DNA from: Halorussus limi
GTDB taxonomy: Archaea; Halobacteriota; Halobacteria; Halobacteriales; Haladaptataceae
Direction of reading: 5' to 3'
DNA: 64,000 nucleotides
NCBI RefSeq assembly: GCF_023238205.1
Contig: NZ_CP096660.1
Location: 186,001 to 250,000, forward strand
Part shown: positions 1 through 64,000 of the stretch, one piece after another
Layout of the letters: every line of letters begins with the position of its first letter
Position numbering within the stretch: position 1 is the first letter of the stretch
Program-made: the position numbers and the translations under genes
Notes under the pieces: model-generated
What the model saw: only the letters and a program-made list of their open reading frames with translations
What the model was told of the DNA's origin: nothing
Databases searched by the model: none

Positions 1-236
1 TCGACAACCCGGTGGTCTCGTTCCTCGCGGTCGGACTGGCCGACGCGCTCGACGCCCCGGTGGCGGTCGACGTGACCGAGACCGACGGTCGCGCCGACTA
101 CTTCGTGACCTGCGAGTGGGACCCCGAGGAGGCGCGAGTCGGCGAGTCCGAAGGCGCAGAAGACGCCCGAGAGTCGGCCGAGGAGACAGCGAGGACAGAG
201 AATATCGAGAACGGCCGAGAGGGGACCGAGGAGTAA
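1..236 (+). CDS. C-terminal fragment of an unrecognised protein (gene starts left of the window)
   Basis: The reading frame is open from the left edge to a TAA at 234-236, so only about 77 C-terminal residues are visible. The first half reads like a folded alpha/beta end (NPVVSFLAVGLADALDAPV, then a strand containing DYFVTCEWDP); the last 35 residues are a Glu-rich tail typical of haloarchaeal proteins. The piece vaguely recalls the end of V4R/hydrocarbon-binding domains, but this is only an impression. It converges on the MoxR gene, whose stop lies 9 bases further on. No function is assigned. Confidence 0.55.
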   Translation, partial: DNPVVSFLAVGLADALDAPVAVDVTETDGRADYFVTCEWDPEEARVGESEGAEDARESAEETARTENIENGREGTEE

Positions 237-245
237 CGCCGCCGG

Positions 246-1250
246 TTACGACCCGCCGGCGGTCGCGTCCGATTCGCCGGTCGCGTCTGCTTCGGGCGTC
301 TCGTCGGCACTGCCCGGCGGTTCGACGCTCGCGAGCACGTCGTCGATTACGTCTTCGACCGTCACGTCGCTGAGTTCCGCCTCGGCGCTCAGGGTCAGGC
401 GGTGTGCCAGCACGGGCCGGGCCAGCGCCTTCGCGTCGTCGGGTATCACGTAGTCGCGGCCGTGAATCGCGGTGCGGGCCTTGGTCGCGTGGAGGAACGA
501 GAGCGCGGTCCGGGGCGACGCGCCGTATTCGAGGTCCGGCGTCTCGCGGGTCGCGCCCACCAAATCGAGCAGGTACTCCTTGACGGCGCGCTCGACGTGA
601 ACGTCCTCGACGGTCTCGCGGGCGTCCAGAATGTCCTCGGTGGAGACGACCGGCGACACGTCGTCGGGCCCGAGGTTGGGCGATTCGTCGAACCGGTCGA
701 GCAGCGCCATCTCCTCGTCGGCGTCGGGCATCCCGACGGTGAACTTGAACTGGAAGCGGTCGCGCTGTGCGATGGGGAGTTCGTAGGTCCCCTCCATCTC
801 GACGGGGTTCTGGGTGGCGACGACGAGGAAGGGTTCGGGCAGCGAGAGCGTCTCGCCCTCGATGGTGACCGCGCTCTCCTGCATCGCTTCGAGCAGGGCC
901 GACTGGGTCTTGGGCGTCGCGCGGTTTATCTCGTCGGCCACGACGAGGTTGGTGAACACCGGGCCGCGCTGGAGGTCGAACTCGCCGGTCGCCTCCCGGT
1001 ACACGTTCGTCCCGGTGATGTCGGCCGGCAGGATGTCGGGCGTCATCTGGATGCGGTTCGAGTCCATCCCCGTCGCCTCGGCGAACAGGAGCGCGATGGT
1101 CGTCTTGGCCACCCCCGGCACGCCCTCCAGCAGGACGTGGCCCCGCGTCAGCAGCGAGATGGTGAGTCCCTCCACGATGGTCTCGTTGCCGACCAGCACG
1201 GTTCCGATGCGGTCTCGCAGGTCCTCGTAGATAGCCGCCGGTTGGGTCAT
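246..1250 (-). CDS. MoxR family AAA+ ATPase
   Basis: A 334-residue cytosolic AAA+ ATPase of the MoxR family, usually a chaperone-like factor for metal insertion or assembly of membrane complexes. Walker A is GVPGVAKTT at residues 43-51, Walker B LVVADEINRA at 102-111, and the sensor region ATQNP at 145-149 is followed by the MoxR-typical EMEGTYELPIAQRDRF. The last 25 residues are an acidic tail. Length is normal for the family (about 320-340). ATG at 1250 gives MTQPAAIYED. In haloarchaea MoxR commonly sits with DUF58, DUF4350 and transglutaminase genes; here the DUF4350 gene lies 126 bases upstream on the same strand, suggesting a shared function in envelope or stress biology. Confidence 0.95.
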   Translation of the reverse strand: MTQPAAIYEDLRDRIGTVLVGNETIVEGLTISLLTRGHVLLEGVPGVAKTTIALLFAEATGMDSNRIQMTPDILPADITGTNVYREATGEFDLQRGPVFTNLVVADEINRATPKTQSALLEAMQESAVTIEGETLSLPEPFLVVATQNPVEMEGTYELPIAQRDRFQFKFTVGMPDADEEMALLDRFDESPNLGPDDVSPVVSTEDILDARETVEDVHVERAVKEYLLDLVGATRETPDLEYGASPRTALSFLHATKARTAIHGRDYVIPDDAKALARPVLAHRLTLSAEAELSDVTVEDVIDDVLASVEPPGSADETPEADATGESDATAGGS

Positions 1251-1376
1251 CGTCCACCCACACCACGCGGAGCCGGATAACTCGCGCGGTTAATTTCGGA
1301 TTACCGAGCGCCTCACGTCCGCCCTCCGACTGGAGTAATCGCGGTTCCGGGTCGACTGCGGTTCCGGCGGTCCCGC

Positions 1377-2519
1377 TCACCCGTCTCGGCGGCGGTGGAG
1401 CGCGGCCGCGACTCGCTCGACGCGTTCGCGGTCCCACTCGGGATGCCGACGTTCGAGGTGGGCGGCCACCTCGCCCCGCGTCGGCCGGACGCCGACCCCC
1501 GAGTCGGGCGCGCCGTCGAGGTCCGAGTCGTGACGCCACGGCCGGGGGAACGCCACCTTCGCCGACGCGAGCAGGTCGGGGCGGCGCGACCAGACCCCGA
1601 GAACCCCCACCGCCGCCGCGCCCGCGGCGAGCGTTAGCCACGCCGAGTCGCGGACGACGAGGAGTGCGACCACCAGCGGCGGCAGGCCCGCGGTGTGAGA
1701 GTAGTCGAGCAGCACTCGGTCGTGGCCCGACAGCAGCGACGCGACGAACGCCCGGTTTCGCCCCTCCTCTACCATCGCGTCGATGAAGACCGACGAGTCA
1801 GAGACCACGACGACTCGGCCCGCGCCGAGGCGCTCGGCGGTCACGACCGGCGCGGACGTGAGGTTCTCGGTTGACCCGAGTTTCCCGTTCCGGTCGGTGT
1901 CGAGGTAGGCGTACCCCGAGGTGTTGTAGACGACCGTCGCGCCGTTCGGTTCGACCGCGGTGCCGTAGTTCAGCGTCACCGAGTCCGCGCCGGTCGTCCC
2001 CCGAATCGGCGCGCGGCCGGGGGCGCCCGGACCGCCCGCGCTCCCCGGACTCAGCGAGGCGTTCGGGACCCGCGAGGCCACCGGCATCGCCGGGGTGCGG
2101 TAGTTCGACCGGGGGTCCCGGAGCGGCCGGCCGTCGAGGCGCGCCTTCGTTCCCAGCACCCGGAGCAGTTCGTTCGTGTGCGGGCCGAAGTCGCCCGCCA
2201 CGACCAGCGTGCCGCCGTTCCTGACGAACCTGCTCACTTCGAGGAGTTCCGACGACGAGTACTCGGAGTCGGGCGACAGGACGAACGCCACGGTCCCCCT
2301 CGGGGACACCGAGTCGTACGCGCCGGTCCCGCGCGCGACGACGACCTCTCCCCGCTCGCTCGCCATCGACCGGAGGTCGCTCGCGCCGTCCCAGTCGGCG
2401 TTGTAGGGACTGAGCGCGGCCGACGAGGAACTCCCGGCCAGCACCGCGACGACGAGGACCGAAACTACGAGCGCCGCGAGGACCATCCGTGGAATCGAGA
2501 CGTCGAAGTCCCGCGCCAC
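1377..2519 (-). CDS. DUF4350 domain-containing membrane protein
   Basis: A 380-residue protein with an N-terminal membrane helix (about residues 12-30), an extracellular alpha/beta domain of the DUF4350 type and a C-terminal membrane helix near 275-310, followed by a cytosolic tail. Recognisable parts are the GTVAFVLSPDSEYSSSELLEV and FVRNGGTLVVAGDFGPHTN segments, the usual DUF4350 core (GATase-like Rossmann fold, function unknown). It lies upstream of the MoxR gene on the same strand, the normal haloarchaeal pairing. The start ATG at 2519 directly precedes the membrane helix, which supports it. Confidence 0.88.
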   Translation of the reverse strand: MARDFDVSIPRMVLAALVVSVLVVAVLAGSSSSAALSPYNADWDGASDLRSMASERGEVVVARGTGAYDSVSPRGTVAFVLSPDSEYSSSELLEVSRFVRNGGTLVVAGDFGPHTNELLRVLGTKARLDGRPLRDPRSNYRTPAMPVASRVPNASLSPGSAGGPGAPGRAPIRGTTGADSVTLNYGTAVEPNGATVVYNTSGYAYLDTDRNGKLGSTENLTSAPVVTAERLGAGRVVVVSDSSVFIDAMVEEGRNRAFVASLLSGHDRVLLDYSHTAGLPPLVVALLVVRDSAWLTLAAGAAAVGVLGVWSRRPDLLASAKVAFPRPWRHDSDLDGAPDSGVGVRPTRGEVAAHLERRHPEWDRERVERVAAALHRRRDG

Positions 2520-2772
2520 GGTCAGGCCTCCCGGAGCGTGAAACGAGTTCGGTCAGTGGCTCTCCGGCCGGAGCGAGGTTGGACACAAGCGGCGCTGTCG
2601 GGGCGAGTCGAAGCGGAGTCGGTGCGGTCGGCGCGACTGCAGTCGCACCGACCGCGTTCGAGACGGGACGAGACGCGGGTGTCCATCGTAGCGCCGGAGC
2701 TACGCCGTCGGTCGTATAGAATCGTTCGGCGTAAGCCGTGCTTAACCGGCGCGTCGGGACGCTCGCGGACGC

Positions 2773-4230
2773 TCAGAGGTATCCCAGTTCCTCCAACTGC
2801 CGTTTCGTGCCCGCCTCGATGTCGGTCGCGTCGCCCGACCGGTATTCGAGCGGCCCGAGTTCGGCGGTCGCTCGCTCCCGGAGTCGGTCGGCCGTCTCGG
2901 GGCGGTCGGCCGCGAGATTCCGGGACTCCGCGGGGTCGTCGGTCAGGTCGTACAGTTCCTCGGTGCCGTCGCTCCCCTCGACGTACTTCCACTCCGGCGT
3001 CCGGACCGCCCGCAGCGCCCGGTCGAATCGAGAGATATCCCGGGGAACCTCGTCGTACCGGTCGCGGACCGCCTCGATTTCGGGTTGGGGGTGCAGGTAC
3101 TCGCTGACCGCGTACTCCCTGTCGGAGCCGATTTCGTCGCCGTCCGCGAGGACGTTGCCCGACGTCGCCGCGTCGAGTTCCGACGGGTCGCCCCCGGCCA
3201 GCGAGAGGACCGTCGGGTAGAGGTCCCGGAGTTCGACGGGGTCCTCGCAGGTCGTCGCCCGGTCCCCGCCGGGCAGACTCATCACCAGCGGAACGTGAAC
3301 CAGCGTGTCGTAGAGGCAGTACTGGTGGTCCATCAGGCCGTGGTCGCCGATGTTCTCGCCGTGGTCGCCGACGATAACGACCGCGGTGTCGTCGAGTTCC
3401 CCGGCGTCGGCGAGGAAGTCCAGCAGGCCCCCGAGGCGATGGTCGAGGTAACGCAGTTCCGCCTTGTAGAGTCCCTCCAGAATCTCGAACTCCTCGGCGG
3501 TGCGCTCGTCCGCGCCGGTGATGTGGGCCCACGCGTCCTGATTTATCGTCTCGACGCGCGCAATCTGCTCGTCGGTCAGGAACCTGCGCTGGAACCGCTC
3601 GGGCGGGTCGTACGCCAAGTGCGGTTCCATGAAGTTGGCGAACGCGAAGAACGGCCGGTCGCCGTCGCGGTTGCGGAACCACCGCTTCATCCGGCGGACG
3701 GTCCGGCGCGCGCCCGAGTCGTAGCCCTCCCGGAGGAACTGCATGTAGAGCGCGTTCGCGACGGTCTGAGGACCGGTCGGCGAGAGCAGTTCCGAGGCCA
3801 GTTCCCGGAGTTGGTCGCGCCGGTCCTCCATCTTGGCGATGGACGCGAGGTCGGCCCCCTCCGAGAACAGTTTCCAGCACGGCGAGAACTCCTCGAACCC
3901 GTCGAAGCCGAAACTCGGCGAAATCCACGGATTGTTCGAGAACGCCGCAGTCTGATAGCCCATGCGCCCGAGGCGGGCGGGCAGCGAGCGGCGACCGGCC
4001 GTGAACGCCTTCGTGCCGGCGTGTGCGCCGTGGTCCGAGGTGCGCTGGCCGGTGAACATCGAGGCGTGGGAGGGGAGCGTCCACGGTCCGTTCGCGGTGG
4101 CGTTCGCGAACCGGACCCCCGAGTCCGCGAAGTCGGTCAACCGCGGCGCTACCTCGTCGGCGTCGTCGCCGAACACCGTCCGCGCTCTGGCGGTGTCGAG
4201 TACGACGAACAACACGTTGGGACCACGCAT
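2773..4230 (-). CDS. Sulfatase-like hydrolase/transferase (alkaline phosphatase superfamily) 1
   Basis: A 485-residue metalloenzyme of the sulfatase/alkaline phosphatase superfamily. Metal ligands are visible as VVLDTAR (Asp12) and VGDHGENIGDHG (287-298). The nucleophile position reads TLPSHASM (Thr51), not the Cys/Ser-x-Pro-Ser-Arg of formylglycine sulfatases, so a true sulfatase is unlikely without evidence; a phospho- or sulfo-group transferase or a phosphodiesterase acting on surface glycan is as plausible. It ends with the usual C-terminal RQLEELGYL seen in haloarchaeal members. It opens the polysaccharide cluster and is divergent from the DUF1616 gene. ATG at 4230 precedes PNVLFVVLDTAR at a normal distance. 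Confidence 0.9.
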   Translation of the reverse strand: MRGPNVLFVVLDTARARTVFGDDADEVAPRLTDFADSGVRFANATANGPWTLPSHASMFTGQRTSDHGAHAGTKAFTAGRRSLPARLGRMGYQTAAFSNNPWISPSFGFDGFEEFSPCWKLFSEGADLASIAKMEDRRDQLRELASELLSPTGPQTVANALYMQFLREGYDSGARRTVRRMKRWFRNRDGDRPFFAFANFMEPHLAYDPPERFQRRFLTDEQIARVETINQDAWAHITGADERTAEEFEILEGLYKAELRYLDHRLGGLLDFLADAGELDDTAVVIVGDHGENIGDHGLMDHQYCLYDTLVHVPLVMSLPGGDRATTCEDPVELRDLYPTVLSLAGGDPSELDAATSGNVLADGDEIGSDREYAVSEYLHPQPEIEAVRDRYDEVPRDISRFDRALRAVRTPEWKYVEGSDGTEELYDLTDDPAESRNLAADRPETADRLRERATAELGPLEYRSGDATDIEAGTKRQLEELGYL

Positions 4231-4346
4231 CGTAGCCAGTGTCGGCAGTCCTCCTCATATCTCTGACGGTCGCTCGGGCGATAATTGACCGATTTCTCCG
4301 CGTTACGGCCTGACCACTTTTGTGGGAGAACGTCGAACCCACGGCG

Positions 4347-5531
4347 ATGAGTAGACGCCCGGAGTTCGCCCGACGAGTCGGACGGCTACCGCTCGACCTC
4401 GCGGCGGTGGCGGCGCTCGACGCGGTGGCGGCGGCGGCGCTGTTCGTCCCGGCCGTCCGGACGACCCCGATTCGGGTCGTCGTCGGCCTCCCGTTCCTGC
4501 TCGTTCTGCCGGGGTACGCGCTGGTCGCGGCGCTGTTCCCCGAGAACCGGTTCGCGCTCTCGACCGACCGGACCGGCGGGGGCGCGCCCGGCGACCCCGG
4601 GGTCTTCCTGCGCCACGAGTTGGACGGCATCGAGCGACTGGGGCTGTCGGTCGGAGCGAGCATCGTCGTCGTCGCGTCGATAGCGCTCGGACTCGACCGG
4701 TCGGCGGTGGGTCTCGGGACCACCTCGCTCGTCCTGTCGGTCGGCGCGTTCACGCTCGGCGTCGCGCTCCTCGCGGTCCGTCGGCGCGAGCGACTGCCCG
4801 AAGACGAACGGTTCGGGCGCGCTCTCGGCGCTCGACTCGGCTCCGTGCGCGGCGAACTCCTCAGTCCGGACACGCGAGCGGACGCCGCGCTCAACGTGGT
4901 GATGGCGGTGAGCCTGCTCCTCGCGGCCGGGGGCACGGCCTACGCGCTCACCGCCGGGTCCGGCGGCGAGGGCGACACCGAACTGTACCTGCTGTCGGAG
5001 AACGAGGACGGCGAACTCGTCGCCGACAGCTATCCGAACACGGTCGCCGAGGCGAGGCGGAGTCCGCTGGTCGTCGGCCTGCAGAACAACGAGGGCGAAC
5101 CGACGAAGTACACCGTGGTCGCGGAACTCCACCGGGTGGCGGGACCGCCCAACGCGACCCGAATCGTCGCGGAGCGAGAACTCGCCCGGTACGGCGTTCG
5201 CGTTGCTCCCGGCGAGTCGTGGCAGACGCGCCACGTCCCCCGGGTGCAGATGCGCGGCGACCGACTCCGACTCGTCTACCTGCTCTACCGCGGTACCCCG
5301 CCGTCCGACCCGAGCGTCCGGAACGCGGACCGCGAGGTCCACCTCTGGCTGAACGGGACGGCGGCAGCGAGCGGAACGACGACGGCGGCGAGCGGAGCGA
5401 CGACAGCAGGAAACGGAACGACGACAGCAGGAAACGGAACGGCGGCAACCAGAGACGGAACGGCGGTGACGGGAGACGGAACGACGGCCCCGAACCGTGA
5501 CGGCTTCGACCGACTCGGGAGGTGGTCGTGA
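4347..5531 (+). CDS. DUF1616 domain-containing membrane protein
   Basis: A protein of 394 residues if it starts at ATG 4347 (a TTG at 4320 would add 9). It has at least four N-terminal hydrophobic helices and another near residue 195, then an extracellular domain resembling DUF1616 (TELYLLSENEDGELVADSYP, then VGLQNNEGEPTKYTVV). DUF1616 proteins are frequent in haloarchaeal exopolysaccharide and N-glycosylation clusters; the role is unknown. The last 65 residues are Gly/Thr/Ala-rich with NGT sequons, encoded by an imperfect tandem repeat. Its TGA is followed with no gap and in the same frame by the GTG of the flippase gene, so the two are surely one operon. Confidence 0.85.
   Translation: MSRRPEFARRVGRLPLDLAAVAALDAVAAAALFVPAVRTTPIRVVVGLPFLLVLPGYALVAALFPENRFALSTDRTGGGAPGDPGVFLRHELDGIERLGLSVGASIVVVASIALGLDRSAVGLGTTSLVLSVGAFTLGVALLAVRRRERLPEDERFGRALGARLGSVRGELLSPDTRADAALNVVMAVSLLLAAGGTAYALTAGSGGEGDTELYLLSENEDGELVADSYPNTVAEARRSPLVVGLQNNEGEPTKYTVVAELHRVAGPPNATRIVAERELARYGVRVAPGESWQTRHVPRVQMRGDRLRLVYLLYRGTPPSDPSVRNADREVHLWLNGTAAASGTTTAASGATTAGNGTTTAGNGTAATRDGTAVTGDGTTAPNRDGFDRLGRWS
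5360..5500 (+). repeat. Imperfect tandem repeats encoding the Thr/Gly/Asn tail of the DUF1616 protein
   Basis: Units of about 18-21 bases built on GGAACGACGACAGCAGGAAA are repeated several times with substitutions. They encode ASGTTT, AGNGTTT and similar hexa/heptapeptides that contain N-glycosylation sequons. A similar but unrelated tail occurs in the gene ending at 8821. Confidence 0.7.
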
Positions 5532-6962
5532 GTGGACATCGCCCGCTCGACGCTGAAGCTCTACGTCGCCCAACTCGGGAGCGCGGCGCTCGTGGCGGGC
5601 GGTCTCGTGTTCTTCTCCCGGGAACTGGGGGCCGCGACGATGGGGGTGTTCTTCCTCTTTCAGGCGGTGCTGGAGATGCTGATGATTCCCGCCGACTTCG
5701 GCGTCCGCGGGGCCGTCGAGAAGCGAATCAGCGAGGGCGAGAGTCCGCCCGACATCTTCAGCACCGGCCTGCTTCTGAAGGCGGGTCTCGCGGCGTTCGC
5801 CGTCGCGGGCATCCTCGTGTTCCGGGGGCGACTCAACGAGTACATCGGCGCGGAGTTGGCGCTCTACCTCGCGGTCGCAGTCGTCCTCCGGGAGTTCTCG
5901 TGGCTGATGATGCGGGTGCTGAAGGGCGAACTCCGAGTCGAGGAGACCGCGACCCTGAAGTTCGTCCAGAAGGCCGTCTGGATAGTTGGCGGCGGCGCGC
6001 TGGTCTACCTCGGGTGGGAGGTCGAAGGGCTGGTCTACGGCCTCATCGGCGGCTTCGCGGCCGTCCTCGTCTGGGGGACGTGGAAGGTCTCGACGCCGCT
6101 CGGCAGACCCTCCCGCGAGCGGGCCCGGTCGCTGGTGGACTACTCGAAGTACAACGTCGTCACGTCGGTGCAGGGCTACGTCGGTAACTGGCTCGACGTG
6201 GTGTTCATCGGCTTCTTCCTGAGCCAGACCCACGTCGGGGCCTACGAGGTGTCGTGGCGGGTGACGACGTTCGTCCTCCTGCTCAGCAAGGCCATCGCCC
6301 AGAGCATCTTCCCCCAGATAAGCGAGTGGAGCGGCGAGGACGCGACCGGGCGCATCGAGCGTCTCATCACCTCGGTCATCACGCCGTCGGTGTTCCTGCT
6401 GATTCCGGCGCTGGTCGGGACCGCCCTGCTCGCCCGACCGATTCTGGAACTGGTGTTCGGCGCGGAGTTCGGCATCGCCAGCGTCTCGTTCGTCATCCTG
6501 ATGGGGTTCACGCTGATTCGGGGCTTCGGCGTCGTCTTCGGCCGGGCGCTCGGCGCGATAGACGAGATGCGACTCGCGGCCATCTCCGGGGTCGCCGCGA
6601 CCACGAGTAACGTCCTCCTGAACGCGGTGCTGGTCTTCCAGTTCGGTCTCGTCGGCGCGGCGACGGCGACGTTAATCTCGTCGGTGGTGGGGACCGGTCT
6701 CGACGTGCGATTCCTCTCCCAACACATCGACCTCGAACTCCCGGTCACCGAACTGAAGTACTGCGCCGTCTCGGCGGGCGTGATGGGCGTCGTCGTCTAC
6801 CTCGCGCGGTCGAGCATCGGCGTCGGGACCCTCTGGAAACTGGGCGCGGTCATCGCGCTGGGCGGCGCGACGTACGGGGCCGCGGTCTTGGCGTTCCGAC
6901 CGCTCCGGACGCGGGTCCTCGGGACGCTTCCCGTCGGGCGACTCCGGAGGTGGTCGCCGTGA
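5532..6962 (+). CDS. Polysaccharide flippase (oligosaccharide flippase / Wzx-like, MOP superfamily)
   Basis: A 476-residue integral membrane protein with about 12-14 helices and the RfbX/Wzx layout. The N terminus (STLKLYVAQLGSAALVAGG, then FFSRELGAATMGVFFLFQA) is the typical start of polysaccharide biosynthesis flippases. It should move lipid-linked oligosaccharides across the membrane for the surrounding glycan cluster. GTG at 5532 directly abuts the TGA of the DUF1616 gene and is in the same frame. The end (TGA 6960-6962) overlaps the GTG at 6959 of the next gene, so translation of three genes is coupled. Confidence 0.92.
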   Translation: MDIARSTLKLYVAQLGSAALVAGGLVFFSRELGAATMGVFFLFQAVLEMLMIPADFGVRGAVEKRISEGESPPDIFSTGLLLKAGLAAFAVAGILVFRGRLNEYIGAELALYLAVAVVLREFSWLMMRVLKGELRVEETATLKFVQKAVWIVGGGALVYLGWEVEGLVYGLIGGFAAVLVWGTWKVSTPLGRPSRERARSLVDYSKYNVVTSVQGYVGNWLDVVFIGFFLSQTHVGAYEVSWRVTTFVLLLSKAIAQSIFPQISEWSGEDATGRIERLITSVITPSVFLLIPALVGTALLARPILELVFGAEFGIASVSFVILMGFTLIRGFGVVFGRALGAIDEMRLAAISGVAATTSNVLLNAVLVFQFGLVGAATATLISSVVGTGLDVRFLSQHIDLELPVTELKYCAVSAGVMGVVVYLARSSIGVGTLWKLGAVIALGGATYGAAVLAFRPLRTRVLGTLPVGRLRRWSP

Positions 6963-8821
6963 GTTGGCTCCCGTCGGACTGGACGGGGCGGACCGCCGGC
7001 GGCGAGACGGACAGCGGAGGCGAGACGGACAGCGCGGCCGAGACCGGTCGCGGCGTCCTGACGAGAGCGAACGCGGTCAAGGTAGCGGTGATACTCGGGT
7101 CGCTCTGCGCGCTGAACGCGGTCTACCTCTGGTCGTACCGCGGCGCGCTCTCGGGGTTCACGTTCGCGCGCCTCGGCGTCCTCAGCACGTACGTCCGCAA
7201 CGACCTCTTCCTGCTGGAGGCGACCCCGTCGTTCCCGTTCGGCGCGTACTACCTCCGGTCGCTCCAGGCCGTCGTCGGCGGGAGTCTGGTGGACGTACTC
7301 TACCTCCCGATAATCCCGCTCCTGAGTCCGCTGTTCGTCTACCCGTTCGTCCGCCTGTTCTTCGACGACCGGACCGTGGCGATGCTGGCGTCGCTCCCGG
7401 TGTACCTGCTGGTGTTCGCCGACAGCTACCACTTCCGGGCCTACGAGATGGGAAAGCTGTTCTTCCTGCTGTTCGTCTTCGCGACGGCGCTGTTCCTCAA
7501 CGACTTCGAGGAGTACCGCTACCGGTTCGGCTTCCTCTCGCTGCTGTTTTTCGGCGGGGTGAAGTTCTTCGCGCCGCCGATGGAGGTGTGGGCGGTCACG
7601 TGGGTCGGGATCGTGACGGCGCTGGCGCTGTTCCGGCGGTTCTACCACGGCGAACTGACCGTCACCCGGCGGATGGTCGCCCGACTCGTCGCCCTCGAAC
7701 TCACCTTCGTCGTCCTGCTGTTCTCGTACAACAACAAGTTCTACAACCAACTGCTCGGGATGGACTTCCCGCTGTCCGGCGCGAACCTCATCTACTCGGT
7801 GTTCGCGCTCGCCTCGGTGCTGATGGCCGACCCCGTGACCGTCCAGAGCCAGTACGTCGTGGTCGAGGAGTCGCCGCGCCTGCTCCAGATGGTGAACATA
7901 CTGACGTTCGGGCTGATAGCCCTCGCCTGCGCGCTGGTCCCGCTCACTCGACTGATTCGCTCCGGGCCGTCGTTCGTCTTCCGGAACGCGCGGGAACTGC
8001 TCGCCATCTCGCTGATGGCGGCGTACACCGAAGAGCTACTGCTCTACTCGATGGTCGGGTCGGGCGTCCAGTTGCGGTACGTCGAACTGGTCTTCCCGGT
8101 GGTGGCGCTGTACTACTACGCCGACGTGTCGGTCCGCGACGCCCTGCCGGTGGTCTCGCTCCGGAAGGCGATGCCCGTCGTCCTCGGCGTCCTGCTGGTG
8201 ACGAGTTCGTTCGCGCTCGGCTACGAGTACGCCAACGAGACCCAGCGCCAGTACGTGAACGAGGAGGCCGCGAACGGGCTGGTGGAGTGGCTCTACGAGT
8301 ACCAGACCGGCGAGGAGGTCACGACCGACTTCCAGACGTTCGGTTCCATCGTCGCCCACTCCGGGATGCAGTTCGGCGAACCGTACTTCACGAACCTCGG
8401 GCGAATCGACCCCGAGACCTACGCGAAGTTAGACGACGCCGACACCAGCGACAGCTACAGCATGAACTACTTCGTCCTCAACGTGAAGTCCATCGACCAA
8501 CCGGTCATGCGCGGACCACCGACGTGGACGAACTTCGAACCGCTGGCTGGCTACACCGACGCGATAGCGACCGAACAGTCGCTCGACAAGGTGTACGCCA
8601 GCGAGACGTTCCGGGTCTACAAGCCCGACCCGGCGACCCGAGCGGCGAACGGGACGGAAGGCGGAACCGCGACCGAAGCGGGAGGCGCGGCGAACCGAAC
8701 CGGAGGCGGAGCGACGAACGGAACTGAAAGTGGAGCGACGAACACGACAGAAGGCGGAACGGCGAACGCCTCGGCCCGGCCGCCCCCGAACTCGGGGAGC
8801 GCGCCCGACCGCCGGGGGTAG
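6959..8821 (+). CDS. Polytopic membrane protein of the surface-glycan cluster (GT-C-like, function unknown)
   Basis: A protein of about 620 residues with some 10-12 membrane helices after a 40-residue soluble N terminus, then an extracellular domain (about residues 425-570) and a Gly/Thr/Asn tail with five N-glycosylation sequons (NGT, NRT, NGT, NTT, NAS). The architecture of many helices plus outer domain is like GT-C glycosyltransferases or O-antigen polymerase-like proteins, but I see no diagnostic motif, so the role is open. GTG at 6959 overlaps the flippase TGA (GTGA); a GTG at 6950 is an alternative. Third gene of the 4347-8821 operon. Confidence 0.82.
   Translation: MSWLPSDWTGRTAGGETDSGGETDSAAETGRGVLTRANAVKVAVILGSLCALNAVYLWSYRGALSGFTFARLGVLSTYVRNDLFLLEATPSFPFGAYYLRSLQAVVGGSLVDVLYLPIIPLLSPLFVYPFVRLFFDDRTVAMLASLPVYLLVFADSYHFRAYEMGKLFFLLFVFATALFLNDFEEYRYRFGFLSLLFFGGVKFFAPPMEVWAVTWVGIVTALALFRRFYHGELTVTRRMVARLVALELTFVVLLFSYNNKFYNQLLGMDFPLSGANLIYSVFALASVLMADPVTVQSQYVVVEESPRLLQMVNILTFGLIALACALVPLTRLIRSGPSFVFRNARELLAISLMAAYTEELLLYSMVGSGVQLRYVELVFPVVALYYYADVSVRDALPVVSLRKAMPVVLGVLLVTSSFALGYEYANETQRQYVNEEAANGLVEWLYEYQTGEEVTTDFQTFGSIVAHSGMQFGEPYFTNLGRIDPETYAKLDDADTSDSYSMNYFVLNVKSIDQPVMRGPPTWTNFEPLAGYTDAIATEQSLDKVYASETFRVYKPDPATRAANGTEGGTATEAGGAANRTGGGATNGTESGATNTTEGGTANASARPPPNSGSAPDRRG
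8640..8790 (+). repeat. Degenerate repeats encoding a sequon-rich C-terminal tail
   Basis: Repeats related to GGCGGAACGGCGAACG / GGAGCGACGAACGGAACTG encode Gly-Ala/Thr-Asn-Gly/Arg-Thr units. The tail would lie outside the cell if the preceding domain does, and could be heavily N-glycosylated. Confidence 0.6.
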
Positions 8822-9991
8822 CTACAGCACTTCCTCGGCCAGATACGTCTCGAAGTTCTCGACGTACCGCTCTTGACTGAACTGCTCGACGACCGTCCGG
8901 CGCGCGTTCCGACCCATGCGGGCGCGGCGGTCCGAGTCGGAGCCGAGTCGTTCGAGCGCGTCGGCGAGTTCGTCGGTCGAACCCTTCGGGACGATAAATC
9001 CGTTCTCGCCGTGGGCGACGAGTTCCCGGGTGCCGCCCGCGGGCGTCGCCACCACCGGGACGCCGAGCGCGAACGCCTCCATGATGCTCCGGGGAAGCCC
9101 CTCGTTGTACGACGGCAGGACGAAGAGGTCGATTTCCGCGAGCAGGGAGGGCACGTCGTCGCACCACCCGAGGAAGGTGGTCCGGTCCTCGATGCCCGCG
9201 TCAGCGACGCGCCGACGGAGCGACTCCGCGTAGTCGCTGCCGTGCTTGTACGCCTCGTCGGACGCCTCGCCAGCGAAGACGAGTTCGAAGTCGCCCAGCG
9301 AGTCGGCGACCGCTCCGACCGCGTCCACGAGGTGGTGTTGGCCCTTTCGAGGCTGAATCGTCGCCACCTCGGCGATTATCGGCCCGTCGCGGTCGGCGAA
9401 CGGGAAGTCCGGAGCGTCGCGGTCGTCGGCGCTCGTCGCCGAGAACTCGTCCAAATCGACGCCGGTGTAGATGGTCGTCGCCTTCCCGTCGCGGGTCAGC
9501 GGCCCGTCGAACCGGGTCTTGGTCCCGTCCGAGATGGTGATGACGTGGTCGGCGAGGCGGTGCGCGAGCGTGTCGAGGACGGAAATCGGCGTGTCGATGC
9601 GGACGTACCAGACGACGGGAATCCCCAGAAGCTTCGCCGCCGGGCCGAAGAGGACGACCGCTTTCAGACTGTTGCAGTAGACGGCGTCGTAGTCGCGCTC
9701 CCGGAGGTAGCGCACGATTTTGCGCGGGTACCCCGTCACGCCCGCGGCGGTGGACAGCAGCGACGCGGGGTGGGTGTCGAGCAGTTCGTCGCCCGACCGG
9801 TCGAGTTCGTCGGGGAGGCCCACTACGTCCACCGATACGCCGCGCTCGCGGGCCTCGGTAGCGAGCGCTCCCTCGCTCGGGACGACCAGCGTCGCGTCGA
9901 ACGAGTCGGTGTCGGTCAACAGCGGGAGCATCGACTGCTGGGCCCCCGTCACGCTCTCGTAATACGGCTCTACGAAGGCGACCTGCGTCAC
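8822..9991 (-). CDS. Glycosyltransferase family 4 protein 1
   Basis: A GT-B fold, GT4-type glycosyltransferase of 389 residues, transferring sugars from a nucleotide donor on the cytosolic face. The N-terminal Rossmann part begins TQVAFVEPYYESVTGAQQS. The C-terminal domain has VATIQPRKGQ and the donor-binding LPSYNEGLPRSIMEAFALGV, typical of GT4. I prefer the GTG at 9991; the open frame extends to 10135 but that part is basic and un-haloarchaeal. A TATA-like TTACTAAG sits about 29 bases upstream of this GTG. It faces the divergent GT4 gene at 10137 and converges on the operon ending at 8821. Confidence 0.9.
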   Translation of the reverse strand: MTQVAFVEPYYESVTGAQQSMLPLLTDTDSFDATLVVPSEGALATEARERGVSVDVVGLPDELDRSGDELLDTHPASLLSTAAGVTGYPRKIVRYLRERDYDAVYCNSLKAVVLFGPAAKLLGIPVVWYVRIDTPISVLDTLAHRLADHVITISDGTKTRFDGPLTRDGKATTIYTGVDLDEFSATSADDRDAPDFPFADRDGPIIAEVATIQPRKGQHHLVDAVGAVADSLGDFELVFAGEASDEAYKHGSDYAESLRRRVADAGIEDRTTFLGWCDDVPSLLAEIDLFVLPSYNEGLPRSIMEAFALGVPVVATPAGGTRELVAHGENGFIVPKGSTDELADALERLGSDSDRRARMGRNARRTVVEQFSQERYVENFETYLAEEVL

Positions 9992-10136
9992 AGGCCAAAG
10001 AAAGCGAGAGGCGCACTTAGTAATGGCCTCCGTATCGACTCGCCGAGCGAGCGCGCGCCGGGCGCGAGACGGGAAACGGGAGCGAAACGGACGAAACCCC
10101 TTTCCGGCGACGCGTCGTCGTCGGTGACGAGACATC

Positions 10137-11438
10137 GTGCAGGGCCGGATTCGCGTGTGTCACGTACTCAACGCGCTGGGGGACGGCGGGGTGCAGAACC
10201 TGCTGTTGAACATGGTAGAGCGTTCCGAGAGCAACGTCGAGCATTCCATTAGCTATCTGAACGAGTTGGAGACCTCGCTCGAACCGGCGTTTCGGGCGAG
10301 GGGCGTCCGGACGACCGACGCGAGTCCGGGCGGCCAGTTCGACCCGCGGGCGATCCCCGCGCTGGCGCGTCACGCCCGGGAGAACGACGTGGACGTGCTC
10401 CACGCCCACCTGCCGTGGCAACAGGTCGTCGCCAGACTCGCGAGTCTGGCGACCGACGCGGTCGTGGTCAGCACCCACCACAACCTCGGCGACAACACCC
10501 ACCCGGCGGTCGCCACCGCCGAGCGAGCGACCAGACCGCTCGACGCGGCGACGGTCGCGGTGTCGGAGGCGGTCCGCGACCGGCACGCCGGGCGGTGGCT
10601 TCCGGGCGAGGACGGATGGCGCGTCGTCCACAACGGCATCGACGTGCCCGGATTCCGCGAGGAGGTCCGGTCGCGACGCGTCGACGGCGAGGTCCGCGAC
10701 TCAGCGTCGGCCGCGCCGCGCGACACGGACGAGACGGTGGCCGACGGCGGTGCGGACGAACGAGATTCGGGCGGCGACGCTGACGAGCGAACTTCGGACG
10801 CCGACGAGCGGAGTCTGAGCGGCAACGAGCAGAATCCGACCGGCGACGAGCGAAACCCGGCCGACGACGCGGCGGACGAGGGAGGAACCACGTTCCTCCA
10901 CGTCGGCCGGTACATCCCCGGCAAGTCCCAGATAGACCTGCTCCACGCGATGGCGCGCGTCGTCGAGGACCACCCCGACTCGCACCTCTACCTCGTCGGG
11001 TGGGGCGACCTCGAAGCGTCGCTGCGGGACGCTGCCGACCGCCTCGGCGTCGGGGCGAACGTCTCGGTCACGGGGTATCAGAGCGACGTGGAGGCCTACT
11101 ACGCGATGGCCGACGCCTTCGTGTCGAGTTCGCTCTCGGAGGGGTTCCCGATAACCTACATCGAGGCGATGGCCGCGGAGTTGCCCGTGGTCTCGACGGC
11201 GTTCGGCGGGGCCGCCGACATCGTGGCCGACAGCGAGACCGGGTTCGTCGTGCCGACCCGCGACAGGGAGGGTCTCGCCGAGGCGATGCTGGCGCTGGAG
11301 TCGCCCGAGACGCGCCGCGAGATGGGGCGGGCGGGGTACGAGCGCGCGGCCGACCTGTTCGACGTGGGCCGCACCGCGGCGGAGTACCGCCGGATTTACC
11401 GGGAGAGCCTCGGCGCTACCGCTGGAACTCCGGACTGA
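10137..11438 (+). CDS. Glycosyltransferase family 4 protein 2 with an acidic inserted linker
   Basis: A 433-residue GT4 glycosyltransferase. N-terminal domain: IRVCHVLNALGDGGVQNLLL (residues 5-24) and DVLHAHLPWQQ. C-terminal domain from about residue 250: FLHVGRYIPGKSQIDLL, then SSLSEGFPITYIEAMA with the family's E-x7-E donor site. Between the domains, residues about 185-249 form an Asp/Glu/Arg-rich low-complexity stretch with repeated DER/DADER units that normal GT4 enzymes lack. GTG at 10137 is the only start close to the conserved VCHVLN strand. Its 3' end overlaps the convergent gene ending at 11416 by 23 bases. Confidence 0.9.
   Translation: MQGRIRVCHVLNALGDGGVQNLLLNMVERSESNVEHSISYLNELETSLEPAFRARGVRTTDASPGGQFDPRAIPALARHARENDVDVLHAHLPWQQVVARLASLATDAVVVSTHHNLGDNTHPAVATAERATRPLDAATVAVSEAVRDRHAGRWLPGEDGWRVVHNGIDVPGFREEVRSRRVDGEVRDSASAAPRDTDETVADGGADERDSGGDADERTSDADERSLSGNEQNPTGDERNPADDAADEGGTTFLHVGRYIPGKSQIDLLHAMARVVEDHPDSHLYLVGWGDLEASLRDAADRLGVGANVSVTGYQSDVEAYYAMADAFVSSSLSEGFPITYIEAMAAELPVVSTAFGGAADIVADSETGFVVPTRDREGLAEAMLALESPETRREMGRAGYERAADLFDVGRTAAEYRRIYRESLGATAGTPD
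10689..10883 (+). repeat. Low-complexity insertion within the GT4 gene
   Basis: Short repeats of GACGAGCGA with Ser/Thr/Pro/Asn spacers encode roughly 65 residues of DER/GNEQNP/GDERNP units exactly at the hinge between the two Rossmann domains. The reading frame is kept throughout, so it is an expansion of the linker and not a break. Confidence 0.6.
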
Positions 11439-12618
11439 GCGTGTTCCGCTCCTCGCGGGCGTCGGCGGGGCGAGAGGCCGACGCGACGCTCTCGTACATC
11501 CCGATTGACCAGTTGTGGCCGAAGACGCCCCGGCCCCAGTCGATGTTGCCGTCCACCGCGCACCGCCACGTCGTGCCGTCGAACCACGGGTCGACGTGGT
11601 GCATCTTCCCCGAGTTCCACCCGACCGACGAGTCGCTGGCCCGAATCGTCGGCGACGAGTCGAGTTCCGCGTCCGCGTAGCTCTCCGGCGTGAGGTCCGT
11701 GATTTCGAAGGTCCGGACCTGCTCGCCGTAGCCCGCGATACACTGCTGGAGGAACAGCAGGACTCGGTTCTCGCGCACGATTGGTCGGCCCGCGGGCCGG
11801 GCCGCGCGCGGCCGGTCCTCGACGACGGGGTTGTCGGCGTGAGGTTGCCAGTCGTCGGACCGGAGTCGCGGCGAGTGGTAGGCGTACAGGTCGCGCTCGT
11901 CGCCCGCGACGGCCCACCAGCGACCGCCCCACCGGAAGACGACGGTGTCGCTCACGGGGGAGTCGGGCGACAGTATCGTCGCCGCCTCGGTCCAGTCGTA
12001 GGGGAAGTTTTGGGCCTCGTAGAGTCGAATCTCGGCGGTCCCCGACGACTTGTCCCACGGGTCGGGCAGGAGGTAGTGGGTCCCCTCCCACGCGAACACG
12101 TACGGGAACGAGAGGTGGGCGTCGGTCCGCAACACGACGCGGTCGTACTCCCACGACGACCCGCCGTCGGGACTGGTCGCGTGCCCGATGACGGCCGTCG
12201 GGTCGGCGTCCTGATTGAAGATTTCGAAGAACATGTGCCACTCGCCCGACGCGGTGACGAACAGGAACGGGTCGGCCACGCCGCCGACGCGCCCGTAGTC
12301 GGTCACGTCGCGGGCGGTCAGGACGGGGTTGGCCGCGTCGGGCGACGGCCGGAGGGCTATCGGGTCGAAGGGAGCGTCGCGGTACGGATACGTCGGAATC
12401 GTCTCGCCGGTGTAGCACCGCCGAGCGGACGGGTCCGTCTGCCGGTCGTCGGCCGACGACCGACTCGAACCCGAGCCACCGACTACCCGCGGGACCGTGT
12501 GGTGGAGCGTCTTGCCGACCCGCCAGCTCAGCTGACGGACCACCGGGACGTTGCCGAGTCGCGCCCGGAGGGAATGGACGACCTCGTCGCGGAGTTCGGA
12601 GGGCGAGTTCCGTTTCAT
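11416..12618 (-). CDS. GINT1-like five-bladed beta-propeller protein (glucosamine inositolphosphorylceramide transferase N-domain family)
   Basis: A 400-residue soluble protein whose residues about 95-370 look like the five-bladed propeller domain shared with the N-terminal domain of plant GINT1 and with GH43/GH32-type folds. Blade motifs are GGVADPFLFVTASGEWHMFFE, SYPYVFAWEGTHYLLPD-like and WWAVAGDERDLYAYHS. The GINT1 name reflects homology only; the archaeal substrate is unknown, probably a sugar in the surface glycan. The ATG at 12618 shares one base with the TGA of the upstream ATP-grasp gene (TGATG), so the two are translated together and probably act on the same substrate. Its tail overlaps the convergent GT4 gene by 23 bases. 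Confidence 0.8.
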   Translation of the reverse strand: MKRNSPSELRDEVVHSLRARLGNVPVVRQLSWRVGKTLHHTVPRVVGGSGSSRSSADDRQTDPSARRCYTGETIPTYPYRDAPFDPIALRPSPDAANPVLTARDVTDYGRVGGVADPFLFVTASGEWHMFFEIFNQDADPTAVIGHATSPDGGSSWEYDRVVLRTDAHLSFPYVFAWEGTHYLLPDPWDKSSGTAEIRLYEAQNFPYDWTEAATILSPDSPVSDTVVFRWGGRWWAVAGDERDLYAYHSPRLRSDDWQPHADNPVVEDRPRAARPAGRPIVRENRVLLFLQQCIAGYGEQVRTFEITDLTPESYADAELDSSPTIRASDSSVGWNSGKMHHVDPWFDGTTWRCAVDGNIDWGRGVFGHNWSIGMYESVASASRPADAREERNTLSPEFQR

Positions 12619-13922
12619 CACTCGAAGTCGGGTTCGTTCACTTCCAGCCGCGAGCGCTGGGGCGGTTCGGTCGGCACCGACGCCGGGTCGTCCTCGTCGG
12701 CGGAACCGACGAGTCGGTCCGACAGCCCAGCGATTCGGTTCGACGCGTACCGGGCGAACGGCAGGGGGTCGGTCGGGTCGAGGTAGTCGAAGCGGGGGTG
12801 GCGGACCAGCGAGGTCAGCACGTCCGCCGCCGTCCTCGCGAACGACGGACGCTCGACGAGCGCGGTGTCGTCGGCGAGGATGCTCAGCAGGTGGCTGGCC
12901 TCCCCGCTCAGCAGGTGACCCGCCGTGCCCACCTCGTAGTCGCACTCGATGCGGTCGCGGTCCCCGTTCGCCAGCAGCCACGCGTAGTACGGGAAGTCCG
13001 CGCCCGCCTGCACGGTGAACGGGAGCGACGACCAGAACCGCGGGTTTATCTCCATGAGTTCGAAGTCGCCGGTGTCGGGGTCGCGGAGGAACTCGACCAT
13101 CGCCACGCCGTGCCAGTCGAGGTGGTCGAGCAGTCGCGTGCCGAGTCGCTCCAGTTCCGGAATCTCGACCGACCGCCGGAACGCGCTCGCGCCGCCGCTG
13201 TAGTGGACGCCCCGAATCTGGCGGTGCTGGAAGGTGGCGACCGCCTCGCCCTCGTCGTAGAGCGCGAAGAAGCCGTACTCGTCGGTCGAGCGCAGGTACT
13301 CCTGCACGATGGGCACGTGGTGCATGTCGGCCACGGCCCGGTCGGCGTCCGGACGCTCGCCCGCCGGGAGGTAGCGCGTCGTCGGCGGACGGGCGAGTCC
13401 GCGGGACTCACCCGCCCCGTGCGCGCCGCTGTCGGTCGGCAACACCGAGTATCGACCCTTCATTATCCACGGCCGCGACCAGTCCGAGCACTCGGTCAGC
13501 AGGTGGGTCTCCGGCGAGGGCACGCCGACCTTTCGGGCGGCGTCGTAGAGCCGAATCCGGTCCTGGACCGTTCGCAGCGTCTCGAACTCCGGCCACGGCG
13601 TGCCGACGTGGTCGGCGAACTCGTCGCGGTACTTCGAGAGGAGATACACGTCCTTCTCTCGGACCGGAAGGACGGTCCGAACGTCGGACCGGCGCGCGAG
13701 GCCGAGTAACGCCTCCTTGTACGCCGTGGCGTCCCGGGACGGCGACGGCACGACGACCGACTCGTCGCAGTACCGCGACCGGAACGCCTCGGCGGACTCG
13801 TCCTCCGAGACCAGTATCGTTTTGAAACCGCGGCGACCCAGCGACCGTGCGCAAGCGAGTGAACTCGGATGCGTTATCGCAGGCACGACGACCCCGTCCC
13901 CCGCTCCACCTTTCGCAGACAT
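12618..13922 (-). CDS. ATP-grasp carboxylate-amine ligase-like protein
   Basis: A 434-residue ATP-grasp enzyme, expected to join a carboxylate to an amine or alcohol with ATP hydrolysis. The N-terminal Rossmann part starts VVVPAITHPSSLACARSLG (residues 11-29). The ATP-grasp core has Lys155 in WIMKGRYSV, VQEYL at 206-210 and the magnesium-binding ELMEINPRFWSS (Glu291, Asn293). ATG at 13922 is chosen because the upstream extension of the frame is not protein-like. In haloarchaeal polysaccharide clusters such ligases probably attach amino acids or similar groups to sugars; that is inference. It is coupled to the propeller protein by TGATG. Confidence 0.87.
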   Translation of the reverse strand: MSAKGGAGDGVVVPAITHPSSLACARSLGRRGFKTILVSEDESAEAFRSRYCDESVVVPSPSRDATAYKEALLGLARRSDVRTVLPVREKDVYLLSKYRDEFADHVGTPWPEFETLRTVQDRIRLYDAARKVGVPSPETHLLTECSDWSRPWIMKGRYSVLPTDSGAHGAGESRGLARPPTTRYLPAGERPDADRAVADMHHVPIVQEYLRSTDEYGFFALYDEGEAVATFQHRQIRGVHYSGGASAFRRSVEIPELERLGTRLLDHLDWHGVAMVEFLRDPDTGDFELMEINPRFWSSLPFTVQAGADFPYYAWLLANGDRDRIECDYEVGTAGHLLSGEASHLLSILADDTALVERPSFARTAADVLTSLVRHPRFDYLDPTDPLPFARYASNRIAGLSDRLVGSADEDDPASVPTEPPQRSRLEVNEPDFE

Positions 13923-14187
13923 GTCGTTATTACAAACGCTACGGTAGGTTTTCTTAAAGAAGTTGCTCCCGTTGACGCGGCTCCGGCACGTTATTGTATC
14001 CGTACGCCCCCGAAATTTCATTCGTTTGCCACCTCGTATCCGCCTCCGAGGCGCCGCGAGTCGGTCGGACGAGGCCAATGCGCGAGTCGCGGACCGACCA
14101 ACCGCCGACGGAAGGTGGCGGCCCGTCCACGTCGAGTCCGGACAAGGCCCGAGGCCGACCGCCTGCCACGGCTTACCGCGAGTCGGG

Positions 14188-14442
14188 TCACAGTTTCCCC
14201 ATCACCCGACGGAAGACCGCGTACCCGAACACGACCACGACCAGCGCCACGAACCACTTCAGGCGGCGTCGCCACTCCGGCGACCGGGTCGCGGGCGCCG
14301 TGAGCGCCACCAACCCGAGAAACCCGACGAACGAGACGAACGCGAACGCCTGTAGCGACATGAGTCCGAAGAGAGTGAGTCCCAACACGCCCAGAAGCAT
14401 CCACGACACGTGAGCGAGAACGAACTCGTGGCGTCGGAGCAT
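14188..14442 (-). CDS. Small two-helix membrane protein
   Basis: An 84-residue protein of unknown function. It has hydrophobic segments at about residues 9-50 (two close helices) and 60-76, and a basic loop RSPEWRRRLKW between them. ATG at 14442 (MLRRHEF) is preferred to the longer frame, whose extra 42 residues are Arg-rich and not conserved-looking; an AT-rich TTACATAGAATTA lies 25-40 bases upstream. It sits upstream of the ATP-grasp gene on the same strand, within the glycan cluster. Confidence 0.65.
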   Translation of the reverse strand: MLRRHEFVLAHVSWMLLGVLGLTLFGLMSLQAFAFVSFVGFLGLVALTAPATRSPEWRRRLKWFVALVVVVFGYAVFRRVMGKL

Positions 14443-14827
14443 CGACACAGACCGTATGCTCCGTAATTCTATGTAAGTACCGGCCGGGCGCCGGCGGTTC
14501 GCGCCGCCCGACCGGAAGCGAGCGCGGTCGAAACCGGTTCTCGGCCCGTCACCGCGAGACCAGTCCAAGCCCAGAGCGAAAGAAAGAGTCTAGTCTAGGA
14601 AGTCTAGGTATTATGGCCCAATTTCCTACGTTAAGCCAGTAATATCTCCAGATGCCGAAATATCCGGTTGCTGTTACGGAAGATTGATGAAGAGGTGTTG
14701 CAAATCCAGTTCCCGTGGCCCCGTCACGGACCGTCCGGGTACGCCGAAGCCCTCCTCGCGGGAGACGACTGTGGGGCGAGTGGGAGAGCGCCCGGCGTCC
14801 GGCGGCGGGTCGAACGAGTTGGTATCT
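14443..14827. other. Gap between divergent genes, AT-rich promoter region
   Basis: No convincing gene. Around 14588-14660 the sequence becomes AT-rich with GTCTAGTCTAGGAAGTCTAG, three copies of a TCTAG core, and several TATA-like stretches (AATATC, GAAATATCC). It probably holds the promoters of the small membrane protein to the left and of the beta-helix protein to the right. The frame continuing 5' of the beta-helix gene to 14684 is Arg/Ser-rich and looks non-coding. Confidence 0.5.
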
Positions 14828-15877
14828 ATGACAGACAACCACGAATATCAGACTCCCTCGAAGGGAGCGAACGATTGGCACATCCCGATCAACAAGAACT
14901 TCGCGGCGCTCGACGCCGACGTCGAGATCCGCGACGCCGCCCAGAATCGCTCGCAGTACAAGCCCAAGCAGGGCGCGAAGTTCCTCGCGACCGACTCCGG
15001 CGAGCGGTTCATCGGCGACGGTAGTCAGTGGACGAAGCTTCCGTACCCCGGTTCCAGCGACGGACAGACCACGTCCCAGACCAACGAGGGCGACCGACCG
15101 CTCACGACGACGGGCAGCGTCGGCGTCACGGTGGACTCGGGCGGTGGCGGCGATTACGAGTCGATTCAGGCCGCCATCAACAACGAGGTGCCGTGGCTGG
15201 TCCAACACCCCATCGACATCGGAGTGAAGGGCGGAACGTACGACGAGGACATTCTCCTCCCGCCCTACATGTCCAACTGGGCCGAGCAGGGCGACCGGGG
15301 CGAGCGCATTCCCATCCAGATTACCGGTGACACGAACTCGCCGTCGAACGTGAAGGTGAACTCGTTCATGGCGACCGGCGGCGTCGGCGTGACGCAGATC
15401 CGCGGTATCGAGTTCACGGGCGTCAGCCCCTACGACGACGAGAACACGGCCTTCTCGGTGTACAACACCAACCGGGTGGGTATCATCGACTGTAACATCA
15501 ACACCAGCGGAAACGCGATGACGGCCTACAACGGCCAAATCTGTGCGGTTCGCGTCAAGGTAAACGGTGGCGGTTGGGGCATCAAGGTCAAGCACAACGG
15601 CCAGTACTGGGAGTCCGGCAGCGGCGTCTCCGGGTCGGTCAGCGGCAAAGCCTACAACATGGACGACGGGACCATCAAGTTCAACCACAAGGACAACGGC
15701 CACATCTCCGGCAACCCGACCGTCGCGGCCGACAAGAGCCACGACGGCGGGTTCGTGCTGGACGAGGGCAAGGGTCGACTCTACGGCGTCAATCGACTCG
15801 CGGTGGCCGACCAGAGCGACGGGTCGCTCCACGACATCGTGGTCGAGAACGGGTCCGTGACCGCGAAGAAACTGTAA
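14828..15877 (+). CDS. Right-handed parallel beta-helix protein with phage-tail-like N terminus
   Basis: A 349-residue protein with no signal peptide or membrane helix. Residues about 10-70 (GANDWHIPINKNFAALDADV, then GAKFLATDSGERFIGDGSQW) resemble the N-terminal capsid-attachment part of phage tail-fibre/tailspike and GH28-like proteins. From about residue 100 (VTVDSGGGGDYESIQAAIN) it follows the pectin-lyase/parallel beta-helix pattern, with repeated NCNINTSGNAM-type turns. Possible roles are a glycan lyase/hydrolase or a structural spike bound to surface polymer. Base composition is like its neighbours, so there is no clear sign of recent transfer. ATG at 14828 (MTDNHEYQTP) begins the protein-like sequence. 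Confidence 0.82.
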   Translation: MTDNHEYQTPSKGANDWHIPINKNFAALDADVEIRDAAQNRSQYKPKQGAKFLATDSGERFIGDGSQWTKLPYPGSSDGQTTSQTNEGDRPLTTTGSVGVTVDSGGGGDYESIQAAINNEVPWLVQHPIDIGVKGGTYDEDILLPPYMSNWAEQGDRGERIPIQITGDTNSPSNVKVNSFMATGGVGVTQIRGIEFTGVSPYDDENTAFSVYNTNRVGIIDCNINTSGNAMTAYNGQICAVRVKVNGGGWGIKVKHNGQYWESGSGVSGSVSGKAYNMDDGTIKFNHKDNGHISGNPTVAADKSHDGGFVLDEGKGRLYGVNRLAVADQSDGSLHDIVVENGSVTAKKL

Positions 15878-15936
15878 CGCCCGGAAGTCGCGTCCCCGAC
15901 GAACACGTCGGTCCGGCGGTCACCGACGACCGGCGG

Positions 15937-16860
15937 TCACATCTCGACGTAGCCGAGGTCGGCGAGTCGCTCCGAGACGGTTTCGTCGTCGATGCTGTCG
16001 GTGTCGGCGCGCGACTCGCCCGCGACGATGTTTCTGCGGTCTCCCGACTCGCGGACCAGCCACGGCACTCGTACCAACTGGTCGGTGTAAAGTTTGGGCG
16101 GGTGGCCGAAGAACGGCACCGGAATCGGGGAACTGCGCTCGCCGAACATGTTGCCGTGGTCCGAGGTCACGACGGTCCGGCCGTCGAGTTCCTCGACCAA
16201 CTCCTCGACGTGAGGGAGGGCGCGCTCGAGGTTCTCCTCGAAGAGGTCCCAGAGTCGGCGACGCGAGATATCGAGTTGGCCGTTGTTGAGTTCGTGCCAG
16301 AAGCTCTTGTCCTTCTCCGCGCCGTCGTGGAGCTGTTTCTTGTCGAACTCCGTGTCGGACTCGATGAAGGGGTAGTGTGGCTGGATGTAGTGGACGAGGA
16401 GCCGTTTGTTCGGGTACTCCTCGTAGGCGTCGAGCGCGTACTCGGTCGTCGTCTCCGGGAGGACCGTCTTGACGTCTTCGTGCCACCCCGCCTCGTTCCA
16501 GACGTTGATGACTTCGTGGAAGGAGGCGTCGATGGCGTCCTGATGGTAGTAGTAGATGGGACTCGCCGTGACGTAGACCGTGTCTTCGAGGTCCTGTCCG
16601 TTGCAGTTGGCCTTGAGGAACTCCGAGGTGTTCGACCCGCGCGATATCTTGGTCTCGACTTCCCCCGAGAGCGTGTTCGACATCCGGAACTGGTCGTCGC
16701 GGCAGGCGTCAAGGATGACGAGGTTGTCCCAGTCCTCGGCGAAGATGTTCGTCCCGTCCGTGTTGTACTCGCGTCGGTCCATGCGGGTGTGGTAGAGACT
16801 GTTTAACTTTTTAATAATTAGATTCGGATGGTACGGGAGCGCCTCTGCGAGCGTATCCAT
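15937..16860 (-). CDS. Sulfatase-like / alkaline phosphatase superfamily protein 2
   Basis: A 307-residue member of the alkaline phosphatase superfamily, shorter than usual (450-500). It keeps the metal-site motifs NLVILDACRDDQF (Asp51) and VVTSDHGNMFGE (DHG at 234-236), while the nucleophile region is SRGSNTSEFLKAN, so Ser or Thr replaces Cys. I choose ATG 16860 because a perfect TATAAA lies 31 bases upstream, giving a leaderless transcript; ATG at 16875 would leave too short a distance. Probably adds or removes phosphate or sulfate groups on surface glycan. It converges on the beta-helix gene. Confidence 0.85.
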   Translation of the reverse strand: MDTLAEALPYHPNLIIKKLNSLYHTRMDRREYNTDGTNIFAEDWDNLVILDACRDDQFRMSNTLSGEVETKISRGSNTSEFLKANCNGQDLEDTVYVTASPIYYYHQDAIDASFHEVINVWNEAGWHEDVKTVLPETTTEYALDAYEEYPNKRLLVHYIQPHYPFIESDTEFDKKQLHDGAEKDKSFWHELNNGQLDISRRRLWDLFEENLERALPHVEELVEELDGRTVVTSDHGNMFGERSSPIPVPFFGHPPKLYTDQLVRVPWLVRESGDRRNIVAGESRADTDSIDDETVSERLADLGYVEM

Positions 16861-16885
16861 AGATACCGTACACATCGTCCTCACC

Positions 16886-16891
16886 TTTATA
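16886..16891 (-). promoter_or_regulatory. TATA box of the 15937-16860 gene
   Basis: TATAAA on the minus strand, 26-31 bases upstream of ATG 16860. This spacing is that of a leaderless haloarchaeal promoter and decides between two possible start codons. Confidence 0.7.
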
Positions 16892-17311
16892 CGTAGTGCC
16901 CGCCGGGAGCAGGGCGGAGCGATTACTCTCGCGGGGCCTCCTGTCAGACCGGAATTGACTGTGGGAAAGACCCACATCCGGGTTTTCCCCCAATCTGACA
17001 CTGTCGGTAACGGACGCAACGACCGCACTAACGAGCCAATAACGGTCCGAGTCGGCTCTCCGACGGGCCGCGGTCAGTGAGGAAACCGCGCCGTTCCGCT
17101 TCAGCGCCGTGTTCGAGCGCGTGCGGTCGCGAATCGAAACCGGTGGTTTCCAGACGGCGGTAAGCGACGGAAAGAATCGGAAACGGGGGAATACCCAACG
17201 GAAATCCGAAATTCCGAGTATTTGTCGGCTGTTATACTCTTTGAGCGCAAATAATAACGGGCAGATAACAAAGGAAGCAAGAACCCTCCTTTCAGGCGAG
17301 GAGATGGGGAA
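16892..17311. other. Divergent intergenic region
   Basis: About 420 bases without a protein-like frame. It holds the promoter of the gene to the left and, on the right, an AT-rich part (17215-17285, TTATACTCTTTGAGC and AAATAATAACGGGCAGATAACAAAGG) that likely carries the promoter of the GT2-GT4-FemAB operon. A GGCGAGGAGATGGGG stretch just before ATG 17312 could act as a ribosome binding site. Confidence 0.5.
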
Positions 17312-18637
17312 ATGGGGGTACTACCATCAGGCCCACAGCGTGCCGAGCGTAATCGACGCGATACGCGTCCGGCCGTCGGTCTGATAGCGACTGAGTCGAA
17401 CAAGGAGTCAATCGAGAGAGCGATACGGCGGGCCAGCGACCTCGGCTACGAGGTCTTCGTCGCGCCCGGGTGTGAGGAGTCGGCCGAACTCGTCCGGCAA
17501 CTGGACGGGACCGTCGTCCGACCGCACGAGAGCGACGGCGACCACAAGGTCGACGACCTGCGGGTCGCGCTGGCTGCTGCCGCGCGCGACGCCGAGTTCC
17601 CCGGACTTATACTCTCCGAGGAGTCTACCGGCCGAATCGACTACACGCGAAGTATCTCGACGTTTCGAGAGCGCGACTCGTACGTCGTCCCCGCTGTCGA
17701 CCTGGAGTCTGCGCACGCGCGGGAAACCGACCCTATCGTCGCGGGCATCCCGGCGTACAACGAGGGCGAGACGATAGGACAGATAGTAGACATGACGACC
17801 GAGTACGTCGACGAAGTCGTCGTCGTGGACGACGGGAGCGCCGACCGGACCGCGGAGGAGGCGAAACGGGAAGGCGCAGTCGTCATCCGTCACTCCGCGA
17901 ACAGAGGGAAAGGTGCCGCCCTGAGGAGTCTGCTCGACTACGCCGAGCGGCGGTCGTGTTCCGCGCTCGTCTTGCTCGACGGCGACGGACAGCACCTTCC
18001 CCGAGACATCCCCACCGTCGTTCAACCGGTCCTCGACGGCGACGCCGACGTGGTCATCGGGAGCCGGTACCTCCGGCAGGGGATGGGGACCGAGACGCCG
18101 CTCTACCGGCGTCTCGGCCAGCGAGTCCTCGACCAGAGCATCTCGTTTCTGTTCGGCGTCTCGGTCTCGGACACACAGAGCGGGTTCCGGGCGCTCTCCC
18201 CGGAGGCCGTCGAGGACATCACCATCCGGACGAACGGGATGGCCGTCGAGACAGAGATGCTAGACGCCGCGAACCGCAACGACCTGACCATCGCGGAGCG
18301 CCCGATACGGGTACAGTACGACGTTCGCAACGGCCAGACGTACAACCCGGTCCGCCACGGAGTGACCGTCCTCGGGCGCATCGTCCAGTTGGTGGCCCGA
18401 GGTCTGCTGAACCAGTCGTCCCGCGAAGGGACCGACGACCGGGGCCGGGCGCGCGACGCCGGGACCCCGACGGAGGGAGAGCGCGCGGCCCGGCGGCGCG
18501 AGCGGGCCGTCGCGCTGGGTAACGGGCGAACGCCGGGGGAGAGCGATATGCCGGCGGACGGCGGGCGAGCGCCGATGCCGGGCGACGCGAGCGGAGACAA
18601 CCAGAGCGCCGACGAGCGAGAGCAGCCACAACGATGA
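17312..18637 (+). CDS. Glycosyltransferase family 2 (dolichyl-phosphate glycosyltransferase-like) with extra N-terminal domain
   Basis: A 441-residue protein. Residues 20-130 form an extra alpha/beta domain (AVGLIATESNKESIERAIRR) seen in some haloarchaeal GT2 proteins, function unknown. The GT2 domain follows: PIVAGIPAYNEGETIG at 141-156, VVVDDGSADRT at 170-180, LLDGDGQHLPRDI with the catalytic metal-binding Asp residues, and DTQSGFRAL, all as in DPM/DPG synthase-like enzymes. The last 75 residues are hydrophilic low-complexity. It probably moves a sugar from a nucleotide to a lipid or glycan carrier. The stop overlaps the ATG of the next GT4 gene (ATGA). Confidence 0.9.
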   Translation: MGVLPSGPQRAERNRRDTRPAVGLIATESNKESIERAIRRASDLGYEVFVAPGCEESAELVRQLDGTVVRPHESDGDHKVDDLRVALAAAARDAEFPGLILSEESTGRIDYTRSISTFRERDSYVVPAVDLESAHARETDPIVAGIPAYNEGETIGQIVDMTTEYVDEVVVVDDGSADRTAEEAKREGAVVIRHSANRGKGAALRSLLDYAERRSCSALVLLDGDGQHLPRDIPTVVQPVLDGDADVVIGSRYLRQGMGTETPLYRRLGQRVLDQSISFLFGVSVSDTQSGFRALSPEAVEDITIRTNGMAVETEMLDAANRNDLTIAERPIRVQYDVRNGQTYNPVRHGVTVLGRIVQLVARGLLNQSSREGTDDRGRARDAGTPTEGERAARRRERAVALGNGRTPGESDMPADGGRAPMPGDASGDNQSADEREQPQR

Positions 18638-19977
18638 CCGACAGCCGAGAACGGACACAGCGACGCGACGCACCGAGAGGAGAGGTCGAATCGACGCGAC
18701 GAGACGAACCGAGGCGACGGGGCGAGTCGGGACGGACCGACTCGGCCCGACCGACGCGACCGATACGGGACGACGGCCGACTGCGGATTCTCCGCGTGAG
18801 CAGCGACATCCACCCGGAGGTCCCCGGCGGACTCGGCCTCCACGTCCACAGCCTCTCGGAGAAGCAGGCCGAGATGGGCCACGACGTGACGGTTCTGACG
18901 TCCGACCACGGCGACCGGTCGCTCCCGCGCACCGAAGTCCGGGACGGCTACGCGCTGAAGCGCCACCGCGAGGTGGCGAGGCCCGTGGACAACAGCATCG
19001 TGCCGGGCGTCGCGAAATCGCTGTGGGACCTCGCCGACGAGTACGACGTGGTTCACGCCCACTCGCACCTGTTCTTCTCGTCGAACGTGGCCGCGGCCAT
19101 GGCCGCGCTGACCGACGTACCGCTGGTCGTCACCAACCACGGCCTGTTCTCGCAGTCGGCGAATCAGACGGTGCAGGAGGCGTACCTCTACACCGTCGGC
19201 CGGAAGACGTTCGACGCGGCCGAGCGGGTGTTCTGCTACTCCGAGACCGACCGCGACCGACTGCAGTCCTACGGGGTCGAGACCCCGGTGTCGGTCGTCC
19301 GGAACGGCATCGACTGCACGAGGTTCCGGCCGGTCGAAGCAAGCCAGAGCGACGAGGGGAGGGAAGAAAGCGAACGCGGAGGCGACGGCGACACGCTGCT
19401 GTTCGTCGGGCGACTGAAACCCGGCAAGGGCGTCCGGGTCCTCCTGCGGGCGATGGCCGAACTGGGCGAGGAGTTCCCCGACGCGACGCTCAGGATAGTC
19501 GGCGACGGCCCGCTCCGGGAGTCGCTCGAGGAGTACGCCGCCGAGTGCGGCGTGGCCGACCGCGTGACCTTCACCGGGTGGCTCTCGCAGGACCGACTCC
19601 CCGAGGAGTACGGCGAGGCCACCGTCTTCGTCCTGCCGAGTCTGAACGAGGGGTTCCCGCGGACCGTCCTCGAAGCGCTGGCCTGCGAGACCCCGGTCGT
19701 GACCACCGACCTGCCGCAGCTCGAATCGGTCCTCGACGGAGTGGGCCTGACCGTGCCGCCGAAGTCGCCGGACCTGCTGGCGTCCGCGGTCGGCGAACTG
19801 CTGGCGGACGACGAGCGCCGCGAGCGCATGGCGGCCGAGGGTCGCTCGCTCGTCGCCGAGCGCTACTCGTGGGACCGGACCGTCGAGGAGACGACCGCGA
19901 CGTACTACGACGTGCTGGGCGTCGAACCGCCGCGCGACGCCCGCACGCTTCCCGAAGGGAGCGTGCAGCACCGATGA
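18634..19977 (+). CDS. Glycosyltransferase family 4 protein 3
   Basis: A 447-residue GT4 enzyme. After a 48-residue Arg/Asp-rich N-terminal extension, the first Rossmann domain has LRILRVSSDIHPEVPGGLG and VVHAHSHLFFSSN. The second has LLFVGRLKPGKGVRVLLRAM and VLPSLNEGFPRTVLEALACE, the normal GT4 donor-binding E-x7-E region. It shares an ATGA overlap with the GT2 gene upstream (ATG 18634) and another with the FemAB gene downstream (ATG 19974), so the three are translationally coupled. Expected to add a sugar to the cluster's surface polymer. Confidence 0.92.
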   Translation: MTDSRERTQRRDAPRGEVESTRRDEPRRRGESGRTDSARPTRPIRDDGRLRILRVSSDIHPEVPGGLGLHVHSLSEKQAEMGHDVTVLTSDHGDRSLPRTEVRDGYALKRHREVARPVDNSIVPGVAKSLWDLADEYDVVHAHSHLFFSSNVAAAMAALTDVPLVVTNHGLFSQSANQTVQEAYLYTVGRKTFDAAERVFCYSETDRDRLQSYGVETPVSVVRNGIDCTRFRPVEASQSDEGREESERGGDGDTLLFVGRLKPGKGVRVLLRAMAELGEEFPDATLRIVGDGPLRESLEEYAAECGVADRVTFTGWLSQDRLPEEYGEATVFVLPSLNEGFPRTVLEALACETPVVTTDLPQLESVLDGVGLTVPPKSPDLLASAVGELLADDERRERMAAEGRSLVAERYSWDRTVEETTATYYDVLGVEPPRDARTLPEGSVQHR

Positions 19978-21002
19978 CGGTGCGCGTCGAAACGACCTCG
20001 GACGCCGACGAGTGGGACTCCTGCGTGGACCGGTCGCCCCAGACGGGGTTCTTCCACCAGTACGACGCGCTGACCACGCTGGCCGAACACTTCGACGCGA
20101 CGCTCCACACGCTGGTCGGCTACGTCGGGCAGGAACCGGTGGGCGTCTTCCCGGTGTTCGGTCTCGAACGCGGGCCGCTCTGGGTCGCCGCGTCCCAACC
20201 GCCGGGCGTCGAGGTAAACACCGGGCCGGCCCTGCTGAACCACCGGAAACTCAAACAGCGGAAGGCCGAGAAGCGCCACCGGGAGTTCCTGTCGGGGTGC
20301 ATGGAGTTCGTCGAGGAGATGCTCGACCCCGACTACCTCAAGATAGCGACGACCGACCGGTACGACGACGTTCGCCCGCTGGTCAATCACGGACTCGACG
20401 TGCGGCCCTCCTACACCTACGTCCTCGACCTCGACCCCGGCGAAGACGAACTGCTGGCCCAGTTCAGCAGCGACGCCCGGAGCAACGTCCGCAACACCGA
20501 CGAGTCGCGGTACGAGATTCGAGAGGGCGGCGTCGAAGAGATTCGGGAGATAGTCTCGTTCGTCCGGCGGCGCTACGCCGAACAGGGCGAGGACCACTAC
20601 CTCGATACGGCGTTCGTCGCGGACCTTCACGAGACGCTCGGCGACGACGCGGTCCGGCCCTACGTCTGCGAGGTGGACGGCGAAATAGCCAGCGGCATCG
20701 TCGCGCTCGAGTACGGCGACACGGTGTACCGGTGGCAGGGCGGGCCGCGGCCGAGGGTCGACCTGCCGGTCAACGACCTGCTCGACTGGCGGGTGATTCG
20801 GGACGCCGTCGACCGGGACCTCTCTCGCTACGACCTCGTGGGCGCGATGCTCCCGCGGCTCTGCGAGTACAAGGCGAAGTTCGGGCCGGAGCCGAAACCG
20901 GTCTACCTCGCCGAGCGACGCAACCTGACCGCGAAACTCGCCTCCGAGACGTACAGCACGCTCCAGACGCTCCGCGACCTCTCTCTGCGAACTGACGGAT
21001 GA
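19974..21002 (+). CDS. FemAB/GNAT-type aminoacyltransferase-like protein 1
   Basis: A 342-residue protein of the GNAT/FemAB superfamily. Visible elements: SPQTGFFHQYDALTTLAEHF near the N terminus, QFSSDARSNVRNTDES (about 162-177), and VCEVDGEIASGIVALEYGDTVYRWQGG, the central acyltransferase strand pair. In bacteria FemAB enzymes put amino acids from aminoacyl-tRNA onto peptidoglycan. Archaea lack murein, so here the acceptor is more likely a surface glycan or lipid-linked sugar (inference). ATG at 19974 overlaps the GT4 stop by four bases. A second FemAB gene follows 31 bases later. Confidence 0.85.
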   Translation: MTVRVETTSDADEWDSCVDRSPQTGFFHQYDALTTLAEHFDATLHTLVGYVGQEPVGVFPVFGLERGPLWVAASQPPGVEVNTGPALLNHRKLKQRKAEKRHREFLSGCMEFVEEMLDPDYLKIATTDRYDDVRPLVNHGLDVRPSYTYVLDLDPGEDELLAQFSSDARSNVRNTDESRYEIREGGVEEIREIVSFVRRRYAEQGEDHYLDTAFVADLHETLGDDAVRPYVCEVDGEIASGIVALEYGDTVYRWQGGPRPRVDLPVNDLLDWRVIRDAVDRDLSRYDLVGAMLPRLCEYKAKFGPEPKPVYLAERRNLTAKLASETYSTLQTLRDLSLRTDG

Positions 21003-21033
21003 ACCCGAACTACGCTCGACGATTCGAGACAGC

Positions 21034-22101
21034 ATGACGAAACTGCAAGCAAACGTCGTAGACAGCATCGACGCGGTCAACGAGAACCAGTGGGACAACG
21101 TCGTCGCCCAGTCGGAGTGCGGCACTATCTTCCAGCAGTCGGGGTGGCTCCGGGCCATCGAACGCGCGCTCGACCGGACCCCGCGGCACGTCGTCATCCG
21201 GAAGAACGGCAACCCGGTCGCGGTGCTCCCCAACTTCGTCTCTGACATCGCGCTGCCCGTGGACCTCCCGGTGGACGCGAGCGCGGTCGGAGCCACGCAG
21301 TTGAGTTCCGTCACCCCCGGGTTCGGCGGGCCGCTCATCATGGGCAAGAAAGACCGGGTCCTCGGTGCGCTTCGCCAGACGCTGGAGCGAGTCCACCGAG
21401 AGGGGTCGGTGTTCCACCGCATGCGCATCCTCGATTCGAACCACGTCCAGTACGCCCAGACCCTCCGCAAGTGGGGGTACCGCCCGTCGCTGCTCTACTG
21501 CCGGTTCGCGCTCGAACTCGACGACTACGACCGCATCCTCGCGGACATGGACAAGGAGCGCCGGAAGGAGATTCGGGACGCCAAGGAGATAGAGTACGAG
21601 GTCGAGTCCGAGGAGATAGACCGCGAGACGATGCGGTCGTTCCACGACGAGTACCTGAAGACGATGAGCCACGTGGACGGGTCGCCGTTCCCCGTCGCGT
21701 TCTTCGAGCAACTCGGCGACCACCTCGCCGACCAGATTCAGATTTTCACGGCGTACGTCGAGGGCGCGGAGGCCGGGCAACACCTCTACCTGCGCGACGA
21801 CAACCGGGACGCGCTCCACTACTTCTTCGCGGGCGTGGACGAGGAGTACTTCCGGTACTCGTCGCCGACGCTCCTGCACGACCACGCGCTCCGGTGGGGC
21901 ATCGAGAACGGGTACGAGCGCTTCGACTTCGGCAGCACGAACGCCAACTACGCGAACGGCACCTTCAACTACAAGCAGAAGTTCGGCGCGGAGTTGGAAC
22001 CGATTTACGAGTGGGAGAAGGGGACCGCACCGATTCGGTGGCCGGTCTACCGGTCGGCGCGGACGCTCTACCGGCGACACAGCGACACCCTCGAGAAGTA
22101 G
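21034..22101 (+). CDS. FemAB/GNAT-type aminoacyltransferase-like protein 2
   Basis: A 355-residue paralogue-like neighbour of the preceding gene. It has GTIFQQSGWLRAIERAL near residue 30, MDKERRKEIRDAKE (about 172-185) in the position where FemAB proteins bind the acceptor, and the C-terminal FDFGSTNANYANGTFNYKQKFG, a strong FemAB/BioF2-like signature. Identity to the first copy is low, so the pair is an old duplication or two separate acquisitions. It is separated by only 31 bases and lies last in the 17312-22101 operon. Probable role: transfer of an amino acid or acyl group onto surface polymer. Confidence 0.87.
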   Translation: MTKLQANVVDSIDAVNENQWDNVVAQSECGTIFQQSGWLRAIERALDRTPRHVVIRKNGNPVAVLPNFVSDIALPVDLPVDASAVGATQLSSVTPGFGGPLIMGKKDRVLGALRQTLERVHREGSVFHRMRILDSNHVQYAQTLRKWGYRPSLLYCRFALELDDYDRILADMDKERRKEIRDAKEIEYEVESEEIDRETMRSFHDEYLKTMSHVDGSPFPVAFFEQLGDHLADQIQIFTAYVEGAEAGQHLYLRDDNRDALHYFFAGVDEEYFRYSSPTLLHDHALRWGIENGYERFDFGSTNANYANGTFNYKQKFGAELEPIYEWEKGTAPIRWPVYRSARTLYRRHSDTLEK

Positions 22102-22236
22102 GTCGCGAGCCACAGCAGACGAGGTTCCGAGGGGGCACGCCCTCGAACGGGCCGGGCGCGCCGAGGCGTACCAACCAACTAATCGCAGTAACAGCGCGTT
22201 GGCGAACCGGTCGGTGCTGAACGGTAGCCCCGGTTT

Positions 22237-23658
22237 ATGGCTTCAGCGGCGGAAACAGTGCTGAGAATGTACGGGAACAGCGACACTCCTCTCTCGATGC
22301 AGTTAGTCTGGGCGCTCTACGACCACATCCCCGAGACGGTCCAAGCCTCGGCCGAACCGCTGTACTACTGGTACCAGTCGAAGCGCGCCGACCAGCGCCA
22401 CGTTCCCCCGACCCGAACCGCCCGTCGGCGCGAGGACGCGCCCGACCACGTGCTGACGGTGGTCGTGGACGCGCTCCGACCCGACCACGTTCCGAGCGTC
22501 GGAATGCCGTTCGACACCGCTATCGCACCGAGTACGTGGACGTTCCCGTCGGTGACGAGCATGCACACCGGGGTCTACCCGAGCGAACACGGCGCGTCGG
22601 CCCACACCCGGCCCGACGCCGAGGAGTACGCGATGCCCCGGCAGGTGGACGACCGGCCGACGCTCCCGGCCGAGATGGAGGCGGCGGGCTACGACACCTA
22701 CGGCGGGTTCGCGTTCGTCGTCCCGTTCACCGCGCTCCGGGGCTGGTATCAGACCCATCGGCTCTACGGCAACGACCTCGCGGAGAATCTCTTCTCGGAC
22801 TACGTCTCGTGGCGAGGCGGCCGCGACCGGACGTTCGGCTACCTCCACCTCGGCGACCTCCACCAGCCGATTCGCATCCCGGACGAGTATCTGGAGGCCC
22901 GAGACGTGGACACGCGAGTGTTCGACGAGGTGGAGATGTGCGTCGAGTTCGACGGGTGCGAGAGCTGCCGGCGAATTCAGCGCGAGCGATTCGCCGAGTA
23001 TCGGGCGGCGCTCGACTACGTGGAGGACCAACTCGACCGACTCCTCTCGGTGGTCGGCGACGACACGCTGGTGGTCGTGGTCGGCGACCACGGCGAGGGG
23101 CAGGGCGAACACTACGAGCGCGCCAACCGCATCACCGACTCGCGGCCGAACGGCGGGAGCGGCTACCGGGGCAACGTCGGCCACGGCGGGACTCCGTTCG
23201 ACGTGGTGGCCCGCGTCCCGGTCGGCGTCTCGGACCCCGAGGACTCGAACGCAGATACGCTGCTCCCCGAGGGCGGGTGGCCGAGTCTCGTGGACCTCGC
23301 GCCGACGATTCTGGAGGAGACGGTCGGCGACTCCCGACTCACCGACGAGGCCACGGGGCGGCCGTGGCAGTCCGAGATTCCCGCCGACCGGACGGCCGTC
23401 TGCGAGGCGGCGCGGTTCGGCGTCGAGCGCAAGGCCGCCTACCGGGGCGACTCGAAGGTCATCCGGTCGGAGGCCGACGACGTGACCTACACCGCGCGCG
23501 TCGAGCAGTCGGAACCGGGCGAGGAGTTCCGGACGATTCCGGTCCGCGAGCGCGAGGAGTTGCTGGCGAGTCTACCGGACAACTGGGAGGACTTCGACGT
23601 GACCCGGTCGGTCAGTCCGGCGGTCGAGCGGCGACTGGAGAAGCTGGGATACCGGTGA
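22237..23658 (+). CDS. Sulfatase-like / alkaline phosphatase superfamily protein 3
   Basis: A 473-residue enzyme with VLTVVVDALRPDHV (Asp78), STWTFPSVTSMHTG with Thr102 at the nucleophile place, and VVVVGDHGEGQGEHY near residue 285. It ends SPAVERRLEKLGYR, like the other sulfatase-like proteins here. As in copy 1, Thr stands where formylglycine Cys/Ser would be. ATG 22237 is the first possible start; a TTTATG TATA-like element just upstream would also suit a leaderless start at ATG 22267. Last gene of the glycan cluster; likely tailors the polymer with phosphate-type groups. Confidence 0.9.
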   Translation: MASAAETVLRMYGNSDTPLSMQLVWALYDHIPETVQASAEPLYYWYQSKRADQRHVPPTRTARRREDAPDHVLTVVVDALRPDHVPSVGMPFDTAIAPSTWTFPSVTSMHTGVYPSEHGASAHTRPDAEEYAMPRQVDDRPTLPAEMEAAGYDTYGGFAFVVPFTALRGWYQTHRLYGNDLAENLFSDYVSWRGGRDRTFGYLHLGDLHQPIRIPDEYLEARDVDTRVFDEVEMCVEFDGCESCRRIQRERFAEYRAALDYVEDQLDRLLSVVGDDTLVVVVGDHGEGQGEHYERANRITDSRPNGGSGYRGNVGHGGTPFDVVARVPVGVSDPEDSNADTLLPEGGWPSLVDLAPTILEETVGDSRLTDEATGRPWQSEIPADRTAVCEAARFGVERKAAYRGDSKVIRSEADDVTYTARVEQSEPGEEFRTIPVREREELLASLPDNWEDFDVTRSVSPAVERRLEKLGYR

Positions 23659-23743
23659 TTTGCGGGAGACGCCGACAGAACCCTCGACGGCGCGGATTCG
23701 AAGGCCAGCAAGCCTTTCCCCGCTCGAACCCTCAATCACACTC

Positions 23744-24133
23744 ATGGAAAACGAACCCGACGAATACGGCGAGCGAATCGAGGTATCGGTCGAGGACGAA
23801 CCGCCGGGCATGGAGCGCGTGCGGGCCGTCGCCGACCTGCTGGACGAGGCCATCGAACTGCCGGTCGTCAACTACAGCGTCGGGTTGGACCCCATCCTCG
23901 GCATCCTGCCGGTGGGCGGTGACGCCATCTCGGCGGCCATCTCGCTCTACATCGTCGCCGAGGGCGCCCAGATGGGAGCGTCGCGCGACACGGTGATGAA
24001 GATGCTGTTCAACGTCGGTCTCGACGCCGTAATCGGGTCGATTCCGGTCATCGGGACGCTGTTCGACTCGGTGTGGAAGGCCAACATGCGCAACGTCAAA
24101 CTGCTCGAAGACGAGTTGGGCGACGGGTACTGA
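23744..24133 (+). CDS. DUF4112 domain-containing membrane protein
   Basis: A 129-residue protein that matches DUF4112: RVRAVADLLDEAIELPV, then GLDPILGILPVGGDAIS, MLFNVGLDAVIGSIPVIG and a Phe/Asp-containing end (TLFDSVWKANMRNVKLLE). It has two or three hydrophobic segments. Function is unknown. ATG at 23744 is preferred over the longer frame from 23660 because the extra 28 residues are not conserved-like, and the true N terminus MENEPDEYG is acidic. Stands alone between the glycan cluster and the convergent GH13 gene. Confidence 0.9.
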   Translation: MENEPDEYGERIEVSVEDEPPGMERVRAVADLLDEAIELPVVNYSVGLDPILGILPVGGDAISAAISLYIVAEGAQMGASRDTVMKMLFNVGLDAVIGSIPVIGTLFDSVWKANMRNVKLLEDELGDGY

Positions 24134-24343
24134 GCGGTCGGCGCCAATCGCGGTGACGAGGCGGGAAGGGGCTAAATCGGTGTTTTTCTTTTCGGAATTA
24201 CGACGGTAGCCGGCGGTACGCGAGTCGGTGATTGCGACGGGACGACGGAAATACGGAAACGCGACGACCGGCGTTTCGAGACTTCGTCGCCGCGTTCGGC
24301 GCTCACGACCTTCCGGGCGACGCCAGACCCGACGCTCGCCGCG

Positions 24344-26140
24344 CTACACTCCCGACTCGACCCGCATCCAGCAGAATCCGTATCGGTCTAGCTCGAATCG
24401 CCACTCGCTGGACCCGTCTCTGCCTTCGTCGTCGCTCCCTCCGTCAGTGTTAGCCACGGCTACTCCTTCGGTAGAGCCATCTTCACCTTCCTCTCCGCCC
24501 TCGAACGCCGCGCCGCCCTCGTCAACTCGCTCGAACGCCGCCTCGCCGAATAGCCGGGTCGGTTCGCCGGGCAGTTCGAGCGACACCGCCGTCTCGGTCT
24601 CGTCGAGGTTGTGGACCGCGACGACCGACCCGTGGTCGCTGGTCATCCGATGGGCGAACACCGCGTGGTCGTCGACGTCCAGAATCTCGCAGTCCCCGTT
24701 GCCTATCTCCGGGCACTCCGAGCGCAGGCGGGTCAGGCGCGAGAACCACTGGAGCAGCGAGTCGGGGTCGCCGCGCTGGTCGGCGACGTTGACGCTCTCG
24801 TAGCCGTACTCGCCGCCCGCGACGACCGGGCGCACGAGGTCCTCCGGGTCGGCCGTCGAGAACCCGGCGTTGCGCTCGTCGGACCACTGCATCGGGGTGC
24901 GGACCGCGCTCCGGCCCGGCAGGTCGAGGTCGTCGCCCATCCCGATTTCGTCGCCGTAGACCAGCAGGGGCGCGCCGGGGAGCGAGAAGAGCAGACTGTA
25001 GGCCAACCGCAGGCGGTCGCCGTCGCCGTCGAGCATCGGCGCGAGGCGTCGGCGGATGCCCCGACCGTAGATGCGCATCTCCTCGTCGGGCGCGAACTGG
25101 TCGAACACCGTCTGCTGGTCGGCCGCCGAGAGGCGGCCGACGTTGAGTTCGTCGTAGTTCCGGAGGAAGTTGGCCCACTGACCGCCCTCCGGCGTGGGCG
25201 GGAGCAGGTCCAGCACCTCCCGAATCGGGTCGGCCTCCCGTTCGGCCAGCGCTAACACGAGGTAGGCGTCGAGCAGGAAGTTGAGCAGGACGTTCATCTC
25301 GTCGCCCTCGCCGAGTTCGTCGCTCGATTCGGCCGCCGAGGCGGGTCGGCCGGTCGTCCCGCCGAAGTAGTCGCCGAGGTGTTCGGGCGCGTCGTCGGCC
25401 TCCGCGAAGAGGATGGCGTCGTCGCCCCGGCGCTCCACGAAGTGGCGCATGTCCCGGAGGACGCCGTGAGGGTCGTCGAGTTTCGTGGACTCGAGACCGC
25501 CCTTGTTGTCTATCATCAGCGTGGCGGCGTCCACCCGGAACCCGGAGACGCCGAGTTCGAGCCAGAACCCCATTATCTTGCGAATCTCCTCGCGGACCGC
25601 CGGGTTTGCGAGGTTGAGGTCCGGTTGGTAGTGGTAGAACCGGTGGTAGTAGAACGCCTCGGCCTCCTCGTCGTAGCTCCAGACGTTGTCCTCCTCGCCG
25701 GGGAACACCGGCCCGCGGTGCGGGTCGGGTTCGTCGGGCAGGTCCTCGCGCCAGACGTAGAAGTCGCGGTGCTTCGAGTCGGGGTCCTCGCGGGCGCGCC
25801 GGAACCACGGATGCTGGTCGGACGTGTGGTTGACCACGAGGTCGATTATCACCCGAATCCCCCGGCGGTCGGCCTCGCGGACGAACTCCACGAAGTCCCC
25901 GAGCGTGCCGTGGCGGTCGTCCACCCCGTAGTAGTCGGTCACGTCGTAGCCGTTGTCGCGGTTCGGCGACGGGTAGAACGGCAGCAGCCAGATGCAGTCG
26001 ATGCCGAGACTGTGGAGGTAGTCGAGTCTGTCGGTCAGGCCTCCGAAGTCGCCCACGCCGTCGCCCTCGGCGTCGGCGAACGCCTCCACGTCGATGGCGT
26101 AGAACGTCGCGTTCTCGTACCAGCGGTCTTTCGTTCCCAT
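24344..26140 (-). CDS. treS: GH13 alpha-amylase family protein, trehalose-synthase-like
   Basis: A 598-residue cytosolic GH13 enzyme most like maltose alpha-D-glucosyltransferase (TreS), which interconverts maltose and trehalose. TreS-like blocks: WYENATFYAIDVEAF at the start, LVVNHTSDQHPWFRRAR (101-117), GVSGFRVDAATLM with nucleophile Asp204, FAEADD with acid/base Glu247, GIRRRLAPML and VRTPMQWSDERNAGFS. The third carboxylate Asp330 lies in RNYDELN, where TreS normally has NHDEL, so the usual His is Tyr. An acidic loop near 535-575 is extra. Trehalose is a compatible solute in some haloarchaea. ATG 26140 begins MGTKDRWYENA; the open frame beyond it is not protein-like. Confidence 0.85.
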   Translation of the reverse strand: MGTKDRWYENATFYAIDVEAFADAEGDGVGDFGGLTDRLDYLHSLGIDCIWLLPFYPSPNRDNGYDVTDYYGVDDRHGTLGDFVEFVREADRRGIRVIIDLVVNHTSDQHPWFRRAREDPDSKHRDFYVWREDLPDEPDPHRGPVFPGEEDNVWSYDEEAEAFYYHRFYHYQPDLNLANPAVREEIRKIMGFWLELGVSGFRVDAATLMIDNKGGLESTKLDDPHGVLRDMRHFVERRGDDAILFAEADDAPEHLGDYFGGTTGRPASAAESSDELGEGDEMNVLLNFLLDAYLVLALAEREADPIREVLDLLPPTPEGGQWANFLRNYDELNVGRLSAADQQTVFDQFAPDEEMRIYGRGIRRRLAPMLDGDGDRLRLAYSLLFSLPGAPLLVYGDEIGMGDDLDLPGRSAVRTPMQWSDERNAGFSTADPEDLVRPVVAGGEYGYESVNVADQRGDPDSLLQWFSRLTRLRSECPEIGNGDCEILDVDDHAVFAHRMTSDHGSVVAVHNLDETETAVSLELPGEPTRLFGEAAFERVDEGGAAFEGGEEGEDGSTEGVAVANTDGGSDDEGRDGSSEWRFELDRYGFCWMRVESGV

Positions 26141-26502
26141 TTGAAACACCCCACTTACGGTTTCTGACGGCCTCGATTCGGAAAACTGGTTCGGGCGACG
26201 CGGTGACAGACGAACCGGCGGTGTAGCTGTGGGAAAACTTATGTCCCGGTTCGCGCAGGTAGCGGCTACCCGGTTCCGACCCGCGTGCGCGCCGTTCGCG
26301 GGGACGTCTCGCTCGCGGGAACATTCGCTTTCGCGGTCACGAAATAAGCTCGGCCAAAGCGACACGGCGAGTCGCTCCACGAGACGTTGGTCGGGGAAAC
26401 GACGGATTTGTTCGGTAAATCTGGATTAAGGCGGCGAAATCCCGGCAAAGCAACGGCCGGGTTCACATCGCTCGACGCTATCGTTACTGTCGGGGTAAAG
26501 AA
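26141..26502. other. Divergent promoter region between GH13 and Tat-exported protein genes
   Basis: No gene seen in 362 bases. A short inverted repeat CCCGGC...GCCGGG (26441-26446 and 26456-26461, nine-base loop) lies 42 bases before ATG 26503. AT-rich tracts at 26226-26245 and 26400-26430 (GGTAAATCTGGATTAAGG) are candidate promoter elements for the two genes. Confidence 0.45.
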
Positions 26503-27453
26503 ATGACCGATTCGGACGAAGCAGGTCGAACGAGCGGGTGGATGAATCGCCGAACGATGCTGAAGAACGCGGCCGCCGCGGGCCTCGTCGGGGCCGGACT
26601 GACCGGCACCGCGAGCGCGGCAGAATGGACCGAGATGACCCTCTGTGCGAGCGGGAGCGAAACGTTCAGTTACCGCGTCGAGGTCAGCGGTGCCGTCAAG
26701 CGCGGGGGGACCTACCAGAGCGACAGTTGGGACGAAGTCGGCGACGACTACGTGGAGGGAGCGGTCTCCCAGAAGCGCTGCGACAGTTTCCTCTTCCAGG
26801 GAGAAATCACCAGCCACGAGTTGGAGGGGCCGGGGCAACTGAAAGTCGACGGCGAAGTCGTCGCGGAGTCGTCGGGCGACGGCGGCGACGTCGGCGACGA
26901 AAAACGCGAGGTGACGTTCTGCGCGGCCGGAGACGAGACGTTCAGCTACCGGGTGGAGGTGACCGGCGAACTGATGCGGGGCGGCAGTTACCAGAGCGAC
27001 AGTTCCGACGAGGTCGGCGACGACTACGCCGAGGGCGCGACCGCCGGAGGGCGGTGTGACAGCTTCATCTGGACCGGCGAAATCGCCGACCTGCAGGTCG
27101 ACGGTCCCGGGACCGTGAAGGTAGACGGCGAAGTGGTCGAGGACACGACGGGCAACGGTGACGGGTCGGACGGCGGCGACAGCGGCGACGGCGGCAGTCT
27201 GCCGAAGATGGTGACCATCTCCAGTCCCGACACCGACGAGCAGATGAACTACGTCATCGAGGTGACGGGCGACTTCCGGAAACTGGAACCCAACGAGGAC
27301 GGCGGTGCGGCCGTGGACCTCGTGAGTCAAGCCGGCGACCGGGTCCGGGTCAACGGCACGGTCGGCAAGGGCAACGACAAGTTCGCGTTCTCGGGGGACC
27401 TCATCGAGGTGGACATTCCCTCGGGCGTGGTCGTCGAAGTAACCGACCGCTGA
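26503..27453 (+). CDS. Tat-exported protein with three tandem beta domains
   Basis: A 316-residue secreted protein. The N terminus MNRRTMLKNAAAAG with hydrophobic stretch and ASAAE cleavage region is a Tat signal. Three homologous domains follow: about 45-115, 132-207 and 230-316. Domains 1 and 2 are close copies, both with FSYRVEV, GG(T/S)YQSDS(W/S)DEVGDDY, and two Cys each (C48/C96-like spacing), probably a disulfide per domain. Domain 3 lacks the Cys. Linkers are Gly/Asp-rich. The repeated FSYRVEVTG-EL-G unit is common in haloarchaeal exported proteins of unknown role. No neighbours suggest a function. Confidence 0.82.
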   Translation: MTDSDEAGRTSGWMNRRTMLKNAAAAGLVGAGLTGTASAAEWTEMTLCASGSETFSYRVEVSGAVKRGGTYQSDSWDEVGDDYVEGAVSQKRCDSFLFQGEITSHELEGPGQLKVDGEVVAESSGDGGDVGDEKREVTFCAAGDETFSYRVEVTGELMRGGSYQSDSSDEVGDDYAEGATAGGRCDSFIWTGEIADLQVDGPGTVKVDGEVVEDTTGNGDGSDGGDSGDGGSLPKMVTISSPDTDEQMNYVIEVTGDFRKLEPNEDGGAAVDLVSQAGDRVRVNGTVGKGNDKFAFSGDLIEVDIPSGVVVEVTDR

Positions 27454-27663
27454 CGCGGCGGAGCGGAGACCGGCGAGGTCCTATAGCGGAGACCGACGGA
27501 GCAGGTACCGCAACCGACGAAACGAGAACCGACGGAGCGACGTAGCGGGGCGTTGACCGACCCGCTCGATTTTTGAAACGGTTGGTTTCACGAGTAAGCG
27601 GAGCGTAGAGCCTGAAACGATAAGTGTGTCCGGGTCTTCTACACGTCCGTTCTGGTGGGGGAG

Positions 27664-28419
27664 ATGGACGCGAGTACACGAGCAGCGACGGAGGAATCGG
27701 ACCGGAGCGAAGCGGTCGTCGAGTGCGACCGAGTCACCCGCAGGTACGAACGCGGCGGCGGGGGCGGGTGGTTCTCGTTCGGCGACGGCGGCGACGACCG
27801 CCCGACGGTCACGGCGCTCGAAGACGTGTCGCTGGCCATCGAGCGCGGGGAGTTCGTCGGCCTGTCTGGACCGAGCGGGAGCGGGAAGTCCACGCTCATC
27901 CACCTGCTGTCGGGGCTGGACGCGCCGACGGAGGGGACCGTCACGCTCGCGGGCGAGGAGGTGTCGTCGCTCTCCCAGAAGCAACTCACGCGACTGCGAC
28001 TGGAGCAGGTGGGAATCGTCTTCCAGCGGTTCCACCTCCTGCCGTCGCTGTCGGCGCGCGCGAACGTCGCGCTCCCGTTGGTCGAGCGCGGCCTCGGCAA
28101 GTCAGAGCGCCGCGAGGAGGCCGCCGACCTGCTGGAGCGAGTCGGCCTCGGCGACCGGCAGGACCACCGGCCCGGCGAGATGTCCGGCGGCGAGCAACAG
28201 CGGGTCGCGGTCGCGCGGGCGCTGGCGGGCGACCCGCTGGTCGTCTTCGCCGACGAACCGACCGGCGAACTCGACACCGACACCGGCGGGGTCATCCTTG
28301 ACCTGCTCGGGGACCTCGCCGAGGACCGCGCGGTGGTGCTGGCCTCCCACGACGAGCAGGCGTTAGACCGGACCGACCGCGTCATCCGCCTGCGCGACGG
28401 GCAGGTGAAGGATGATTGA
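27664..28419 (+). CDS. ABC transporter ATP-binding protein (MacB/LolD type)
   Basis: A 251-residue ATPase of the MacB/LolD/FtsE group. Walker [10 protein letters not shown] is at 69-77, Q-loop Gln121 in [13 protein letters not shown], signature MSGGEQQRV at 173-181, Walker [13 protein letters not shown] from 193, and H-loop in LASHDEQ. A 15-residue Gly-rich loop ([15 protein letters not shown]) is inserted before the ALEDVSL strand. It should energise the two FtsX permeases encoded next to it. GTG 27655 is an alternative start, but ATG 27664 is directly preceded by GGGGGAG and seems better. Its TGA is 9 bases before the next ATG. Confidence 0.93.
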
Positions 28420-28427
28420 GAGGGACC

Positions 28428-29678
28428 ATGCGTAGCCTCTCGCGCTGGGTCGGTCTCGTCGGGGTCGCGCTCCGGCGGACCGCCACGAAGGCGACCCGGA
28501 CCGCGCCGCGCCAGACCGCGGTCAGCGTCCTCGGCGTGGCCATCGCGGTCGCGCTCATGCTGGTCGTGACCGCGACCGGTCTGGGCCTCGTGCAAGGGAC
28601 CACGGTCCGGGGCGACGCTGTGGACTACTGGGTCGTGCCCGAGTCCGGCGGTGCCTCGACGATGGTCGTCTCGACCGCGTCGGCCCAACTCGGCGGCGTC
28701 CACGACAAGAGCGCCGCGCTGAACGCCGACGACCGCATCGAGTACGCCACGCCGGTCCAGATTTCGGTGTTACAGGTGAAGTCGGGCGACGGAGGCGGTG
28801 GAGGCGGCGAGTACGTCCTCGGGGTCGGGGTCGTCGGGTCGCCGAAACTCGACCGAGTCGCCGGACTCCCGACCGGGTCGCTCTCGGCGGGCGACCCGTA
28901 CTACGCGAACGGAAGTTACAACGGAACGTGGACCGGCGAGGCCGTCCTCTCGGCGGGCGCGGCCGAGCAGTTGGGCGTCAACGAGAGCGCCAACCTCTCG
29001 GTCAGCGGCGCGGTCTCGGGGTCGGGCGAGCGGAAGTTGCAGGTGACCGCCGTCGAGCAGGCCGCCGTCGAGTCCGGACTCTCGGGAATGCCGGTGATGC
29101 TCGTCCACCTCAGCGAGTTGCAGGCGATAACCGGCGCGAGTTCGGGCGACCAAGCCGACCAGATTCTGGTCCAGTCGAACGTCGGGAATCTCAAGTCGTC
29201 GCTCGAAACCCGGTTCGACGGCGCGAGCGCGGTGACGCGGTCGGGGTTCACCGCCCAGAAGTCGGTGGACTCGGACCTCCCGCTGGCGATGGGACTCGCG
29301 GCCCTGCTCATCGCCATCGTGGTCGGGACGCTGTTCGTCGCGACCACGCAGGGGTTGCAGGTCGAGGCCGACAGCGAGCAGTTGGCGACGCTGACCGCAA
29401 TCGGGTTCTCGCGGCGCGCACGCGCGGTACTGCTCGTCGTGCAGGCGCTGGCGCTCACGCTCGTCGGCGGCGCGCTCGGAATCGTCCTCGCCTACGGGAC
29501 GACGGCGGTGACGAACTACGCCGCCACGCGCGCCATCGCGCCGGTCCCCATCGCCAACTTCCACCCCCTGCTGGTGGTCTACGGTCTCGGCGTCTCGGCG
29601 TTCATCGGGATACTGGTCGCGCCGTACATCCTCGCGATGGAGCGACGCACCGAGGGCGTCTCGGAGGTGATTCGGTGA
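28428..29678 (+). CDS. FtsX-like ABC permease 1
   Basis: A 416-residue permease: one N-terminal membrane helix (about 35-55), a large extracellular MacB-like periplasmic-core domain (about 60-285), then three helices (about 290-400). The helix block ALLIAIVVGTLFVATTQGLQVEADSEQLATLTAIGFSRR is the FtsX signature (ATLTAIG-x-SRR). ATG 28428 has a good ribosome binding site (GAGAGG, five bases before it), unlike the TTG at 28416. Forms a transporter with the ATPase upstream and permease 2 downstream; the substrate (lipoprotein, peptide or lipid) is unknown. Confidence 0.92.
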   Translation: MRSLSRWVGLVGVALRRTATKATRTAPRQTAVSVLGVAIAVALMLVVTATGLGLVQGTTVRGDAVDYWVVPESGGASTMVVSTASAQLGGVHDKSAALNADDRIEYATPVQISVLQVKSGDGGGGGGEYVLGVGVVGSPKLDRVAGLPTGSLSAGDPYYANGSYNGTWTGEAVLSAGAAEQLGVNESANLSVSGAVSGSGERKLQVTAVEQAAVESGLSGMPVMLVHLSELQAITGASSGDQADQILVQSNVGNLKSSLETRFDGASAVTRSGFTAQKSVDSDLPLAMGLAALLIAIVVGTLFVATTQGLQVEADSEQLATLTAIGFSRRARAVLLVVQALALTLVGGALGIVLAYGTTAVTNYAATRAIAPVPIANFHPLLVVYGLGVSAFIGILVAPYILAMERRTEGVSEVIR

Positions 29679-29705
29679 GCGAACTTCGCCGGAGTCGGCC
29701 AGTCT

Positions 29706-29728
29706 CGGCGGCCCAGTTCGGGCCGCCG
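29706..29728 (+). other. Perfect nine-base-pair hairpin between the two permease genes
   Basis: CGGCGGCCC at 29706-29714 and GGGCCGCCG at 29720-29728 pair perfectly around the loop AGTTC. It sits 28 bases after the permease 1 stop and 13 bases before the permease 2 ATG. There is no T-run, so it may be an RNA stability or processing element in the operon mRNA, not a terminator. Confidence 0.6.
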
Positions 29729-29741
29729 CGGAGGTGGACCG

Positions 29742-30956
29742 ATGAGCAAACTCCGTGTCGCGGCCTCGGTCGCGGCCGCCCAACTCCGCCACGACCGCGC
29801 GCGGACCGCGCTCGCGGTGGTCGGCATCGCGGTGGCGGTTCTCTCGACGACCCTGCTGGCGAGTCTCGGCTACGGCGTCTTCGAGACCGGCCAGCAGAAG
29901 TTCGACGCCTCGGGGCGGGACCTCTGGGTCACCGGCGGGTCGCTCTCGGAGGGTCCCGGCGGGTTCGGCACGTCCATCACGGACTCCCACATCACGGCAG
30001 GGAACATCGAGTCTCGCGAGACGGTCGAGTCGGCGGTGCCGATGGCGTTCAGGGCGGTGTACGTCGGCAACGGGTCGGGAGAGATGCAGACGCTCGTCGG
30101 GGTCGGCGTCCCCGGCGGCGGCGGAGCGGTCGATATCACCGAGGGCGAGGGGTTCCAGACCCACGACGTTCACTACGCGGGCGGGGACTACGACGGGAAC
30201 ATGACCTACTCGGTCATCATCGACACCCGGACCGCGGAGATGTTCGACGTGGGCGTGGGCGACACGCTCCACATCGGCGGGTCCGTCGAGACCGCGAAGC
30301 AACACAACTTCACGGTCATCGGCATCTCGCCGACGTTCTCCAGCTTTCTGGGCGCGCCGACGGCCACGATGCACCTGAGCGAACTCCAGCAGGTCACCGG
30401 CACCACCGGGACCGACAAGGCGACGTTCATCACGGTGAACCTGAAGGACAGCGCGAACGTGAGCGCGGTCGAACAGCGCCTCCAGCAGAAGTACCCCGAC
30501 TACACGATTCGGACGAACGACGAACAGATGCGCGCGGTCCTCCAGCACAACGCGGTGGTCATCGCGGTCGGCGGCGCGCTGGTGGTTCTCGCGGTGGTCG
30601 CGGGGTTCGCGCTGACGCTCAACGTCCTCTCCATCGTCGTCTTCCAGCAGAAGGAGGAACTCGCGGCGCTGACAGCGCTCGGCGTCTCCCCGAAGACGCT
30701 GGTGGCGATGGTCTCCGGGCAGGGCGTCCTGCTCGGCGCGCTCGGCGGAATTCTCGGAGTCGCCGTGACGCCGCCGTTCGTGGTCGCCCTCAACTTCGTC
30801 GCGGCCGAAATCGTCGGCTTCGAGGGACTGGTGCAGGCACCGATGTCGGTCCTCGCGCTCGGCGGAGCCATCGCGCTGGTCATCGGGACGCTGGCGGCCG
30901 CGGTCGCCGGGTGGCGGACGCTCCGGACGGTCGGCATCGACCAGTTGGCGCGGTGA
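29742..30956 (+). CDS. FtsX-like ABC permease 2
   Basis: A 404-residue permease with the same architecture as permease 1: first helix at about 22-42 (ARTALAVVGIAVAVLSTTLLA), extracellular domain about 45-265, and three helices in the last 130 residues. The block VVFQQKEELAALTALGVSPKTLV is the FtsX cytoplasmic motif. With permease 1 it forms a heterodimer driven by the ATPase at 27664. It starts at ATG 29742, 63 bases after permease 1 stops; the spacer carries a strong hairpin. Confidence 0.92.
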   Translation: MSKLRVAASVAAAQLRHDRARTALAVVGIAVAVLSTTLLASLGYGVFETGQQKFDASGRDLWVTGGSLSEGPGGFGTSITDSHITAGNIESRETVESAVPMAFRAVYVGNGSGEMQTLVGVGVPGGGGAVDITEGEGFQTHDVHYAGGDYDGNMTYSVIIDTRTAEMFDVGVGDTLHIGGSVETAKQHNFTVIGISPTFSSFLGAPTATMHLSELQQVTGTTGTDKATFITVNLKDSANVSAVEQRLQQKYPDYTIRTNDEQMRAVLQHNAVVIAVGGALVVLAVVAGFALTLNVLSIVVFQQKEELAALTALGVSPKTLVAMVSGQGVLLGALGGILGVAVTPPFVVALNFVAAEIVGFEGLVQAPMSVLALGGAIALVIGTLAAAVAGWRTLRTVGIDQLAR

Positions 30957-31080
30957 GAGCGAGAGGACAGAAGGCGTAGACTCCGCTCGACTTCTCCTCC
31001 AGAAAGCGAGAAGAGAGGGAGAACCGAGAGCGAGAGGAAGCGAGAGAGAGAAAGCGGGACTTCCGGACGAAGCTTTTTGT
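30957..31080 (+). other. Purine-rich intergenic tract
   Basis: From 30957 to about 31065 the + strand is dominated by GAGAG/GAAAG/AGCGAGAGG units with only one pyrimidine-rich interruption (CTTCTCCTCC at 30990). It could be the transcribed tail of the ABC operon. A TTTTTGTGG near 31072-31081 may be the promoter of the small zinc protein that follows. Confidence 0.45.
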
Positions 31081-31104
31081 GGCGCAACGTTGGGACTCGT
31101 CCCG

Positions 31105-31311
31105 ATGGGAGAAACCGACACCGACGCGTGCGCTCGATGCGGGGGTCCGCTCGACCCGGAGCGCGACCACCACGTCTCGCTGTCTCGGACTTCGGTGGAC
31201 CTCCGGACGGCATCGAAGGAGACTGACGAACGGCTGTTCTGCCTCGACTGCACCGCGTCGTATCTCGACGACGCGGGGCGAACTGCGGGCGCAGACCCCG
31301 TCGGGGAGTGA
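31105..31311 (+). CDS. Small CxxC zinc-finger-like protein
   Basis: A 68-residue protein with two Cys-x2-Cys knuckles, CARCG at residues 8-12 and CLDC near 49-52, likely binding one zinc ion. The middle DPERDHHVSLSRTSVDLRT is probably a beta hairpin. Such one-finger mini-proteins are abundant in haloarchaea and mostly uncharacterised. ATG 31105 (MGETDTDACARCG) is preferred over the TTG at 31090. It stands alone, convergent with the Tat-exported protein gene ending at 31331. Confidence 0.72.
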   Translation: MGETDTDACARCGGPLDPERDHHVSLSRTSVDLRTASKETDERLFCLDCTASYLDDAGRTAGADPVGE

Positions 31312-31330
31312 ACTGAGAGCGCTGCGGGGA

Positions 31331-31816
31331 TTACAGCGTGATGGACTGGGACTGCTTGACGACCCGATTGCCCGCGTCCTTGGCGCGAATCGTCACGTCG
31401 AGCGTGCTGCCGACCGGGAACTGGAAGAGGTCCCATCCGGAGGCCGACTTGCCGCTCACGTCCGTCACCGAGAAGTTCACGTCGGCCGTGCCCTCGTGGA
31501 CGACGACCTCAACCACGTCGAGGTCGGCGTCGGTGTCGGCGACGGCCCACTTCACCGAGAACATGCGGTCGTCGCCGAGTTGTTCGCTCTTCGAGACGTC
31601 GAACCGTTGGACGGTGGGCGCGGACTCCGCGGCCCCGCCGCCGAACGCCACTTGGCCGTAGCCGCCCTCGCCGAACCCGGCCGATTCGGCCGCGGTGGCC
31701 CCGCCGGAACCCGCGGCGACCGCCGCCGCGGCGGACCCGGCGAGTTTCAGGTAGGAGCGTCGGTCGAGTAGGGAGGTCTCTGCCTCGTCGTCTGCTTTGA
31801 ATTGCTCGCGTGCCAT
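31331..31816 (-). CDS. Tat-exported small protein of unknown function
   Basis: A 161-residue exported protein. The Tat motif DRRSYLKLAG at about 18-27 is followed by a hydrophobic Ala/Gly stretch and a likely cleavage site near ATAAES. The mature part has a short Gly-rich segment (FGEGGYGQVAFGGG) and then an Ig-like or cohesin-like beta domain (FSVKWAVADTDADLDVVEVVV, then STLDVTIRAKDAGNRVV). This organisation is common in haloarchaeal Tat substrates near surface proteins. ATG at 31816 is the only start before the twin-arginine motif. The divergent/upstream neighbour at 33637 is also a surface protein. Confidence 0.8.
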   Translation of the reverse strand: MAREQFKADDEAETSLLDRRSYLKLAGSAAAAVAAGSGGATAAESAGFGEGGYGQVAFGGGAAESAPTVQRFDVSKSEQLGDDRMFSVKWAVADTDADLDVVEVVVHEGTADVNFSVTDVSGKSASGWDLFQFPVGSTLDVTIRAKDAGNRVVKQSQSITL

Positions 31817-31966
31817 GCGCAGTCGAAAGGCTTCGACCGGCGACTATGAACTTTATGGTCTGCTTGTAAAAAGAGAGAATTCTTTGAACCTTCACCGCCG
31901 CGAGGTGACGCGGCCGCGCCCGGCCGAGCAGTCGGCCCGGCGCGGGCGGTTCGACTCGTCGCTCGA

Positions 31967-33637
31967 TTAGTTCGAACTACCGTTCTCGGTGTCCTCCTCC
32001 GGTCCGTCTCGGACCGTCACCTCGACGGACTTGCCGAAGTCGGTGGTCAGCACGTCGATGAACGTCTCGCCCGGTTCGAGGCCGAGGTCGGACTTCGACA
32101 CGCTGAACTGGACCGACACGCTCTCACCGGCGTCAACCTTCACGCGGCGCTCCGCCACGAGGTCACCGTCGATGCGCAACTCCACGGTGTCGGTCACGAC
32201 TTGGTCGCTCGGGTTGCTGACCTCCGCGTTCACGACCAGCGTGCCCTCGTTCAGGACTATCGTTCCGGGCGCTGTGAGCGCGGGCACGCGGAGCGACGGC
32301 TCCTCGGCGGACGGTTCTTCCGTGGTCGTCTTTTCGTCCGGTGCTTCCGTCTCCTCGGTCGTGGTCGTCTCGGTTTCCTCTGTCGTGGTCGTTTCTGTCT
32401 CCTCGGTAGTGGTCGTTTCAGTGGTCGTCGTCTCGGTCGGCTTCTCAGTCGTCGTCTCGGTCGGTGCTTCCGTCTCTTCCGTCGTGGTTTCGGTCGGTGC
32501 TTCCGTCTCCTCCGTCGTAGTCGTCTCCGACACCACCGTCGTCTCGGGCATCATCTCGTCGGGCACGTTGAACTCCACGCCCTTCGGCGCGGTCACGACG
32601 AACTCGACGTTCTGGACGGACACGTTCCGGAAGACGAACCGAACGTCCTGCAGGTCCGAGGAAGCAATCTGTCGCTCCTCGGTCGCGGCCTCGCCGACGC
32701 TCTCGGCGGGCGAAGCCCCGCTCAGAATCTTCGTGAGGTCCACGCGGACCGTCTGGTCGCTGACCGAAACGTTCTCCACGACGACCGTGCGGTCCACGTC
32801 GTCGGGGTTGCCCACGACGAACGAGAACTCGTTGACGTGGACGCTGTCGATGTGGAACCGGACCGTCTGCTCCGGCACGGACGGTCCAGCCTCTTTCGTC
32901 GTTGTCGTCGTCTCGGTCGGCTTCTCAGTCGTGGTTTCGGTCGGTTCTTCGGTGGTCGTGGTCGTCTCAGTCGTCTTTTCGGTCGTCGTCGTTTCCGTGG
33001 TCGTCTCGGTTTCTTCCGTCGTCGTTGTCGTCTCCGTCTCGGGCGGCTCCTCCGTCGTGGTCTCCGTCTCGGGGACCTCCGTCGTAGTCGTCTCCTCGGG
33101 CTCCGCCGTCGTGGTGGTCGTGGTCTCGGTGGACGCCTCGACCGTCACCGTGGCCTCGTCCGCGACGACCTGATTCTCTACGGTGTAGGCGCTGTCCTCC
33201 TGACCCTGCGTCGCCACGAAGTCGAAGCTCTGGTTGTCGTTCGTGTCCCGGTAGGCGAGCGCGAGCAGGCGCTGGGACTCGTCGACCGGTTCGTCGAGCC
33301 TCACCTGGACGTTCTCGTGGGTTCCCGGTTCGAGGTACTCCGAGACCCCGCGGACGCTACCGAGAACCGACCCGTTGAGGAGGCTCGTGTCGTGGACGAC
33401 GACGAAGCCCCCGTCGGTCAGGTTCACCTGCGAAATCGTGACGACGGTCCCGTTCGTGGTCTGGTTCTCGAACGTGACCGACGTGTTCGCTACCGTCTGA
33501 TTCTGTCGTAACACCTCGCTCGACGGCGACGCGTCGTCCGCCGCGTCCGGACCCGTCGCCCCGAGCGTGGTTGTCACTCCCCCGAAAGCTGTTCCCAAAA
33601 CGAGTACGATAGCCAAGGCTGCGTGCTTGTGACTCAC
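31967..33637 (-). CDS. Secreted DUF7282 surface protein with Thr/Glu-rich repeats
   Basis: A 556-residue exported protein with a Sec-type signal (HAALAIVLVLGTAFGGVTTT). Residues about 45-160 match DUF7282 (VTFENQTTNGTVVTISQVNL, GFVVVHDTSLLNGSVLGSVRGVSEYLEPGTHENV). Two long Thr/Glu/Pro stalks (about 165-250 and 365-445) flank a middle beta domain, and the end (LNEGTLVVNAEVSNPSDQVV) is CARDB-like. The stalks are probable O-glycosylation sites. GTG 33637 has a strong ribosome binding site (GGGGGAG, seven bases before) and a TTTATA about 40 bases upstream, so this mRNA has a leader. No C-terminal anchor is visible. Confidence 0.85.
   Translation of the reverse strand: MSHKHAALAIVLVLGTAFGGVTTTLGATGPDAADDASPSSEVLRQNQTVANTSVTFENQTTNGTVVTISQVNLTDGGFVVVHDTSLLNGSVLGSVRGVSEYLEPGTHENVQVRLDEPVDESQRLLALAYRDTNDNQSFDFVATQGQEDSAYTVENQVVADEATVTVEASTETTTTTTAEPEETTTTEVPETETTTEEPPETETTTTTEETETTTETTTTEKTTETTTTTEEPTETTTEKPTETTTTTKEAGPSVPEQTVRFHIDSVHVNEFSFVVGNPDDVDRTVVVENVSVSDQTVRVDLTKILSGASPAESVGEAATEERQIASSDLQDVRFVFRNVSVQNVEFVVTAPKGVEFNVPDEMMPETTVVSETTTTEETEAPTETTTEETEAPTETTTEKPTETTTTETTTTEETETTTTEETETTTTEETEAPDEKTTTEEPSAEEPSLRVPALTAPGTIVLNEGTLVVNAEVSNPSDQVVTDTVELRIDGDLVAERRVKVDAGESVSVQFSVSKSDLGLEPGETFIDVLTTDFGKSVEVTVRDGPEEDTENGSSN
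32310..32545 (-). repeat. Thr/Glu-coding tandem repeat, C-proximal stalk
   Basis: Imperfect repeats of ACGACCACGACTGAGGAAACAG-type units on the minus strand encode TTTEETE / TTTEKPTE / ETEAPTE blocks. The frame is kept. Lengths of such stalks often vary between strains. Confidence 0.75.
32890..33140 (-). repeat. Thr/Glu-coding tandem repeat, N-proximal stalk
   Basis: A second block of the same kind of repeats encodes TTTTEEPTE / TTTEKTTE / ETTTTTAEPEE. It is separated from the first block by a folded domain of about 110 residues. The similarity of both blocks suggests expansion by slippage. Confidence 0.75.
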
Positions 33638-33714
33638 TGTTTTTCTCCCCCGGCGAATACTCTACGACGAATGGTATAAATCCGCTGGCGGCCGGTAGAC
33701 CGGTTCTCAGCGTA

Positions 33715-34272
33715 TCAGACCGAGAGACGGCGACCGACCCATCGCGGAATCGCCGCGACGACCCGGACGCCGGGCGCGCCGTCGTAGAGCCAGAGACAAA
33801 ACGTCAGAAGAGCGAACAGTCCCTCGTCGCTCGCGAGCGCGGCCAGCGAGAGTTCTTGCAGGTGGGCCACGAAGCTCTGTTCGGTCCCGTAATCTATCGC
33901 CGGCACCAGCGGCCACGCGAGGAAGCCGAGCAGGTAAACGTCGCCCGCGAGCAGCGGGTCGAGCGCGTCGCCCAAGAGGTGCGAGAGGTAGCCGATGGCG
34001 AACGCCGACGCCACGGTGCCGCGGTCGAGCAGACGCAACAGGACCGACAGTACTGCGAGGAAAACGACTGCGATAATCAGCGAGTGGGCCAGCGACCGCC
34101 CGTTCGGGATGACGCCGAACGTCCACGCGAGCGGTTTGTCCACGAGGTCGGGGAACTGCGTCCCGAGCGCGAGTGCGACGGTCGCGTACCCGTCGGGTGC
34201 GCGCCGGGCGCTAACGTGGACGAAGGCCGAATACAACAGATAGCCGACAGCGAGATGCCCCCAAGGCCACAT
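33715..34272 (-). CDS. Membrane-bound metal-dependent hydrolase (YdjM/DUF457 family)
   Basis: A 185-residue membrane protein of the PF04307 family. Putative metal-binding pieces are WPWGHLAVGYLLY (His6), GTQFPDLVDKPLAW, RSLAHSLIIA and GYLSHLLGDALDP, each with His/Asp at helix ends, in the usual order. Five or so membrane helices are visible. The family is predicted to be phospholipase C-like, but substrates are not established. ATG 34272 directly precedes the first His motif. Divergent from aglF with 149 bases between starts. Confidence 0.9.
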   Translation of the reverse strand: MWPWGHLAVGYLLYSAFVHVSARRAPDGYATVALALGTQFPDLVDKPLAWTFGVIPNGRSLAHSLIIAVVFLAVLSVLLRLLDRGTVASAFAIGYLSHLLGDALDPLLAGDVYLLGFLAWPLVPAIDYGTEQSFVAHLQELSLAALASDEGLFALLTFCLWLYDGAPGVRVVAAIPRWVGRRLSV

Positions 34273-34379
34273 GCGGGTTGGTTGGGAACACGAGCGCTTA
34301 GTCCTTCGGGCGAAGGCGACGCGTTAGGCAGTCACAACCGCGTCGTTTCCGGTAATTCAAACGTTCAACGAGCAACGGG

Positions 34380-34390
34380 TTTTTTAAAAG
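34380..34390 (+). promoter_or_regulatory. TATA box of aglF
   Basis: TTTTTTAAAAG, centred about 37 bases before ATG 34422, is the most TATA-like element of the divergent spacer. It implies a leader of roughly ten bases. Confidence 0.6.
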
Positions 34391-34421
34391 AGAGAGTGGT
34401 CGTATCTGTGGGGAATGGGAA

Positions 34422-35198
34422 ATGAAAGCTGTTATTCTAGCCGCTGGAAAGGGCACTCGTCTCCGGCCGCTGACCGACGACAAGCCCAAGGGAATGGTCG
34501 AGATAGACGGAGAACCGATTCTGACCCACTGCTTCGAGCAGTTGGCCGAACTGGGGGCCGACGAGTTCGTGGTCGTGGTCGGGTATCGCAAACAAGACAT
34601 CATCGAACACTACGACGACGAGTACGAGGGCGTGCCGATCACCTACTCGCACCAGCGCGAGCAGAAGGGACTGGCACACGCGCTGCTGACCGTCGAGGAA
34701 CACATCGACGACGACTTCATGCTGATGCTGGGCGACAACGTCTTCGACGCGAACCTCGGCGACGTAATAAACCGCCAGCAGGAGGACCGCGCTGACGCTG
34801 CATTCCTGACCGAGGAAGTTCCCTACGAGGAGGCCGACCGGTACGGGGTGTGCGACACGAACGACTACGGCGAGATAACCGACGTGGTCGAGAAACCCGA
34901 GGACCCGCCGAGCAACCTCGTGATGACCGGGTTCTACACCTTTACGCCTGCCATCTTCCACGCCTGCCATCTGGTTCAGCCCTCGAATCGAGGAGAGTAC
35001 GAAATCAGCGAGGCCATCGACCTGCTCATCCAGAGCGGTCGCACCATCGACGCCATCCGGATGGACGGGTGGCGCGTGGACGTCGGCTATCCCGAGGACC
35101 GCGACAGGGCCGAGCGACTGCTCCGCGGCGAGGACCCCGAGGCCGCCGACTCCGAATCAGACTCGGCCACGGGTTCGGCCGAGGCGTCCTCGGACTAA
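34422..35198 (+). CDS. aglF: Sugar nucleotidyltransferase, AglF-like (glucose-1-phosphate uridylyltransferase family)
   Basis: A 258-residue nucleotidyltransferase that makes an NDP-sugar from a sugar-1-phosphate and NTP. It starts MKAVILAAGKGTRLRPLTDDKPKGM with the G-x-G-T-R-L/K nucleotide site and catalytic Lys, and contains DDFMLMLGDNVFDANLGDV, YGVCDTNDYGEI and GEYEISEAIDLLI. The whole length reads like Haloferax AglF, which supplies UDP-sugar for N-glycosylation, except for an extra Ser/Asp tail. Placed 11 kb from the glycan cluster, it could supply it. Converges with the HTH regulator gene and overlaps its stop by four bases (35195-35198). Confidence 0.9.
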   Translation: MKAVILAAGKGTRLRPLTDDKPKGMVEIDGEPILTHCFEQLAELGADEFVVVVGYRKQDIIEHYDDEYEGVPITYSHQREQKGLAHALLTVEEHIDDDFMLMLGDNVFDANLGDVINRQQEDRADAAFLTEEVPYEEADRYGVCDTNDYGEITDVVEKPEDPPSNLVMTGFYTFTPAIFHACHLVQPSNRGEYEISEAIDLLIQSGRTIDAIRMDGWRVDVGYPEDRDRAERLLRGEDPEAADSESDSATGSAEASSD

Positions 35199-36403
35199 TC
35201 GCTCCGGTTCGCGTTCGTCACCGCCTCTCGAATCCGGCGCTCGACCGTTTTGCGCGACTGGGAGTGCGCCGAGACGGTCGAAACCCGGCCGTGGACGAGT
35301 TCCAACAGGTTCAGTTCCGAGAGCAGTCGATAGGTCTGCTCGCGGTCGATTCCCAACTCTCGTTGGACCTCGTAGAGCGTCTTTGCGGTACAAACCGCCT
35401 CGGTGACGCCGACCACCGAGAGGTCGTCGGGGAGTTCTACCGACTCGGCGATTTCGGCCGCGACGTCGCCGCTATCCGGTACGCTGTCGTCCGAAATCGT
35501 ATCGCCGTCCGGCGTCGAATCGCCGTCTGTACCTTCGGCCGCCAGTTCGGGGCCGGTTTCGTCGGACGAGTCAGCGGTTGGCGCTCCAGACGAGTCCGTC
35601 TCGGGGTCGTGGATACCGTACTTGACCATGTAGTGACGAACCGTCTTCGGCGTCACGTCCACCCCTAACTCGTCGCGCATCTCCGGAAACGTACGCTCGG
35701 AGTCGTACACTTCCGCCAACCGCTCGGGGTCCTTGTACGTCGGTTTCGAACCGTCATCGTCGTGGCTCGGCGGTAGCGTCTCGGGGTCGTGGATACCGTA
35801 CTCGACCATGTAGTGGCGAACTGTCTTCGGCGTCACGTCTACTCCTAACTCGTCGCGCATCTCCGGAAACGTACTCTCGGAGTCGTACACCTCCGCCAGC
35901 CGCTCGGGGTCCTTGTAGGGAGGTCGCTCACGAAGTTCGGTCTCGTCCGAGTCGGGCGTCGAGACGATAGCCGTCCCGCCGTCCGTGACCCCGTTCGCCG
36001 TTTCGTCGGTATCAGCCGTTACAGCCGTCAGTGAGGCCTCCTCGGCGTCTGTCGGGGACGCGTCTTCGATATCGCTTTCCGGACCGTCCTCGACAGCAGT
36101 CGGCGAAGCCACCCCGACCGTAGACGGAAGCGCCTCGATATCCGAAGCGCCCTCGTCTGCACAGTCGAAAGCCGCCGCGACCCGAATCGAAATAGCACCC
36201 TCGTCCGTCAACGCCGCGTTGGTCACCGATAACTCGGCGATATCGTCCGCGTCGGCCTGAATAGGTAGCTCGACGGATACGTCGGCTTCGAGGCCGTGGT
36301 TGGTGGCCTCGTTGCGCGACTGTAGCTCCGTAATCTCCGGTTCCGATTCTTCGAGTCGTTCGGCGAACTCCGCTAATCGTCGGAGTGAAGTACTGACCCC
36401 CAT
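35195..36403 (-). CDS. HTH regulator with a duplicated helix-turn-helix unit
   Basis: A 402-residue protein. Residues 1-80 are a folded domain starting SLRRLAEFAERLEESEPE, unknown. A long acidic disordered stretch follows (85-160). Residues 163-209 and 223-269 are two almost identical 47-residue units (45 of 47 identical) containing YDSE-TFPEMRDELGVDVTPKTVRHYMV-YGIHDPET, a winged-helix-like HTH. After another acidic linker the C-terminal 100 residues hold a third, different HTH (TLYEVQRELGIDREQTYRLLSEL). The layout suggests binding to repeated DNA sites. ATG 36403 is preferred to GTG 36412. Targets unknown. Confidence 0.75.
   Translation of the reverse strand: MGVSTSLRRLAEFAERLEESEPEITELQSRNEATNHGLEADVSVELPIQADADDIAELSVTNAALTDEGAISIRVAAAFDCADEGASDIEALPSTVGVASPTAVEDGPESDIEDASPTDAEEASLTAVTADTDETANGVTDGGTAIVSTPDSDETELRERPPYKDPERLAEVYDSESTFPEMRDELGVDVTPKTVRHYMVEYGIHDPETLPPSHDDDGSKPTYKDPERLAEVYDSERTFPEMRDELGVDVTPKTVRHYMVKYGIHDPETDSSGAPTADSSDETGPELAAEGTDGDSTPDGDTISDDSVPDSGDVAAEIAESVELPDDLSVVGVTEAVCTAKTLYEVQRELGIDREQTYRLLSELNLLELVHGRVSTVSAHSQSRKTVERRIREAVTNANRSD
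35597..35737 (-). repeat. Direct repeat copy 2 (HTH unit)
   Basis: 141 bases, about 94% identical to 35777-35917, mostly synonymous differences. The period is 180 bases, and the 13-codon spacer is different. Confidence 0.85.
35777..35917 (-). repeat. Direct repeat copy 1 (HTH unit)
   Basis: First copy of the duplicated HTH-coding unit. Only two amino-acid changes (Ser/Arg and Glu/Lys) separate the copies, so the duplication is recent or kept uniform by conversion. Confidence 0.85.
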
Positions 36404-36662
36404 AGTTGCCACGTTTCTGGAACATCTTCTCTGCCAAGTGTGATAGTTATTCCCTCGTATACGTCCCAGTATTACGAATTACGGGTTATCACGTTCTGTG
36501 TGATATTTCCGCTTCCTGCCGAGAGAGACGTAACTCGTCGTGTCGCCCGCCACAGACGGCGTGGACGCGACCGGTGCCATCGCCACTCGTATCGGCCCGT
36601 TCGAGGTTCTCCATTCGGGTACACGTCCCGAATCTGACCTGTACTATCTCGGTTACGCCGGG

Positions 36663-36668
36663 TTTATA
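36663..36668 (+). promoter_or_regulatory. TATA box of the 36693 gene
   Basis: TTTATA, 25-30 bases before ATG 36693, which fits a leaderless transcript. Confidence 0.7.
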
Positions 36669-36692
36669 CACGCCGATTAGCGTCGTCTACGC

Positions 36693-37400
36693 ATGGGTCG
36701 TTGGGGCGAACTCGCCACGCAGATACACGGTGAGGCCGGCGACGAGCGACCGCCGTCGATAGAGGAGTTTCTGGAGTCCAACCACCAACTGTTCACCGTC
36801 ATCGGCATCTTCGGTGCGCTCTCGGTGTACCTCATCAAGTTCCAGCAGTCGGCCGCCGAAACCGGGGCGGCGACCGGGTCGGTCGGCGCTATCCTGCTGC
36901 TGTTCCTGCTCACGTCGTCGGTGGCGGTCCGGAACTCCTACCGGTGTACCGAACGAGCGAGACGCCACGGCGCGTACCTCCTCGTGTTCGGGTACGCGGT
37001 CTTCATGTACTCGTTCGTCACGCTCGTGGTCTCTGTCGTCCTCGTCATCGTCGGCCGGTACGCGCAGGGCGCAGAGAGCGTCCTCGGGTCGAGTTTCGTC
37101 TACGCGCTCGTGTTCCTCTACGTACCCTTCATCTTCCGGGCCGACGCCTTCCGGGAGTTCGAAGGGTCGAGCGTCGCCGCGGCGGGCGTCCGGCGCGCTC
37201 CGCACTTCGGCGCCGTCGTGCTCGCGGCGTGGTACGCGATGCAGTGGTACCGCGGCACCCCGCCCGCTCTGGAACTCGACAGCGCGGCCTACTCCATCGG
37301 CATCGTGGCGAGTCTGGTCGGCAACCACTTCGTGCTGACCGCGTTCGCGTTCGGCGCGTTGTGGGTCGGAGACAGGGTCGTCACGGCGATTCGCGGATGA
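36693..37400 (+). CDS. Six-helix membrane protein of unknown function
   Basis: A 235-residue integral membrane protein with about six helices (near residues 34-52, 62-77, 92-120, 130-148, 165-180 and 195-230). The soluble N terminus carries ERPPSIEEFLESNHQLFT. I recognise no family. The start is well supported by a TATA box 30 bases upstream and an acidic N terminus. It converges on the sugar isomerase gene, whose stop lies 38 bases away; no operon partner. Confidence 0.82.
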   Translation: MGRWGELATQIHGEAGDERPPSIEEFLESNHQLFTVIGIFGALSVYLIKFQQSAAETGAATGSVGAILLLFLLTSSVAVRNSYRCTERARRHGAYLLVFGYAVFMYSFVTLVVSVVLVIVGRYAQGAESVLGSSFVYALVFLYVPFIFRADAFREFEGSSVAAAGVRRAPHFGAVVLAAWYAMQWYRGTPPALELDSAAYSIGIVASLVGNHFVLTAFAFGALWVGDRVVTAIRG

Positions 37401-37437
37401 GTCGGTGAGAAGTCGGGCGTCCGAAGGAAGAAATCAG

Positions 37438-38091
<654 letters not shown>

Positions 38092-38105
38092 TCAGTCGGC
38101 GGCCG

Positions 38106-38456
38106 TCAGTCGTCGAGGTCGGACCGGTCGGCGAGTTTCATGAACGAGACGTTGCCGCGCTGGTCGAGTTGGATGCGGTAGCCGTGGTACGAGAACTCGA
38201 TTTCGGCCTGCGCCTCCGGCGGTGGCGGCGTCTCGAACAGGTGTTCGACCATGTGGTCTATCTGGTCGTAGAGGGGCGGCAGGTCGGTCACGTCGCAGTT
38301 CTCAAGATTGGCGACGAGACGGAGGAGACTCCGGTTGGCCTCCTCGGCCTCCGGCGTTATCCTCCGGTGACGTATCCGTCGCTCCGATTCGGAATCTTCG
38401 CCCTCGCCGTCCGATACCCCGTCGTCTTCCCCCACTTCTTCGTTCCCACTCGGCAT
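38106..38456 (-). CDS. HalOD1 (halobacterial output domain) protein
   Basis: A 116-residue protein. After an acidic 30-residue lead, the rest matches the halobacterial output domain: SLLRLVANLENCDVTDLPPLYDQIDHMVEHLF followed by EIEFSYHGYRIQLDQRGNVSF. HalOD1 occurs alone or at the end of haloarchaeal response regulators and is thought to pass on signals by protein contact. ATG 38456 directly follows a GTG at 38459; either gives nearly the same protein. No receiver domain is attached, so it is a stand-alone output protein. Confidence 0.85.
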   Translation of the reverse strand: MPSGNEEVGEDDGVSDGEGEDSESERRIRHRRITPEAEEANRSLLRLVANLENCDVTDLPPLYDQIDHMVEHLFETPPPPEAQAEIEFSYHGYRIQLDQRGNVSFMKLADRSDLDD

Positions 38457-38580
38457 CACCAGTAACGTAGCCCCGAAGCGGGGAAAATTTAACTCTGGGT
38501 TTCTCGCGGCGTGCGCCGAAACGAAGCGCCGTCCGGGGTCGCGTCTCTACTGCCGAAGGGTTGCGGTCGCCGCGGCGCGG

Positions 38581-39120
38581 TCACTCGTAGGTCTTCTCGC
38601 CGGCCTCGATGGCGACTTCCAGCCAGTTCTCCGTCGGCGGAAGCGGACACTCGTACCGGTCGGAGTAGGCGCAGGTCGGGTTGTACGCCTCGTTGAAGTC
38701 GACCACCCACTCGCCGTCGTCGGTCCGGTGGTCGGCGGGTTCGAGGTCGAGGTACCGGCCCGCGCCGTAGGTCTCCTCGCCGCTGGTCGCGTCGCGGAAC
38801 GGCACCCAGAGGCGGGCGTCCTCGCGGTCAGTTTTGTAAGCCTGCAAGGTCGCCTCCTCGCCGTCAACCTCGAATCGGAACTCGCCCCACCGGAGGTACT
38901 CGCGTTCGCCCTCGGTGCTGGTGGAGACGGTGACGCGCTCCTTCTCGTCGTGTTCGCGGAGCGCGAGCGTGAACCGGAACGCCTCGTCGATGGGGAAGTG
39001 GTCGAGACCCTCGAACGAGTCGCGCTCGTCGTCGGGAATCGGCGACTGGGGATGCTCGGCGAAGTAGTCGTCTTTCTCGGCGCGCTGTCTGCGGATGGTC
39101 TCGCGCCAGTCGATACTCAT
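38581..39120 (-). CDS. DUF1684 domain-containing protein
   Basis: A 179-residue cytosolic protein of the DUF1684 family. Diagnostic parts: WRETIRRQRAEKDDYFAEHPQSPI, FPIDEAFRFTLAL, LWVPFRDATSGEETYGAGRYLDLEP and VDFNEAYNPTCAYSDRYECPLPP ENWL-like end. Cys and Tyr residues in that last block are near invariant in the family. The role is unknown. ATG 39120 (MSIDWRETI) is the family's usual start. Divergent from the small gene at 39263. Confidence 0.92.
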   Translation of the reverse strand: MSIDWRETIRRQRAEKDDYFAEHPQSPIPDDERDSFEGLDHFPIDEAFRFTLALREHDEKERVTVSTSTEGEREYLRWGEFRFEVDGEEATLQAYKTDREDARLWVPFRDATSGEETYGAGRYLDLEPADHRTDDGEWVVDFNEAYNPTCAYSDRYECPLPPTENWLEVAIEAGEKTYE

Positions 39121-39262
39121 GCGGAGAGATGCGTGTTCGGCGTTGACGTGTGTTTGGGCCAGAACGGCGACCCCGAGCAATCGCTCGCCGTTCGTTTTTC
39201 GAACCTGACGCGGCCGCCTCGCCGACAACCATTTGCCTGACGGCGTTGCCAATGGACTACAG

Positions 39263-39433
39263 ATGTACAAAGCACAGATAACTGACGGCGAGCAGATAGA
39301 GTGCGCGGACTACGAGGAGGGCGACAACGGGGTCGAACTGTTCGACGAAGACGGCGACTTCATGGCCTTCGTGCCGTACCCCCACCTGCTCTACGTCGGG
39401 AACATCACCGAAGACGGGCAGATGGTCTGGTAG
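39263..39433 (+). CDS. Small conserved-looking acidic protein
   Basis: A 56-residue protein, MYKAQITDGEQIECADYE at the start and VELFDEDGDFMAFVPYPHL in the middle, which reads as a small beta-barrel or beta-hairpin fold. The sequence is haloarchaeal in composition. No family is recognised with certainty. ATG 39263 is the likely start; the frame upstream to 39233 is not protein-like. Confidence 0.65.
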   Translation: MYKAQITDGEQIECADYEEGDNGVELFDEDGDFMAFVPYPHLLYVGNITEDGQMVW

Positions 39434-39782
39434 CCGGGGATAGTCTGGTAACCGAGGGCGTCGAGTTCAGTTCGGTACCGATTGCGCGACTCGCGCGGAA
39501 GGACCGTCCGGTCGCGACGACGCCGTTCGGTTCTGTAACGCGGCGGACCGAATCGAGCGATTACCGGGGCCCAAACGCCGCTCACGGGCCGCGTTTCGAC
39601 CGAACGCAGAAACCTACGCGACTCGTCACGTAACCGTCTCACCGGAGTATCTGACCTGCGTGAATCAGATGCCCAACCGTTTCACACGTTCCGTTACTGG
39701 CCTGAATCCGACTTAATTGGGTCCGAACGGACGCAAGCGTCGCACCCGCCTAATAGCGTCTGGGTCGGAGAGTAGACCGACG
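39434..39782. other. Gap without a recognised gene
   Basis: About 350 bases with no protein-like frame on either strand and no tRNA-like fold that I can support. The right end has CCTAATAGCG about 30 bases before ATG 39783, a weak promoter candidate. Confidence 0.4.
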
Positions 39783-39956
39783 ATGAGTTCCGGAATAACC
39801 GACGACGACAAGGAGCGCATCGCGTCGTTCTGCGAGACTCCGTCGCACGCCCGTTCGCCCGACGACCTGACTCCAGACCAGTCCGACGACCGCCGAGACG
39901 ACGACGGCGACGAGTCGCTGTTCCGCGCGGTCTGGCACCGGATACAGGGTCGGTAG
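39783..39956 (+). CDS. Small acidic hypothetical protein
   Basis: A 57-residue protein, MSSGITDDDKERIASFCETP and then HARSPDDLTPDQ and a C-terminal amphipathic helix LFRAVWHRIQGR. Haloarchaea encode many proteins of this type (short helix with ERIA-F followed by P-R-P-LTP); function unknown. The ATG is the only good start. Stands between two unrelated genes. Confidence 0.6.
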   Translation: MSSGITDDDKERIASFCETPSHARSPDDLTPDQSDDRRDDDGDESLFRAVWHRIQGR

Positions 39957-39975
39957 CGCGGGCGATTACCCTTTT

Positions 39976-40030
39976 GCGAGCGGTCACTGAACCGTCACGT
40001 GTTTCTGCGAGCGGTCGCCGACCGTCACGT
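39976..40030 (+). repeat. Two-copy imperfect tandem repeat before the macro-domain gene
   Basis: GCGAGCGGTCACTGAACCGT at 39976-39995 (continuing CACGT to 40000) and GCGAGCGGTCGCCGACCGTC at 40007-40026 (continuing ACGT to 40030), period 31 bases. Each copy also contains an ACGGT...ACCGT-like inverted half. It ends 30 bases before ATG 40060, so it may be an operator or the result of local duplication. Confidence 0.65.
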
Positions 40031-40059
40031 CCTTGGCGACTGCGGACGCGTTTTCTAGC

Positions 40060-40569
40060 ATGGAGTTCAGCGTGATTCGCGGCGACATCGCCGAACAGGA
40101 GGCCGACGCGCTGGTCAACGCCGCGGGCACCAGTCTTCGAATGGGAAGCGGAGTCGCGGGGGCGCTCCGGCGGGCGGCGGGCCCGGAGATAAACGAGGAG
40201 GCGACGGCCGCCGGGCCGGTTGACCTCGGCGAAGTCGCAGTCACCGACGCCTACGACCTCGACGCCGAGTTCGTGGTCCACGCCGCCGCGATGCCCCATC
40301 ACGGAGACGGGCGAGCGACGGCCCAGAGCATCGGGGACGCGACCAGAAACGCGCTCGAAGCCGCGGACGAGCGAGGCGCGTACTCGCTGGTGATTCCGGC
40401 GCTCGGGTGCGGCGTGGCGGGGTTCGACCTCCGCGAGGGCGCGCGAATCGTCTGCGAGGAACTCGCGGCGTTCGAACCCGAGTCGCTGTCGGACGTGCGG
40501 TTCGTGGCCTACGCCGACGACGAGTACGAGACGATTCGGGCCGTCGCCGACGACGTGCGCGACGGGTAA
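40060..40569 (+). CDS. Macro domain protein
   Basis: A 169-residue single macro domain, which binds ADP-ribose and its derivatives and often removes ADP-ribose from proteins. The ligand-binding loops are clear: VIRGDIAEQEADALVNAAGT, RMGSGVAGALRRAAG and VIPALGCGVAGF. ATG 40060 (MEFSVIRGDI) is the usual macro start; the longer frame from 40033 adds nine residues. Whether it acts on protein, RNA or free ADP-ribose cannot be told. It has no ADP-ribosyltransferase neighbour in view. Confidence 0.92.
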   Translation: MEFSVIRGDIAEQEADALVNAAGTSLRMGSGVAGALRRAAGPEINEEATAAGPVDLGEVAVTDAYDLDAEFVVHAAAMPHHGDGRATAQSIGDATRNALEAADERGAYSLVIPALGCGVAGFDLREGARIVCEELAAFEPESLSDVRFVAYADDEYETIRAVADDVRDG

Positions 40570-40871
40570 TGTCACCTAATCTCAAATACCACCTATTTTT
40601 AAGTATGGGGCGTAATAACGCGGTACAGACACTACGACATGGGTTGGAGTAGTACGGTGGTAACCGGTAGCGAGTCGGGCGAGCGCAGGGTCTCGCGGAC
40701 CCGCGACCGGTGCCGTGGGGAAGGGCACTTCTGTCAGAATCGCCGACCGAGCAGACGAACGCGGACGGAGGCCGTACCGAGTCGCCGCCTCGCCCGCCGC
40801 GGCGCAGACTGCGAAGTCGATCGCGCCGGCCGCGAGCGCGGACGACGTCCGGGAGGGACCCGAGAACGAGC
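40570..40871 (+). other. Gap holding a promoter and probable leader of the histidine kinase gene
   Basis: 302 bases. CTATTTTTAAGTATGGGGCG (40592-40611) is a good TATA candidate, 260 bases before ATG 40872. A small GGGTC-TCGCG-GACCC hairpin lies at 40689-40703. Frames through this part are Arg-rich and not coding. Either the kinase mRNA has a long leader or a short RNA is made here. Confidence 0.4.
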
Positions 40872-42410
40872 ATGAGCGAACAGTTACGCGAGGAGAAACG
40901 GAAGATAGAGGAGTTGCACGAGGTCGCCTCCGAGATGGAGGCCTGCAAGAGCAAAGCCGAGGTCTATCGACTCGCCGTCGACGCCGCGGAGGGCATTCTG
41001 GAGTTCGACATCTGCGGCATCGACATGGAGGAGGACGGCTACCTCGTCCCGAAGGCGAGTTCGTCGGAGATGCCCAACGACGGGTACGAGGCGCTCGAAG
41101 CGGACGAGGGACTGGCCGGCCGGACGTTCCAGAACGGCGAGTCGTTCCTGATTCCGGACGTACGGACGATGAGCGAGGCCGAACCGGTCCAAGAGCAGTA
41201 CCGGTCCATCCTCAGCGTCCCCGTCGGCGACTGCGGCGTGTTTCAGGCGGGGTCCCGGGAAGCGATGGCCTTCGACGAGGACGACCTCGAACTCGCCGAA
41301 CTCCTGATGAGTCACGTCACGGAGGTCATCTCGCGCATCGACTCTCAGTCGGCGCTCCGCGAGAGCGAGGAGAAGTACCGGACGCTCGTGGAGGGGAGCC
41401 ACGACGCCATCTTCATCCACAGCGACGAGCGGTTCCGGTTCGTCAACGACCGCGTCTCGGAACTCACGGGCTACGACGAGGACGAACTCCTCGGCATGCC
41501 CGTGTCGAAGGTCGTCCACGAGGACGACCGCGACCGCGTCAGCGAACTCATCGAGCGACGCGAACGGGAGGGCGAGACGCCCCACTACCAGTTGCGAATC
41601 CGGACGAAGGACGGCGACGTTCGCTACGTCGAGTTGAGCGTCCAGTCCATCTCCTACGACGGCGAGCAGGCCCACCTCGGGTCGGCGCGCGACGTGACCG
41701 AGCGCAGGCGTCGAAAGCAGAAGGTAGAGCGCCAGAACGAGCGCCTCAAGGAGTTCGCCAGCGTCGTGAGCCACGACCTCCGCAACCCGCTCAACGTCGC
41801 GCAGGGCCACCTCGAACTCGCTCGCGAGACCGACGAGCGACGCCACTTCGAGAAGACCGGGTCGGCGCTCGGTCGGATGGAGTCGCTCATCGAGGACCTG
41901 CTGACGCTCGCCCGGCAGGGCCAAGACGTGCGCGAGACCGAACCGATTGACCTCGAGAGCGTCGTCCGGCGCGCGTGGGCCACCGTCTCGACAGGCACCG
42001 CGACCCTCGACGTGGACGACGGCCTCGGCGAAATCGAGGCCGACGACGGCCGCCTGCAGGAACTGTTCGAGAACCTCTTTCGGAACGCGGTGGAACACGC
42101 GGACGACGGCGTGACCCTCTCGGTCGGGACGTTGGACGGCGGGACGCCCTGCGAGGAGTCGAGTCCGAACCTCGACGCCGAGGACCCGCCCGCCGCGTTC
42201 GGCACGAACGGGTTCTACGTCGCCGACGACGGGCCGGGAATCCCCGAGAGCGAACGCGAGAAGGTCTTCGAACACGGCCACACGACCGCCGACGACGGGT
42301 CGGGACTCGGTCTCGCCATCGTCAGCAGCATCGTGGACGCACACGGGTGGAACGTCCGGGTCTGCGAGAGCGAGTCGGGCGGCGCGCGCTTCGAGGTCGC
42401 GACGGCGTAG
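40872..42410 (+). CDS. GAF-PAS sensor histidine kinase
   Basis: A 512-residue soluble sensor kinase. Order: GAF domain (about 20-160), PAS domain (about 165-280, EEKYRTLVEGSHDAIFIHSDERFRFVN), HisKA with H301 in SVVSHDLRNPLNVA, and HATPase (N-box LFENLFRNAVEHADDG, G1 DDGPGIPESER, G2 GSGLGLAIV). It phosphorylates a response regulator in reply to a cytosolic signal sensed by GAF/PAS. There is no membrane helix and no response regulator next to it, so the partner is elsewhere. The GAF part has CxC-free DICGIDMEEDG typical of haloarchaeal Bat-like GAFs. Confidence 0.93.
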   Translation: MSEQLREEKRKIEELHEVASEMEACKSKAEVYRLAVDAAEGILEFDICGIDMEEDGYLVPKASSSEMPNDGYEALEADEGLAGRTFQNGESFLIPDVRTMSEAEPVQEQYRSILSVPVGDCGVFQAGSREAMAFDEDDLELAELLMSHVTEVISRIDSQSALRESEEKYRTLVEGSHDAIFIHSDERFRFVNDRVSELTGYDEDELLGMPVSKVVHEDDRDRVSELIERREREGETPHYQLRIRTKDGDVRYVELSVQSISYDGEQAHLGSARDVTERRRRKQKVERQNERLKEFASVVSHDLRNPLNVAQGHLELARETDERRHFEKTGSALGRMESLIEDLLTLARQGQDVRETEPIDLESVVRRAWATVSTGTATLDVDDGLGEIEADDGRLQELFENLFRNAVEHADDGVTLSVGTLDGGTPCEESSPNLDAEDPPAAFGTNGFYVADDGPGIPESEREKVFEHGHTTADDGSGLGLAIVSSIVDAHGWNVRVCESESGGARFEVATA

Positions 42411-42439
42411 GTCGCGGCGGGCAGGTCGCGGGCGGTCGA

Positions 42440-43471
42440 TTATCTGAATCCGCGAACGTCCGAGACCGAGAGCGGACTCGTCGGCAGGCCGTCCGGCGCG
42501 GCGCGGTCGTTGTACCCGGTGGGGGCCACGTCGTTGGGTGACTCGGGATAAAACAGCGACGCGAGCAGGTGGAGTTGGCGACGCCCCGCGTCGAGTTCGA
42601 ACTGGCCGCCGCCGTACATCCGGACGCCCTCGTTCTCGCAGAACTCGACGGTGTCGAGCAGCGACTCGACAGACCCGAACCGCGAGGGCTTGATGTTCAG
42701 CCAATCGGGGTCGATGGGCAACTCGCGGACGCTCTCGACGTCGGTTATCGGGTAGTCCCACGAGACGCGACCGCGGGCCGAATCGAGGGCCCGCGCGGTC
42801 TCGTCGGTCCACGCCGGGTCCTCCAGAATCGCGTCGGGGAACGCCTCGGCCACCCGCCGGTAGAGGTCGGCGTCGTCGCTCCCGGCGACCTCGGCGTCCT
42901 CGTAGTACGCTTTGAAGTCCACCACGCGAACGCCCTCGCCCGAGAGGTCCGCGAGCAGGTCGTCGGTCCACCCCTCGTCGGCGTCGAGTTTGAATTCGAG
43001 ACCGGGGACGCGCTCGTGCCACTCCCGGAGCGGGTCGGCGCTCGGCGGGTCGCCGAGGACGGGGCTGGCGACGAACCGCACGGGGTCGTACTCGCAGTCC
43101 AGCGCCGCGCCGAGGTCGGTGTCGGCCTGCCGGAGCGCGAGGTCGAGCGCGGCGCTCTCGAAGGCCCACCGACGGTAGTGCCGGAAGTGGTCGTCCACGT
43201 CGCCGGCCTCCTCGCCGGGAAAGAGGTCCAGCTCGGCCAGTTTCGCGGAGAAGGAGTCGAAGGTGTACTCGCCCGCGAGGTCGAACTCGTCGGGAATCGG
43301 GTGTAACTCGGCGTCGTAGGTCACGTCCTCGCCCGCCCCGACCTCGCCGCCGCCCGACAGCGAGACCACCGTGGTCGCGCGGGTGAACTTGGTCGTCTCG
43401 CGCTCGCGACGCTCGTACGCGACGCCCTCGACGGTCAGCGGGAGGTCCGCGACCTGCTCGTAGAGGCTCAT
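42440..43471 (-). CDS. Enolase-superfamily (mandelate racemase/MLE-like) protein
   Basis: A 343-residue enolase-superfamily enzyme. The barrel carries likely catalytic or metal residues in FKLDADEGW, VVDFKAYYED, ILEDPAW, SWDYPITD and LNIKPSRFG, and ends GGQFELDAGRRQ. The Lys/Asp pattern is of the muconate lactonising group, but the particular reaction is unknown; o-succinylbenzoate synthase or a sugar-acid enzyme are possibilities. ATG 43471 starts MSLYEQVADLPL, followed by the capping domain. It lies between the kinase and stress-protein genes without an obvious operon. Confidence 0.83.
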   Translation of the reverse strand: MSLYEQVADLPLTVEGVAYERRERETTKFTRATTVVSLSGGGEVGAGEDVTYDAELHPIPDEFDLAGEYTFDSFSAKLAELDLFPGEEAGDVDDHFRHYRRWAFESAALDLALRQADTDLGAALDCEYDPVRFVASPVLGDPPSADPLREWHERVPGLEFKLDADEGWTDDLLADLSGEGVRVVDFKAYYEDAEVAGSDDADLYRRVAEAFPDAILEDPAWTDETARALDSARGRVSWDYPITDVESVRELPIDPDWLNIKPSRFGSVESLLDTVEFCENEGVRMYGGGQFELDAGRRQLHLLASLFYPESPNDVAPTGYNDRAAPDGLPTSPLSVSDVRGFR

Positions 43472-43547
43472 GTCCGACTGAACGTCTGCTTGGGGGAAAG
43501 TCGTTGGCCCCGCAGGCGCTCGAACGAGAAACGAGAACCGCCGGAGT

Positions 43548-43994
43548 CTACTCGGTCACGACGGTGACCGGACCGTCGAAGTTGAGGATTATCGACTGTG
43601 TCAGGTCGCCGAACAGCGCCTTCCCGGCGGGCGAGCGCTTCTCGCCCGCGATGAACAGGTGGTCGCAGTCGCGCTGGTCGGCGGTCTGGAGAATCTGGTT
43701 CTGCTCGTCGCCGAGTGCGCCGACCGCCTCCCACTCGACGTCGACGCCGTCCAGCACCTCGCGGCCGATGTCGGCGGCGAAGTTCTCGGCGCCGACCCGG
43801 GCCTGTTCGGCCGAGTAGCCGACGACGTCGTTCGGAATCGACTCCATCGTCTGTCTGGTCTTCTCGTACTCGTCGTTCGTCGTGACGTGGAGCAGTACCA
43901 GTTCGGCGTCCACGGCGGCGGCGAGTTCGCCCGCCTCGCGGACTAGCGCCTTCGTGGACTCCTCGGCGTCGACGACTGCGAGTGCGCGTTCCAT
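43548..43994 (-). CDS. Universal stress protein (UspA family)
   Basis: A 148-residue UspA-type protein with a Rossmann-like fold. ALAVVDAEESTKALV at the start, LVLLHVTTNDEY, HLFIAGEKRSPAGKALFGDLTQSIILN (the ATP-binding G-x9-G-S/N region, here GKALFGDLTQS) and PVTVV at the end are as expected. ATG 43994 is supported by ATTATTTAT (minus strand, 44020-44028), about 30 bases upstream, a leaderless promoter. Confidence 0.92.
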   Translation of the reverse strand: MERALAVVDAEESTKALVREAGELAAAVDAELVLLHVTTNDEYEKTRQTMESIPNDVVGYSAEQARVGAENFAADIGREVLDGVDVEWEAVGALGDEQNQILQTADQRDCDHLFIAGEKRSPAGKALFGDLTQSIILNFDGPVTVVTE

Positions 43995-44019
43995 ATAAGG
44001 GCCATGAAGTGACCGATAC

Positions 44020-44028
44020 ATAAATAAT
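44020..44028 (-). promoter_or_regulatory. TATA box of the universal stress protein gene
   Basis: ATTATTTAT on the minus strand, 26-34 bases before ATG 43994. Confidence 0.55.
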
Positions 44029-44118
44029 CCGATTGGGTGGTAATAATTAGCACTCGCCGTTTAGACGGTATCAGTTCCAACCCGCAGGTATATGCACGTC
44101 GATGGTGTGGGAGAGTCC

Positions 44119-45930
44119 GTGTCAGAACAGTCGACGCGCCGCGACGTGTTGAAAGCGGCGAGCGCGGCCACGCTCGGGTCCGCGCTGTCGGCGCTCGCCG
44201 CGGCGGACGCCGCGGCCCCGCGACTCGTCCCGGAACCGCTCGGCGGGACCGACAGCTTCGAAATCGAACGCGAGCGGGCGACGTCGGTGTTTCCCCACTC
44301 GGTCGCCAGCGGCGGGCCGACCCCGAGCGGCGTCCTGCTCTGGACCCGACTCGACCGGGAGGCGTACTCGGAGGGGACGAAACTCGGCGTCGAAGTCGCC
44401 GCGGACGAGGCGTTCGACGACACCGTCTATCGGGGGACGGTTCCGGCCGGGCGGGTCGGCCCGAAGCGCGACTACACCGCGACGGTGGATTTGGACGGCG
44501 AGCTGAGCGCGGACAGCCGTTACTTCTACCGGTTCGTCTACGACGGCGCGGCCAGCGAGGTGGGTCGGTGTCGAACGCTCCCGAAACCCGACGCGAGTCC
44601 CGACTCGCTCAGTCTCGCCGTCGCGTCGTGCAACCACTACCTGCAGGGCTACTTCGGCGCGTTCGCCCGGGTCGCCGAGGAAGACGTCGACTTCCTCGTC
44701 CACCTCGGAGATTTCATCTACGAGGAGGGCGGCGACGGCGTCGGCGACCGGTCGCTCGACCTGCCGACCGGGCACCAGAAGGCCCACGGTCTGGCCGACT
44801 TCCGGTACCTCTACCGGCAGTACCGGTCCGACGAGTTCCTCCGGCGCGCGCTCCGCAACCACACCATGATTCACACGTGGGACGACCACGAAATCGTCGG
44901 CGACAGGTGGTGGGACTACGACGCGAACGCCCCGGCGACCGAGAAACACCCCCGCGGCGACGACCCGGAGTTCATGCGCCGCCTGTACGTCGACGGGATT
45001 CGGGCCTACACCGAGTACGTCCCGGTCCGTGCGCGCTACGAACCCTCCGGCGAGGAACTCGCGCCCGACGCCATCCGGGAGAACTTCGAACTGTACCGGT
45101 CGTTCGAGTTCGGCGACCTCGCGGACCTGTTCGTGACCGACGAGCGCCTCTACCGGTCGACGCCGCCGGGGACCGAGGGGAAGACCGTCGCCGTCCCGGT
45201 CGAGAACGCCGTCGAGAACCCCGGCCGGACGATGCTCGGGGGCGACCAGCGGTCGTGGTTCCGCTCGGGGATGGCCGACTCGGACGCCCGGTGGAAGCTC
45301 TGGGGCAACGAGGTGCTGGCGGCCGCGTTCCGGTTCTTCCAGGACGGCCAGATAACGGTCAACGCCGACGCGTGGGACGGCTACCGGACCGAGCGCGAGC
45401 GCATCCTGTCGGGTCTCGCGGACGCTGGCGTCGAGAACGTCGTCGCGCTGACCGGCGACATGCACAGCTATCTCGCCGGCTACCTGCTAACGAGTTACGA
45501 ACTGACCGCCGGGGGAGGCGGCGGTTCCGGGGACGGGAGCGGCGAGCGGGTCGGCGTCGAGTTCATGGCCCCTGCGGTCAGCAGCGACAACCTCGTGGCG
45601 AGCGGACAGTTGCCCGACGAAGGGACCGACGCCCTCGTCGCCGCGCTCCGGGCGGAGAACCCGCACGTCCAGTGGTTCGACAGCAGTCACTGGGGCTACG
45701 CGGTCGTGGACGTGACCCGCGAGGAACTCACCTACTCGGCCTACGCCGTGGACCGGAGCACGGACGCGGCCGACGCGTCGAAGGAACTCCTCCGCCGGTA
45801 TCGAGTGCCCGCGGGGTCGGTCGAGATGAAGCGAGTGGACGGCGAGGGCGGCGGCGGGAGCGATAACGACAGTAACGCAACCGGCGCAAGCGACGAAAAC
45901 GACAGTAGCGGTGGCAACGAGAGCCAGTAG
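44119..45930 (+). CDS. phoD: Tat-exported PhoD-like alkaline phosphatase/phosphodiesterase
   Basis: A 603-residue PhoD-family metallophosphoesterase, exported folded by Tat (STRRDVLKAASAATLG, then ALAAADAAAPR). The N-terminal fibronectin-like part has FPHSVASGGPTPSGVLLWTRL. Catalytic blocks: VASCNHYLQGYF, VDFLVHLGDFIYE, MIHTWDDHEIVGD and NVVALTGDMHSYLAGYLL. GTG 44119 fits a TATAT at 44089; ATG 44092 would give nine more residues but lies inside that TATA. The last 30 residues are a Gly/Ser/Asp/Asn tail, cut short by a frame change. Releases phosphate from extracellular phosphoesters. It precedes the CHAT gene on the same strand. Confidence 0.9.
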   Translation: MSEQSTRRDVLKAASAATLGSALSALAAADAAAPRLVPEPLGGTDSFEIERERATSVFPHSVASGGPTPSGVLLWTRLDREAYSEGTKLGVEVAADEAFDDTVYRGTVPAGRVGPKRDYTATVDLDGELSADSRYFYRFVYDGAASEVGRCRTLPKPDASPDSLSLAVASCNHYLQGYFGAFARVAEEDVDFLVHLGDFIYEEGGDGVGDRSLDLPTGHQKAHGLADFRYLYRQYRSDEFLRRALRNHTMIHTWDDHEIVGDRWWDYDANAPATEKHPRGDDPEFMRRLYVDGIRAYTEYVPVRARYEPSGEELAPDAIRENFELYRSFEFGDLADLFVTDERLYRSTPPGTEGKTVAVPVENAVENPGRTMLGGDQRSWFRSGMADSDARWKLWGNEVLAAAFRFFQDGQITVNADAWDGYRTERERILSGLADAGVENVVALTGDMHSYLAGYLLTSYELTAGGGGGSGDGSGERVGVEFMAPAVSSDNLVASGQLPDEGTDALVAALRAENPHVQWFDSSHWGYAVVDVTREELTYSAYAVDRSTDAADASKELLRRYRVPAGSVEMKRVDGEGGGGSDNDSNATGASDENDSSGGNESQ

Positions 45931-46120
45931 CGGCGGCAATCGGTCCAGTAGTAATGGCAACGAAAGCAGGTGACGGTGGCGGCGAGCACGGCGAACCGTA
46001 GACGCCGATCGAACGATTCCCGGAATCGACGGCAGGAGGCGAGCAAAACGCGCTGCAACGGGACCGAGGATTTTTAGGTGTTCACTGAGACGACACGTAC
46101 AGTTCAGGAGGCCGTACGCT

Positions 46121-48489
46121 ATGTCCACGCAACCGACCTTCAGTCCGCTGTCCGACGCGACCGGCCTCGACATCGTCGACCCCATCGAGACCCGCCACTT
46201 CTCGCTGTTCACCGACTCGCCCGTGACGCCGACCGACGCCGACGCCGACGAGTTCGCGTTCCCGGTCGCGACGGCGTGTCGGATTACCACCGGGCGACTC
46301 GGTCTCCCCTACATGGTTCCGATGGAGGTCCGGTCGCCCGACGGCGCCCACCGGGCGTCCATCGACCTGCCGACGACGCGGGAGTTCCCGGACGACGAGT
46401 ACCTGCTCGAACTCCACTCGCCCATCAAGGTCTACCTCCGGACGACCGGCGGGATGACCATCGACACGGACGACGACGGCGTCGAAATCGAGTTCGAGGG
46501 CGAGGTCGCGGTCGAGGTCGGCGCGCGGTCGTACCACAGTTCCCCGGCGGCGACGATTACGGTGCCCGACGACCCGGCGGCCGTGATGGAGGCGGTGTCG
46601 GCGTTCCCCTCGGCGCTGAAGACGACCAGTCCCGAGCGCGCGTGGCCGACCCTTCGCGGCCACCCGCCGCGAGTCGAGCGCGGCGACGAGTTGTCGATTC
46701 CCGACGGACTGAAGTCGCCCGATACGGGCATCGAAATCGCGGTCCCCGCGGAGTACGGCCACGTCTACACCGTCGCGCCGCTGGCCTACTACCTCGGCGC
46801 GGACGTGGTGCCCGGCGAGACGGCGCGCCTGACCGCGGAGTCCGGCGTGGACCGACTGCTCGGCGACGACGCGGCGGCCGTCGGCGAGTCGGTAGAGGAG
46901 ATTCTCAAGCGGGTCTTTCTGCTGGACTGCGTGACCAGAACCGAGGGCCTCTATCCCGACGAACTCCACGAGCGCGAGGTGCTGGAGTCCCACGTGGACC
47001 TCGATTTCGGGGGACTCTACGAGGCGTCGCTAGCCGACCGACTCGCGGCGTACCTCGCGGTGCCAGACGAGGCGTTCGCAGCCATCGAGTCGCCGTGGCA
47101 CCGGGTCACACACGTCGAGGGCGACCCCGGCCCCGACGCCGCGGAACTCCTGCCGTACGTCGTCAACGACCTCTCGTTAGTTCGAGTGAAGTCCGAACGC
47201 GAGGACGCGTGGTCGCCGACGGAAGCCCAGAAGGAGACGAACGAGGCGCTGAACGCCTTCGTCCGGTCGCCGACGACGGCGGCCTCGACAACCGGGGTCA
47301 CGAAGGTCGGGGAGCGGACGACGTGCCACCGGCGGGTAGCACTCCGGAGGCGAGTGAGGAACGCGAAGACGTCCTCCGGTCGGCCGGCCACGAACGCTCG
47401 ATTCGGCGGCGTCACTGCGACGGCTTGGGGAACACGGACGCCGAGTGCGACGAAGAACCGGCAGACGGCGAGGAACCGGTGGATGGCGAGAAACCGGACT
47501 GCGGCGGGTCGGCGCACGCAGGCGAATCCTATCGCGACGACGACTCCGGCCGCGACGCGGCCCGAGGCGTGCCGGGCGAGGACGGCTACATGCCGCTCCC
47601 GGAGACCGACGCGCTCGAACAGGCGTGGATAGGCGACCGGACGCCGGTCGAGGGGACGAAGTTGCTCAAACCGGCCTTCGAACACGAATCGACGACTTCG
47701 GAGGACGGTACGGTCGAAATCACGGTGGTCTGCAACGACGAGCGGATGCGCGAGGAGTGGGACTCGGCCGCCGAAATCTACGCCGACCGCGACGACGTCC
47801 GGGCCAACGTCACCTGCGAGTTCGACGTCTCGACCGCTCGCCTCCGGGACCTGCTGGCCGAGGACACCGACATGTTCCACTTCGTCGGCCACATCGACGG
47901 GCTGGGATTCCAGTGTTCGGACGGGATTCTCGACGCCGACACCGTCGACGGGACCGGCGCGACCACGGTGCTGCTCAACGGCTGTCGGTCCCACGACCAA
48001 GGCGTCTCGCTGGTCGAGGCGGGCGCGAACGCGGCGGTCGTCAGCCTCGGCGACCTCTGGAACGAGGGCGCGGTCGAGGTCGGCGAGACGCTGGCGAGAC
48101 TGATGCACTACGGATTCAGCATCGGCCACGCGATGACCATCGTGCGCGAACACACGTCGCTCGGGAAGGAGTACATGGTCGTCGGCAATCCTAGCGTGAC
48201 GCTCTGCCAATCCGAAAACGGAATTCCGTGTATGTACCATGTTTCGGATGAGGAAGCGGAAACCGAGACGTTCGAGGTCAAGATATATTCGTATCCGATC
48301 TGGGGATTCAGTATCGGGGCAACTATCGTCAGCTATCTTCCGAAATTCGAAAGACAATACATAGCCGTCGGTGAGTGTGGGAAAGAGAGAACAACCATAG
48401 ACGAATTCAGAGAAGTCCTCGACTCGTATTCCGAACCGCTAATCGTCAATGGGAAACTAACTTGGTCAGATGTCTGGCTTGATATTTAA
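46121..48489 (+). pseudogene. CHAT-domain (caspase-like) protein with a one-base frameshift
   Basis: One gene in two frames. Frame A, from ATG 46121 (MSTQPTFSPLSDATGLDIVD), encodes about 395 residues of a folded N-terminal region (VERGDELSIPDGLKSPDTGI, YTVAPLAYYLGADVVPGE). Frame B runs to TAA 48487-48489 and encodes an acidic linker and a CHAT peptidase domain with HFVGHIDG (His codon 47890-47892) and LLNGCRSHDQG (Cys codon 47983-47985), the expected catalytic pair. One extra G in the GGGG run at 47309-47312 or 47293-47296 would restore a protein of 789 residues. It could be a true mutation, slippage or an assembly error. A mini-protein gene converges on it with overlapping stops. Confidence 0.8.
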
Positions 48490-48632
48490 GGCCCAAACCT
48501 AGCTCCTGCAGACCCTGCCGCCACGTTCCCCACCTGCGACAGCAGTAGTATCAGCGTGAAGAGCGCGCCCATTGTCCTCGGATGCTCTGCGAGCCATCCC
48601 GTGATATCCTCCGTTTCTGGCATCACAGACAT
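48486..48632 (-). CDS. Haloarchaeal hydrophobic mini-protein (DUF7503-like)
   Basis: A protein of 48 residues from ATG 48632, or 45 from ATG 48623 (MPETEDITGWLAEHPRTMGA), TAA at 48486-48488. After a short polar lead with WLAEHPR it has one hydrophobic stretch (MGALFTLILLLSQVGNVAAG) and ends in FGP. This pattern is that of DUF7503-type mini-proteins, which occur beside CHAT-like genes in haloarchaea (from memory, not checked). The stop codon overlaps that of the CHAT gene on the opposite strand. An AT-rich promoter with ATATTTAG at 48662-48669 lies about 33 bases upstream. Possible roles: CHAT substrate, membrane-active peptide or regulator. Confidence 0.75.
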   Translation of the reverse strand: MSVMPETEDITGWLAEHPRTMGALFTLILLLSQVGNVAAGSAGARFGP

Positions 48633-48633
48633 A

Positions 48634-48659
48634 TATCTAATTACGATAACTATCTAATT
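48634..48659 (-). promoter_or_regulatory. Direct repeat in the mini-protein promoter
   Basis: TATCTAATT occurs at 48634-48642 and again at 48651-48659, 17 bases apart, between the TATA-like ATATTTAG (48662-48669) and the start codons of the mini-protein. Could be a repressor site. Confidence 0.5.
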
Positions 48660-49048
48660 TTCTAAATATTTCCTATGCTAAAAATCAGATAGAATGTCGG
48701 AGGTTATGGCTTACGTGCTAACATCGCTCCCGAACGACTTATTCTTAGGGTCTGAAACCGCCTCTCCGGGATTACGACCGCGTAATAGGAAGTTCCGTCG
48801 ACGATGCATCCGATAGAACCGGGTCGGCCTCGCGAAAAGGTAGAGATAAATAAATACGTCTCAAGTATTCCTATAGACACCTTTTCCGCCAGTAAATCAA
48901 CCTTATTTCTCTCCATTGCGTCGGACGCGGTGCAGACCGAAAGATCGCACGACGCGCGACTCACTATCGAACTATCACCGGAACTAGGAACGACAACGTT
49001 TCGCGTGGTTGGGGCACGGACCTTTTGTATCCACTCTGTTTCGGGAAG

Positions 49049-49056
49049 AAAATTTA
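49049..49056 (+). promoter_or_regulatory. TATA box of the DUF7504-like gene
   Basis: TTTATAAG, about 40 bases before ATG 49094, would give a leader of about 12-15 bases. Confidence 0.5.
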
Positions 49057-49093
49057 TAAGCCGATAGATGGAACATCTGACACAGCAATAGCT

Positions 49094-49843
49094 ATGACGA
49101 CGGACCGGTCCACGCCACGGGAAGACGACGACGAGCCGCCCGGCGACGAGTTCGACGCGTTTCTGAACACGCTGAACGAACTGAAATCGACTGGCTGTAA
49201 CTTGCTGGTGGTCGGGGACGCGCCGCGGGAGGTCTTCACCCGTGCGAGCAGTCAATTGTTAGGCGACTCCGACATACTCCGCTACCGAGTGTTGGCCGTC
49301 ACCGACGCCACGACCCGGAGCGTCGCCGACCGGCTTCCGGACCCCGAGACCGCCCCGCGACCGCTGGCCGAGACGACGCGCATCTTGAACCACGCCGGCG
49401 TACCGCGGTCGGTCACCGACGAGAGCGCCGCGCCGCCGGAACTCGCCGGGATACGCGAGACGTGCGTGGCCGACCCGCAACTTCGGGGTCTCCAGTCGTG
49501 CCTCGCGGAGGCGATTCAGGAGGTCGTGGACAGCGCCGAGTCGCTGAACCCGGCGGACCTCCGGGTCGGCGTCGATTCGCTCACGCCGCTAGTCGAGTAT
49601 CACGGCGCGGACGTGGTCCGGCGGTGTCTCGACATGGTCGGGGGCCACGTCCGCGACAACGACGCGATGGCCCACTACGTCCTCCCCGGCGGTTACCGGA
49701 GCGAACGCGTCCAGTCGGTCGTCCCCGCCGCCGACGCGGTCATCGAACTCCGGACGGTGGACCCGGACGAGTACGACCACGACGTACAGCAGCGCTGGCA
49801 CGTCCCCGACCGGGACCTCGCGACCGGGTGGACTCCGCTGTAG
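49094..49843 (+). CDS. DUF7504-like (KaiC/RecA-fold-like) haloarchaeal protein
   Basis: A 249-residue soluble protein. After 20 acidic residues it reads FLNTLNELKSTGCNLLVVGDAPREVFTRASSQLLG and RYRVLAVTDATTRSVADRLPD, resembling degenerate KaiC/RecA-like domains that have lost the Walker A Lys (GDAPREV in place of G-x4-GKT). The C-terminal part (VEYHGADVVRRCLDMVGGHVRDNDAMAHYVLPG) fits the end of the same fold. Such proteins are seen in haloarchaea as DUF7504; assignment is from memory. A role as a signalling or regulator protein next to the CHAT pair is possible but unproven. ATG 49094 begins the acidic N terminus. Confidence 0.75.
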   Translation: MTTDRSTPREDDDEPPGDEFDAFLNTLNELKSTGCNLLVVGDAPREVFTRASSQLLGDSDILRYRVLAVTDATTRSVADRLPDPETAPRPLAETTRILNHAGVPRSVTDESAAPPELAGIRETCVADPQLRGLQSCLAEAIQEVVDSAESLNPADLRVGVDSLTPLVEYHGADVVRRCLDMVGGHVRDNDAMAHYVLPGGYRSERVQSVVPAADAVIELRTVDPDEYDHDVQQRWHVPDRDLATGWTPL

Positions 49844-49908
49844 CGGCCGGTCGAATCACCTCACAGAAGACGGTCCGCCGCTTCCTTCTCGCCGGTTCGG
49901 TTTCGTCC

Positions 49909-50841
49909 TCAGTCATCGGCGGGCGCGCCCAACTGCATCGCGTCGGCCGCGAGGCGGTCGAAGACCGCCTCGCCCCACGCGACCGCCGCACGGGCGTCGG
50001 TGTGGACGAACCCGACCAGTCTCCCCTCGTCGTAGAGCATCGCCCCGACTCGCTTCGTCGGGTGGTGAGCGTCGCGGGTCTCGGTCGCTCGGCCGTCGTC
50101 CTCACGACACTGGTCTCCGTCCGGGGCGCGCGCAGACGCGGAGCGGTCGGGCGTACGCTCGGTAGCGGACGCGGGCACACCCGCGGACCCTTCGTGTTCG
50201 GACGCGTCGCTCTCACGCTCGGTAACGACGAGACTGAAGGCTCGGTCGGCGCTCGTCTCCGAGAGCGTGACGCCGTCGCTCCCGGCGATGGCGGCCAGTT
50301 GCTCCTCGCGCCGGGAGAGTATCCAGTCCAAGACGCCCTCCGCGCAGACGACGTCGGCGGTCATCCCCCGGTCGACTATCTGTTCGTGGAAGATGTCCAC
50401 GTACGCCGGGATGACTGCCGTGGCGAACACCCGGGCGTGGTCGGCGTCGTCGAGGACCGCTTCGAACGACTCGACGGGTGCGTGGGGCGAACACTGCGTC
50501 GGAAGCGCGACGGTCGCGTCCTCGAAGAGCGCGCCGTCGAGCGCCGCGCCCGTCGGCAGGGGTTTGAGGGCGTCGTGGGCCGCCACGAGTCCGTCGAGAC
50601 AGGCGACGTACCGGCGGTACGCCTCGAACGCGAGTTCGCCGGTCAGCGTCGTCCGATAGCCGCGGTCGGCGCGCTCGACGAACCCGACGCCTTCGAGTTC
50701 TCGGAGGGCGCGGTCGATGGTCGAACGGGACTCCTCGAGTTCGTCGGCCAGTTCGCGCTTCCGGCGGGGGTGACGGAGGCGGGCCAAGAAGTGGCTTCGC
50801 GTGCGGAGACACTTCTGGAGGTCGGCGGGACCGGATCGCAT
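49909..50841 (-). CDS. Transcriptional regulator with N-terminal HTH and FilR1-like (DUF1724) domain
   Basis: A 310-residue regulator. A winged HTH lies at residues about 10-65 (RKRELADELEESRSTIDRALRELEGVGFVERADRGYRTTL). The middle and C-terminal parts (AVIPAYVDIFHEQIVDRGMTADVVC, GAMLYDEGRLVGFVHTDARAAVAWGEAVFDRL) match the FilR1/DUF1724 family of archaeal regulators. A 55-residue acidic stretch is inserted at about 205-260. ATG 50841 has TTGTAAATC about 24-30 bases upstream. Targets are not known; no gene is coupled to it. Confidence 0.85.
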   Translation of the reverse strand: MRSGPADLQKCLRTRSHFLARLRHPRRKRELADELEESRSTIDRALRELEGVGFVERADRGYRTTLTGELAFEAYRRYVACLDGLVAAHDALKPLPTGAALDGALFEDATVALPTQCSPHAPVESFEAVLDDADHARVFATAVIPAYVDIFHEQIVDRGMTADVVCAEGVLDWILSRREEQLAAIAGSDGVTLSETSADRAFSLVVTERESDASEHEGSAGVPASATERTPDRSASARAPDGDQCREDDGRATETRDAHHPTKRVGAMLYDEGRLVGFVHTDARAAVAWGEAVFDRLAADAMQLGAPADD

Positions 50842-51443
50842 GGCCGTACGTTGTAACCGGATTTACAAGAAACTACGCGAAAGCGCCGGTATAAACCGCC
50901 GCCGGATTTTTATATTAGTAACTACCGGCTGGGTGAACCGCTCAGGGAGTGAGATAAAGCGGGTGCGTTTCGTCGCTCAGGACGCTGGTGCCGCGAACCA
51001 GCCGCTGCGTGCGTCTGACACCGACCATACCATTGTCGTCTCGGGGAGTCCCGCTCCCCGTGAACTTCCCGCCGTTTTCGCGAACCGCACAGCGTCCCCG
51101 CTAACGAGTTCGCTCCGAGCGGTCGGTTCAGTTCCTGATGCGGTCACGGGCGAGGAGTGAGATTGCGACGACAGCAAGCGGTCTTTGTTCGACCTTCTGT
51201 AACCATGGGCGAGTCCTCGGCCCGGACGAACGCGAGTGAAGCGCCCGCTCTCGGGGTAGAGCGCGATTGACTCGGCACAGTTCGCGCATAACAAATACGG
51301 TATCTATCGGGACAGGTAGATAGCGACGCCGGTCCGGACCGCACGAGCACCTCCGTTCGGTCACTCTCCGACGTATCTCGGCCCGCGAGACGGACTCGGA
51401 CGAGCGGTGGACCGGGGACGGCGCTCGCGAAGGAACACGACTC
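50842..51443. other. Long gap before the pilin gene; possible untranslated RNA
   Basis: About 600 bases. TTTTTATATTA at 50907-50917 on the plus strand is among the best TATA-like elements of the window, yet no coding frame with haloarchaeal composition starts after it. Frames in either strand are Arg/Ser-rich. A TATCTA...TAGATA inverted repeat (51301-51306, 51317-51322) lies 120 bases before the pilin ATG. A short RNA or a long pilin leader is possible. Confidence 0.4.
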
Positions 51444-51980
51444 ATGACCGACGACGACCTACCCGGACTCTCGCGACGCAACGCATCCGCTAGCGACGAT
51501 GACTCCCTCCGCGTACCGGGGAGTCCCGTCGCGGCCCGTGCGCTTTCGGCGCTCAGGGACGACGACCGGGCCGCCTCGCCGACCGTGGGCGCGGTCCTGC
51601 TGGTCGGCGTCACGGTGTTGTTGGCGACCGCCGTCGGCGGCTACCTCTTCGGGCTCGCAGGCGGCCAACAGAGTCCCTACGCCACGGCGACCGTCGAGTT
51701 CTCGAAGACGGAGAACCGCGTGACGGTGACGTGGATGGCGAACGCGAACGCCGACGAGTTGACGGTCCGGGTGCAGGTCGGCGACGAGCGCCGGACGGTG
51801 AGTCTCGACGGGGTGGGCGACCGCGCGGTGGTGGACGAGGGCGGCGTGACGGTGAGTTCGGGGTCGGTCGGCGAGTGGAAGTCGCCGACGATTTCGGACG
51901 GCGACCGCGTGACCGTGACCGTCGTCGCGGTGACGGGCGGCGAGCGCGTGGTAATCGCCGACCGGAGCGAGGTCGTGTGA
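51444..51980 (+). CDS. Type IV pilin-like protein
   Basis: A 178-residue pilin precursor. The prepilin signal is DDDRAASPTVGAVLLVGVTV (about residues 38-57), the haloarchaeal Pilin_N pattern where the prepilin peptidase cuts before the hydrophobic helix. The mature part (YATATVEFSKTENRVTVTW) is a beta-rich head. A 37-residue positively neutral lead before the signal is longer than usual, so an in-frame later start cannot be excluded. It stands alone without other pilus genes in view. Confidence 0.87.
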   Translation: MTDDDLPGLSRRNASASDDDSLRVPGSPVAARALSALRDDDRAASPTVGAVLLVGVTVLLATAVGGYLFGLAGGQQSPYATATVEFSKTENRVTVTWMANANADELTVRVQVGDERRTVSLDGVGDRAVVDEGGVTVSSGSVGEWKSPTISDGDRVTVTVVAVTGGERVVIADRSEVV

Positions 51981-52094
51981 GTCCCGACCGACGCGACGAC
52001 GTGTGGGTCCGAACTGGCGCGACGGCGTGCCGGACGGCGGGCGAGAGTGCGACGGGAGGTAGGCATTTCATCGAGCGCCCCATACCGACCCCAT

Positions 52095-52448
52095 ATGGGA
52101 ATCGGACGTGCGCACCACGGGGAGCGAGAGACGGTGTTCGACTGGCTCGCCGCGCTGCTGGCGGTCGTCCTCGCGGGCATCCACATCTACCTCGGGGCGG
52201 TGGGCGACGAACAGCGGTTCTTCGTCGTGGCCGGGTTCTTCGTGGTCGGCGTCCTGTTCTTCTTCACCGGGTACTGGCGCGCGATGGTCTACCTGCTCGC
52301 GGCGGTGTACGTCGCCACGCTCGGAGTCCTCTGGCTTCTCGGCGGCATGCAGTATCGGGAGGTCGGCCTTCTGACGGGGGCGGTCAGCCTCCTGTTCATC
52401 GGTCTCGTCGTCTATCTGTTCTACGAGGAGTCGGGGCAGTCCGAGTGA
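52095..52448 (+). CDS. Four-helix small membrane protein
   Basis: A 117-residue membrane protein with four helices (about 17-35, 43-61, 67-85 and 90-108) and a short basic/acidic lead (MGIGRAHHGERETVFDW). It resembles haloarchaeal small four-helix proteins of unknown role. ATG 52095 is the best start because the longer frame to 52047 is Arg/Pro-rich. Next gene on the other strand is also a small membrane protein. Confidence 0.75.
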   Translation: MGIGRAHHGERETVFDWLAALLAVVLAGIHIYLGAVGDEQRFFVVAGFFVVGVLFFFTGYWRAMVYLLAAVYVATLGVLWLLGGMQYREVGLLTGAVSLLFIGLVVYLFYEESGQSE

Positions 52449-52526
52449 GCGAATCGCGAACGGACCGGGGTACTCGACGCGTAACCGGAACGACCGAATC
52501 GTCGACGCTCAGCGAAACCGACCGAG

Positions 52527-52811
52527 TCACTCGACGTACAGCGAGTACGTGATGACGCCGAATCCGGCTGCGGTCAGCGTGCTCTCGATGATGAGGACGA
52601 CCTCCCGGTCGATACCGACGACTTGGTCGGCGATGCCCGCCAGAAACGCGCCGAGCGTGACGACGCCGAACCCGAGCGCGAGCGCCCGAAGCGCCGGGGA
52701 ACCGGTCCGGCGGTAGGCCTTGAACGCGAAGAAGGTGATGAGTCCGCCGAGCAGGAGCGTAATCGTCTTGAGCGCCACTACCAGCGACGTAATTTGGGTG
52801 AGTTCGTTCAT
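52527..52811 (-). CDS. DUF7521-like small membrane protein
   Basis: A 94-residue protein with three helices. The loop FFAFKAYRRTGSPALRALALGFG is the hallmark of the DUF7521 haloarchaeal family, usually encoded next to a winged-helix regulator. The ATG at 52811 overlaps the regulator's TGA by four bases (ATGA), so both are translated from the same mRNA. The regulator may respond to a state sensed by this membrane protein (inference). Confidence 0.85.
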   Translation of the reverse strand: MNELTQITSLVVALKTITLLLGGLITFFAFKAYRRTGSPALRALALGFGVVTLGAFLAGIADQVVGIDREVVLIIESTLTAAGFGVITYSLYVE

Positions 52812-53185
52812 GTTTCCTTTCGCACCTCCGACCACATGTCCGCGAGGCGCTCCTCGGCGCTCCGGGACGGTCGAGAGACAGCCACGTCGAAGTCGTTGTC
52901 CTCGGTCAGCGAGAGGTTCACGTCCTCGAAGTCGAGGTCGTAGCGAGTCGTGTGGTGGCCGTCGCTCCGTACCTCGGTGAGTTCCGAGAGCAGCGACGCC
53001 TCGGTCAGCATGTCGAGTTTCCGGTAGACCGTCGAGAGGGGGATGTCCGTCGCGTCCGAGATTTCGCTCGCGGTCATGGGTTCGTCGATCCGTTTGACGA
53101 TGGCCCGGCAGTCCGGGTCGTCGAGCGCGTCGAGGAGCGTCTGGAGGTCGGGGGAGTCCTCAACACCCACCGGGTCTCGAACCAT
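52808..53185 (-). CDS. Winged helix-turn-helix regulator (ArsR-like)
   Basis: A 125-residue regulator. HTH: LLDALDDPDCRAIVKRIDEPMTASEISDATDIPLSTVYRKLDMLTEASLL (about residues 17-66), then a wing and SDGHHTTRYDLDFEDV. It has no extra ligand-binding domain. Start ATG 53185 is supported by CTATTATGTAT 25-35 bases upstream. It forms a two-gene operon with the DUF7521-like membrane protein. Confidence 0.88.
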   Translation of the reverse strand: MVRDPVGVEDSPDLQTLLDALDDPDCRAIVKRIDEPMTASEISDATDIPLSTVYRKLDMLTEASLLSELTEVRSDGHHTTRYDLDFEDVNLSLTEDNDFDVAVSRPSRSAEERLADMWSEVRKET

Positions 53186-53342
53186 CTAGTCGAACGTTTC
53201 CAAAGGCGATACATAATAGGTTCGACTTCAGCGGCGGTACCGCCGGCGTCGCCGGTGCCGAGACCCTCTGGACACGCGAACTCACGACACACCGAACACG
53301 TTCGATTCCCCTCCCACGCGCTGAGAATCACCGTCGGCGCTC

Positions 53343-53348
53343 TTTAAG
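53343..53348 (+). promoter_or_regulatory. TATA box of the multicopper oxidase gene
   Basis: TTTAAG, 28-33 bases before ATG 53376, leaderless spacing. Confidence 0.6.
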
Positions 53349-53375
53349 TAGCCCCTCTAAGCTGGAACTGTAACA

Positions 53376-54515
53376 ATGACCGACATCGGCGCACCCGGCG
53401 ACGGCCCGTCCCGACGAGACTTCCTGAAAGCGACCGGTGCGGGCGGTCTGGCCGCCGCGGCCGGTTGCACAGCACCGAGCAGTCGAGACCCACAGACGAC
53501 CCGACAGCAGGCCATGAACTCCCAGAGCTCACTCCCCACCACGAGTCCCCCCGAAGTAGTGAACGTCGACGAGCAGGGCGGTAAAGTCACGCTCAAGTCC
53601 GCGCCCGCGAAGCATCAGGTCCACCCGCTGGACACGATGGGCGGGCCGGTCGAACTGCCGCAGGTCTGGGCGTTCCAGGCCGACGACCGCGACCCGAGCG
53701 TCCCCGGTCCCATCCTCCGGACCACCGAGGGCGAGGACATGGAGGTCACGCTCGACAACACCGACGGCAAGCGCCCGCACACGCTCCACTTCCACGGCGT
53801 CCAGAAGACGTGGGAGAACGACGGCGTGCCCACGACCACGGGCATCACGGTCAAACCGGGCGAGAAGCACACCTACCAGATTCCCGCGAACGTGCCCGGG
53901 ACCCACCTCTATCACTGCCACTTCCAGACGCCCCGCCACATCGAGATGGGCATGTTCGGCATCCTCCGGGTGGACCCGAAGGGGTACGAACCAGCCGACA
54001 GGGAGTACTTCATGACGGTCAAGGAGTGGGACTCGTCGCTCTCGCGCATGATGGCCGGCGAGAGCGCGAGTTACAACCCCCGCAAGCGCAATCCCGACGT
54101 GTTCACCATCAACGGGAAGTCCGCGCCCCGGACGCTCCACCCCGAGGACGGGTCGCCAATCATCGTCAAGAAGGGCGAGACGGTCCGCCTCCACTTGGTC
54201 AACGGCGGATACATGTCCCACCCCATGCACATCCACAACCACCGGTTCCAGAAGGTCGAGAAGGACGGCGGCACGATTCCGAAGGCCGCCCGCTACGACC
54301 AGGACGTGACCAACATCGCGCCCGCCGAACGCCACACCATCGAGTTCACGGCCGACGCCGACCCCGGCATCTATCTGATGCACTGCCACAAGGTCAACCA
54401 CGTCATGAACGGCCGGACCTACCCCGGCGGGATGCTCAACGGCGTCGTCTACGAGGACGCGATGGACACCGACATCTTCAAGCAACTCATGGAGTACGCC
54501 GGATACCAGGGGTGA
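53376..54515 (+). CDS. Tat-exported two-domain multicopper oxidase (lipoprotein)
   Basis: A 379-residue exported copper enzyme. Tat signal PSRRDFLKATGAGG with lipobox AAGC (Cys31), so it is likely a lipid-anchored outside protein. Two cupredoxin domains. Domain 1: HFHG (His138, His140) and YHCHFQTPRHIEMGM (His180, Cys181, His182, His188, Met193). Domain 2: HPMHIHNH and MHCHKVNHVMNG (His336, Cys337, His338, His342, Met353). Type 1 ligands thus appear in both domains. Oxidises an organic or metal substrate with O2, or reduces nitrite-like compounds in relatives. The halocyanin gene follows 7 bases later; leaderless ATG 53376. Confidence 0.9.
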   Translation: MTDIGAPGDGPSRRDFLKATGAGGLAAAAGCTAPSSRDPQTTRQQAMNSQSSLPTTSPPEVVNVDEQGGKVTLKSAPAKHQVHPLDTMGGPVELPQVWAFQADDRDPSVPGPILRTTEGEDMEVTLDNTDGKRPHTLHFHGVQKTWENDGVPTTTGITVKPGEKHTYQIPANVPGTHLYHCHFQTPRHIEMGMFGILRVDPKGYEPADREYFMTVKEWDSSLSRMMAGESASYNPRKRNPDVFTINGKSAPRTLHPEDGSPIIVKKGETVRLHLVNGGYMSHPMHIHNHRFQKVEKDGGTIPKAARYDQDVTNIAPAERHTIEFTADADPGIYLMHCHKVNHVMNGRTYPGGMLNGVVYEDAMDTDIFKQLMEYAGYQG

Positions 54516-54522
54516 GACGACG

Positions 54523-55146
54523 ATGCGAAGCGACACGACGACGGAAGACGGTGCGGCGACACACGGTCCGACGCGGCGCGACGTGATGAAAGCCGGCGCG
54601 ACGGCGACGGCCGCCGCGGCCGGGCTCGCTGGGGCCGCGACCGCTGCGTCCGGCCTCGAATCGTGGTTCGAGAACACCAGCAACTACGACGGCGTGGTCG
54701 ACGAGACCGGCAGTTCCGAGGTGACGATAGAAGTCGGCGCAAAAGGCAACAACGGCAACTTCGCGTTCGGCCCTGCCGCCGTCCGAGTGGACCCGGACAC
54801 GACGGTAGTCTGGCAGTGGACCGGGAAGGGCGGCAGTCACAACGTGGTGGCCGAAGACGGGTCGTTCGAGAGTGAGACCTCCGGCGAGCGGGGCCACACC
54901 TTCGAGCAGACCTTCGACGAAGCGGGCGTCACGAAGTACGCCTGCACGCCCCACAAGGCGATGGGCATGAAGGGCGCCGTCGTCGTCGGCGACGCCAGCG
55001 TCGGCGGGTCGGGGCACGGCGCCATCTCACTGTCGACCGACGAGTACGCCCTCGGCGGGAGCATCTTGCTCGGCCTGCTCTCGCCCGTCGCGTTCGCGGC
55101 GGTCCTGTTCGGGCGCGACCCCGACGGACGCCGCCGCGGGCGGTGA
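54523..55146 (+). CDS. Halocyanin-like blue copper protein with C-terminal anchor
   Basis: A 207-residue Tat-exported cupredoxin. Signal PTRRDVMKAGATATAAAAGL. One plastocyanin-type domain with type 1 ligands His106 (GSHNVV), Cys141 (YACTPH), His144 and Met147/149 (KAMGMKG). A C-terminal hydrophobic helix (about 172-195) and Arg-rich tail anchor it in the membrane. Starts 7 bases after the multicopper oxidase stop, so it is probably the oxidase's electron donor or acceptor. ATG 54523 leads directly to the signal. Confidence 0.93.
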   Translation: MRSDTTTEDGAATHGPTRRDVMKAGATATAAAAGLAGAATAASGLESWFENTSNYDGVVDETGSSEVTIEVGAKGNNGNFAFGPAAVRVDPDTTVVWQWTGKGGSHNVVAEDGSFESETSGERGHTFEQTFDEAGVTKYACTPHKAMGMKGAVVVGDASVGGSGHGAISLSTDEYALGGSILLGLLSPVAFAAVLFGRDPDGRRRGR

Positions 55147-55202
55147 TTCGAGTCCTCGCGGACGGTCGGTTTGGGTTCGGTATTCGGTCCGCCCTGTTAT
55201 AG

Positions 55203-55221
55203 AAGTGTTTTAGACACTTTT
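55203..55221 (+). terminator. Hairpin with T-run after the halocyanin gene
   Basis: AAGTGT (55203-55208) and ACACTT (55214-55219) pair around TTTAG, followed by TT and more T. It lies 57 bases after the halocyanin stop and is the best terminator candidate of the window. Confidence 0.5.
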
Positions 55222-55325
55222 ACAATTGCCGGAGGCTTGTATAGCAATCTATCATCAGTGTCCAGTTATCTCCGAGATGAAAGCGGTTCGCATCCGCGGA
55301 ACGACGGTGGAAGTCGAAGTCCGTC

Positions 55326-57002
55326 TCAGTAACCCGTCGCGGTCCCGTCCTTCCGGGGTTCGGTCGCGCCCGAGAGAACCGGGTCGCCCGCGTCGAGACC
55401 CTCCAGTCGAGTGATCTGAGCGCCGCCGAACATCACCGGCGGGAGGACGCGCACGTCGTGGCCCTTCCGGGCGAGTTTCGACTGAGTAGCGCCGTCGAGT
55501 CGTCCCTCGACCGCCAACTCGCCGGACTCGCGGTAGCGCCAGCGGGGGTGGTCGAGCGCGGCCTGCAGGGGCAGTCCGTAGTCCACGATGTTGGAGATGA
55601 CCTGCACGTGACCCTGCGGTTGCATGTAGCCGCCCATCACGCCGAACGCCGCCCAGTCGTCCGCCCCGAACTTCGCGAGGCCCGGAATCAGCGTGTGGAA
55701 CGGTCGCTTGCCGGGTTCGAGGCTGTTGGGGTGGTCGGGGTCGAGCGAGAACGACGCCCCGCGGTTCTGGAGCGCGATTCCGGTGTCGCCCGCGACGAGG
55801 CCCGACCCGAACCCGGCGAACCGGGAGTTGATGAACGAGACCAGATTCCCCTCGCCGTCGGCGACGGTCAGCAGGACGGTGTCGGCGTCCTCGGCGTGGG
55901 CGTCGGGCACGCCGAACGTCACGTCGTTGTCGGCCGTCTCGCTGATTCCCTCGGCGCGCTCGGCGGCCCACTCCTCCGAGGCGAGCGGCGGAATCTCCTC
56001 GTACTCGGGGTCGGTGATGTAGCGGTGGCCGTCGTGGAACGCCCGCTTCGTCGCTTCCGCGAAGTAGTGAATGCGCTCGGGCGAGTCGAGCGGGTAGTCG
56101 CCCGCTCCGACCTCCTCGGCGACGTTCAGGGCTTCGAGCGCCACGAGGCCCTGATTGTTCGGCGGGAGTTCGTAGATTTCCGCGCCGTTGTAGGTGGTCG
56201 AGACCGGGTCCACGAACTCCGGTTCGAAGTCGGCGAGGTCCTCGACGGTCATGAACCCGCCGTGGGACTGTACTTCGCAGGCTATCTCCTCGGCGATTTC
56301 GCCCTCGTAGACCACGTCGGCCCCTCGTTCGGCAATCTTCCGCATCGACTCGCCGAGTCGGGGCAGGGTCATGCGCTCGCCGACCTCCGGCGCGCGGCCG
56401 TCCTTCAGGTACGCCTCGCGGGCGTGGTCGTCGGTGAACAGGTCCTCCGCGCCGGTCCAGTGGCTGGCGATTATCTCCGAGACCGGGTAGCCCTCCGTCG
56501 CGTACTCGATGGCCGGATCGAGCGCGTCGGCCAGCGAGAGATTCCCGAACTCCCGCACCGTCGCCTCCCACCCGCGGGCGGTGCCGGGCACCGTGACCGC
56601 GTGGGGTCCGAGGAACGGCATCCCGGCGTCCTCGTCGGCGTCGGTCGCGTATCCCCGCGATTCGGGGTAGTACTCGTCGGCGTCCGCGTCGGCCTCCAGC
56701 GCCGCGCGGACGTTCTCGATGGTCGCCTCGGCGGGCGCACCGCCGCAGGAGCGCATCGCTCCCACGTCGCCGTCGGCGGTCCGGTAGAGCGCGAACGCGT
56801 CGCCGCCGAGACCGGTACTCGTCGGTTCCACGACGTTGAGCGCGGCAGCGGTCGCCACCGCGGCGTCGAAGGCGTTGCCGCCCTCGCGGAGTATCTGGAC
56901 GCCCGCCTCGGCGGCGAGCGGTTGGCTGGTGGCGACGAGACCGTTGGGAGCGTGGACGGTCGAGCGTCGAGACGCGAAGCGGTCGGGGTCCGGGTCGGTC
57001 AT
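55326..57002 (-). CDS. ggt: Gamma-glutamyltransferase family protein
   Basis: A 558-residue Ntn-hydrolase of the gamma-glutamyltranspeptidase family. Early block RSTVHAPNGLVATSQPLAAEAG and GLGGDAFALYR, then EEYPP-like PPLASEEWAAER. The self-cleavage region is EDADTVLLTVADGEGN with Thr391-like Thr at DTV, where bacterial enzymes have TTHFSVVD. Late block PFHTLIPGLAKFG and GYMQPQGHVQVISN. No signal peptide is visible, so it may be cytosolic. ATG 57002 starts MTDPDPDRFASRR; the longer frame adds only a short lead. Cleaves gamma-glutamyl bonds (glutathione-like or gamma-glutamylcysteine). Confidence 0.93.
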   Translation of the reverse strand: MTDPDPDRFASRRSTVHAPNGLVATSQPLAAEAGVQILREGGNAFDAAVATAAALNVVEPTSTGLGGDAFALYRTADGDVGAMRSCGGAPAEATIENVRAALEADADADEYYPESRGYATDADEDAGMPFLGPHAVTVPGTARGWEATVREFGNLSLADALDPAIEYATEGYPVSEIIASHWTGAEDLFTDDHAREAYLKDGRAPEVGERMTLPRLGESMRKIAERGADVVYEGEIAEEIACEVQSHGGFMTVEDLADFEPEFVDPVSTTYNGAEIYELPPNNQGLVALEALNVAEEVGAGDYPLDSPERIHYFAEATKRAFHDGHRYITDPEYEEIPPLASEEWAAERAEGISETADNDVTFGVPDAHAEDADTVLLTVADGEGNLVSFINSRFAGFGSGLVAGDTGIALQNRGASFSLDPDHPNSLEPGKRPFHTLIPGLAKFGADDWAAFGVMGGYMQPQGHVQVISNIVDYGLPLQAALDHPRWRYRESGELAVEGRLDGATQSKLARKGHDVRVLPPVMFGGAQITRLEGLDAGDPVLSGATEPRKDGTATGY

Positions 57003-57073
57003 GGGTGGGGATTGCGTAGCAGGGGTCAAAAACGACGGGGAAGGGGCAGAGTGCGAATCGAGGGAACCCTCGC

Positions 57074-57835
57074 CTACAGCGACACGAGCGCCGCTCCGAA
57101 CCCGAACGCCGCGAGTGCGCCTGCTGCTACGAACCGAACGACCAGAAGCCCGACCAACCGAAGCCGACTGTTCGCGTTTAAGTCGAGGAGGGTGATTTCG
57201 TCGATTCGCTCCCGAACCGTCGGTCGGGTCGCGTCGTCAGTGTGGCCGAGGAGGTAGAGCCTGTCGCCTTCTTCGAGTCGCCACTCCGTGTATCGGTGCG
57301 GGTGCGAGCCGATTCCGAAGACGAACCACGGACTCGACACCTCCGACGGCTCCCCTAGAACGCTTCGGACTGCATCGGACGGTGACTCGGACTCGTCGTA
57401 TCGGCGGCGTTCTTCGCTTCCGAACTGCAGGTTACTGAACAGTCCGTTCGGAACGGGTTCGCGCCACGACTCGACGTCCGTGTCGAACTCGACTCTCACC
57501 CGCCCGCAGTCTCCGTCGGCGAGAGACATCGGCGGGAGTTCGTAGTGAACGTCCTTGCGGTACCATCGCGGCAGTAGCAACCCGATTCCGGTGGCACTCG
57601 TGCGGTGTTTCACTTCTCTAGCGAGGACGTATCCGACACACTCCGTGCCGGAGACGGGCGCACGGACCGTCGAGTCGTCCGCTTCGAGGGTCCCGATTAC
57701 CGCTTCTCGACCGTGGCCGAGTTCGTTCGGCGCGGAGACACCAGTCGAGACCACCGTCTGCACGAGGCGTAGCGGTTGGAGTAGCCCGACGATTCCGAGG
57801 AGTCCGACCAAAACGAATATCGCGGGAAGAATCAC
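57074..57835 (-). CDS. GIDE-domain-like membrane protein
   Basis: A 253-residue membrane protein. N-terminal helix (about 1-18), then a soluble domain with APVSGTECVGYVLAREVKH and FSNLQF..ERRRY, and two close helices at the end. The VSGTEC/V-A-E pattern resembles the GIDE domain found in eukaryotic MUL1-type E3 ligases and in archaeal proteins without the RING finger. Role unknown; probably membrane-linked ubiquitin-like or stress functions are not shown here. GTG 57835 is the only start before the first helix. Confidence 0.7.
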   Translation of the reverse strand: MILPAIFVLVGLLGIVGLLQPLRLVQTVVSTGVSAPNELGHGREAVIGTLEADDSTVRAPVSGTECVGYVLAREVKHRTSATGIGLLLPRWYRKDVHYELPPMSLADGDCGRVRVEFDTDVESWREPVPNGLFSNLQFGSEERRRYDESESPSDAVRSVLGEPSEVSSPWFVFGIGSHPHRYTEWRLEEGDRLYLLGHTDDATRPTVRERIDEITLLDLNANSRLRLVGLLVVRFVAAGALAAFGFGAALVSL

Positions 57836-58041
57836 GTTCGAGACTGTCAGTTAGGTCGGCACCACGACCCGGCCAAACGTGATTTTTCAGCGATGCGCAT
57901 AACTGAATCTCACAGGCGAGGGTCATAAGTGTAACGTCACCACTGACGAGAGTTGCAGCACCTGAGACGAGTGTTACGGTTCTCGTGGCGAATTGGTCGA
58001 GTAGTGGAAAGCCTTTTTTCTCGTTACTATATCTTGGGACT

Positions 58042-58311
58042 ATGCACAACCGTCGCCTAGCAGAGGTGATTGTCGTCGGATTGGGATACGTCGTCCTGTT
58101 CGTGTTCGTCATCGGCCCGGCAATCGGTGCAGCCACGGGGTTCGACCAGCCAGCCTTCGACCTCGACAGCGGCGTCGCGCGACAGCTTCCGACAGGCGTC
58201 AGAGGCGGGATACTGGTGCTAACCGGCGCGATGGTCATGGTCGGATACATGTTTCTTCGCGCTCGAATCGCAGGCGTTCCCTTCGATGCGTACTGGAATC
58301 AACAGAGTTAG
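58042..58311 (+). CDS. Two-helix small membrane protein
   Basis: An 89-residue membrane protein, MHNRRLAEVIVVGLGYVVLFVFVIGPAIG, then a soluble loop and a second helix (GGILVLTGAMVMVGYMFL). Unknown function. ATG 58042 is preceded by ACTATATCTTGGG, a TATA-like element that is closer than usual (about 18 bases). The longer frame has an unlikely start. Neighbours are not co-directional. Confidence 0.7.
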   Translation: MHNRRLAEVIVVGLGYVVLFVFVIGPAIGAATGFDQPAFDLDSGVARQLPTGVRGGILVLTGAMVMVGYMFLRARIAGVPFDAYWNQQS

Positions 58312-58403
58312 AGCGCAATCGGGACGAAACGCAGCGACGAGAAAAGAGGGCGAAGATTGCGTAGCAGGAGTCAACGACGGAGAAGGGCAAGGTGAAACGG
58401 AGG

Positions 58404-58853
58404 TCACTCTGACTCGCCGCCGTCGCCCGTCTCTACTTCCAACAGGGGCCGGAGCGCGCTCGTGAAGGCGTCTGTGTCGGCCGGAAAGAGGGAAATCGGC
58501 TTCGCGCGGCCCTCGACCTTGATGCGGGCCTTCCCGCGCTTGCGGTAGGTCCAGTAGAGGCTGGCCGCGCCGAACGCCGCGAACGCGAGGCCGAGGGCCG
58601 CGCTCCGCGGGACCGAGTAGAGACCGTAGCCGACCAGCAGGACGCTCAGGACGGCGAGGAAGTAGTCAAACTCCTCGACCGTGACCTCGGCCACGTCGTC
58701 GAGCGCGACCCGGGTCAGGTCCGGGTCGCCCGACCCCTCGCCGGTGACGACCAGCAGGAAGTCGTCGCTGAGTACGACCGACCCGCCGGTCCGGAGCGCC
58801 AGTCGTTCGCGGACCGTTTCGCCGTCGGGGAGTGCCTCGGAGATGGCAGTCAC
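58404..58853 (-). CDS. Membrane protein with PH-like N-terminal domain, unknown function
   Basis: A 149-residue protein. N-terminal about 60 residues (VVLSDDFLLVVTGEGSGD, LDDVAEVTVEEFDYF) look like a PH-type beta domain, followed by two membrane helices (about 62-105) and a basic, soluble end. This arrangement recurs in haloarchaeal conserved proteins without function. GTG 58853 is the only upstream start. It lies downstream of the nucleobase permease genes on the other side of 58940 on the same strand, 86 bases apart. Confidence 0.7.
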   Translation of the reverse strand: MTAISEALPDGETVRERLALRTGGSVVLSDDFLLVVTGEGSGDPDLTRVALDDVAEVTVEEFDYFLAVLSVLLVGYGLYSVPRSAALGLAFAAFGAASLYWTYRKRGKARIKVEGRAKPISLFPADTDAFTSALRPLLEVETGDGGESE

Positions 58854-58939
58854 GACTCGCCGTTGTCGTCGGGGCGCGAAAAATGGTCGGTTCCGCCCGT
58901 CGGGTCAGTAAATTTCGGAAAAGAGGACGATAATCCCTG

Positions 58940-60565
58940 TCAGTCGGCCCGCCGTGTCCGGTCGTCGGTCTCCGAGGAGCGCCGGTCCCAGAACGACTCG
59001 AACTCGCTGTCGTCCTCGGTCAGACTCTCCCACGCGGTCAGGCCGCGCTCCTCGCGGGTGCCGGGAACGGTGTTGTCGAGGAAGAACGCGACGATACCGC
59101 CGACAGCCATCCCGGTGCCGCCGATGACGAAGACGGTGGTCGAGACCACGTCGGTCCCGAGAACGGGGCCGAGGACCGGCACCGAGGCGAGACCCTGCTG
59201 GAACGCGGTCGAGGCCGAGACGTCCATCCCCGCGCCGACGTTCGACATGTAGCCCGGAATCGCGAGACCGGCGAACAGCGCGAACCCGACGATGAACACG
59301 TTCCGGTTCGCGTCGAGGTCCACGTACTTCAACTGCGAGAGGCCGACGGCGGCAATCTGGCCGAACATCACGACGTAGAGGCCGCCGATGATGGGTGCCG
59401 GAATCGTTGCGAACAGCGCCCCGACCGGGCCGAAGTAGCCGACGACTATCATCACGGCGGCCCCCGTCTGGACCACGTAGCGCGAGGCGACGCCGGTGAT
59501 GCCGATAGCGCCGACGTTCTCGGTGTAGGAGGTCAGACCGTTTCCGGTGCCCATGACGCCCGCGAGCGTGTTGCCCAACCCCTCCATGCCGATGCCGTGA
59601 TTGATGCGCCGGGCGCTGGGCGCTCCGCGTCCGGCCATCCGGGCGACGGCGTGGTAGTCGCCGAAACTCTCGATGGCCGAGGCGAACATTCCGGCGACCA
59701 TCCCGATTGCGAAACCGGGCGTGAACAGCGGCGTGCCCCACTGGAAGGGGTAAATGGGTTGAACGAGGGTCGCGCCCGTGACCGACCCGAGGTCGACGTA
59801 GCTGATAGACCCCGAGGCGAAGACGCCCGTCACCGACAGGAGCGCGGCGACGAGCCACGCCGACGCGATGCCGAGCAGGACCGGAAAGAGTCGGAACGAT
59901 CGGTGATACCGGTCGAGGTACTGGGAGAACGCGACGATGAGCGCCAGCGTCAGCCCCAACAGCCACCAGTTCTGTCCCGTTCCGGGCGCGGCGGCGTTCG
60001 GGTTCTGAATCTGGGGAGCGTTGAACAGCGACAGTCCGATGAGCGCGATGACCGGCGCGATGACCACCGGCCCCATGTGGCGTTTAATCCAGCCCATGAC
60101 GCCGAAGTAACCGATGAGGACCTCGACCAGTCCGGCGACGATGACCGCGCCCATGAGTTCGCGTATCATTATCTCCCACCCGCCGCCGTTCGACGCGATG
60201 ACGCCGATGATGGCCAGTCCCGGGGCCAGCATCGAGAACGTGCCGCCCTGCACGATGGGATAGCGGTTCCCGACGGTCGTCTGGGCCAGCGTCCCGACGC
60301 CCGACGCGACGAAGAACGTGCCGATGAGTCGTGCGGTCGCACCGTCTGGCATCCCCATCGCGGCGGCCAGCGCGAGCGGGATGGCCACCGTCGCGCCTAT
60401 CATCGTGAGGTAGTGCTGGAAACCCAACAGCACGGACTCGGCGAGCGGCGGCTTGTCGTCGATGCCGTACTCGATGTCCACGGAGGCCTCGGCGTCGGGT
60501 TCGACGCTCGGTCCCTCCGGCGAGAAGTCCTTCTCGACCTCCTCGAAGTCGTCGCTCCCGCTCAC
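58940..60565 (-). CDS. NCS2-family nucleobase:cation symporter (uracil-xanthine permease family)
   Basis: A 541-residue transporter with 12-14 helices. The NCS2 blocks are clear: GFQHYLTMIGATVAIPLAL near the N terminus, VVGNRYPIVQGGTFSMLAP, GMFASAIESFGDYHAVARMAG (the conserved acidic residue region), and GLGNTLAGVMGTGNG. Takes up uracil or a purine/xanthine with H+ or Na+. Long acidic ends are normal for haloarchaea. GTG 60565 starts MSGSDDFEEVE. A regulatory region with ATATAC lies just upstream. No purine/pyrimidine gene is adjacent to tell the substrate. Confidence 0.93.
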   Translation of the reverse strand: MSGSDDFEEVEKDFSPEGPSVEPDAEASVDIEYGIDDKPPLAESVLLGFQHYLTMIGATVAIPLALAAAMGMPDGATARLIGTFFVASGVGTLAQTTVGNRYPIVQGGTFSMLAPGLAIIGVIASNGGGWEIMIRELMGAVIVAGLVEVLIGYFGVMGWIKRHMGPVVIAPVIALIGLSLFNAPQIQNPNAAAPGTGQNWWLLGLTLALIVAFSQYLDRYHRSFRLFPVLLGIASAWLVAALLSVTGVFASGSISYVDLGSVTGATLVQPIYPFQWGTPLFTPGFAIGMVAGMFASAIESFGDYHAVARMAGRGAPSARRINHGIGMEGLGNTLAGVMGTGNGLTSYTENVGAIGITGVASRYVVQTGAAVMIVVGYFGPVGALFATIPAPIIGGLYVVMFGQIAAVGLSQLKYVDLDANRNVFIVGFALFAGLAIPGYMSNVGAGMDVSASTAFQQGLASVPVLGPVLGTDVVSTTVFVIGGTGMAVGGIVAFFLDNTVPGTREERGLTAWESLTEDDSEFESFWDRRSSETDDRTRRAD

Positions 60566-60906
60566 CGCGTCTCACCCGCGGTTCGCTCGTCGTGTGACCC
60601 ACGTAGCGCGAGAACGATATACGCGAATGGCATGGCTATCAATGCCTACAGAGTCGGCATAAGCATACCGAAGATTCCCTCACTGTCGCCCGTCGAAGTC
60701 GAACGATTCGGGGTCGATGAGGTGGCCTCACGACGTTCGGCCGTCCACGCCGACCGAGCGTCCCCGTCGACTGTCGTTTCGGCCGCGGAACCGTCCGGTC
60801 GCCCCGGCGTCCGCTTCGTTCCGGGTCGGAACTCCTGTCAGCGTGGGTTGTTGTTCCTCGCGTAGTACTCGGTCGTTTAAATGCGACGAGGGACACTCGC
60901 CGATAA
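60566..60906. other. Gap between permease and small gene
   Basis: About 340 bases. A GGCAT...ATGCC inverted repeat (60629-60646) lies 65-80 bases before the permease start and AT-rich CGTATATCG at 60613-60622 may be its TATA. The right end carries the promoter of the 44-residue gene and a TGTTCCTC half site (60852-60859). Confidence 0.45.
60876..60882 (+). promoter_or_regulatory. TATA box of the 60907 gene
   Basis: TTTAAAT, 25-31 bases before ATG 60907, leaderless spacing; 17 bases downstream of the TGTTCCTC half site. Confidence 0.65.
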
Positions 60907-61041
60907 ATGAGCGATTCGAGCGAGGAGTCGGCGGAGCGAGAGGGTGCGGTCGAGCATTTGGACTCTGCGCTGTCGGCGGACCGACTGGACGACGCCAAGT
61001 ATCACGTTCGGCAGGCGCTTCAACTGCTCGACGTCGAGTGA
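60907..61041 (+). CDS. Small acidic hypothetical protein of 44 residues
   Basis: A 44-residue protein, MSDSSEESAEREGAVEHLDS and then ALSADRLDDAKYHVRQALQLLDVE, one amphipathic helix. Composition is haloarchaeal, and the TATA box at 60876 gives a proper leaderless start, which supports the gene. Short proteins with this helix pattern are widespread in haloarchaea. Its stop lies 15 bases before the stop of the convergent TrmB gene. Function unknown. Confidence 0.65.
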   Translation: MSDSSEESAEREGAVEHLDSALSADRLDDAKYHVRQALQLLDVE

Positions 61042-61056
61042 CGCCGGACGGGGCGT

Positions 61057-61869
61057 TCAGTCCGAGACGGCCGAGTCACCCACCTCGGCCGCGTTCTCTC
61101 GCAGTTCGTAGGTCAGGACCGACTCGGCGAAGGTCGCGAGGCCGTGGTCGATGCCGTCGCTCCACGCCGCCGTCTCGTTGGGCACGCCCGGAAGGTCTTC
61201 GTCGTGGAGGGCGCTCATCAGCACCGGTCCCCTGTCGGTCATGAGCAGTCGCCCGATTCTGGGCGTGGCGTCCCCGGCGTCGAACCACTCTATCAGTTCG
61301 GACGTGAAGACGCGGGCGTCGATTTCGGCGTCCGCGAACGTATCGCGGACTGCCTCGGCGTCCGTGCCGACGTGGACGGCGACACCGCGGTCGTCGGCCG
61401 ACCTAAGCGCGTCCAGCAACTCCTCGTCCAGCAGGGTCTCCGCGAAGACTATCAGCAGAATCTCGTCGGTCGCGTCCGCGACGAGGTCGAGTATCCGCTC
61501 CGTGACCTGCTCGTGGTCGTTGATGGCCCACACCGCCTGCTGGTTCTCCTTGAACACCGGTTCCATCTGGCGCAGCGACTCCTCGACCGTCTCGAAGTAG
61601 GACTCGTACTGCTTGCGGAGAACGCGGACGGCGGTGTTTATCGAGACGCTCTGGAAGGTCCGCGGTTCGCCCTCCTGCAACTCGACCAACCCCCGCTCCC
61701 GGAGGCGGTCCATCGTCTCGTAGACTCGCGAGCGCGGGATGTCGGCCACTTTTCCGATTTCCTTCGCAGTGCCGTGAGGGAGTCGCGTGAGCGCGACGAA
61801 ACACCGGGCTTCGTACTCGGTCAGTCCGAGTCGTTCCAACCCGTCTACTGCCACCTGTACCTCTTCCAT
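61057..61869 (-). CDS. TrmB-family transcriptional regulator
   Basis: A 270-residue TrmB regulator. Winged HTH at about residues 8-65 (ERLGLTEYEARCFVALTRLPHGTAKEIGKVADIPRSRVYETMDRLRERGLVEL), coiled coil about 75-115, and an effector-binding phospholipase-D-like domain to the end (AVWAINDHEQVTERILDLV, DEILLIVFAETLLDEELLDAL). TrmB members sense sugars or other metabolites. ATG 61869 fits; the frame beyond is not protein-like. An inverted repeat at 61918-61943 lies in its promoter region, a likely site of autoregulation. Confidence 0.92.
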   Translation of the reverse strand: MEEVQVAVDGLERLGLTEYEARCFVALTRLPHGTAKEIGKVADIPRSRVYETMDRLRERGLVELQEGEPRTFQSVSINTAVRVLRKQYESYFETVEESLRQMEPVFKENQQAVWAINDHEQVTERILDLVADATDEILLIVFAETLLDEELLDALRSADDRGVAVHVGTDAEAVRDTFADAEIDARVFTSELIEWFDAGDATPRIGRLLMTDRGPVLMSALHDEDLPGVPNETAAWSDGIDHGLATFAESVLTYELRENAAEVGDSAVSD

Positions 61870-61917
61870 ACACGCGGAAAGGGCGGGAGACAGTAGAGCC
61901 TTTGGGCGTTTTTCCCG

Positions 61918-61943
61918 GAGGAACACCAGCCGTGTTGTTCCTC
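61918..61943. promoter_or_regulatory. Inverted repeat, candidate TrmB operator
   Basis: GAGGAACA (61918-61925) and TGTTCCTC (61936-61943) form a perfect 8-base inverted repeat with a ten-base spacer, 50-75 bases before the TrmB ATG and upstream of the divergent gene. A TGTTCCTC half site is also present at 60852-60859. Confidence 0.6.
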
Positions 61944-62069
61944 GGAAACTGTCGTTCTACTTAAACGCGTGTGGCGAGTAACTCCGATGTGGCCACGAAC
62001 GAAACTCGTCGCAGTTTCGCGGCCCGAACCGCGAGACGCGACCGACGTGGCCTGCACGGTGACCGAAAA

Positions 62070-62420
62070 ATGGAAAGCACGACTACCCCACGCTCGACCG
62101 ATGCACAGTCTCTGGACGCAGTTCTGTCTCTCCTCCGGAAGGAACGCCGTCGGCACGTCCTCGCGGTCCTCTCCGAGCGGAACGGCCCGGTTTCCGTACG
62201 CGACCTCGCCGCGGCGGTCGCGGCGCGCGAAACCGAGGGCGACGCCGGCGAGATTTCGCCGGAGACGACCGGGAGCGTCGCGGCGACGCTCCACCACGTC
62301 CACCTGCCGAAACTGGCGGACGCCGACGCGGTGGCCTACGACGACGAGGCGGGCACCGCCACGCTCGCGCAGGCCGAAGGGTTCACGCCGTTTCTCGGAC
62401 TGGCCGACGAGGCCCGGTGA
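62070..62420 (+). CDS. DUF7344-type winged-HTH protein
   Basis: A 116-residue protein. QSLDAVLSLLRKERRRHVLAVLSERNGPVSVRDLAAAVAAR is the DUF7344 wHTH beginning, followed by LHHVHLPKLADADAVAYDDEAGTATL, the wing with the typical LPKL-DADAV-YD pattern. Probably a small DNA-binding regulator. ATG 62070 is preferred; a GTG at 61971 gives 33 more, Arg-rich residues. Divergent from TrmB with the inverted repeat between them. Confidence 0.85.
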   Translation: MESTTTPRSTDAQSLDAVLSLLRKERRRHVLAVLSERNGPVSVRDLAAAVAARETEGDAGEISPETTGSVAATLHHVHLPKLADADAVAYDDEAGTATLAQAEGFTPFLGLADEAR

Positions 62421-62576
62421 ACGCCGGGCGAGGCGAGGTACCTCCGCCGCGAACAGTGTACACTCCACTGAATAGCAATATCCTCACACGTTAGAGGAAC
62501 GAAAGCCTTCCTTAAAGCAACATATAGTGTCTTTTAGCGAGTGAATCTTTTAGCCGCAGCGTCGTCTGCGAACGCC

Positions 62577-63836
62577 TCAGGGCGACTCCGAGTCCGAGTC
62601 CGAGTCGTCCCGTGGCGACGGGGACGACGCCGAATCGCCGCCCACCGCCGACCGGGGGTGAATCGGTCCCTCGCCGTCGGTCAACCGACCACCCGCCCTG
62701 CCGTTCGACACCGCCAGCACCTCGCCGACGACCGAGAGCGCGATTTGGAAGGGTTCGCCCCCGCCCAAGTCGAGACCCACGGGCGTTCCGATTCGCTCGG
62801 CGTCGGCGGCCGAGAGTTCGACGCCCGCCTCGGCGAACTCCTCGCGCATCGCGTCGAATCGCTTGCGCGGCCCCATCAGGCCGACGTACGGAACCCGCGT
62901 GTCGAGGAGCGACTCCAGCGCCAACCTGTCGTCCACGAAGTTGTGGCTCATCACGACCGCGTAGGTGTCGGCAGGGCGCGAGACGGCGTCGCCGACCGCC
63001 GTCGGCCGGGTAGCGACGACATCGTGGGCCGCGGAGAACCGCTCGGCGTCGGCGCGCGCTCCGCGGGCGGTGGCGACCGTCACCCGGAATCCGGCCTCGC
63101 GGGCGAGGCGCGCGACCGGTCGCACGTCCGCGCCGTGGCCGAAGACGAGCAGTTCCGGCGCGGGTTCGAGACCGTCCACGAACACCGCCGCGGTCCCCCG
63201 GTCTGTCTCGACCGTCACGGTGTCCGAGCGCCCGGCCGCGGCGAACTCCCCGGCGCGCTCGCGGACCGCCGCGAGCAGGTCGTCGGGGAGCGGCGGGCGA
63301 GCGTCGGCGTCGGCCGCGGCGACTTCCCCGTTCTCGGCGACGAGCGACCGCGCGCCGACGGGTGCGTCGGGATACTCGTCGCTTCCGTCGGCGGACTCCC
63401 CCGAGACGACCGTGGTCAGCGCGACGCGTTCGCCGTCCGCGACTCGCTCCAACGCGGGCCGAAAGCTCTCGTCGGCGGGTTCGACCAGCACGTCGACGAC
63501 GCCGTTGCATCCGAGTCCGAACTCCCACGCGTCGTCGCCCGTGAGGTCGAACGTCCCCCGGACCGGGCCGTCGGCCAGCGCGCGCTCTGCGAGGTCGGCG
63601 ACCGGGCCTTCGAGACACCCGGCGGTGATGGCCCCGACCGCGGCGTCGTCTGCGAGGACGCGCTTCGCCCCGGGGCGTCGGTAGGCCGACCCCTCGACCG
63701 CAGTGACGGTGGCGACGGCGGCCGCGGCGTCGTCAGTCGCGGCGTCGTCGGGCGGGGCCGAGTCCGCGACGACTTCCCAGAGGCTCTCACGGACCGACAG
63801 CGCGCTCGCGGCCCACGCGTCGGACTCGTCGTTCAT
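62577..63836 (-). CDS. XdhC family protein (molybdopterin enzyme maturation)
   Basis: A 419-residue protein of the XdhC/CoxF family, which prepares the sulfurated molybdenum cofactor for xanthine dehydrogenase-type enzymes. XdhC_CoxI block near the start: SAYRRPGAKRVLADDAAVGAITAGCLEGPVA (the cysteine-glutamate piece GCLE). Rossmann-like C-terminal domain: PELLVFGHGADVRPVARLARE and AVVMSHNFVDDRLALESLLDTRVPYVGLMGPRKR. The last 25 residues are Asp/Ser-rich. ATG 63836 begins the acidic N terminus (MNDESDAWA). A divergent gene at the window end may be functionally linked. Confidence 0.9.
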   Translation of the reverse strand: MNDESDAWAASALSVRESLWEVVADSAPPDDAATDDAAAAVATVTAVEGSAYRRPGAKRVLADDAAVGAITAGCLEGPVADLAERALADGPVRGTFDLTGDDAWEFGLGCNGVVDVLVEPADESFRPALERVADGERVALTTVVSGESADGSDEYPDAPVGARSLVAENGEVAAADADARPPLPDDLLAAVRERAGEFAAAGRSDTVTVETDRGTAAVFVDGLEPAPELLVFGHGADVRPVARLAREAGFRVTVATARGARADAERFSAAHDVVATRPTAVGDAVSRPADTYAVVMSHNFVDDRLALESLLDTRVPYVGLMGPRKRFDAMREEFAEAGVELSAADAERIGTPVGLDLGGGEPFQIALSVVGEVLAVSNGRAGGRLTDGEGPIHPRSAVGGDSASSPSPRDDSDSDSESP

Positions 63837-63964
63837 GGCCCGTGGTAGCAAATACGGATATTTAGGTGTTGGCGTGAGTCCGCGCTCGCCTCCCCGTCGG
63901 TTACCGGAGCGAACTCGTCGGTTTGCCAAGACGTTATTACCTCGGCGTCCGACAGGTTCGTCGC

Positions 63965-64000
63965 ATGGGAGACGAACCCACACATTACCCCCGTGCGGAC
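63965..64000 (+). CDS. Start of a gene cut by the window end
   Basis: An ATG at 63965 opens a frame reading MGDEPTHYPRAD to the window end. GTTATTAC at about 63931-63938 is a TATA-like element some 30 bases upstream, leaderless spacing. Only 12 residues are visible, so the product cannot be named. It is divergent from the XdhC gene. Confidence 0.4.
   Translation, partial: MGDEPTHYPRAD

Follow-up and report, generated by a model that had tools for sequence, protein, structure and literature searches.

The window, by which we mean the whole stretch of DNA that was analysed, is 64,000 nucleotides long and part of a 414,603-base contig in the haloarchaeal genome of Halorussus limi. It contains an open reading frame of 349 amino acids, flanked by genes of ATP-grasp and sulfatase-like type, and the parts of this frame are listed together with its neighbours in Table 1. 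Genes of the FemAB/GNAT-like kind also occur among the neighbours, and the flippase, the DUF1616 protein, the GT4 and GT2 glycosyltransferases and the sulfatases identify the region as a haloarchaeal polysaccharide cluster, in agreement with the sequence-only reading, which had placed a spike-like gene among glycosyltransferases. Elsewhere in the window, between 48200 and 49100, the G+C fraction per 100 bases goes down to 0.32, compared with 0.60-0.73 outside this stretch.

Table 1. Positions in the window of the 349-residue protein, its parts and the neighbouring genes
Feature	Position	Strand	Remark
DUF1616 membrane protein, neighbour	4347..5531	+	
Polysaccharide flippase, neighbour	5532..6962	+	
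GT4 glycosyltransferase, neighbour	8822..10135	-	
GT4 glycosyltransferase, neighbour	10137..11438	+	
ATP-grasp ligase-like, neighbour	12618..14021	-	also adjoins the H. pelagicus homologue
Chimeric tail-spike-like protein, CDS, 349 aa	14828..15877	+	ATG start 14828, stop 15875-15877
Portable module, residues 1-77	14828..15058	+	profile match E 1.1e-39
Tail-fibre N-terminal motif xxPxxGxxDWxxPxNxNFxxLD, residues 1-33	14828..14926	+	hhalign to virus N-termini
Mtd_N-like stretch (weak), residues 35-66	14930..15025	+	E 0.24 for this protein, below cut-off
Halovirus spike body, PHROG 1627 type, predicted beta-helix, residues ~86-329	15083..15814	+	
Short C-terminal tail replacing the virus C1q-like head, residues 330-349	15815..15874	+	from alignments
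Sulfatase-like, neighbour, convergent	15937..17028	-	E 0.002, below cut-off; also adjoins the H. pelagicus homologue
GT2 glycosyltransferase, neighbour	17312..18637	+	
GT4 glycosyltransferase, neighbour	18634..19977	+	
Sulfatase, neighbour	22237..23658	+	

An in-frame TTG at 14684 would extend the frame in the 5' direction; homology, however, begins at 14828. Full-length homologues occur in two further genomes of the same genus, and the H. limi genome itself has a paralogue with 38% identity over residues 1-319, located in a separate polysaccharide region some 18 kb upstream of the window. When the gene is compared with its homologue in Halorussus pelagicus, the fractions of differing first, second and third codon positions are 0.35, 0.21 and 0.43. 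From these differences and from the intact homologues it follows that the frame is a real and constrained gene. Neither a Pfam search with the whole protein nor an NCBIfam search assigns it to a family. The two strings quoted in the sequence-only reading, NDWHIPINKNFAALDADV and FLATDSGERFIGDGSQW, are both present, and its remark that an export signal is lacking agrees with the hydropathy of the protein: the Kyte-Doolittle mean over 19 residues has a maximum of 0.66 in the whole protein and of 0.03 within the first 60 residues, and neither a membrane segment nor a signal peptide of its own, by which a secreted surface protein would be recognised, is found.

Residues from about 86 to about 330 form a body that is related to the tail spikes of haloviruses. 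It matches PHROG 1627 over residues 86-283 with an E value of 1.4e-19, and a second PHROG family of tail proteins with an E value of 2.9e-7. The halovirus relatives for which the earlier reading had proposed a search are recovered for this body by tblastn against phage records: HALG_00044 of Halorubrum CGphi46, with 36% identity over residues 112-257 (E 6e-14), and gp29 of HSTV-1, annotated as 'virion component' (E 3e-3). Viral scans with body profiles return HSTV-1 only, and those with the 349-residue protein and with the CGphi46 protein as queries return no matches. In the alignment, the CGphi46 and HSTV-1 proteins continue into a head that is absent from the 349-residue protein, and which we call C1q-like after a weak Pfam match of a related C-terminus. 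The beta-helix-like body is thus common to the PHROG 1627 halovirus spikes and the window protein, but the spikes carry other N-termini and the C1q-like head, whereas the window protein carries a cellular module and is headless. The layout of base, beta-helix, stalk and head that the cited part of PMC12494034 gives for the tail fibre gp42 of HFTV1 exemplifies how a halovirus fibre is built.

A body of this kind could be what is left, without function, of a former provirus, but several observations make this very unlikely. A search with two viruses as seeds revealed no viral genes near the window gene, the frame is intact in four genes with constrained codons, the gene is syntenic in the H. pelagicus cluster, and two copies are found in two clusters of one genome. 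Nor are there any virion genes around the window gene, the neighbours of which are polysaccharide genes, in contrast to the provirus at L235, where the body is surrounded by nine genes like those of CGphi46 or HSTV-1.

The AlphaFold model of the 349-residue protein, calculated from a three-row alignment, has a mean pLDDT of 48.9, and the model of HSTV-1 gp29 has 41.4; at this quality the model is of no use on its own, and we attach no weight to catalytic geometry. A fold search in BFVD ranks the CGphi46 and HSTV-1 proteins first and third, though with a low-confidence model and a score that is sensitive to sequence, and a fold search in the PDB gives nothing significant and has the P22 tailspike on top at an E value of 0.48. 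When the body profile is compared with the PDB, the matches are pectinesterases only (four of four, all weak, the best with E 0.002), and the similarity is confined to the start of the helix, that is, to the first 50 or so residues of the profile; beyond these and chance matches, no solved chain matches the 349-residue protein in sequence. Pectinesterases are right-handed beta-helix carbohydrate esterases, and a right-handed beta-helix body would fit the weak matches to them. A beta-helix downstream of the N-terminus, as put forward in the sequence-only reading, is accordingly supported by likeness to the virus spike and to pectinesterases, at the level of sequence.

A beta-helix with a pectinesterase-like start may also be read as a domesticated depolymerase, i.e., a lyase, hydrolase or esterase that would cut the polymer of its own cell, to control chain length or to release it. 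If such an enzyme acted in the cytoplasm on nascent chains, this would account for the missing signal. The lyase-like and beta-helix C-termini that are joined to the module elsewhere would fit this explanation, as would the conservation of D139, E140, D203, E205, D279 and K255 across the bodies of cells and viruses. The active-site motif of pectinesterases is QD, however, and it is absent from the cell copies of the body; E140 is located in a GxYxE turn, where its role is presumably structural; and Tat export of the body in other genomes also counts against this reading. Since no catalytic site or motif is recognised in the spike body, binding of a polymer appears more likely than cutting, and we regard the depolymerase as an unlikely alternative.

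Consider next the first 77 residues, which recur, with high sequence identity, at the start of proteins that have unrelated C-termini. This is exemplified by the 18 plasmid records that match the 349-residue protein, one over most of its length and the others over approximately the first 70-87 residues. A profile built from an alignment of 16 such modules matches in 103 of 391 Halobacteria genomes, representing 43 of 86 genera, but among 2.9 million viral contigs it matches only three times, weakly and over approximately 30 residues, so that within the genomes and contigs searched the full module of 77 residues is seen in cells only. When the approximately 30 virus-matching residues are used for the scan, 11 viral contigs are found, in each of which the open frame begins with the motif. 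Ten of these viral proteins were compared with PHROG, the eleventh being left out as nearly identical to another, and seven match tail families. An hhalign comparison of the modules with the N-termini of viral tail fibres reaches a probability of 98 over 32 columns, a value with some circularity, as a related motif pattern had served to collect the viral proteins. The Mtd_N family (PF18454), the N-terminal domain of the major tropism determinant among tail receptor-binding proteins, weakly matches the second half of the module, in 10 of the 16 module rows at E≤1, with 8.6e-5 as the best value, while the 349-residue protein itself, at 11.8 bits, falls short of the curated cut-off of 26.3 bits and is otherwise unrelated to these proteins. 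A single scan of genome contigs with narrow patterns found one locus.

Judged from these comparisons, the module is derived from, or closely resembles, the base of a tail fibre, whereas the complete module belongs to cells. The sequence-only reading had named, as evidence against itself, an N-terminal part confined to cellular genes and unlike tail proteins. The first half of this is what we find for the full 77 residues; the second half is not, since the first 32 residues match tail proteins by profile, as the reading's description of the N-terminus as tail-fibre-like had implied. Its proposal that the protein comes from a virus tail consequently holds for both halves, by the match to PHROG 1627, the CGphi46 protein and the provirus at L235 for the body and by the profile match for the N-terminus. 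The position of the module is not fixed, for at L136 and L137 a beta-helix protein ends with it. At two further loci (L012:8001-10241 and L017:8004-10284) a stand-alone module gene is followed by a separate beta-helix gene, likewise without signal peptide.

The surroundings of the module were sampled by fetching 100 module neighbourhoods and 20 control regions. At 66 of the 87 strong loci (L051-L137, picked at E<1e-20), two or more genes of polysaccharide type are found no farther than about 20 kb away, compared with 1 of 20 controls, where it should be noted that the loci are non-independent, many coming from one genus, and that the polysaccharide labels were assigned with a set of 22 seeds, among which are a tail tube and several proteins from this window, so that they are biased towards such clusters. 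When glycosyltransferases alone are counted, at least one is found at 63 of the 87 strong loci and in 2 of the 20 controls. Of the weaker loci (L138-L150), 7 of 13 have at least two polysaccharide genes. The 21 of 87 strong loci with fewer than two such genes count against a link to glycan loci. On balance, a module that is cellular and polysaccharide-linked is supported by the genome and locus counts, which thereby extend what had been suggested for the spike gene alone. The C-terminal parts are diverse: 121 module proteins fall into 24 unrelated C-terminal clusters and 14 stand-alone modules, and among those tested are beta-helices, tail-spike-like stretches, a lyase-like domain, an S74 chaperone and a C1q-like head akin to the one in PHROG 1627. 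No earlier account of such a module or of such loci was found in the literature searched.

Cells reuse virus tails mainly, as far as is known, in the form of whole machines, such as tailocins and injection systems. The sequence-only reading had offered, as its second possibility, that the gene belongs to an extracellular injection or spike device, and this finds no support. The families for the contractile tube (PF06841) and sheath (PF04984) are absent from this genome and from 8 other genomes sampled from the genus. Across the 391 genomes the module is statistically unlinked to either: of the 103 genomes with the module, 17 have the sheath and 22 the tube, and of the 288 without it, 32 and 58 (p 0.17 for the sheath, p 0.78 for the tube). 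The sheath-positive genomes number 49 of 391, in agreement with the 41 of 350 haloarchaeal genomes (12%) for which contractile injection systems are given in the cited part of PMC11566945; the proteins of those systems are, like the one described here, tail-derived and made by the cell. That the protein is the fibre of a tailocin or of a contractile injection system, for which its tail-fibre-like N-terminus might speak, is thus highly improbable. A tail-tube-like gene (PF06841, TIGR02241) directly preceding a module gene that also encodes an S74 chaperone domain, which may likewise be cited in favour of such a fibre, is seen at two loci (L006:9541-9987 and L101:10194-10640); both tube genes are located beside giant surface-type proteins, in genomes that are tube-positive and sheath-negative.

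How the body is used by other cells can be seen from what precedes it. A profile built from eight bodies matches in 28 of 391 genomes. It matched 29 of 30 loci, of which 22 were kept at E<1e-13 and 7 weaker ones excluded. Ten of the 22 bodies are preceded by a Tat signal, recognised by pattern and by eye (four of these with a lipobox cysteine), four by the module, three are virus-like and signal-less, and five have a short, signal-less N-terminus. The four with a module are the window gene, its paralogue and two from other genomes of the genus. The virus-like ones include, besides the provirus at L235, one (L237) with a small twin-arginine protein five bases upstream. Of the ten bodies with a Tat signal, seven reside in polysaccharide loci. 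The body thus occurs in a virus form, in a Tat-signal form that is sometimes lipid-anchored, and in a module form, and from sequence we infer that either the module or the Tat signal can serve as its front end. If so, the protein probably acts outside, on the cell's own polymer. Against this count the five of 22 bodies that have neither Tat signal nor module and whose context is not virus-like, and the full-length homologue at L111, which is located outside any polysaccharide locus. Two distinct spike-body proteins with Tat signals are found in one polysaccharide cluster (L233:3456-4424 and L233:16729-17703), and the remaining virus-like body, which has a C1q-like head and comes from a genome of the same genus, is located close to genes for a flippase and a nucleotidyltransferase, where none of the genes is labelled as viral (L236:9347-10822).

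We therefore favour, with a probability of roughly 0.55, the explanation that the protein is a cell-owned, virus-derived spike that acts at the cell surface on the polymer of its own cluster. The beta-helix body would have been taken over from a halovirus tail spike by an ancestral haloarchaeon, and this body, which lacks the head, would have been coupled to the short module of tail-fibre origin that recurs in the surface-glycan loci of haloarchaea. The module would be the attachment end, equivalent for the cell to the tail-fibre base on the virion, and the protein would be outside and surface-bound, where its beta-helix would bind, and perhaps process, the polymer. What the sequences show is the ancestry of both halves, the link to the cluster, the missing export signal, the lost C1q-like head, and the body in Tat-exported or lipid-anchored form elsewhere; the outside location, a trimeric state, the polymer as ligand and the mode of leaving the cell, for which this genome yielded no partner, are inferred. 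The export signals on relatives of the spike in other archaea suggest that an attachment tool of viruses has turned into a part of the cell surface. That the gene is a domesticated viral spike, a view close to the domesticated viral depolymerase that the earlier reading had suggested, is supported by the virus-tail ancestry and the cellular polysaccharide locus taken together, and the family is wider than this one gene.

What we have here is a lone spike with its front end swapped, apparently tied to genes for surface polymers, and the polymer made by such genes may be what the viral ancestor of the spike recognised. If this is true, it would be a recurring haloarchaeal route from virus attachment protein to component of the host's coat. 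Two questions would then become testable, namely by which route surface proteins that have no signal exit from haloarchaeal cells, and whether a captured spike benefits its cell by anchoring of the polymer, its trimming or resistance to viruses.

One candidate for the exit route is seen at other module loci. At 61 of 102 loci (87 strong, 14 annotated or from the same genome, and the window) the module gene is directly preceded on the same strand, mostly at a distance of -3 to +34 bases, by a gene whose product has a C-terminal tail that resembles [DE][FY]G[ES][QE]GYGx[YG]GYGG. This count is from six-frame open reading frames, in which the regular expression also matches in 2 of 20 control regions; from called genes it is 48 of 102. 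Twin arginines and a hydrophobic stretch, scored by pattern and by eye, are present in 60 of the 61 partners, and a twin arginine together with a lipobox cysteine in 43. A further GYGG is found upstream of the tail in 57, and several carry CBM, LamG or PPC domains. Across genomes, the GYG pattern is found in 55 of 103 with the module and 6 of 288 others, whereas the reversed pattern is unskewed (21 of 103 and 50 of 288). Such a partner is not found in the window, the cluster or the whole genome of the window gene, and it is absent from all four members of the protein's C-terminal cluster.

In the 'hitchhiker' export of E. coli PaoABC, as given in the cited part of PMC4273604, signal-less partners ride through Tat with a partner that bears the signal. 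By analogy, the GYGxxGYGG protein, Tat-exported and often lipid-anchored, may bind the module of its signal-less partner in the cytoplasm, take the folded partner through the Tat pore, and thereby show interchangeable spike, lyase or binding heads, mounted on a tail-fibre base, on the cell's own polysaccharide. The window protein, for which no GYG partner was detected, would then be a branch with a different carrier or with one that the searches did not identify. We offer this more specific mechanism tentatively, as less probable than the favoured explanation of a cell-surface spike. The coupling to membrane-directed Tat proteins also bears on another alternative, in which the protein is a soluble decoy or weapon that is freed by lysis and would cover or attack a polysaccharide receptor, be it that of neighbours or that of viruses. 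The missing export signal, the virus-spike ancestry and the variable C-termini in surface-glycan loci would all agree with such a role, but the frequent coupling of the module to these Tat proteins, and the lipid-anchored bodies elsewhere, point to the producer's own surface, and make a decoy or weapon improbable.

As to the partners themselves, a lipobox is found, according to the cited part of PMC2945643, on roughly half of haloarchaeal Tat substrates. No NCBIfam family accounts for the GYGxxGYGG tail. Uncharacterised Tat proteins with this tail, usually with a second GYGG, are exemplified by L054:10215-10475 and L066:9680-10012, and there are many others.

Follow-up and report, generated by a model that had tools for sequence, protein, structure and literature searches.

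Convergent Pairing of Haloarchaeal CHAT Protease-Like Genes with Genes for Small Proteins That End in Gly-Pro

Gene content of the Halorussus limi locus

The window, i.e., the whole 64,000-nucleotide stretch of the Halorussus limi contig NZ_CP096660.1 that was analyzed, encodes on its forward strand a large protein with a predicted CHAT (caspase-like) domain. Its N-terminal part (46121 to 47306), delimited by alignment with intact Halorussus homologues and by the family profile, consists of a β-rich and an α/β region and carries the conserved motifs SALKTTSPER-WPTLRGHPP and LLDCVTRTEG. The remainder of the linker, the CHAT domain, and a C-terminal region occupy positions 47307 to 48489, as judged from the alignment of homologues and from structural searches with the model of one of them, and the gene ends with a TAA stop codon (48487 to 48489). 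The predicted catalytic His (codon CAC, 47890 to 47892, forward strand) lies in a GH motif (FHFVGHID), and the predicted catalytic Cys (codon TGT, 47983 to 47985, forward strand) lies in an NxC motif (LLNGC). Genes for UspA-like and PhoD-like phosphatase proteins are found upstream of the CHAT gene (43548 to 45930), in synteny with a plasmid of Halorussus aquaticus (L032).

On the reverse strand, a very short gene (48486 to 48632) is convergent with the CHAT gene. Its product, MSVMPETEDITGWLAEHPRTMGALFTLILLLSQVGNVAAGSAGARFGP, consists of 48 residues (45 if translation starts at the second ATG) and belongs to the DUF7503 family (Pfam ID PF24335; E value of 3.6e-19; 68.5 bits against a cutoff of 27). 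Alignment of 105 such mini-proteins delineates three elements, all on the reverse strand: an [HN]P[RK] motif (HPR, 48576 to 48584), a hydrophobic helix that ends with a small-x-small sequence (VAA, 48516 to 48572) and is missing in some types of partners, and a C-terminal tail, GSAGARFGP (48489 to 48515), whose conserved Gly-Pro end is common to the different partner types. Directly upstream of the mini-gene, also on the reverse strand, there is a conserved promoter-like element, GGAAATATTTAGAAAATTAGATAG (48650 to 48673), recognized by eye in a comparison of 117 upstream regions. The mini-gene thus has its own conserved BRE/TATA-like promoter, whose spacing would fit a leaderless or near-leaderless mRNA. 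The preliminary description of this DNA had noted the His and Cys codons and an opposite-strand frame of 45 to 48 residues with an FGP end, all of which are present in the sequence. It also reported that both stop codons overlap within TTTAA; the overlap exists, but the four nucleotides shared by the two TAA stops (48486 to 48489) read TTAA, a slip of one base.

Further downstream, on the forward strand, lies a gene of the DUF7504 family (49094 to 49843; Pfam ID PF24336; E value of 1.4e-41, well clear of the curated cutoff), which encodes a degenerate KaiC/RecA-like protein without a P-loop.

The single large CHAT gene of the preliminary description does include a CHAT part with the His/Cys pair, but its reading frame is broken near positions 47271 to 47306, which had been overlooked. 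Position 46121 sets the frame of the N-terminal part, and the CHAT part follows that of position 46078; the span from 46121 to 48489 is 2,369 nucleotides long, which is not a multiple of 3. In a pairwise DNA alignment with an intact relative that is 83% identical (locus L044, genome G008), the frameshift zone falls on the forward strand into a variable linker (47271 to 47306), where gaps of 10, 20, and 1 nucleotides (31 in all) produce a net shift. The homologues on Halorussus plasmids are intact single open reading frames (ORFs) of about 724 to 754 amino acids, and a programmed frameshift is unlikely because the homologues stay in one frame. The copy in the window may be a true pseudogene or reflect an assembly error, so that this particular copy may be dead. 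In the same genome, each of four further CHAT genes that were read is paired with a convergent gene of the DUF7503 or a DUF7503-like type (two at L037 and one each at L038 and L146).

The CHAT protein family

In searches of Pfam, NCBIfam, PADLOC, and PDB sequences, the window CHAT protein gave results that were either below the threshold or empty, with no match to the Pfam CHAT family (PF12770). The best-scoring relative reaches an E value of 2.9e-4 and 20.8 bits against PF12770, under the cutoff of 24, and the family has no sequence match among solved chains. The low score marks the detection limit of the profile rather than a structural failure. An AlphaFold model of a homologue (L057; pLDDT of 86.6) matches in Foldseek searches SAVED-CHAT (E value of 2.3e-7), separase (E value of 7.0e-7), gingipain R, and the TPR-CHAT protein of Craspase. 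This places the model within the caspase-hemoglobinase fold and supports the CHAT assignment. Among the matches listed, none is convincing for the N-terminal region taken by itself. The two dyad columns, H548 and C579, are invariant in 74 aligned relatives, and the GH…NxC dyad occurs in 173 of the 175 distinct CHAT genes; the two without it are truncated fragments. The caspase-like His/Cys pair pointed out earlier is therefore a family-wide feature, and the large gene encodes, on the evidence of the model, a predicted protease of the caspase/separase fold with intact active-site residues and a distinctive, conserved N-terminal region.

Beyond the class, relatives of the CHAT protein are seen in just a single further family within the phylum. 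The four loci read there (L221 to L224) show no Gly-Pro-tailed partner; these distant CHAT genes are located near a large gene that is conserved across the four loci. A phage or virus origin was rejected, since viral contigs yielded no relative.

Pairing of CHAT and DUF7503 genes

The CHAT family is present in 103 and DUF7503 in 95 of 116 haloarchaeal genomes sampled evenly across the class. In this sample, 124 of the 127 DUF7503 genes are convergent, i.e., arranged tail to tail, with a gene of this CHAT family; of the three exceptions, two adjoin broken CHAT genes (L198 and L199). The converse comparison, the weaker of the two, started from the 80 best CHAT loci in GTDB genomes: in 72 of them, no more than 1.4 kb separates a DUF7503 gene from the 3′ end of the CHAT gene, and 70 of these 72 DUF7503 genes are convergent and lie within 130 nucleotides of the CHAT stop codon. 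DUF7503 is also carried by the control genome, that of Haloferax volcanii. The pairing is thus real and class-wide.

The mini-protein frame is conserved at the protein level: third codon positions vary the most, and the median dN/dS ratio is 0.21. The preliminary description had proposed a candidate two-gene system and suggested examining whether the mini-protein gene accompanies haloarchaeal CHAT genes. It does; DUF7503 genes do not reside mostly away from CHAT genes, and the conservation of the frame likewise supports a dedicated pair.

Halorussus genomes carry several paralogous CHAT-mini pairs each. Within this genus, the distances between CHAT proteins correlate with those between the complete mini-proteins (r = 0.54; permutation maximum, 0.26) and with those between their last 10 residues (r = 0.36; permutation maximum, 0.25), values that kinship of the sequences may inflate, the permutations having been kept within one genus. 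These correlations indicate that the partners diverged jointly.

In 131 CHAT-DUF7503 pairs, the stop codons overlap in 38 cases (by 4 nucleotides in 33 of them), are 0 to 20 nucleotides apart in 67, and are 21 to 300 nucleotides apart in 24. Control by antisense overlap, as suggested in the preliminary description, is unsupported, given that stop overlap is common but not universal and that the mini-gene has its own promoter; as a general mechanism, it was rejected.

The Gly-Pro tail and the types of partners

The strongest features across the 105 aligned mini-proteins are the [HN]P[RK] motif before the helix, with its Pro residue in 104 of them, and the Gly-Pro C terminus, found in 90. The small-x-small site is also well conserved (Val or Ala at position 37 in 98 of 105 proteins and Ala or Gly at position 39 in all 105). 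A convergent ORF that ends with Gly-Pro and a stop codon is located opposite 137 of the 175 distinct CHAT genes, compared to 262 of 6,920 control windows (3.8%) and, in a second control, 6 of 119 DUF7504 3′ ends (5%). This association is far above chance. The 137 genes use all 16 GGN-CCN codon combinations for the terminal Gly-Pro, which shows that the constraint acts on the peptide. For the same reason, and because the stop codons differ and Gly-Pro also occurs inside tandem arrays (see below), a role of this end as a terminator or another DNA element was rejected, and ribosome arrest at Gly-Pro-stop is unlikely.

Paralogous CHAT genes whose partner does not match DUF7503 are often found opposite other small Gly-Pro-ending ORFs, some of which lack a helix. 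In one well-supported clade of 11 CHAT genes, the partners end with VS[TS]YGGP and have no hydrophobic helix. Those at loci L174 to L184 share the ending KRVS[TS]YGGP (KGVSTYGGP in one case), whereas outside this ending their sequences vary and are nonhydrophobic. Among the helix-less partners, the endings include AKRVSTYGGP, AGNGTVITGP, and TANGVVVKGP. A hydrophobic leader with a small-x-small site ahead of a short tail is characteristic of the DUF7503 forms but not of the YGGP type, the partners at L168 and L171, or the array forms. The conserved core of the partner is the C-terminal Gly-Pro peptide, as far as the alignments indicate, and not the hydrophobic helix.

Two groups of CHAT genes have other surroundings. 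At L166, L167, L169, and L172, they form tandem doublets or triplets with no recognizable Gly-Pro-tailed partner nearby. In a clade found mainly in Halorussus (L145, L148, L158, L161, L069, L070, and L074), the convergent gene is thioredoxin-like and takes the place of that for a Gly-Pro-tailed mini-protein.

Tandem peptide arrays

The orthologous mini-gene exists in two forms within a single Haloplanus-type genus (g56). Two genomes (G365 and G321) encode an ordinary helix protein that ends with AAGNSGAISGP or ASNGAATSGP. In six sister genomes and in a named relative, a Haloplanus metagenome-assembled genome (L104), the start of the protein is kept and the helix is gone; its place is taken by a tandem array of 2 to 13 units, each 13 residues long and ending with Gly-Pro. 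The arrays (L165 [region 5885 to 6530], L212, L214, L216, L217, L218, and L104) are found at the orthologous place opposite the CHAT gene and differ in copy number between species. Their units, such as YTADGNSGGISGP, MTADGNGSGISGP, and MNADGNGGGISGP, follow a pattern similar to [YMFS][TN]ADGNxxGISGP. In the array of 13 copies, residues 2 to 13 are identical in every copy, and 11 of these 12 codons vary synonymously. In the CHAT tree, the arrays are nested among species with the ordinary helix protein, and the form changed at least twice.

Loss of the helix together with multiplication of the tail indicates that function resides in the tail and that the protein can do without the helix. The array units contain no Lys or Arg, so a single classical basic P1 site cannot free them. 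Each unit has an Asp, which is missing from most single-copy tails, so that the sequences do not point to one shared cut site.

Genomic context and the DUF7504 protein

Most species have one copy of the CHAT module per genome. Chromosomal copies reside among housekeeping genes, such as those for IMPDH, a HalX response regulator, and TrmB in Haloferax, for PolX in Haloarcula, and, in another genome, for ribosomal protein S7. PADLOC has no family for the CHAT, mini-, or DUF7504 proteins up to an E value of 10. A typical defense system, the setting suggested in the preliminary description, is not supported by this mostly single-copy, chromosomal distribution or by the PADLOC searches. In Halorussus pelagicus (L031, 412 to 3494), a CHAT pair adjoins genes for an N-6 methylase and a XamI-type restriction enzyme.

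For 91 of the 175 CHAT genes, there is a DUF7504 gene within 600 nucleotides on the upstream side or 1.5 kb on the downstream side; DUF7504 is thus often the third gene of the locus. This family extends beyond the module, with 1 to 20 copies per genome. The structural model (pLDDT of 91.5) matches KaiC in Foldseek searches with an E value of 6.8e-8 and a TM score of 0.5 to 0.6, which supports a RecA/KaiC core fold. However, the Walker A P-loop, GxxxxGK[ST], is missing: the window protein reads LLVVGDAPREVFTRAS at this place, with no GK[ST], and the invariant and near-invariant columns of the family alignment include no P-loop. The DUF7504 protein is therefore probably not an ordinary ATPase.

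Possible functions of the module

The small gene most likely encodes a dedicated carrier of a Gly-Pro-tailed peptide that either is processed by the CHAT protease or controls it. Of the three roles that had been listed for the mini-protein (substrate, membrane effector, or inhibitor), the first and the last remain candidates, and the evidence draws attention away from the helix and toward the Gly-Pro peptide at the C terminus.

The reading tentatively preferred here, with slightly less than even confidence, is a protease-and-peptide module, in which the CHAT protein would cut the carrier and thereby release or unmask Gly-Pro-ended peptides for regulation or signaling. The small convergent gene, transcribed from its own promoter, would produce a carrier in which a C-terminal peptide of roughly 9 to 13 residues, closing with Gly-Pro, is the functional end. 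In the DUF7503 form, this peptide would be held behind the hydrophobic helix, which may serve as a membrane anchor or a signal-like sequence. The cognate CHAT protease would recognize and then cut the carrier, and the peptides so released or unmasked would act on their target in regulation or signaling; carriers with tandem arrays could give rise to many identical peptides from one precursor. At loci that encode it, the KaiC-like DUF7504 protein probably has a regulatory role. Several points count against this reading. The array units and most single-copy tails offer no shared cut site; some CHAT paralogs, namely those in doublets or triplets and those of the thioredoxin-facing clade, have no Gly-Pro partner; with the helix in an N-in orientation, the tail would be outside the cell, apart from a cytosolic CHAT protein; and the frameshifted CHAT copy of the window may be dead.

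Alternatively, the two proteins may form a receptor-ligand or inhibitor pair, in which the Gly-Pro peptide binds the CHAT protein as a pseudosubstrate inhibitor, antidote, or activator and the targets of the protease lie elsewhere. This is possible, if on the unlikely side. It is consistent with an adjacent pair that is dedicated and codiverging and with a tail that varies behind a conserved leader; the tandem units could form a multivalent ligand, and the binding site could lie in the N-terminal region of the CHAT protein, which is large and conserved. However, a requirement for a free C-terminal Gly-Pro clashes with the internal Gly-Pro units of the arrays unless these are excised.

The notion that the Gly-Pro-ended peptides, in 1 to 13 copies, constitute a new class of archaeal peptide signals, matured or sensed by the tail-to-tail CHAT protein and with paralogous pairs mutually insulated, goes further and is doubtful at present.

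A membrane effector, i.e., a pore-forming or membrane-damaging helix that CHAT cleavage frees in defense or cell death, is improbable. Most partners do contain a 17-residue hydrophobic segment (median peak Kyte-Doolittle value of 1.69), and the structural neighbors of the family include SAVED-CHAT and Craspase; caspase-fold proteases in defense systems cut dedicated partners. However, the helix is missing from the YGGP-type, L168, L171, and array partners, which speaks against this as a general role, as do the near-core, mostly single-copy chromosomal location beside housekeeping genes and the absence of a PADLOC family and of relatives among viral contigs.

It is very improbable that noninteracting proteins are held together only by tail-to-tail antisense or shared-terminator control: the stops are within 20 nucleotides or overlap in 105 of 131 pairs, 33 of them with the 4-nucleotide overlap, but gaps reach 300 nucleotides, conservation acts at the peptide level with all Gly-Pro codon combinations in use, the pairs codiverge in sequence, and a thioredoxin gene occupies the same place in one clade, so other genes can reside there.

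Comparison with known systems

SAVED-CHAT of type III CRISPR systems and TPR-CHAT of Craspase, which are among the best solved structural matches, share with the haloarchaeal family the CHAT fold and the His/Cys dyad. However, the haloarchaeal proteins have a different N-terminal region with no visible SAVED or TPR part, and their partner is a Gly-Pro-tailed protein of 40 to 60 residues. The neighboring genes examined include no CRISPR genes. The separase-securin pair is similar in its caspase-like fold, as seen in the fold match, and in its dedicated regulatory partner, but the haloarchaeal partner is tiny, and the CHAT family lacks sequence matches to solved chains.

Rap-Phr and AimR-AimP of Firmicutes are gene pairs for a peptide precursor and its TPR receptor, and the yeast alpha-factor is a multicopy prohormone. 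The likeness to these systems consists in a short precursor encoded next to its partner gene, a hydrophobic leader, and a variable C-terminal peptide, sometimes repeated in identical copies. In contrast to Rap-Phr and AimR-AimP, the haloarchaeal module is archaeal, its genes are convergent, the partner is a CHAT protease and not a TPR receptor, and several partner types have no secretion-like sequence. The module would work in a way comparable to established pairs of a protease and its partner, and its precursors are similar to those of peptide signals, although not all of the defining features of those families are observed.

Haloferax volcanii is reported to have a high basal caspase-like activity for which no gene homologue is known (PMC3615174), and the CHAT family is only a candidate for its source. 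The quorum signal of this organism, a small molecule no larger than 3 kDa, is insensitive to proteinase K (PMC12240190); no connection with the module can be claimed.

A literature search found no paper that names DUF7503 or DUF7504 and none on haloarchaeal CHAT proteins or systems. The two DUFs are cataloged by name only, and the link to CHAT, the Gly-Pro tail of the non-DUF7503 partners, and the arrays lie outside the family descriptions. Two families of undescribed function and an underdetected family of caspase-like proteases are thus joined in one module that is found in most sampled haloarchaea, including Haloferax volcanii, a tractable model. To our knowledge, peptide maturation and peptide signaling are hardly known in archaea, and the tandem arrays are a strong hint at one or the other.
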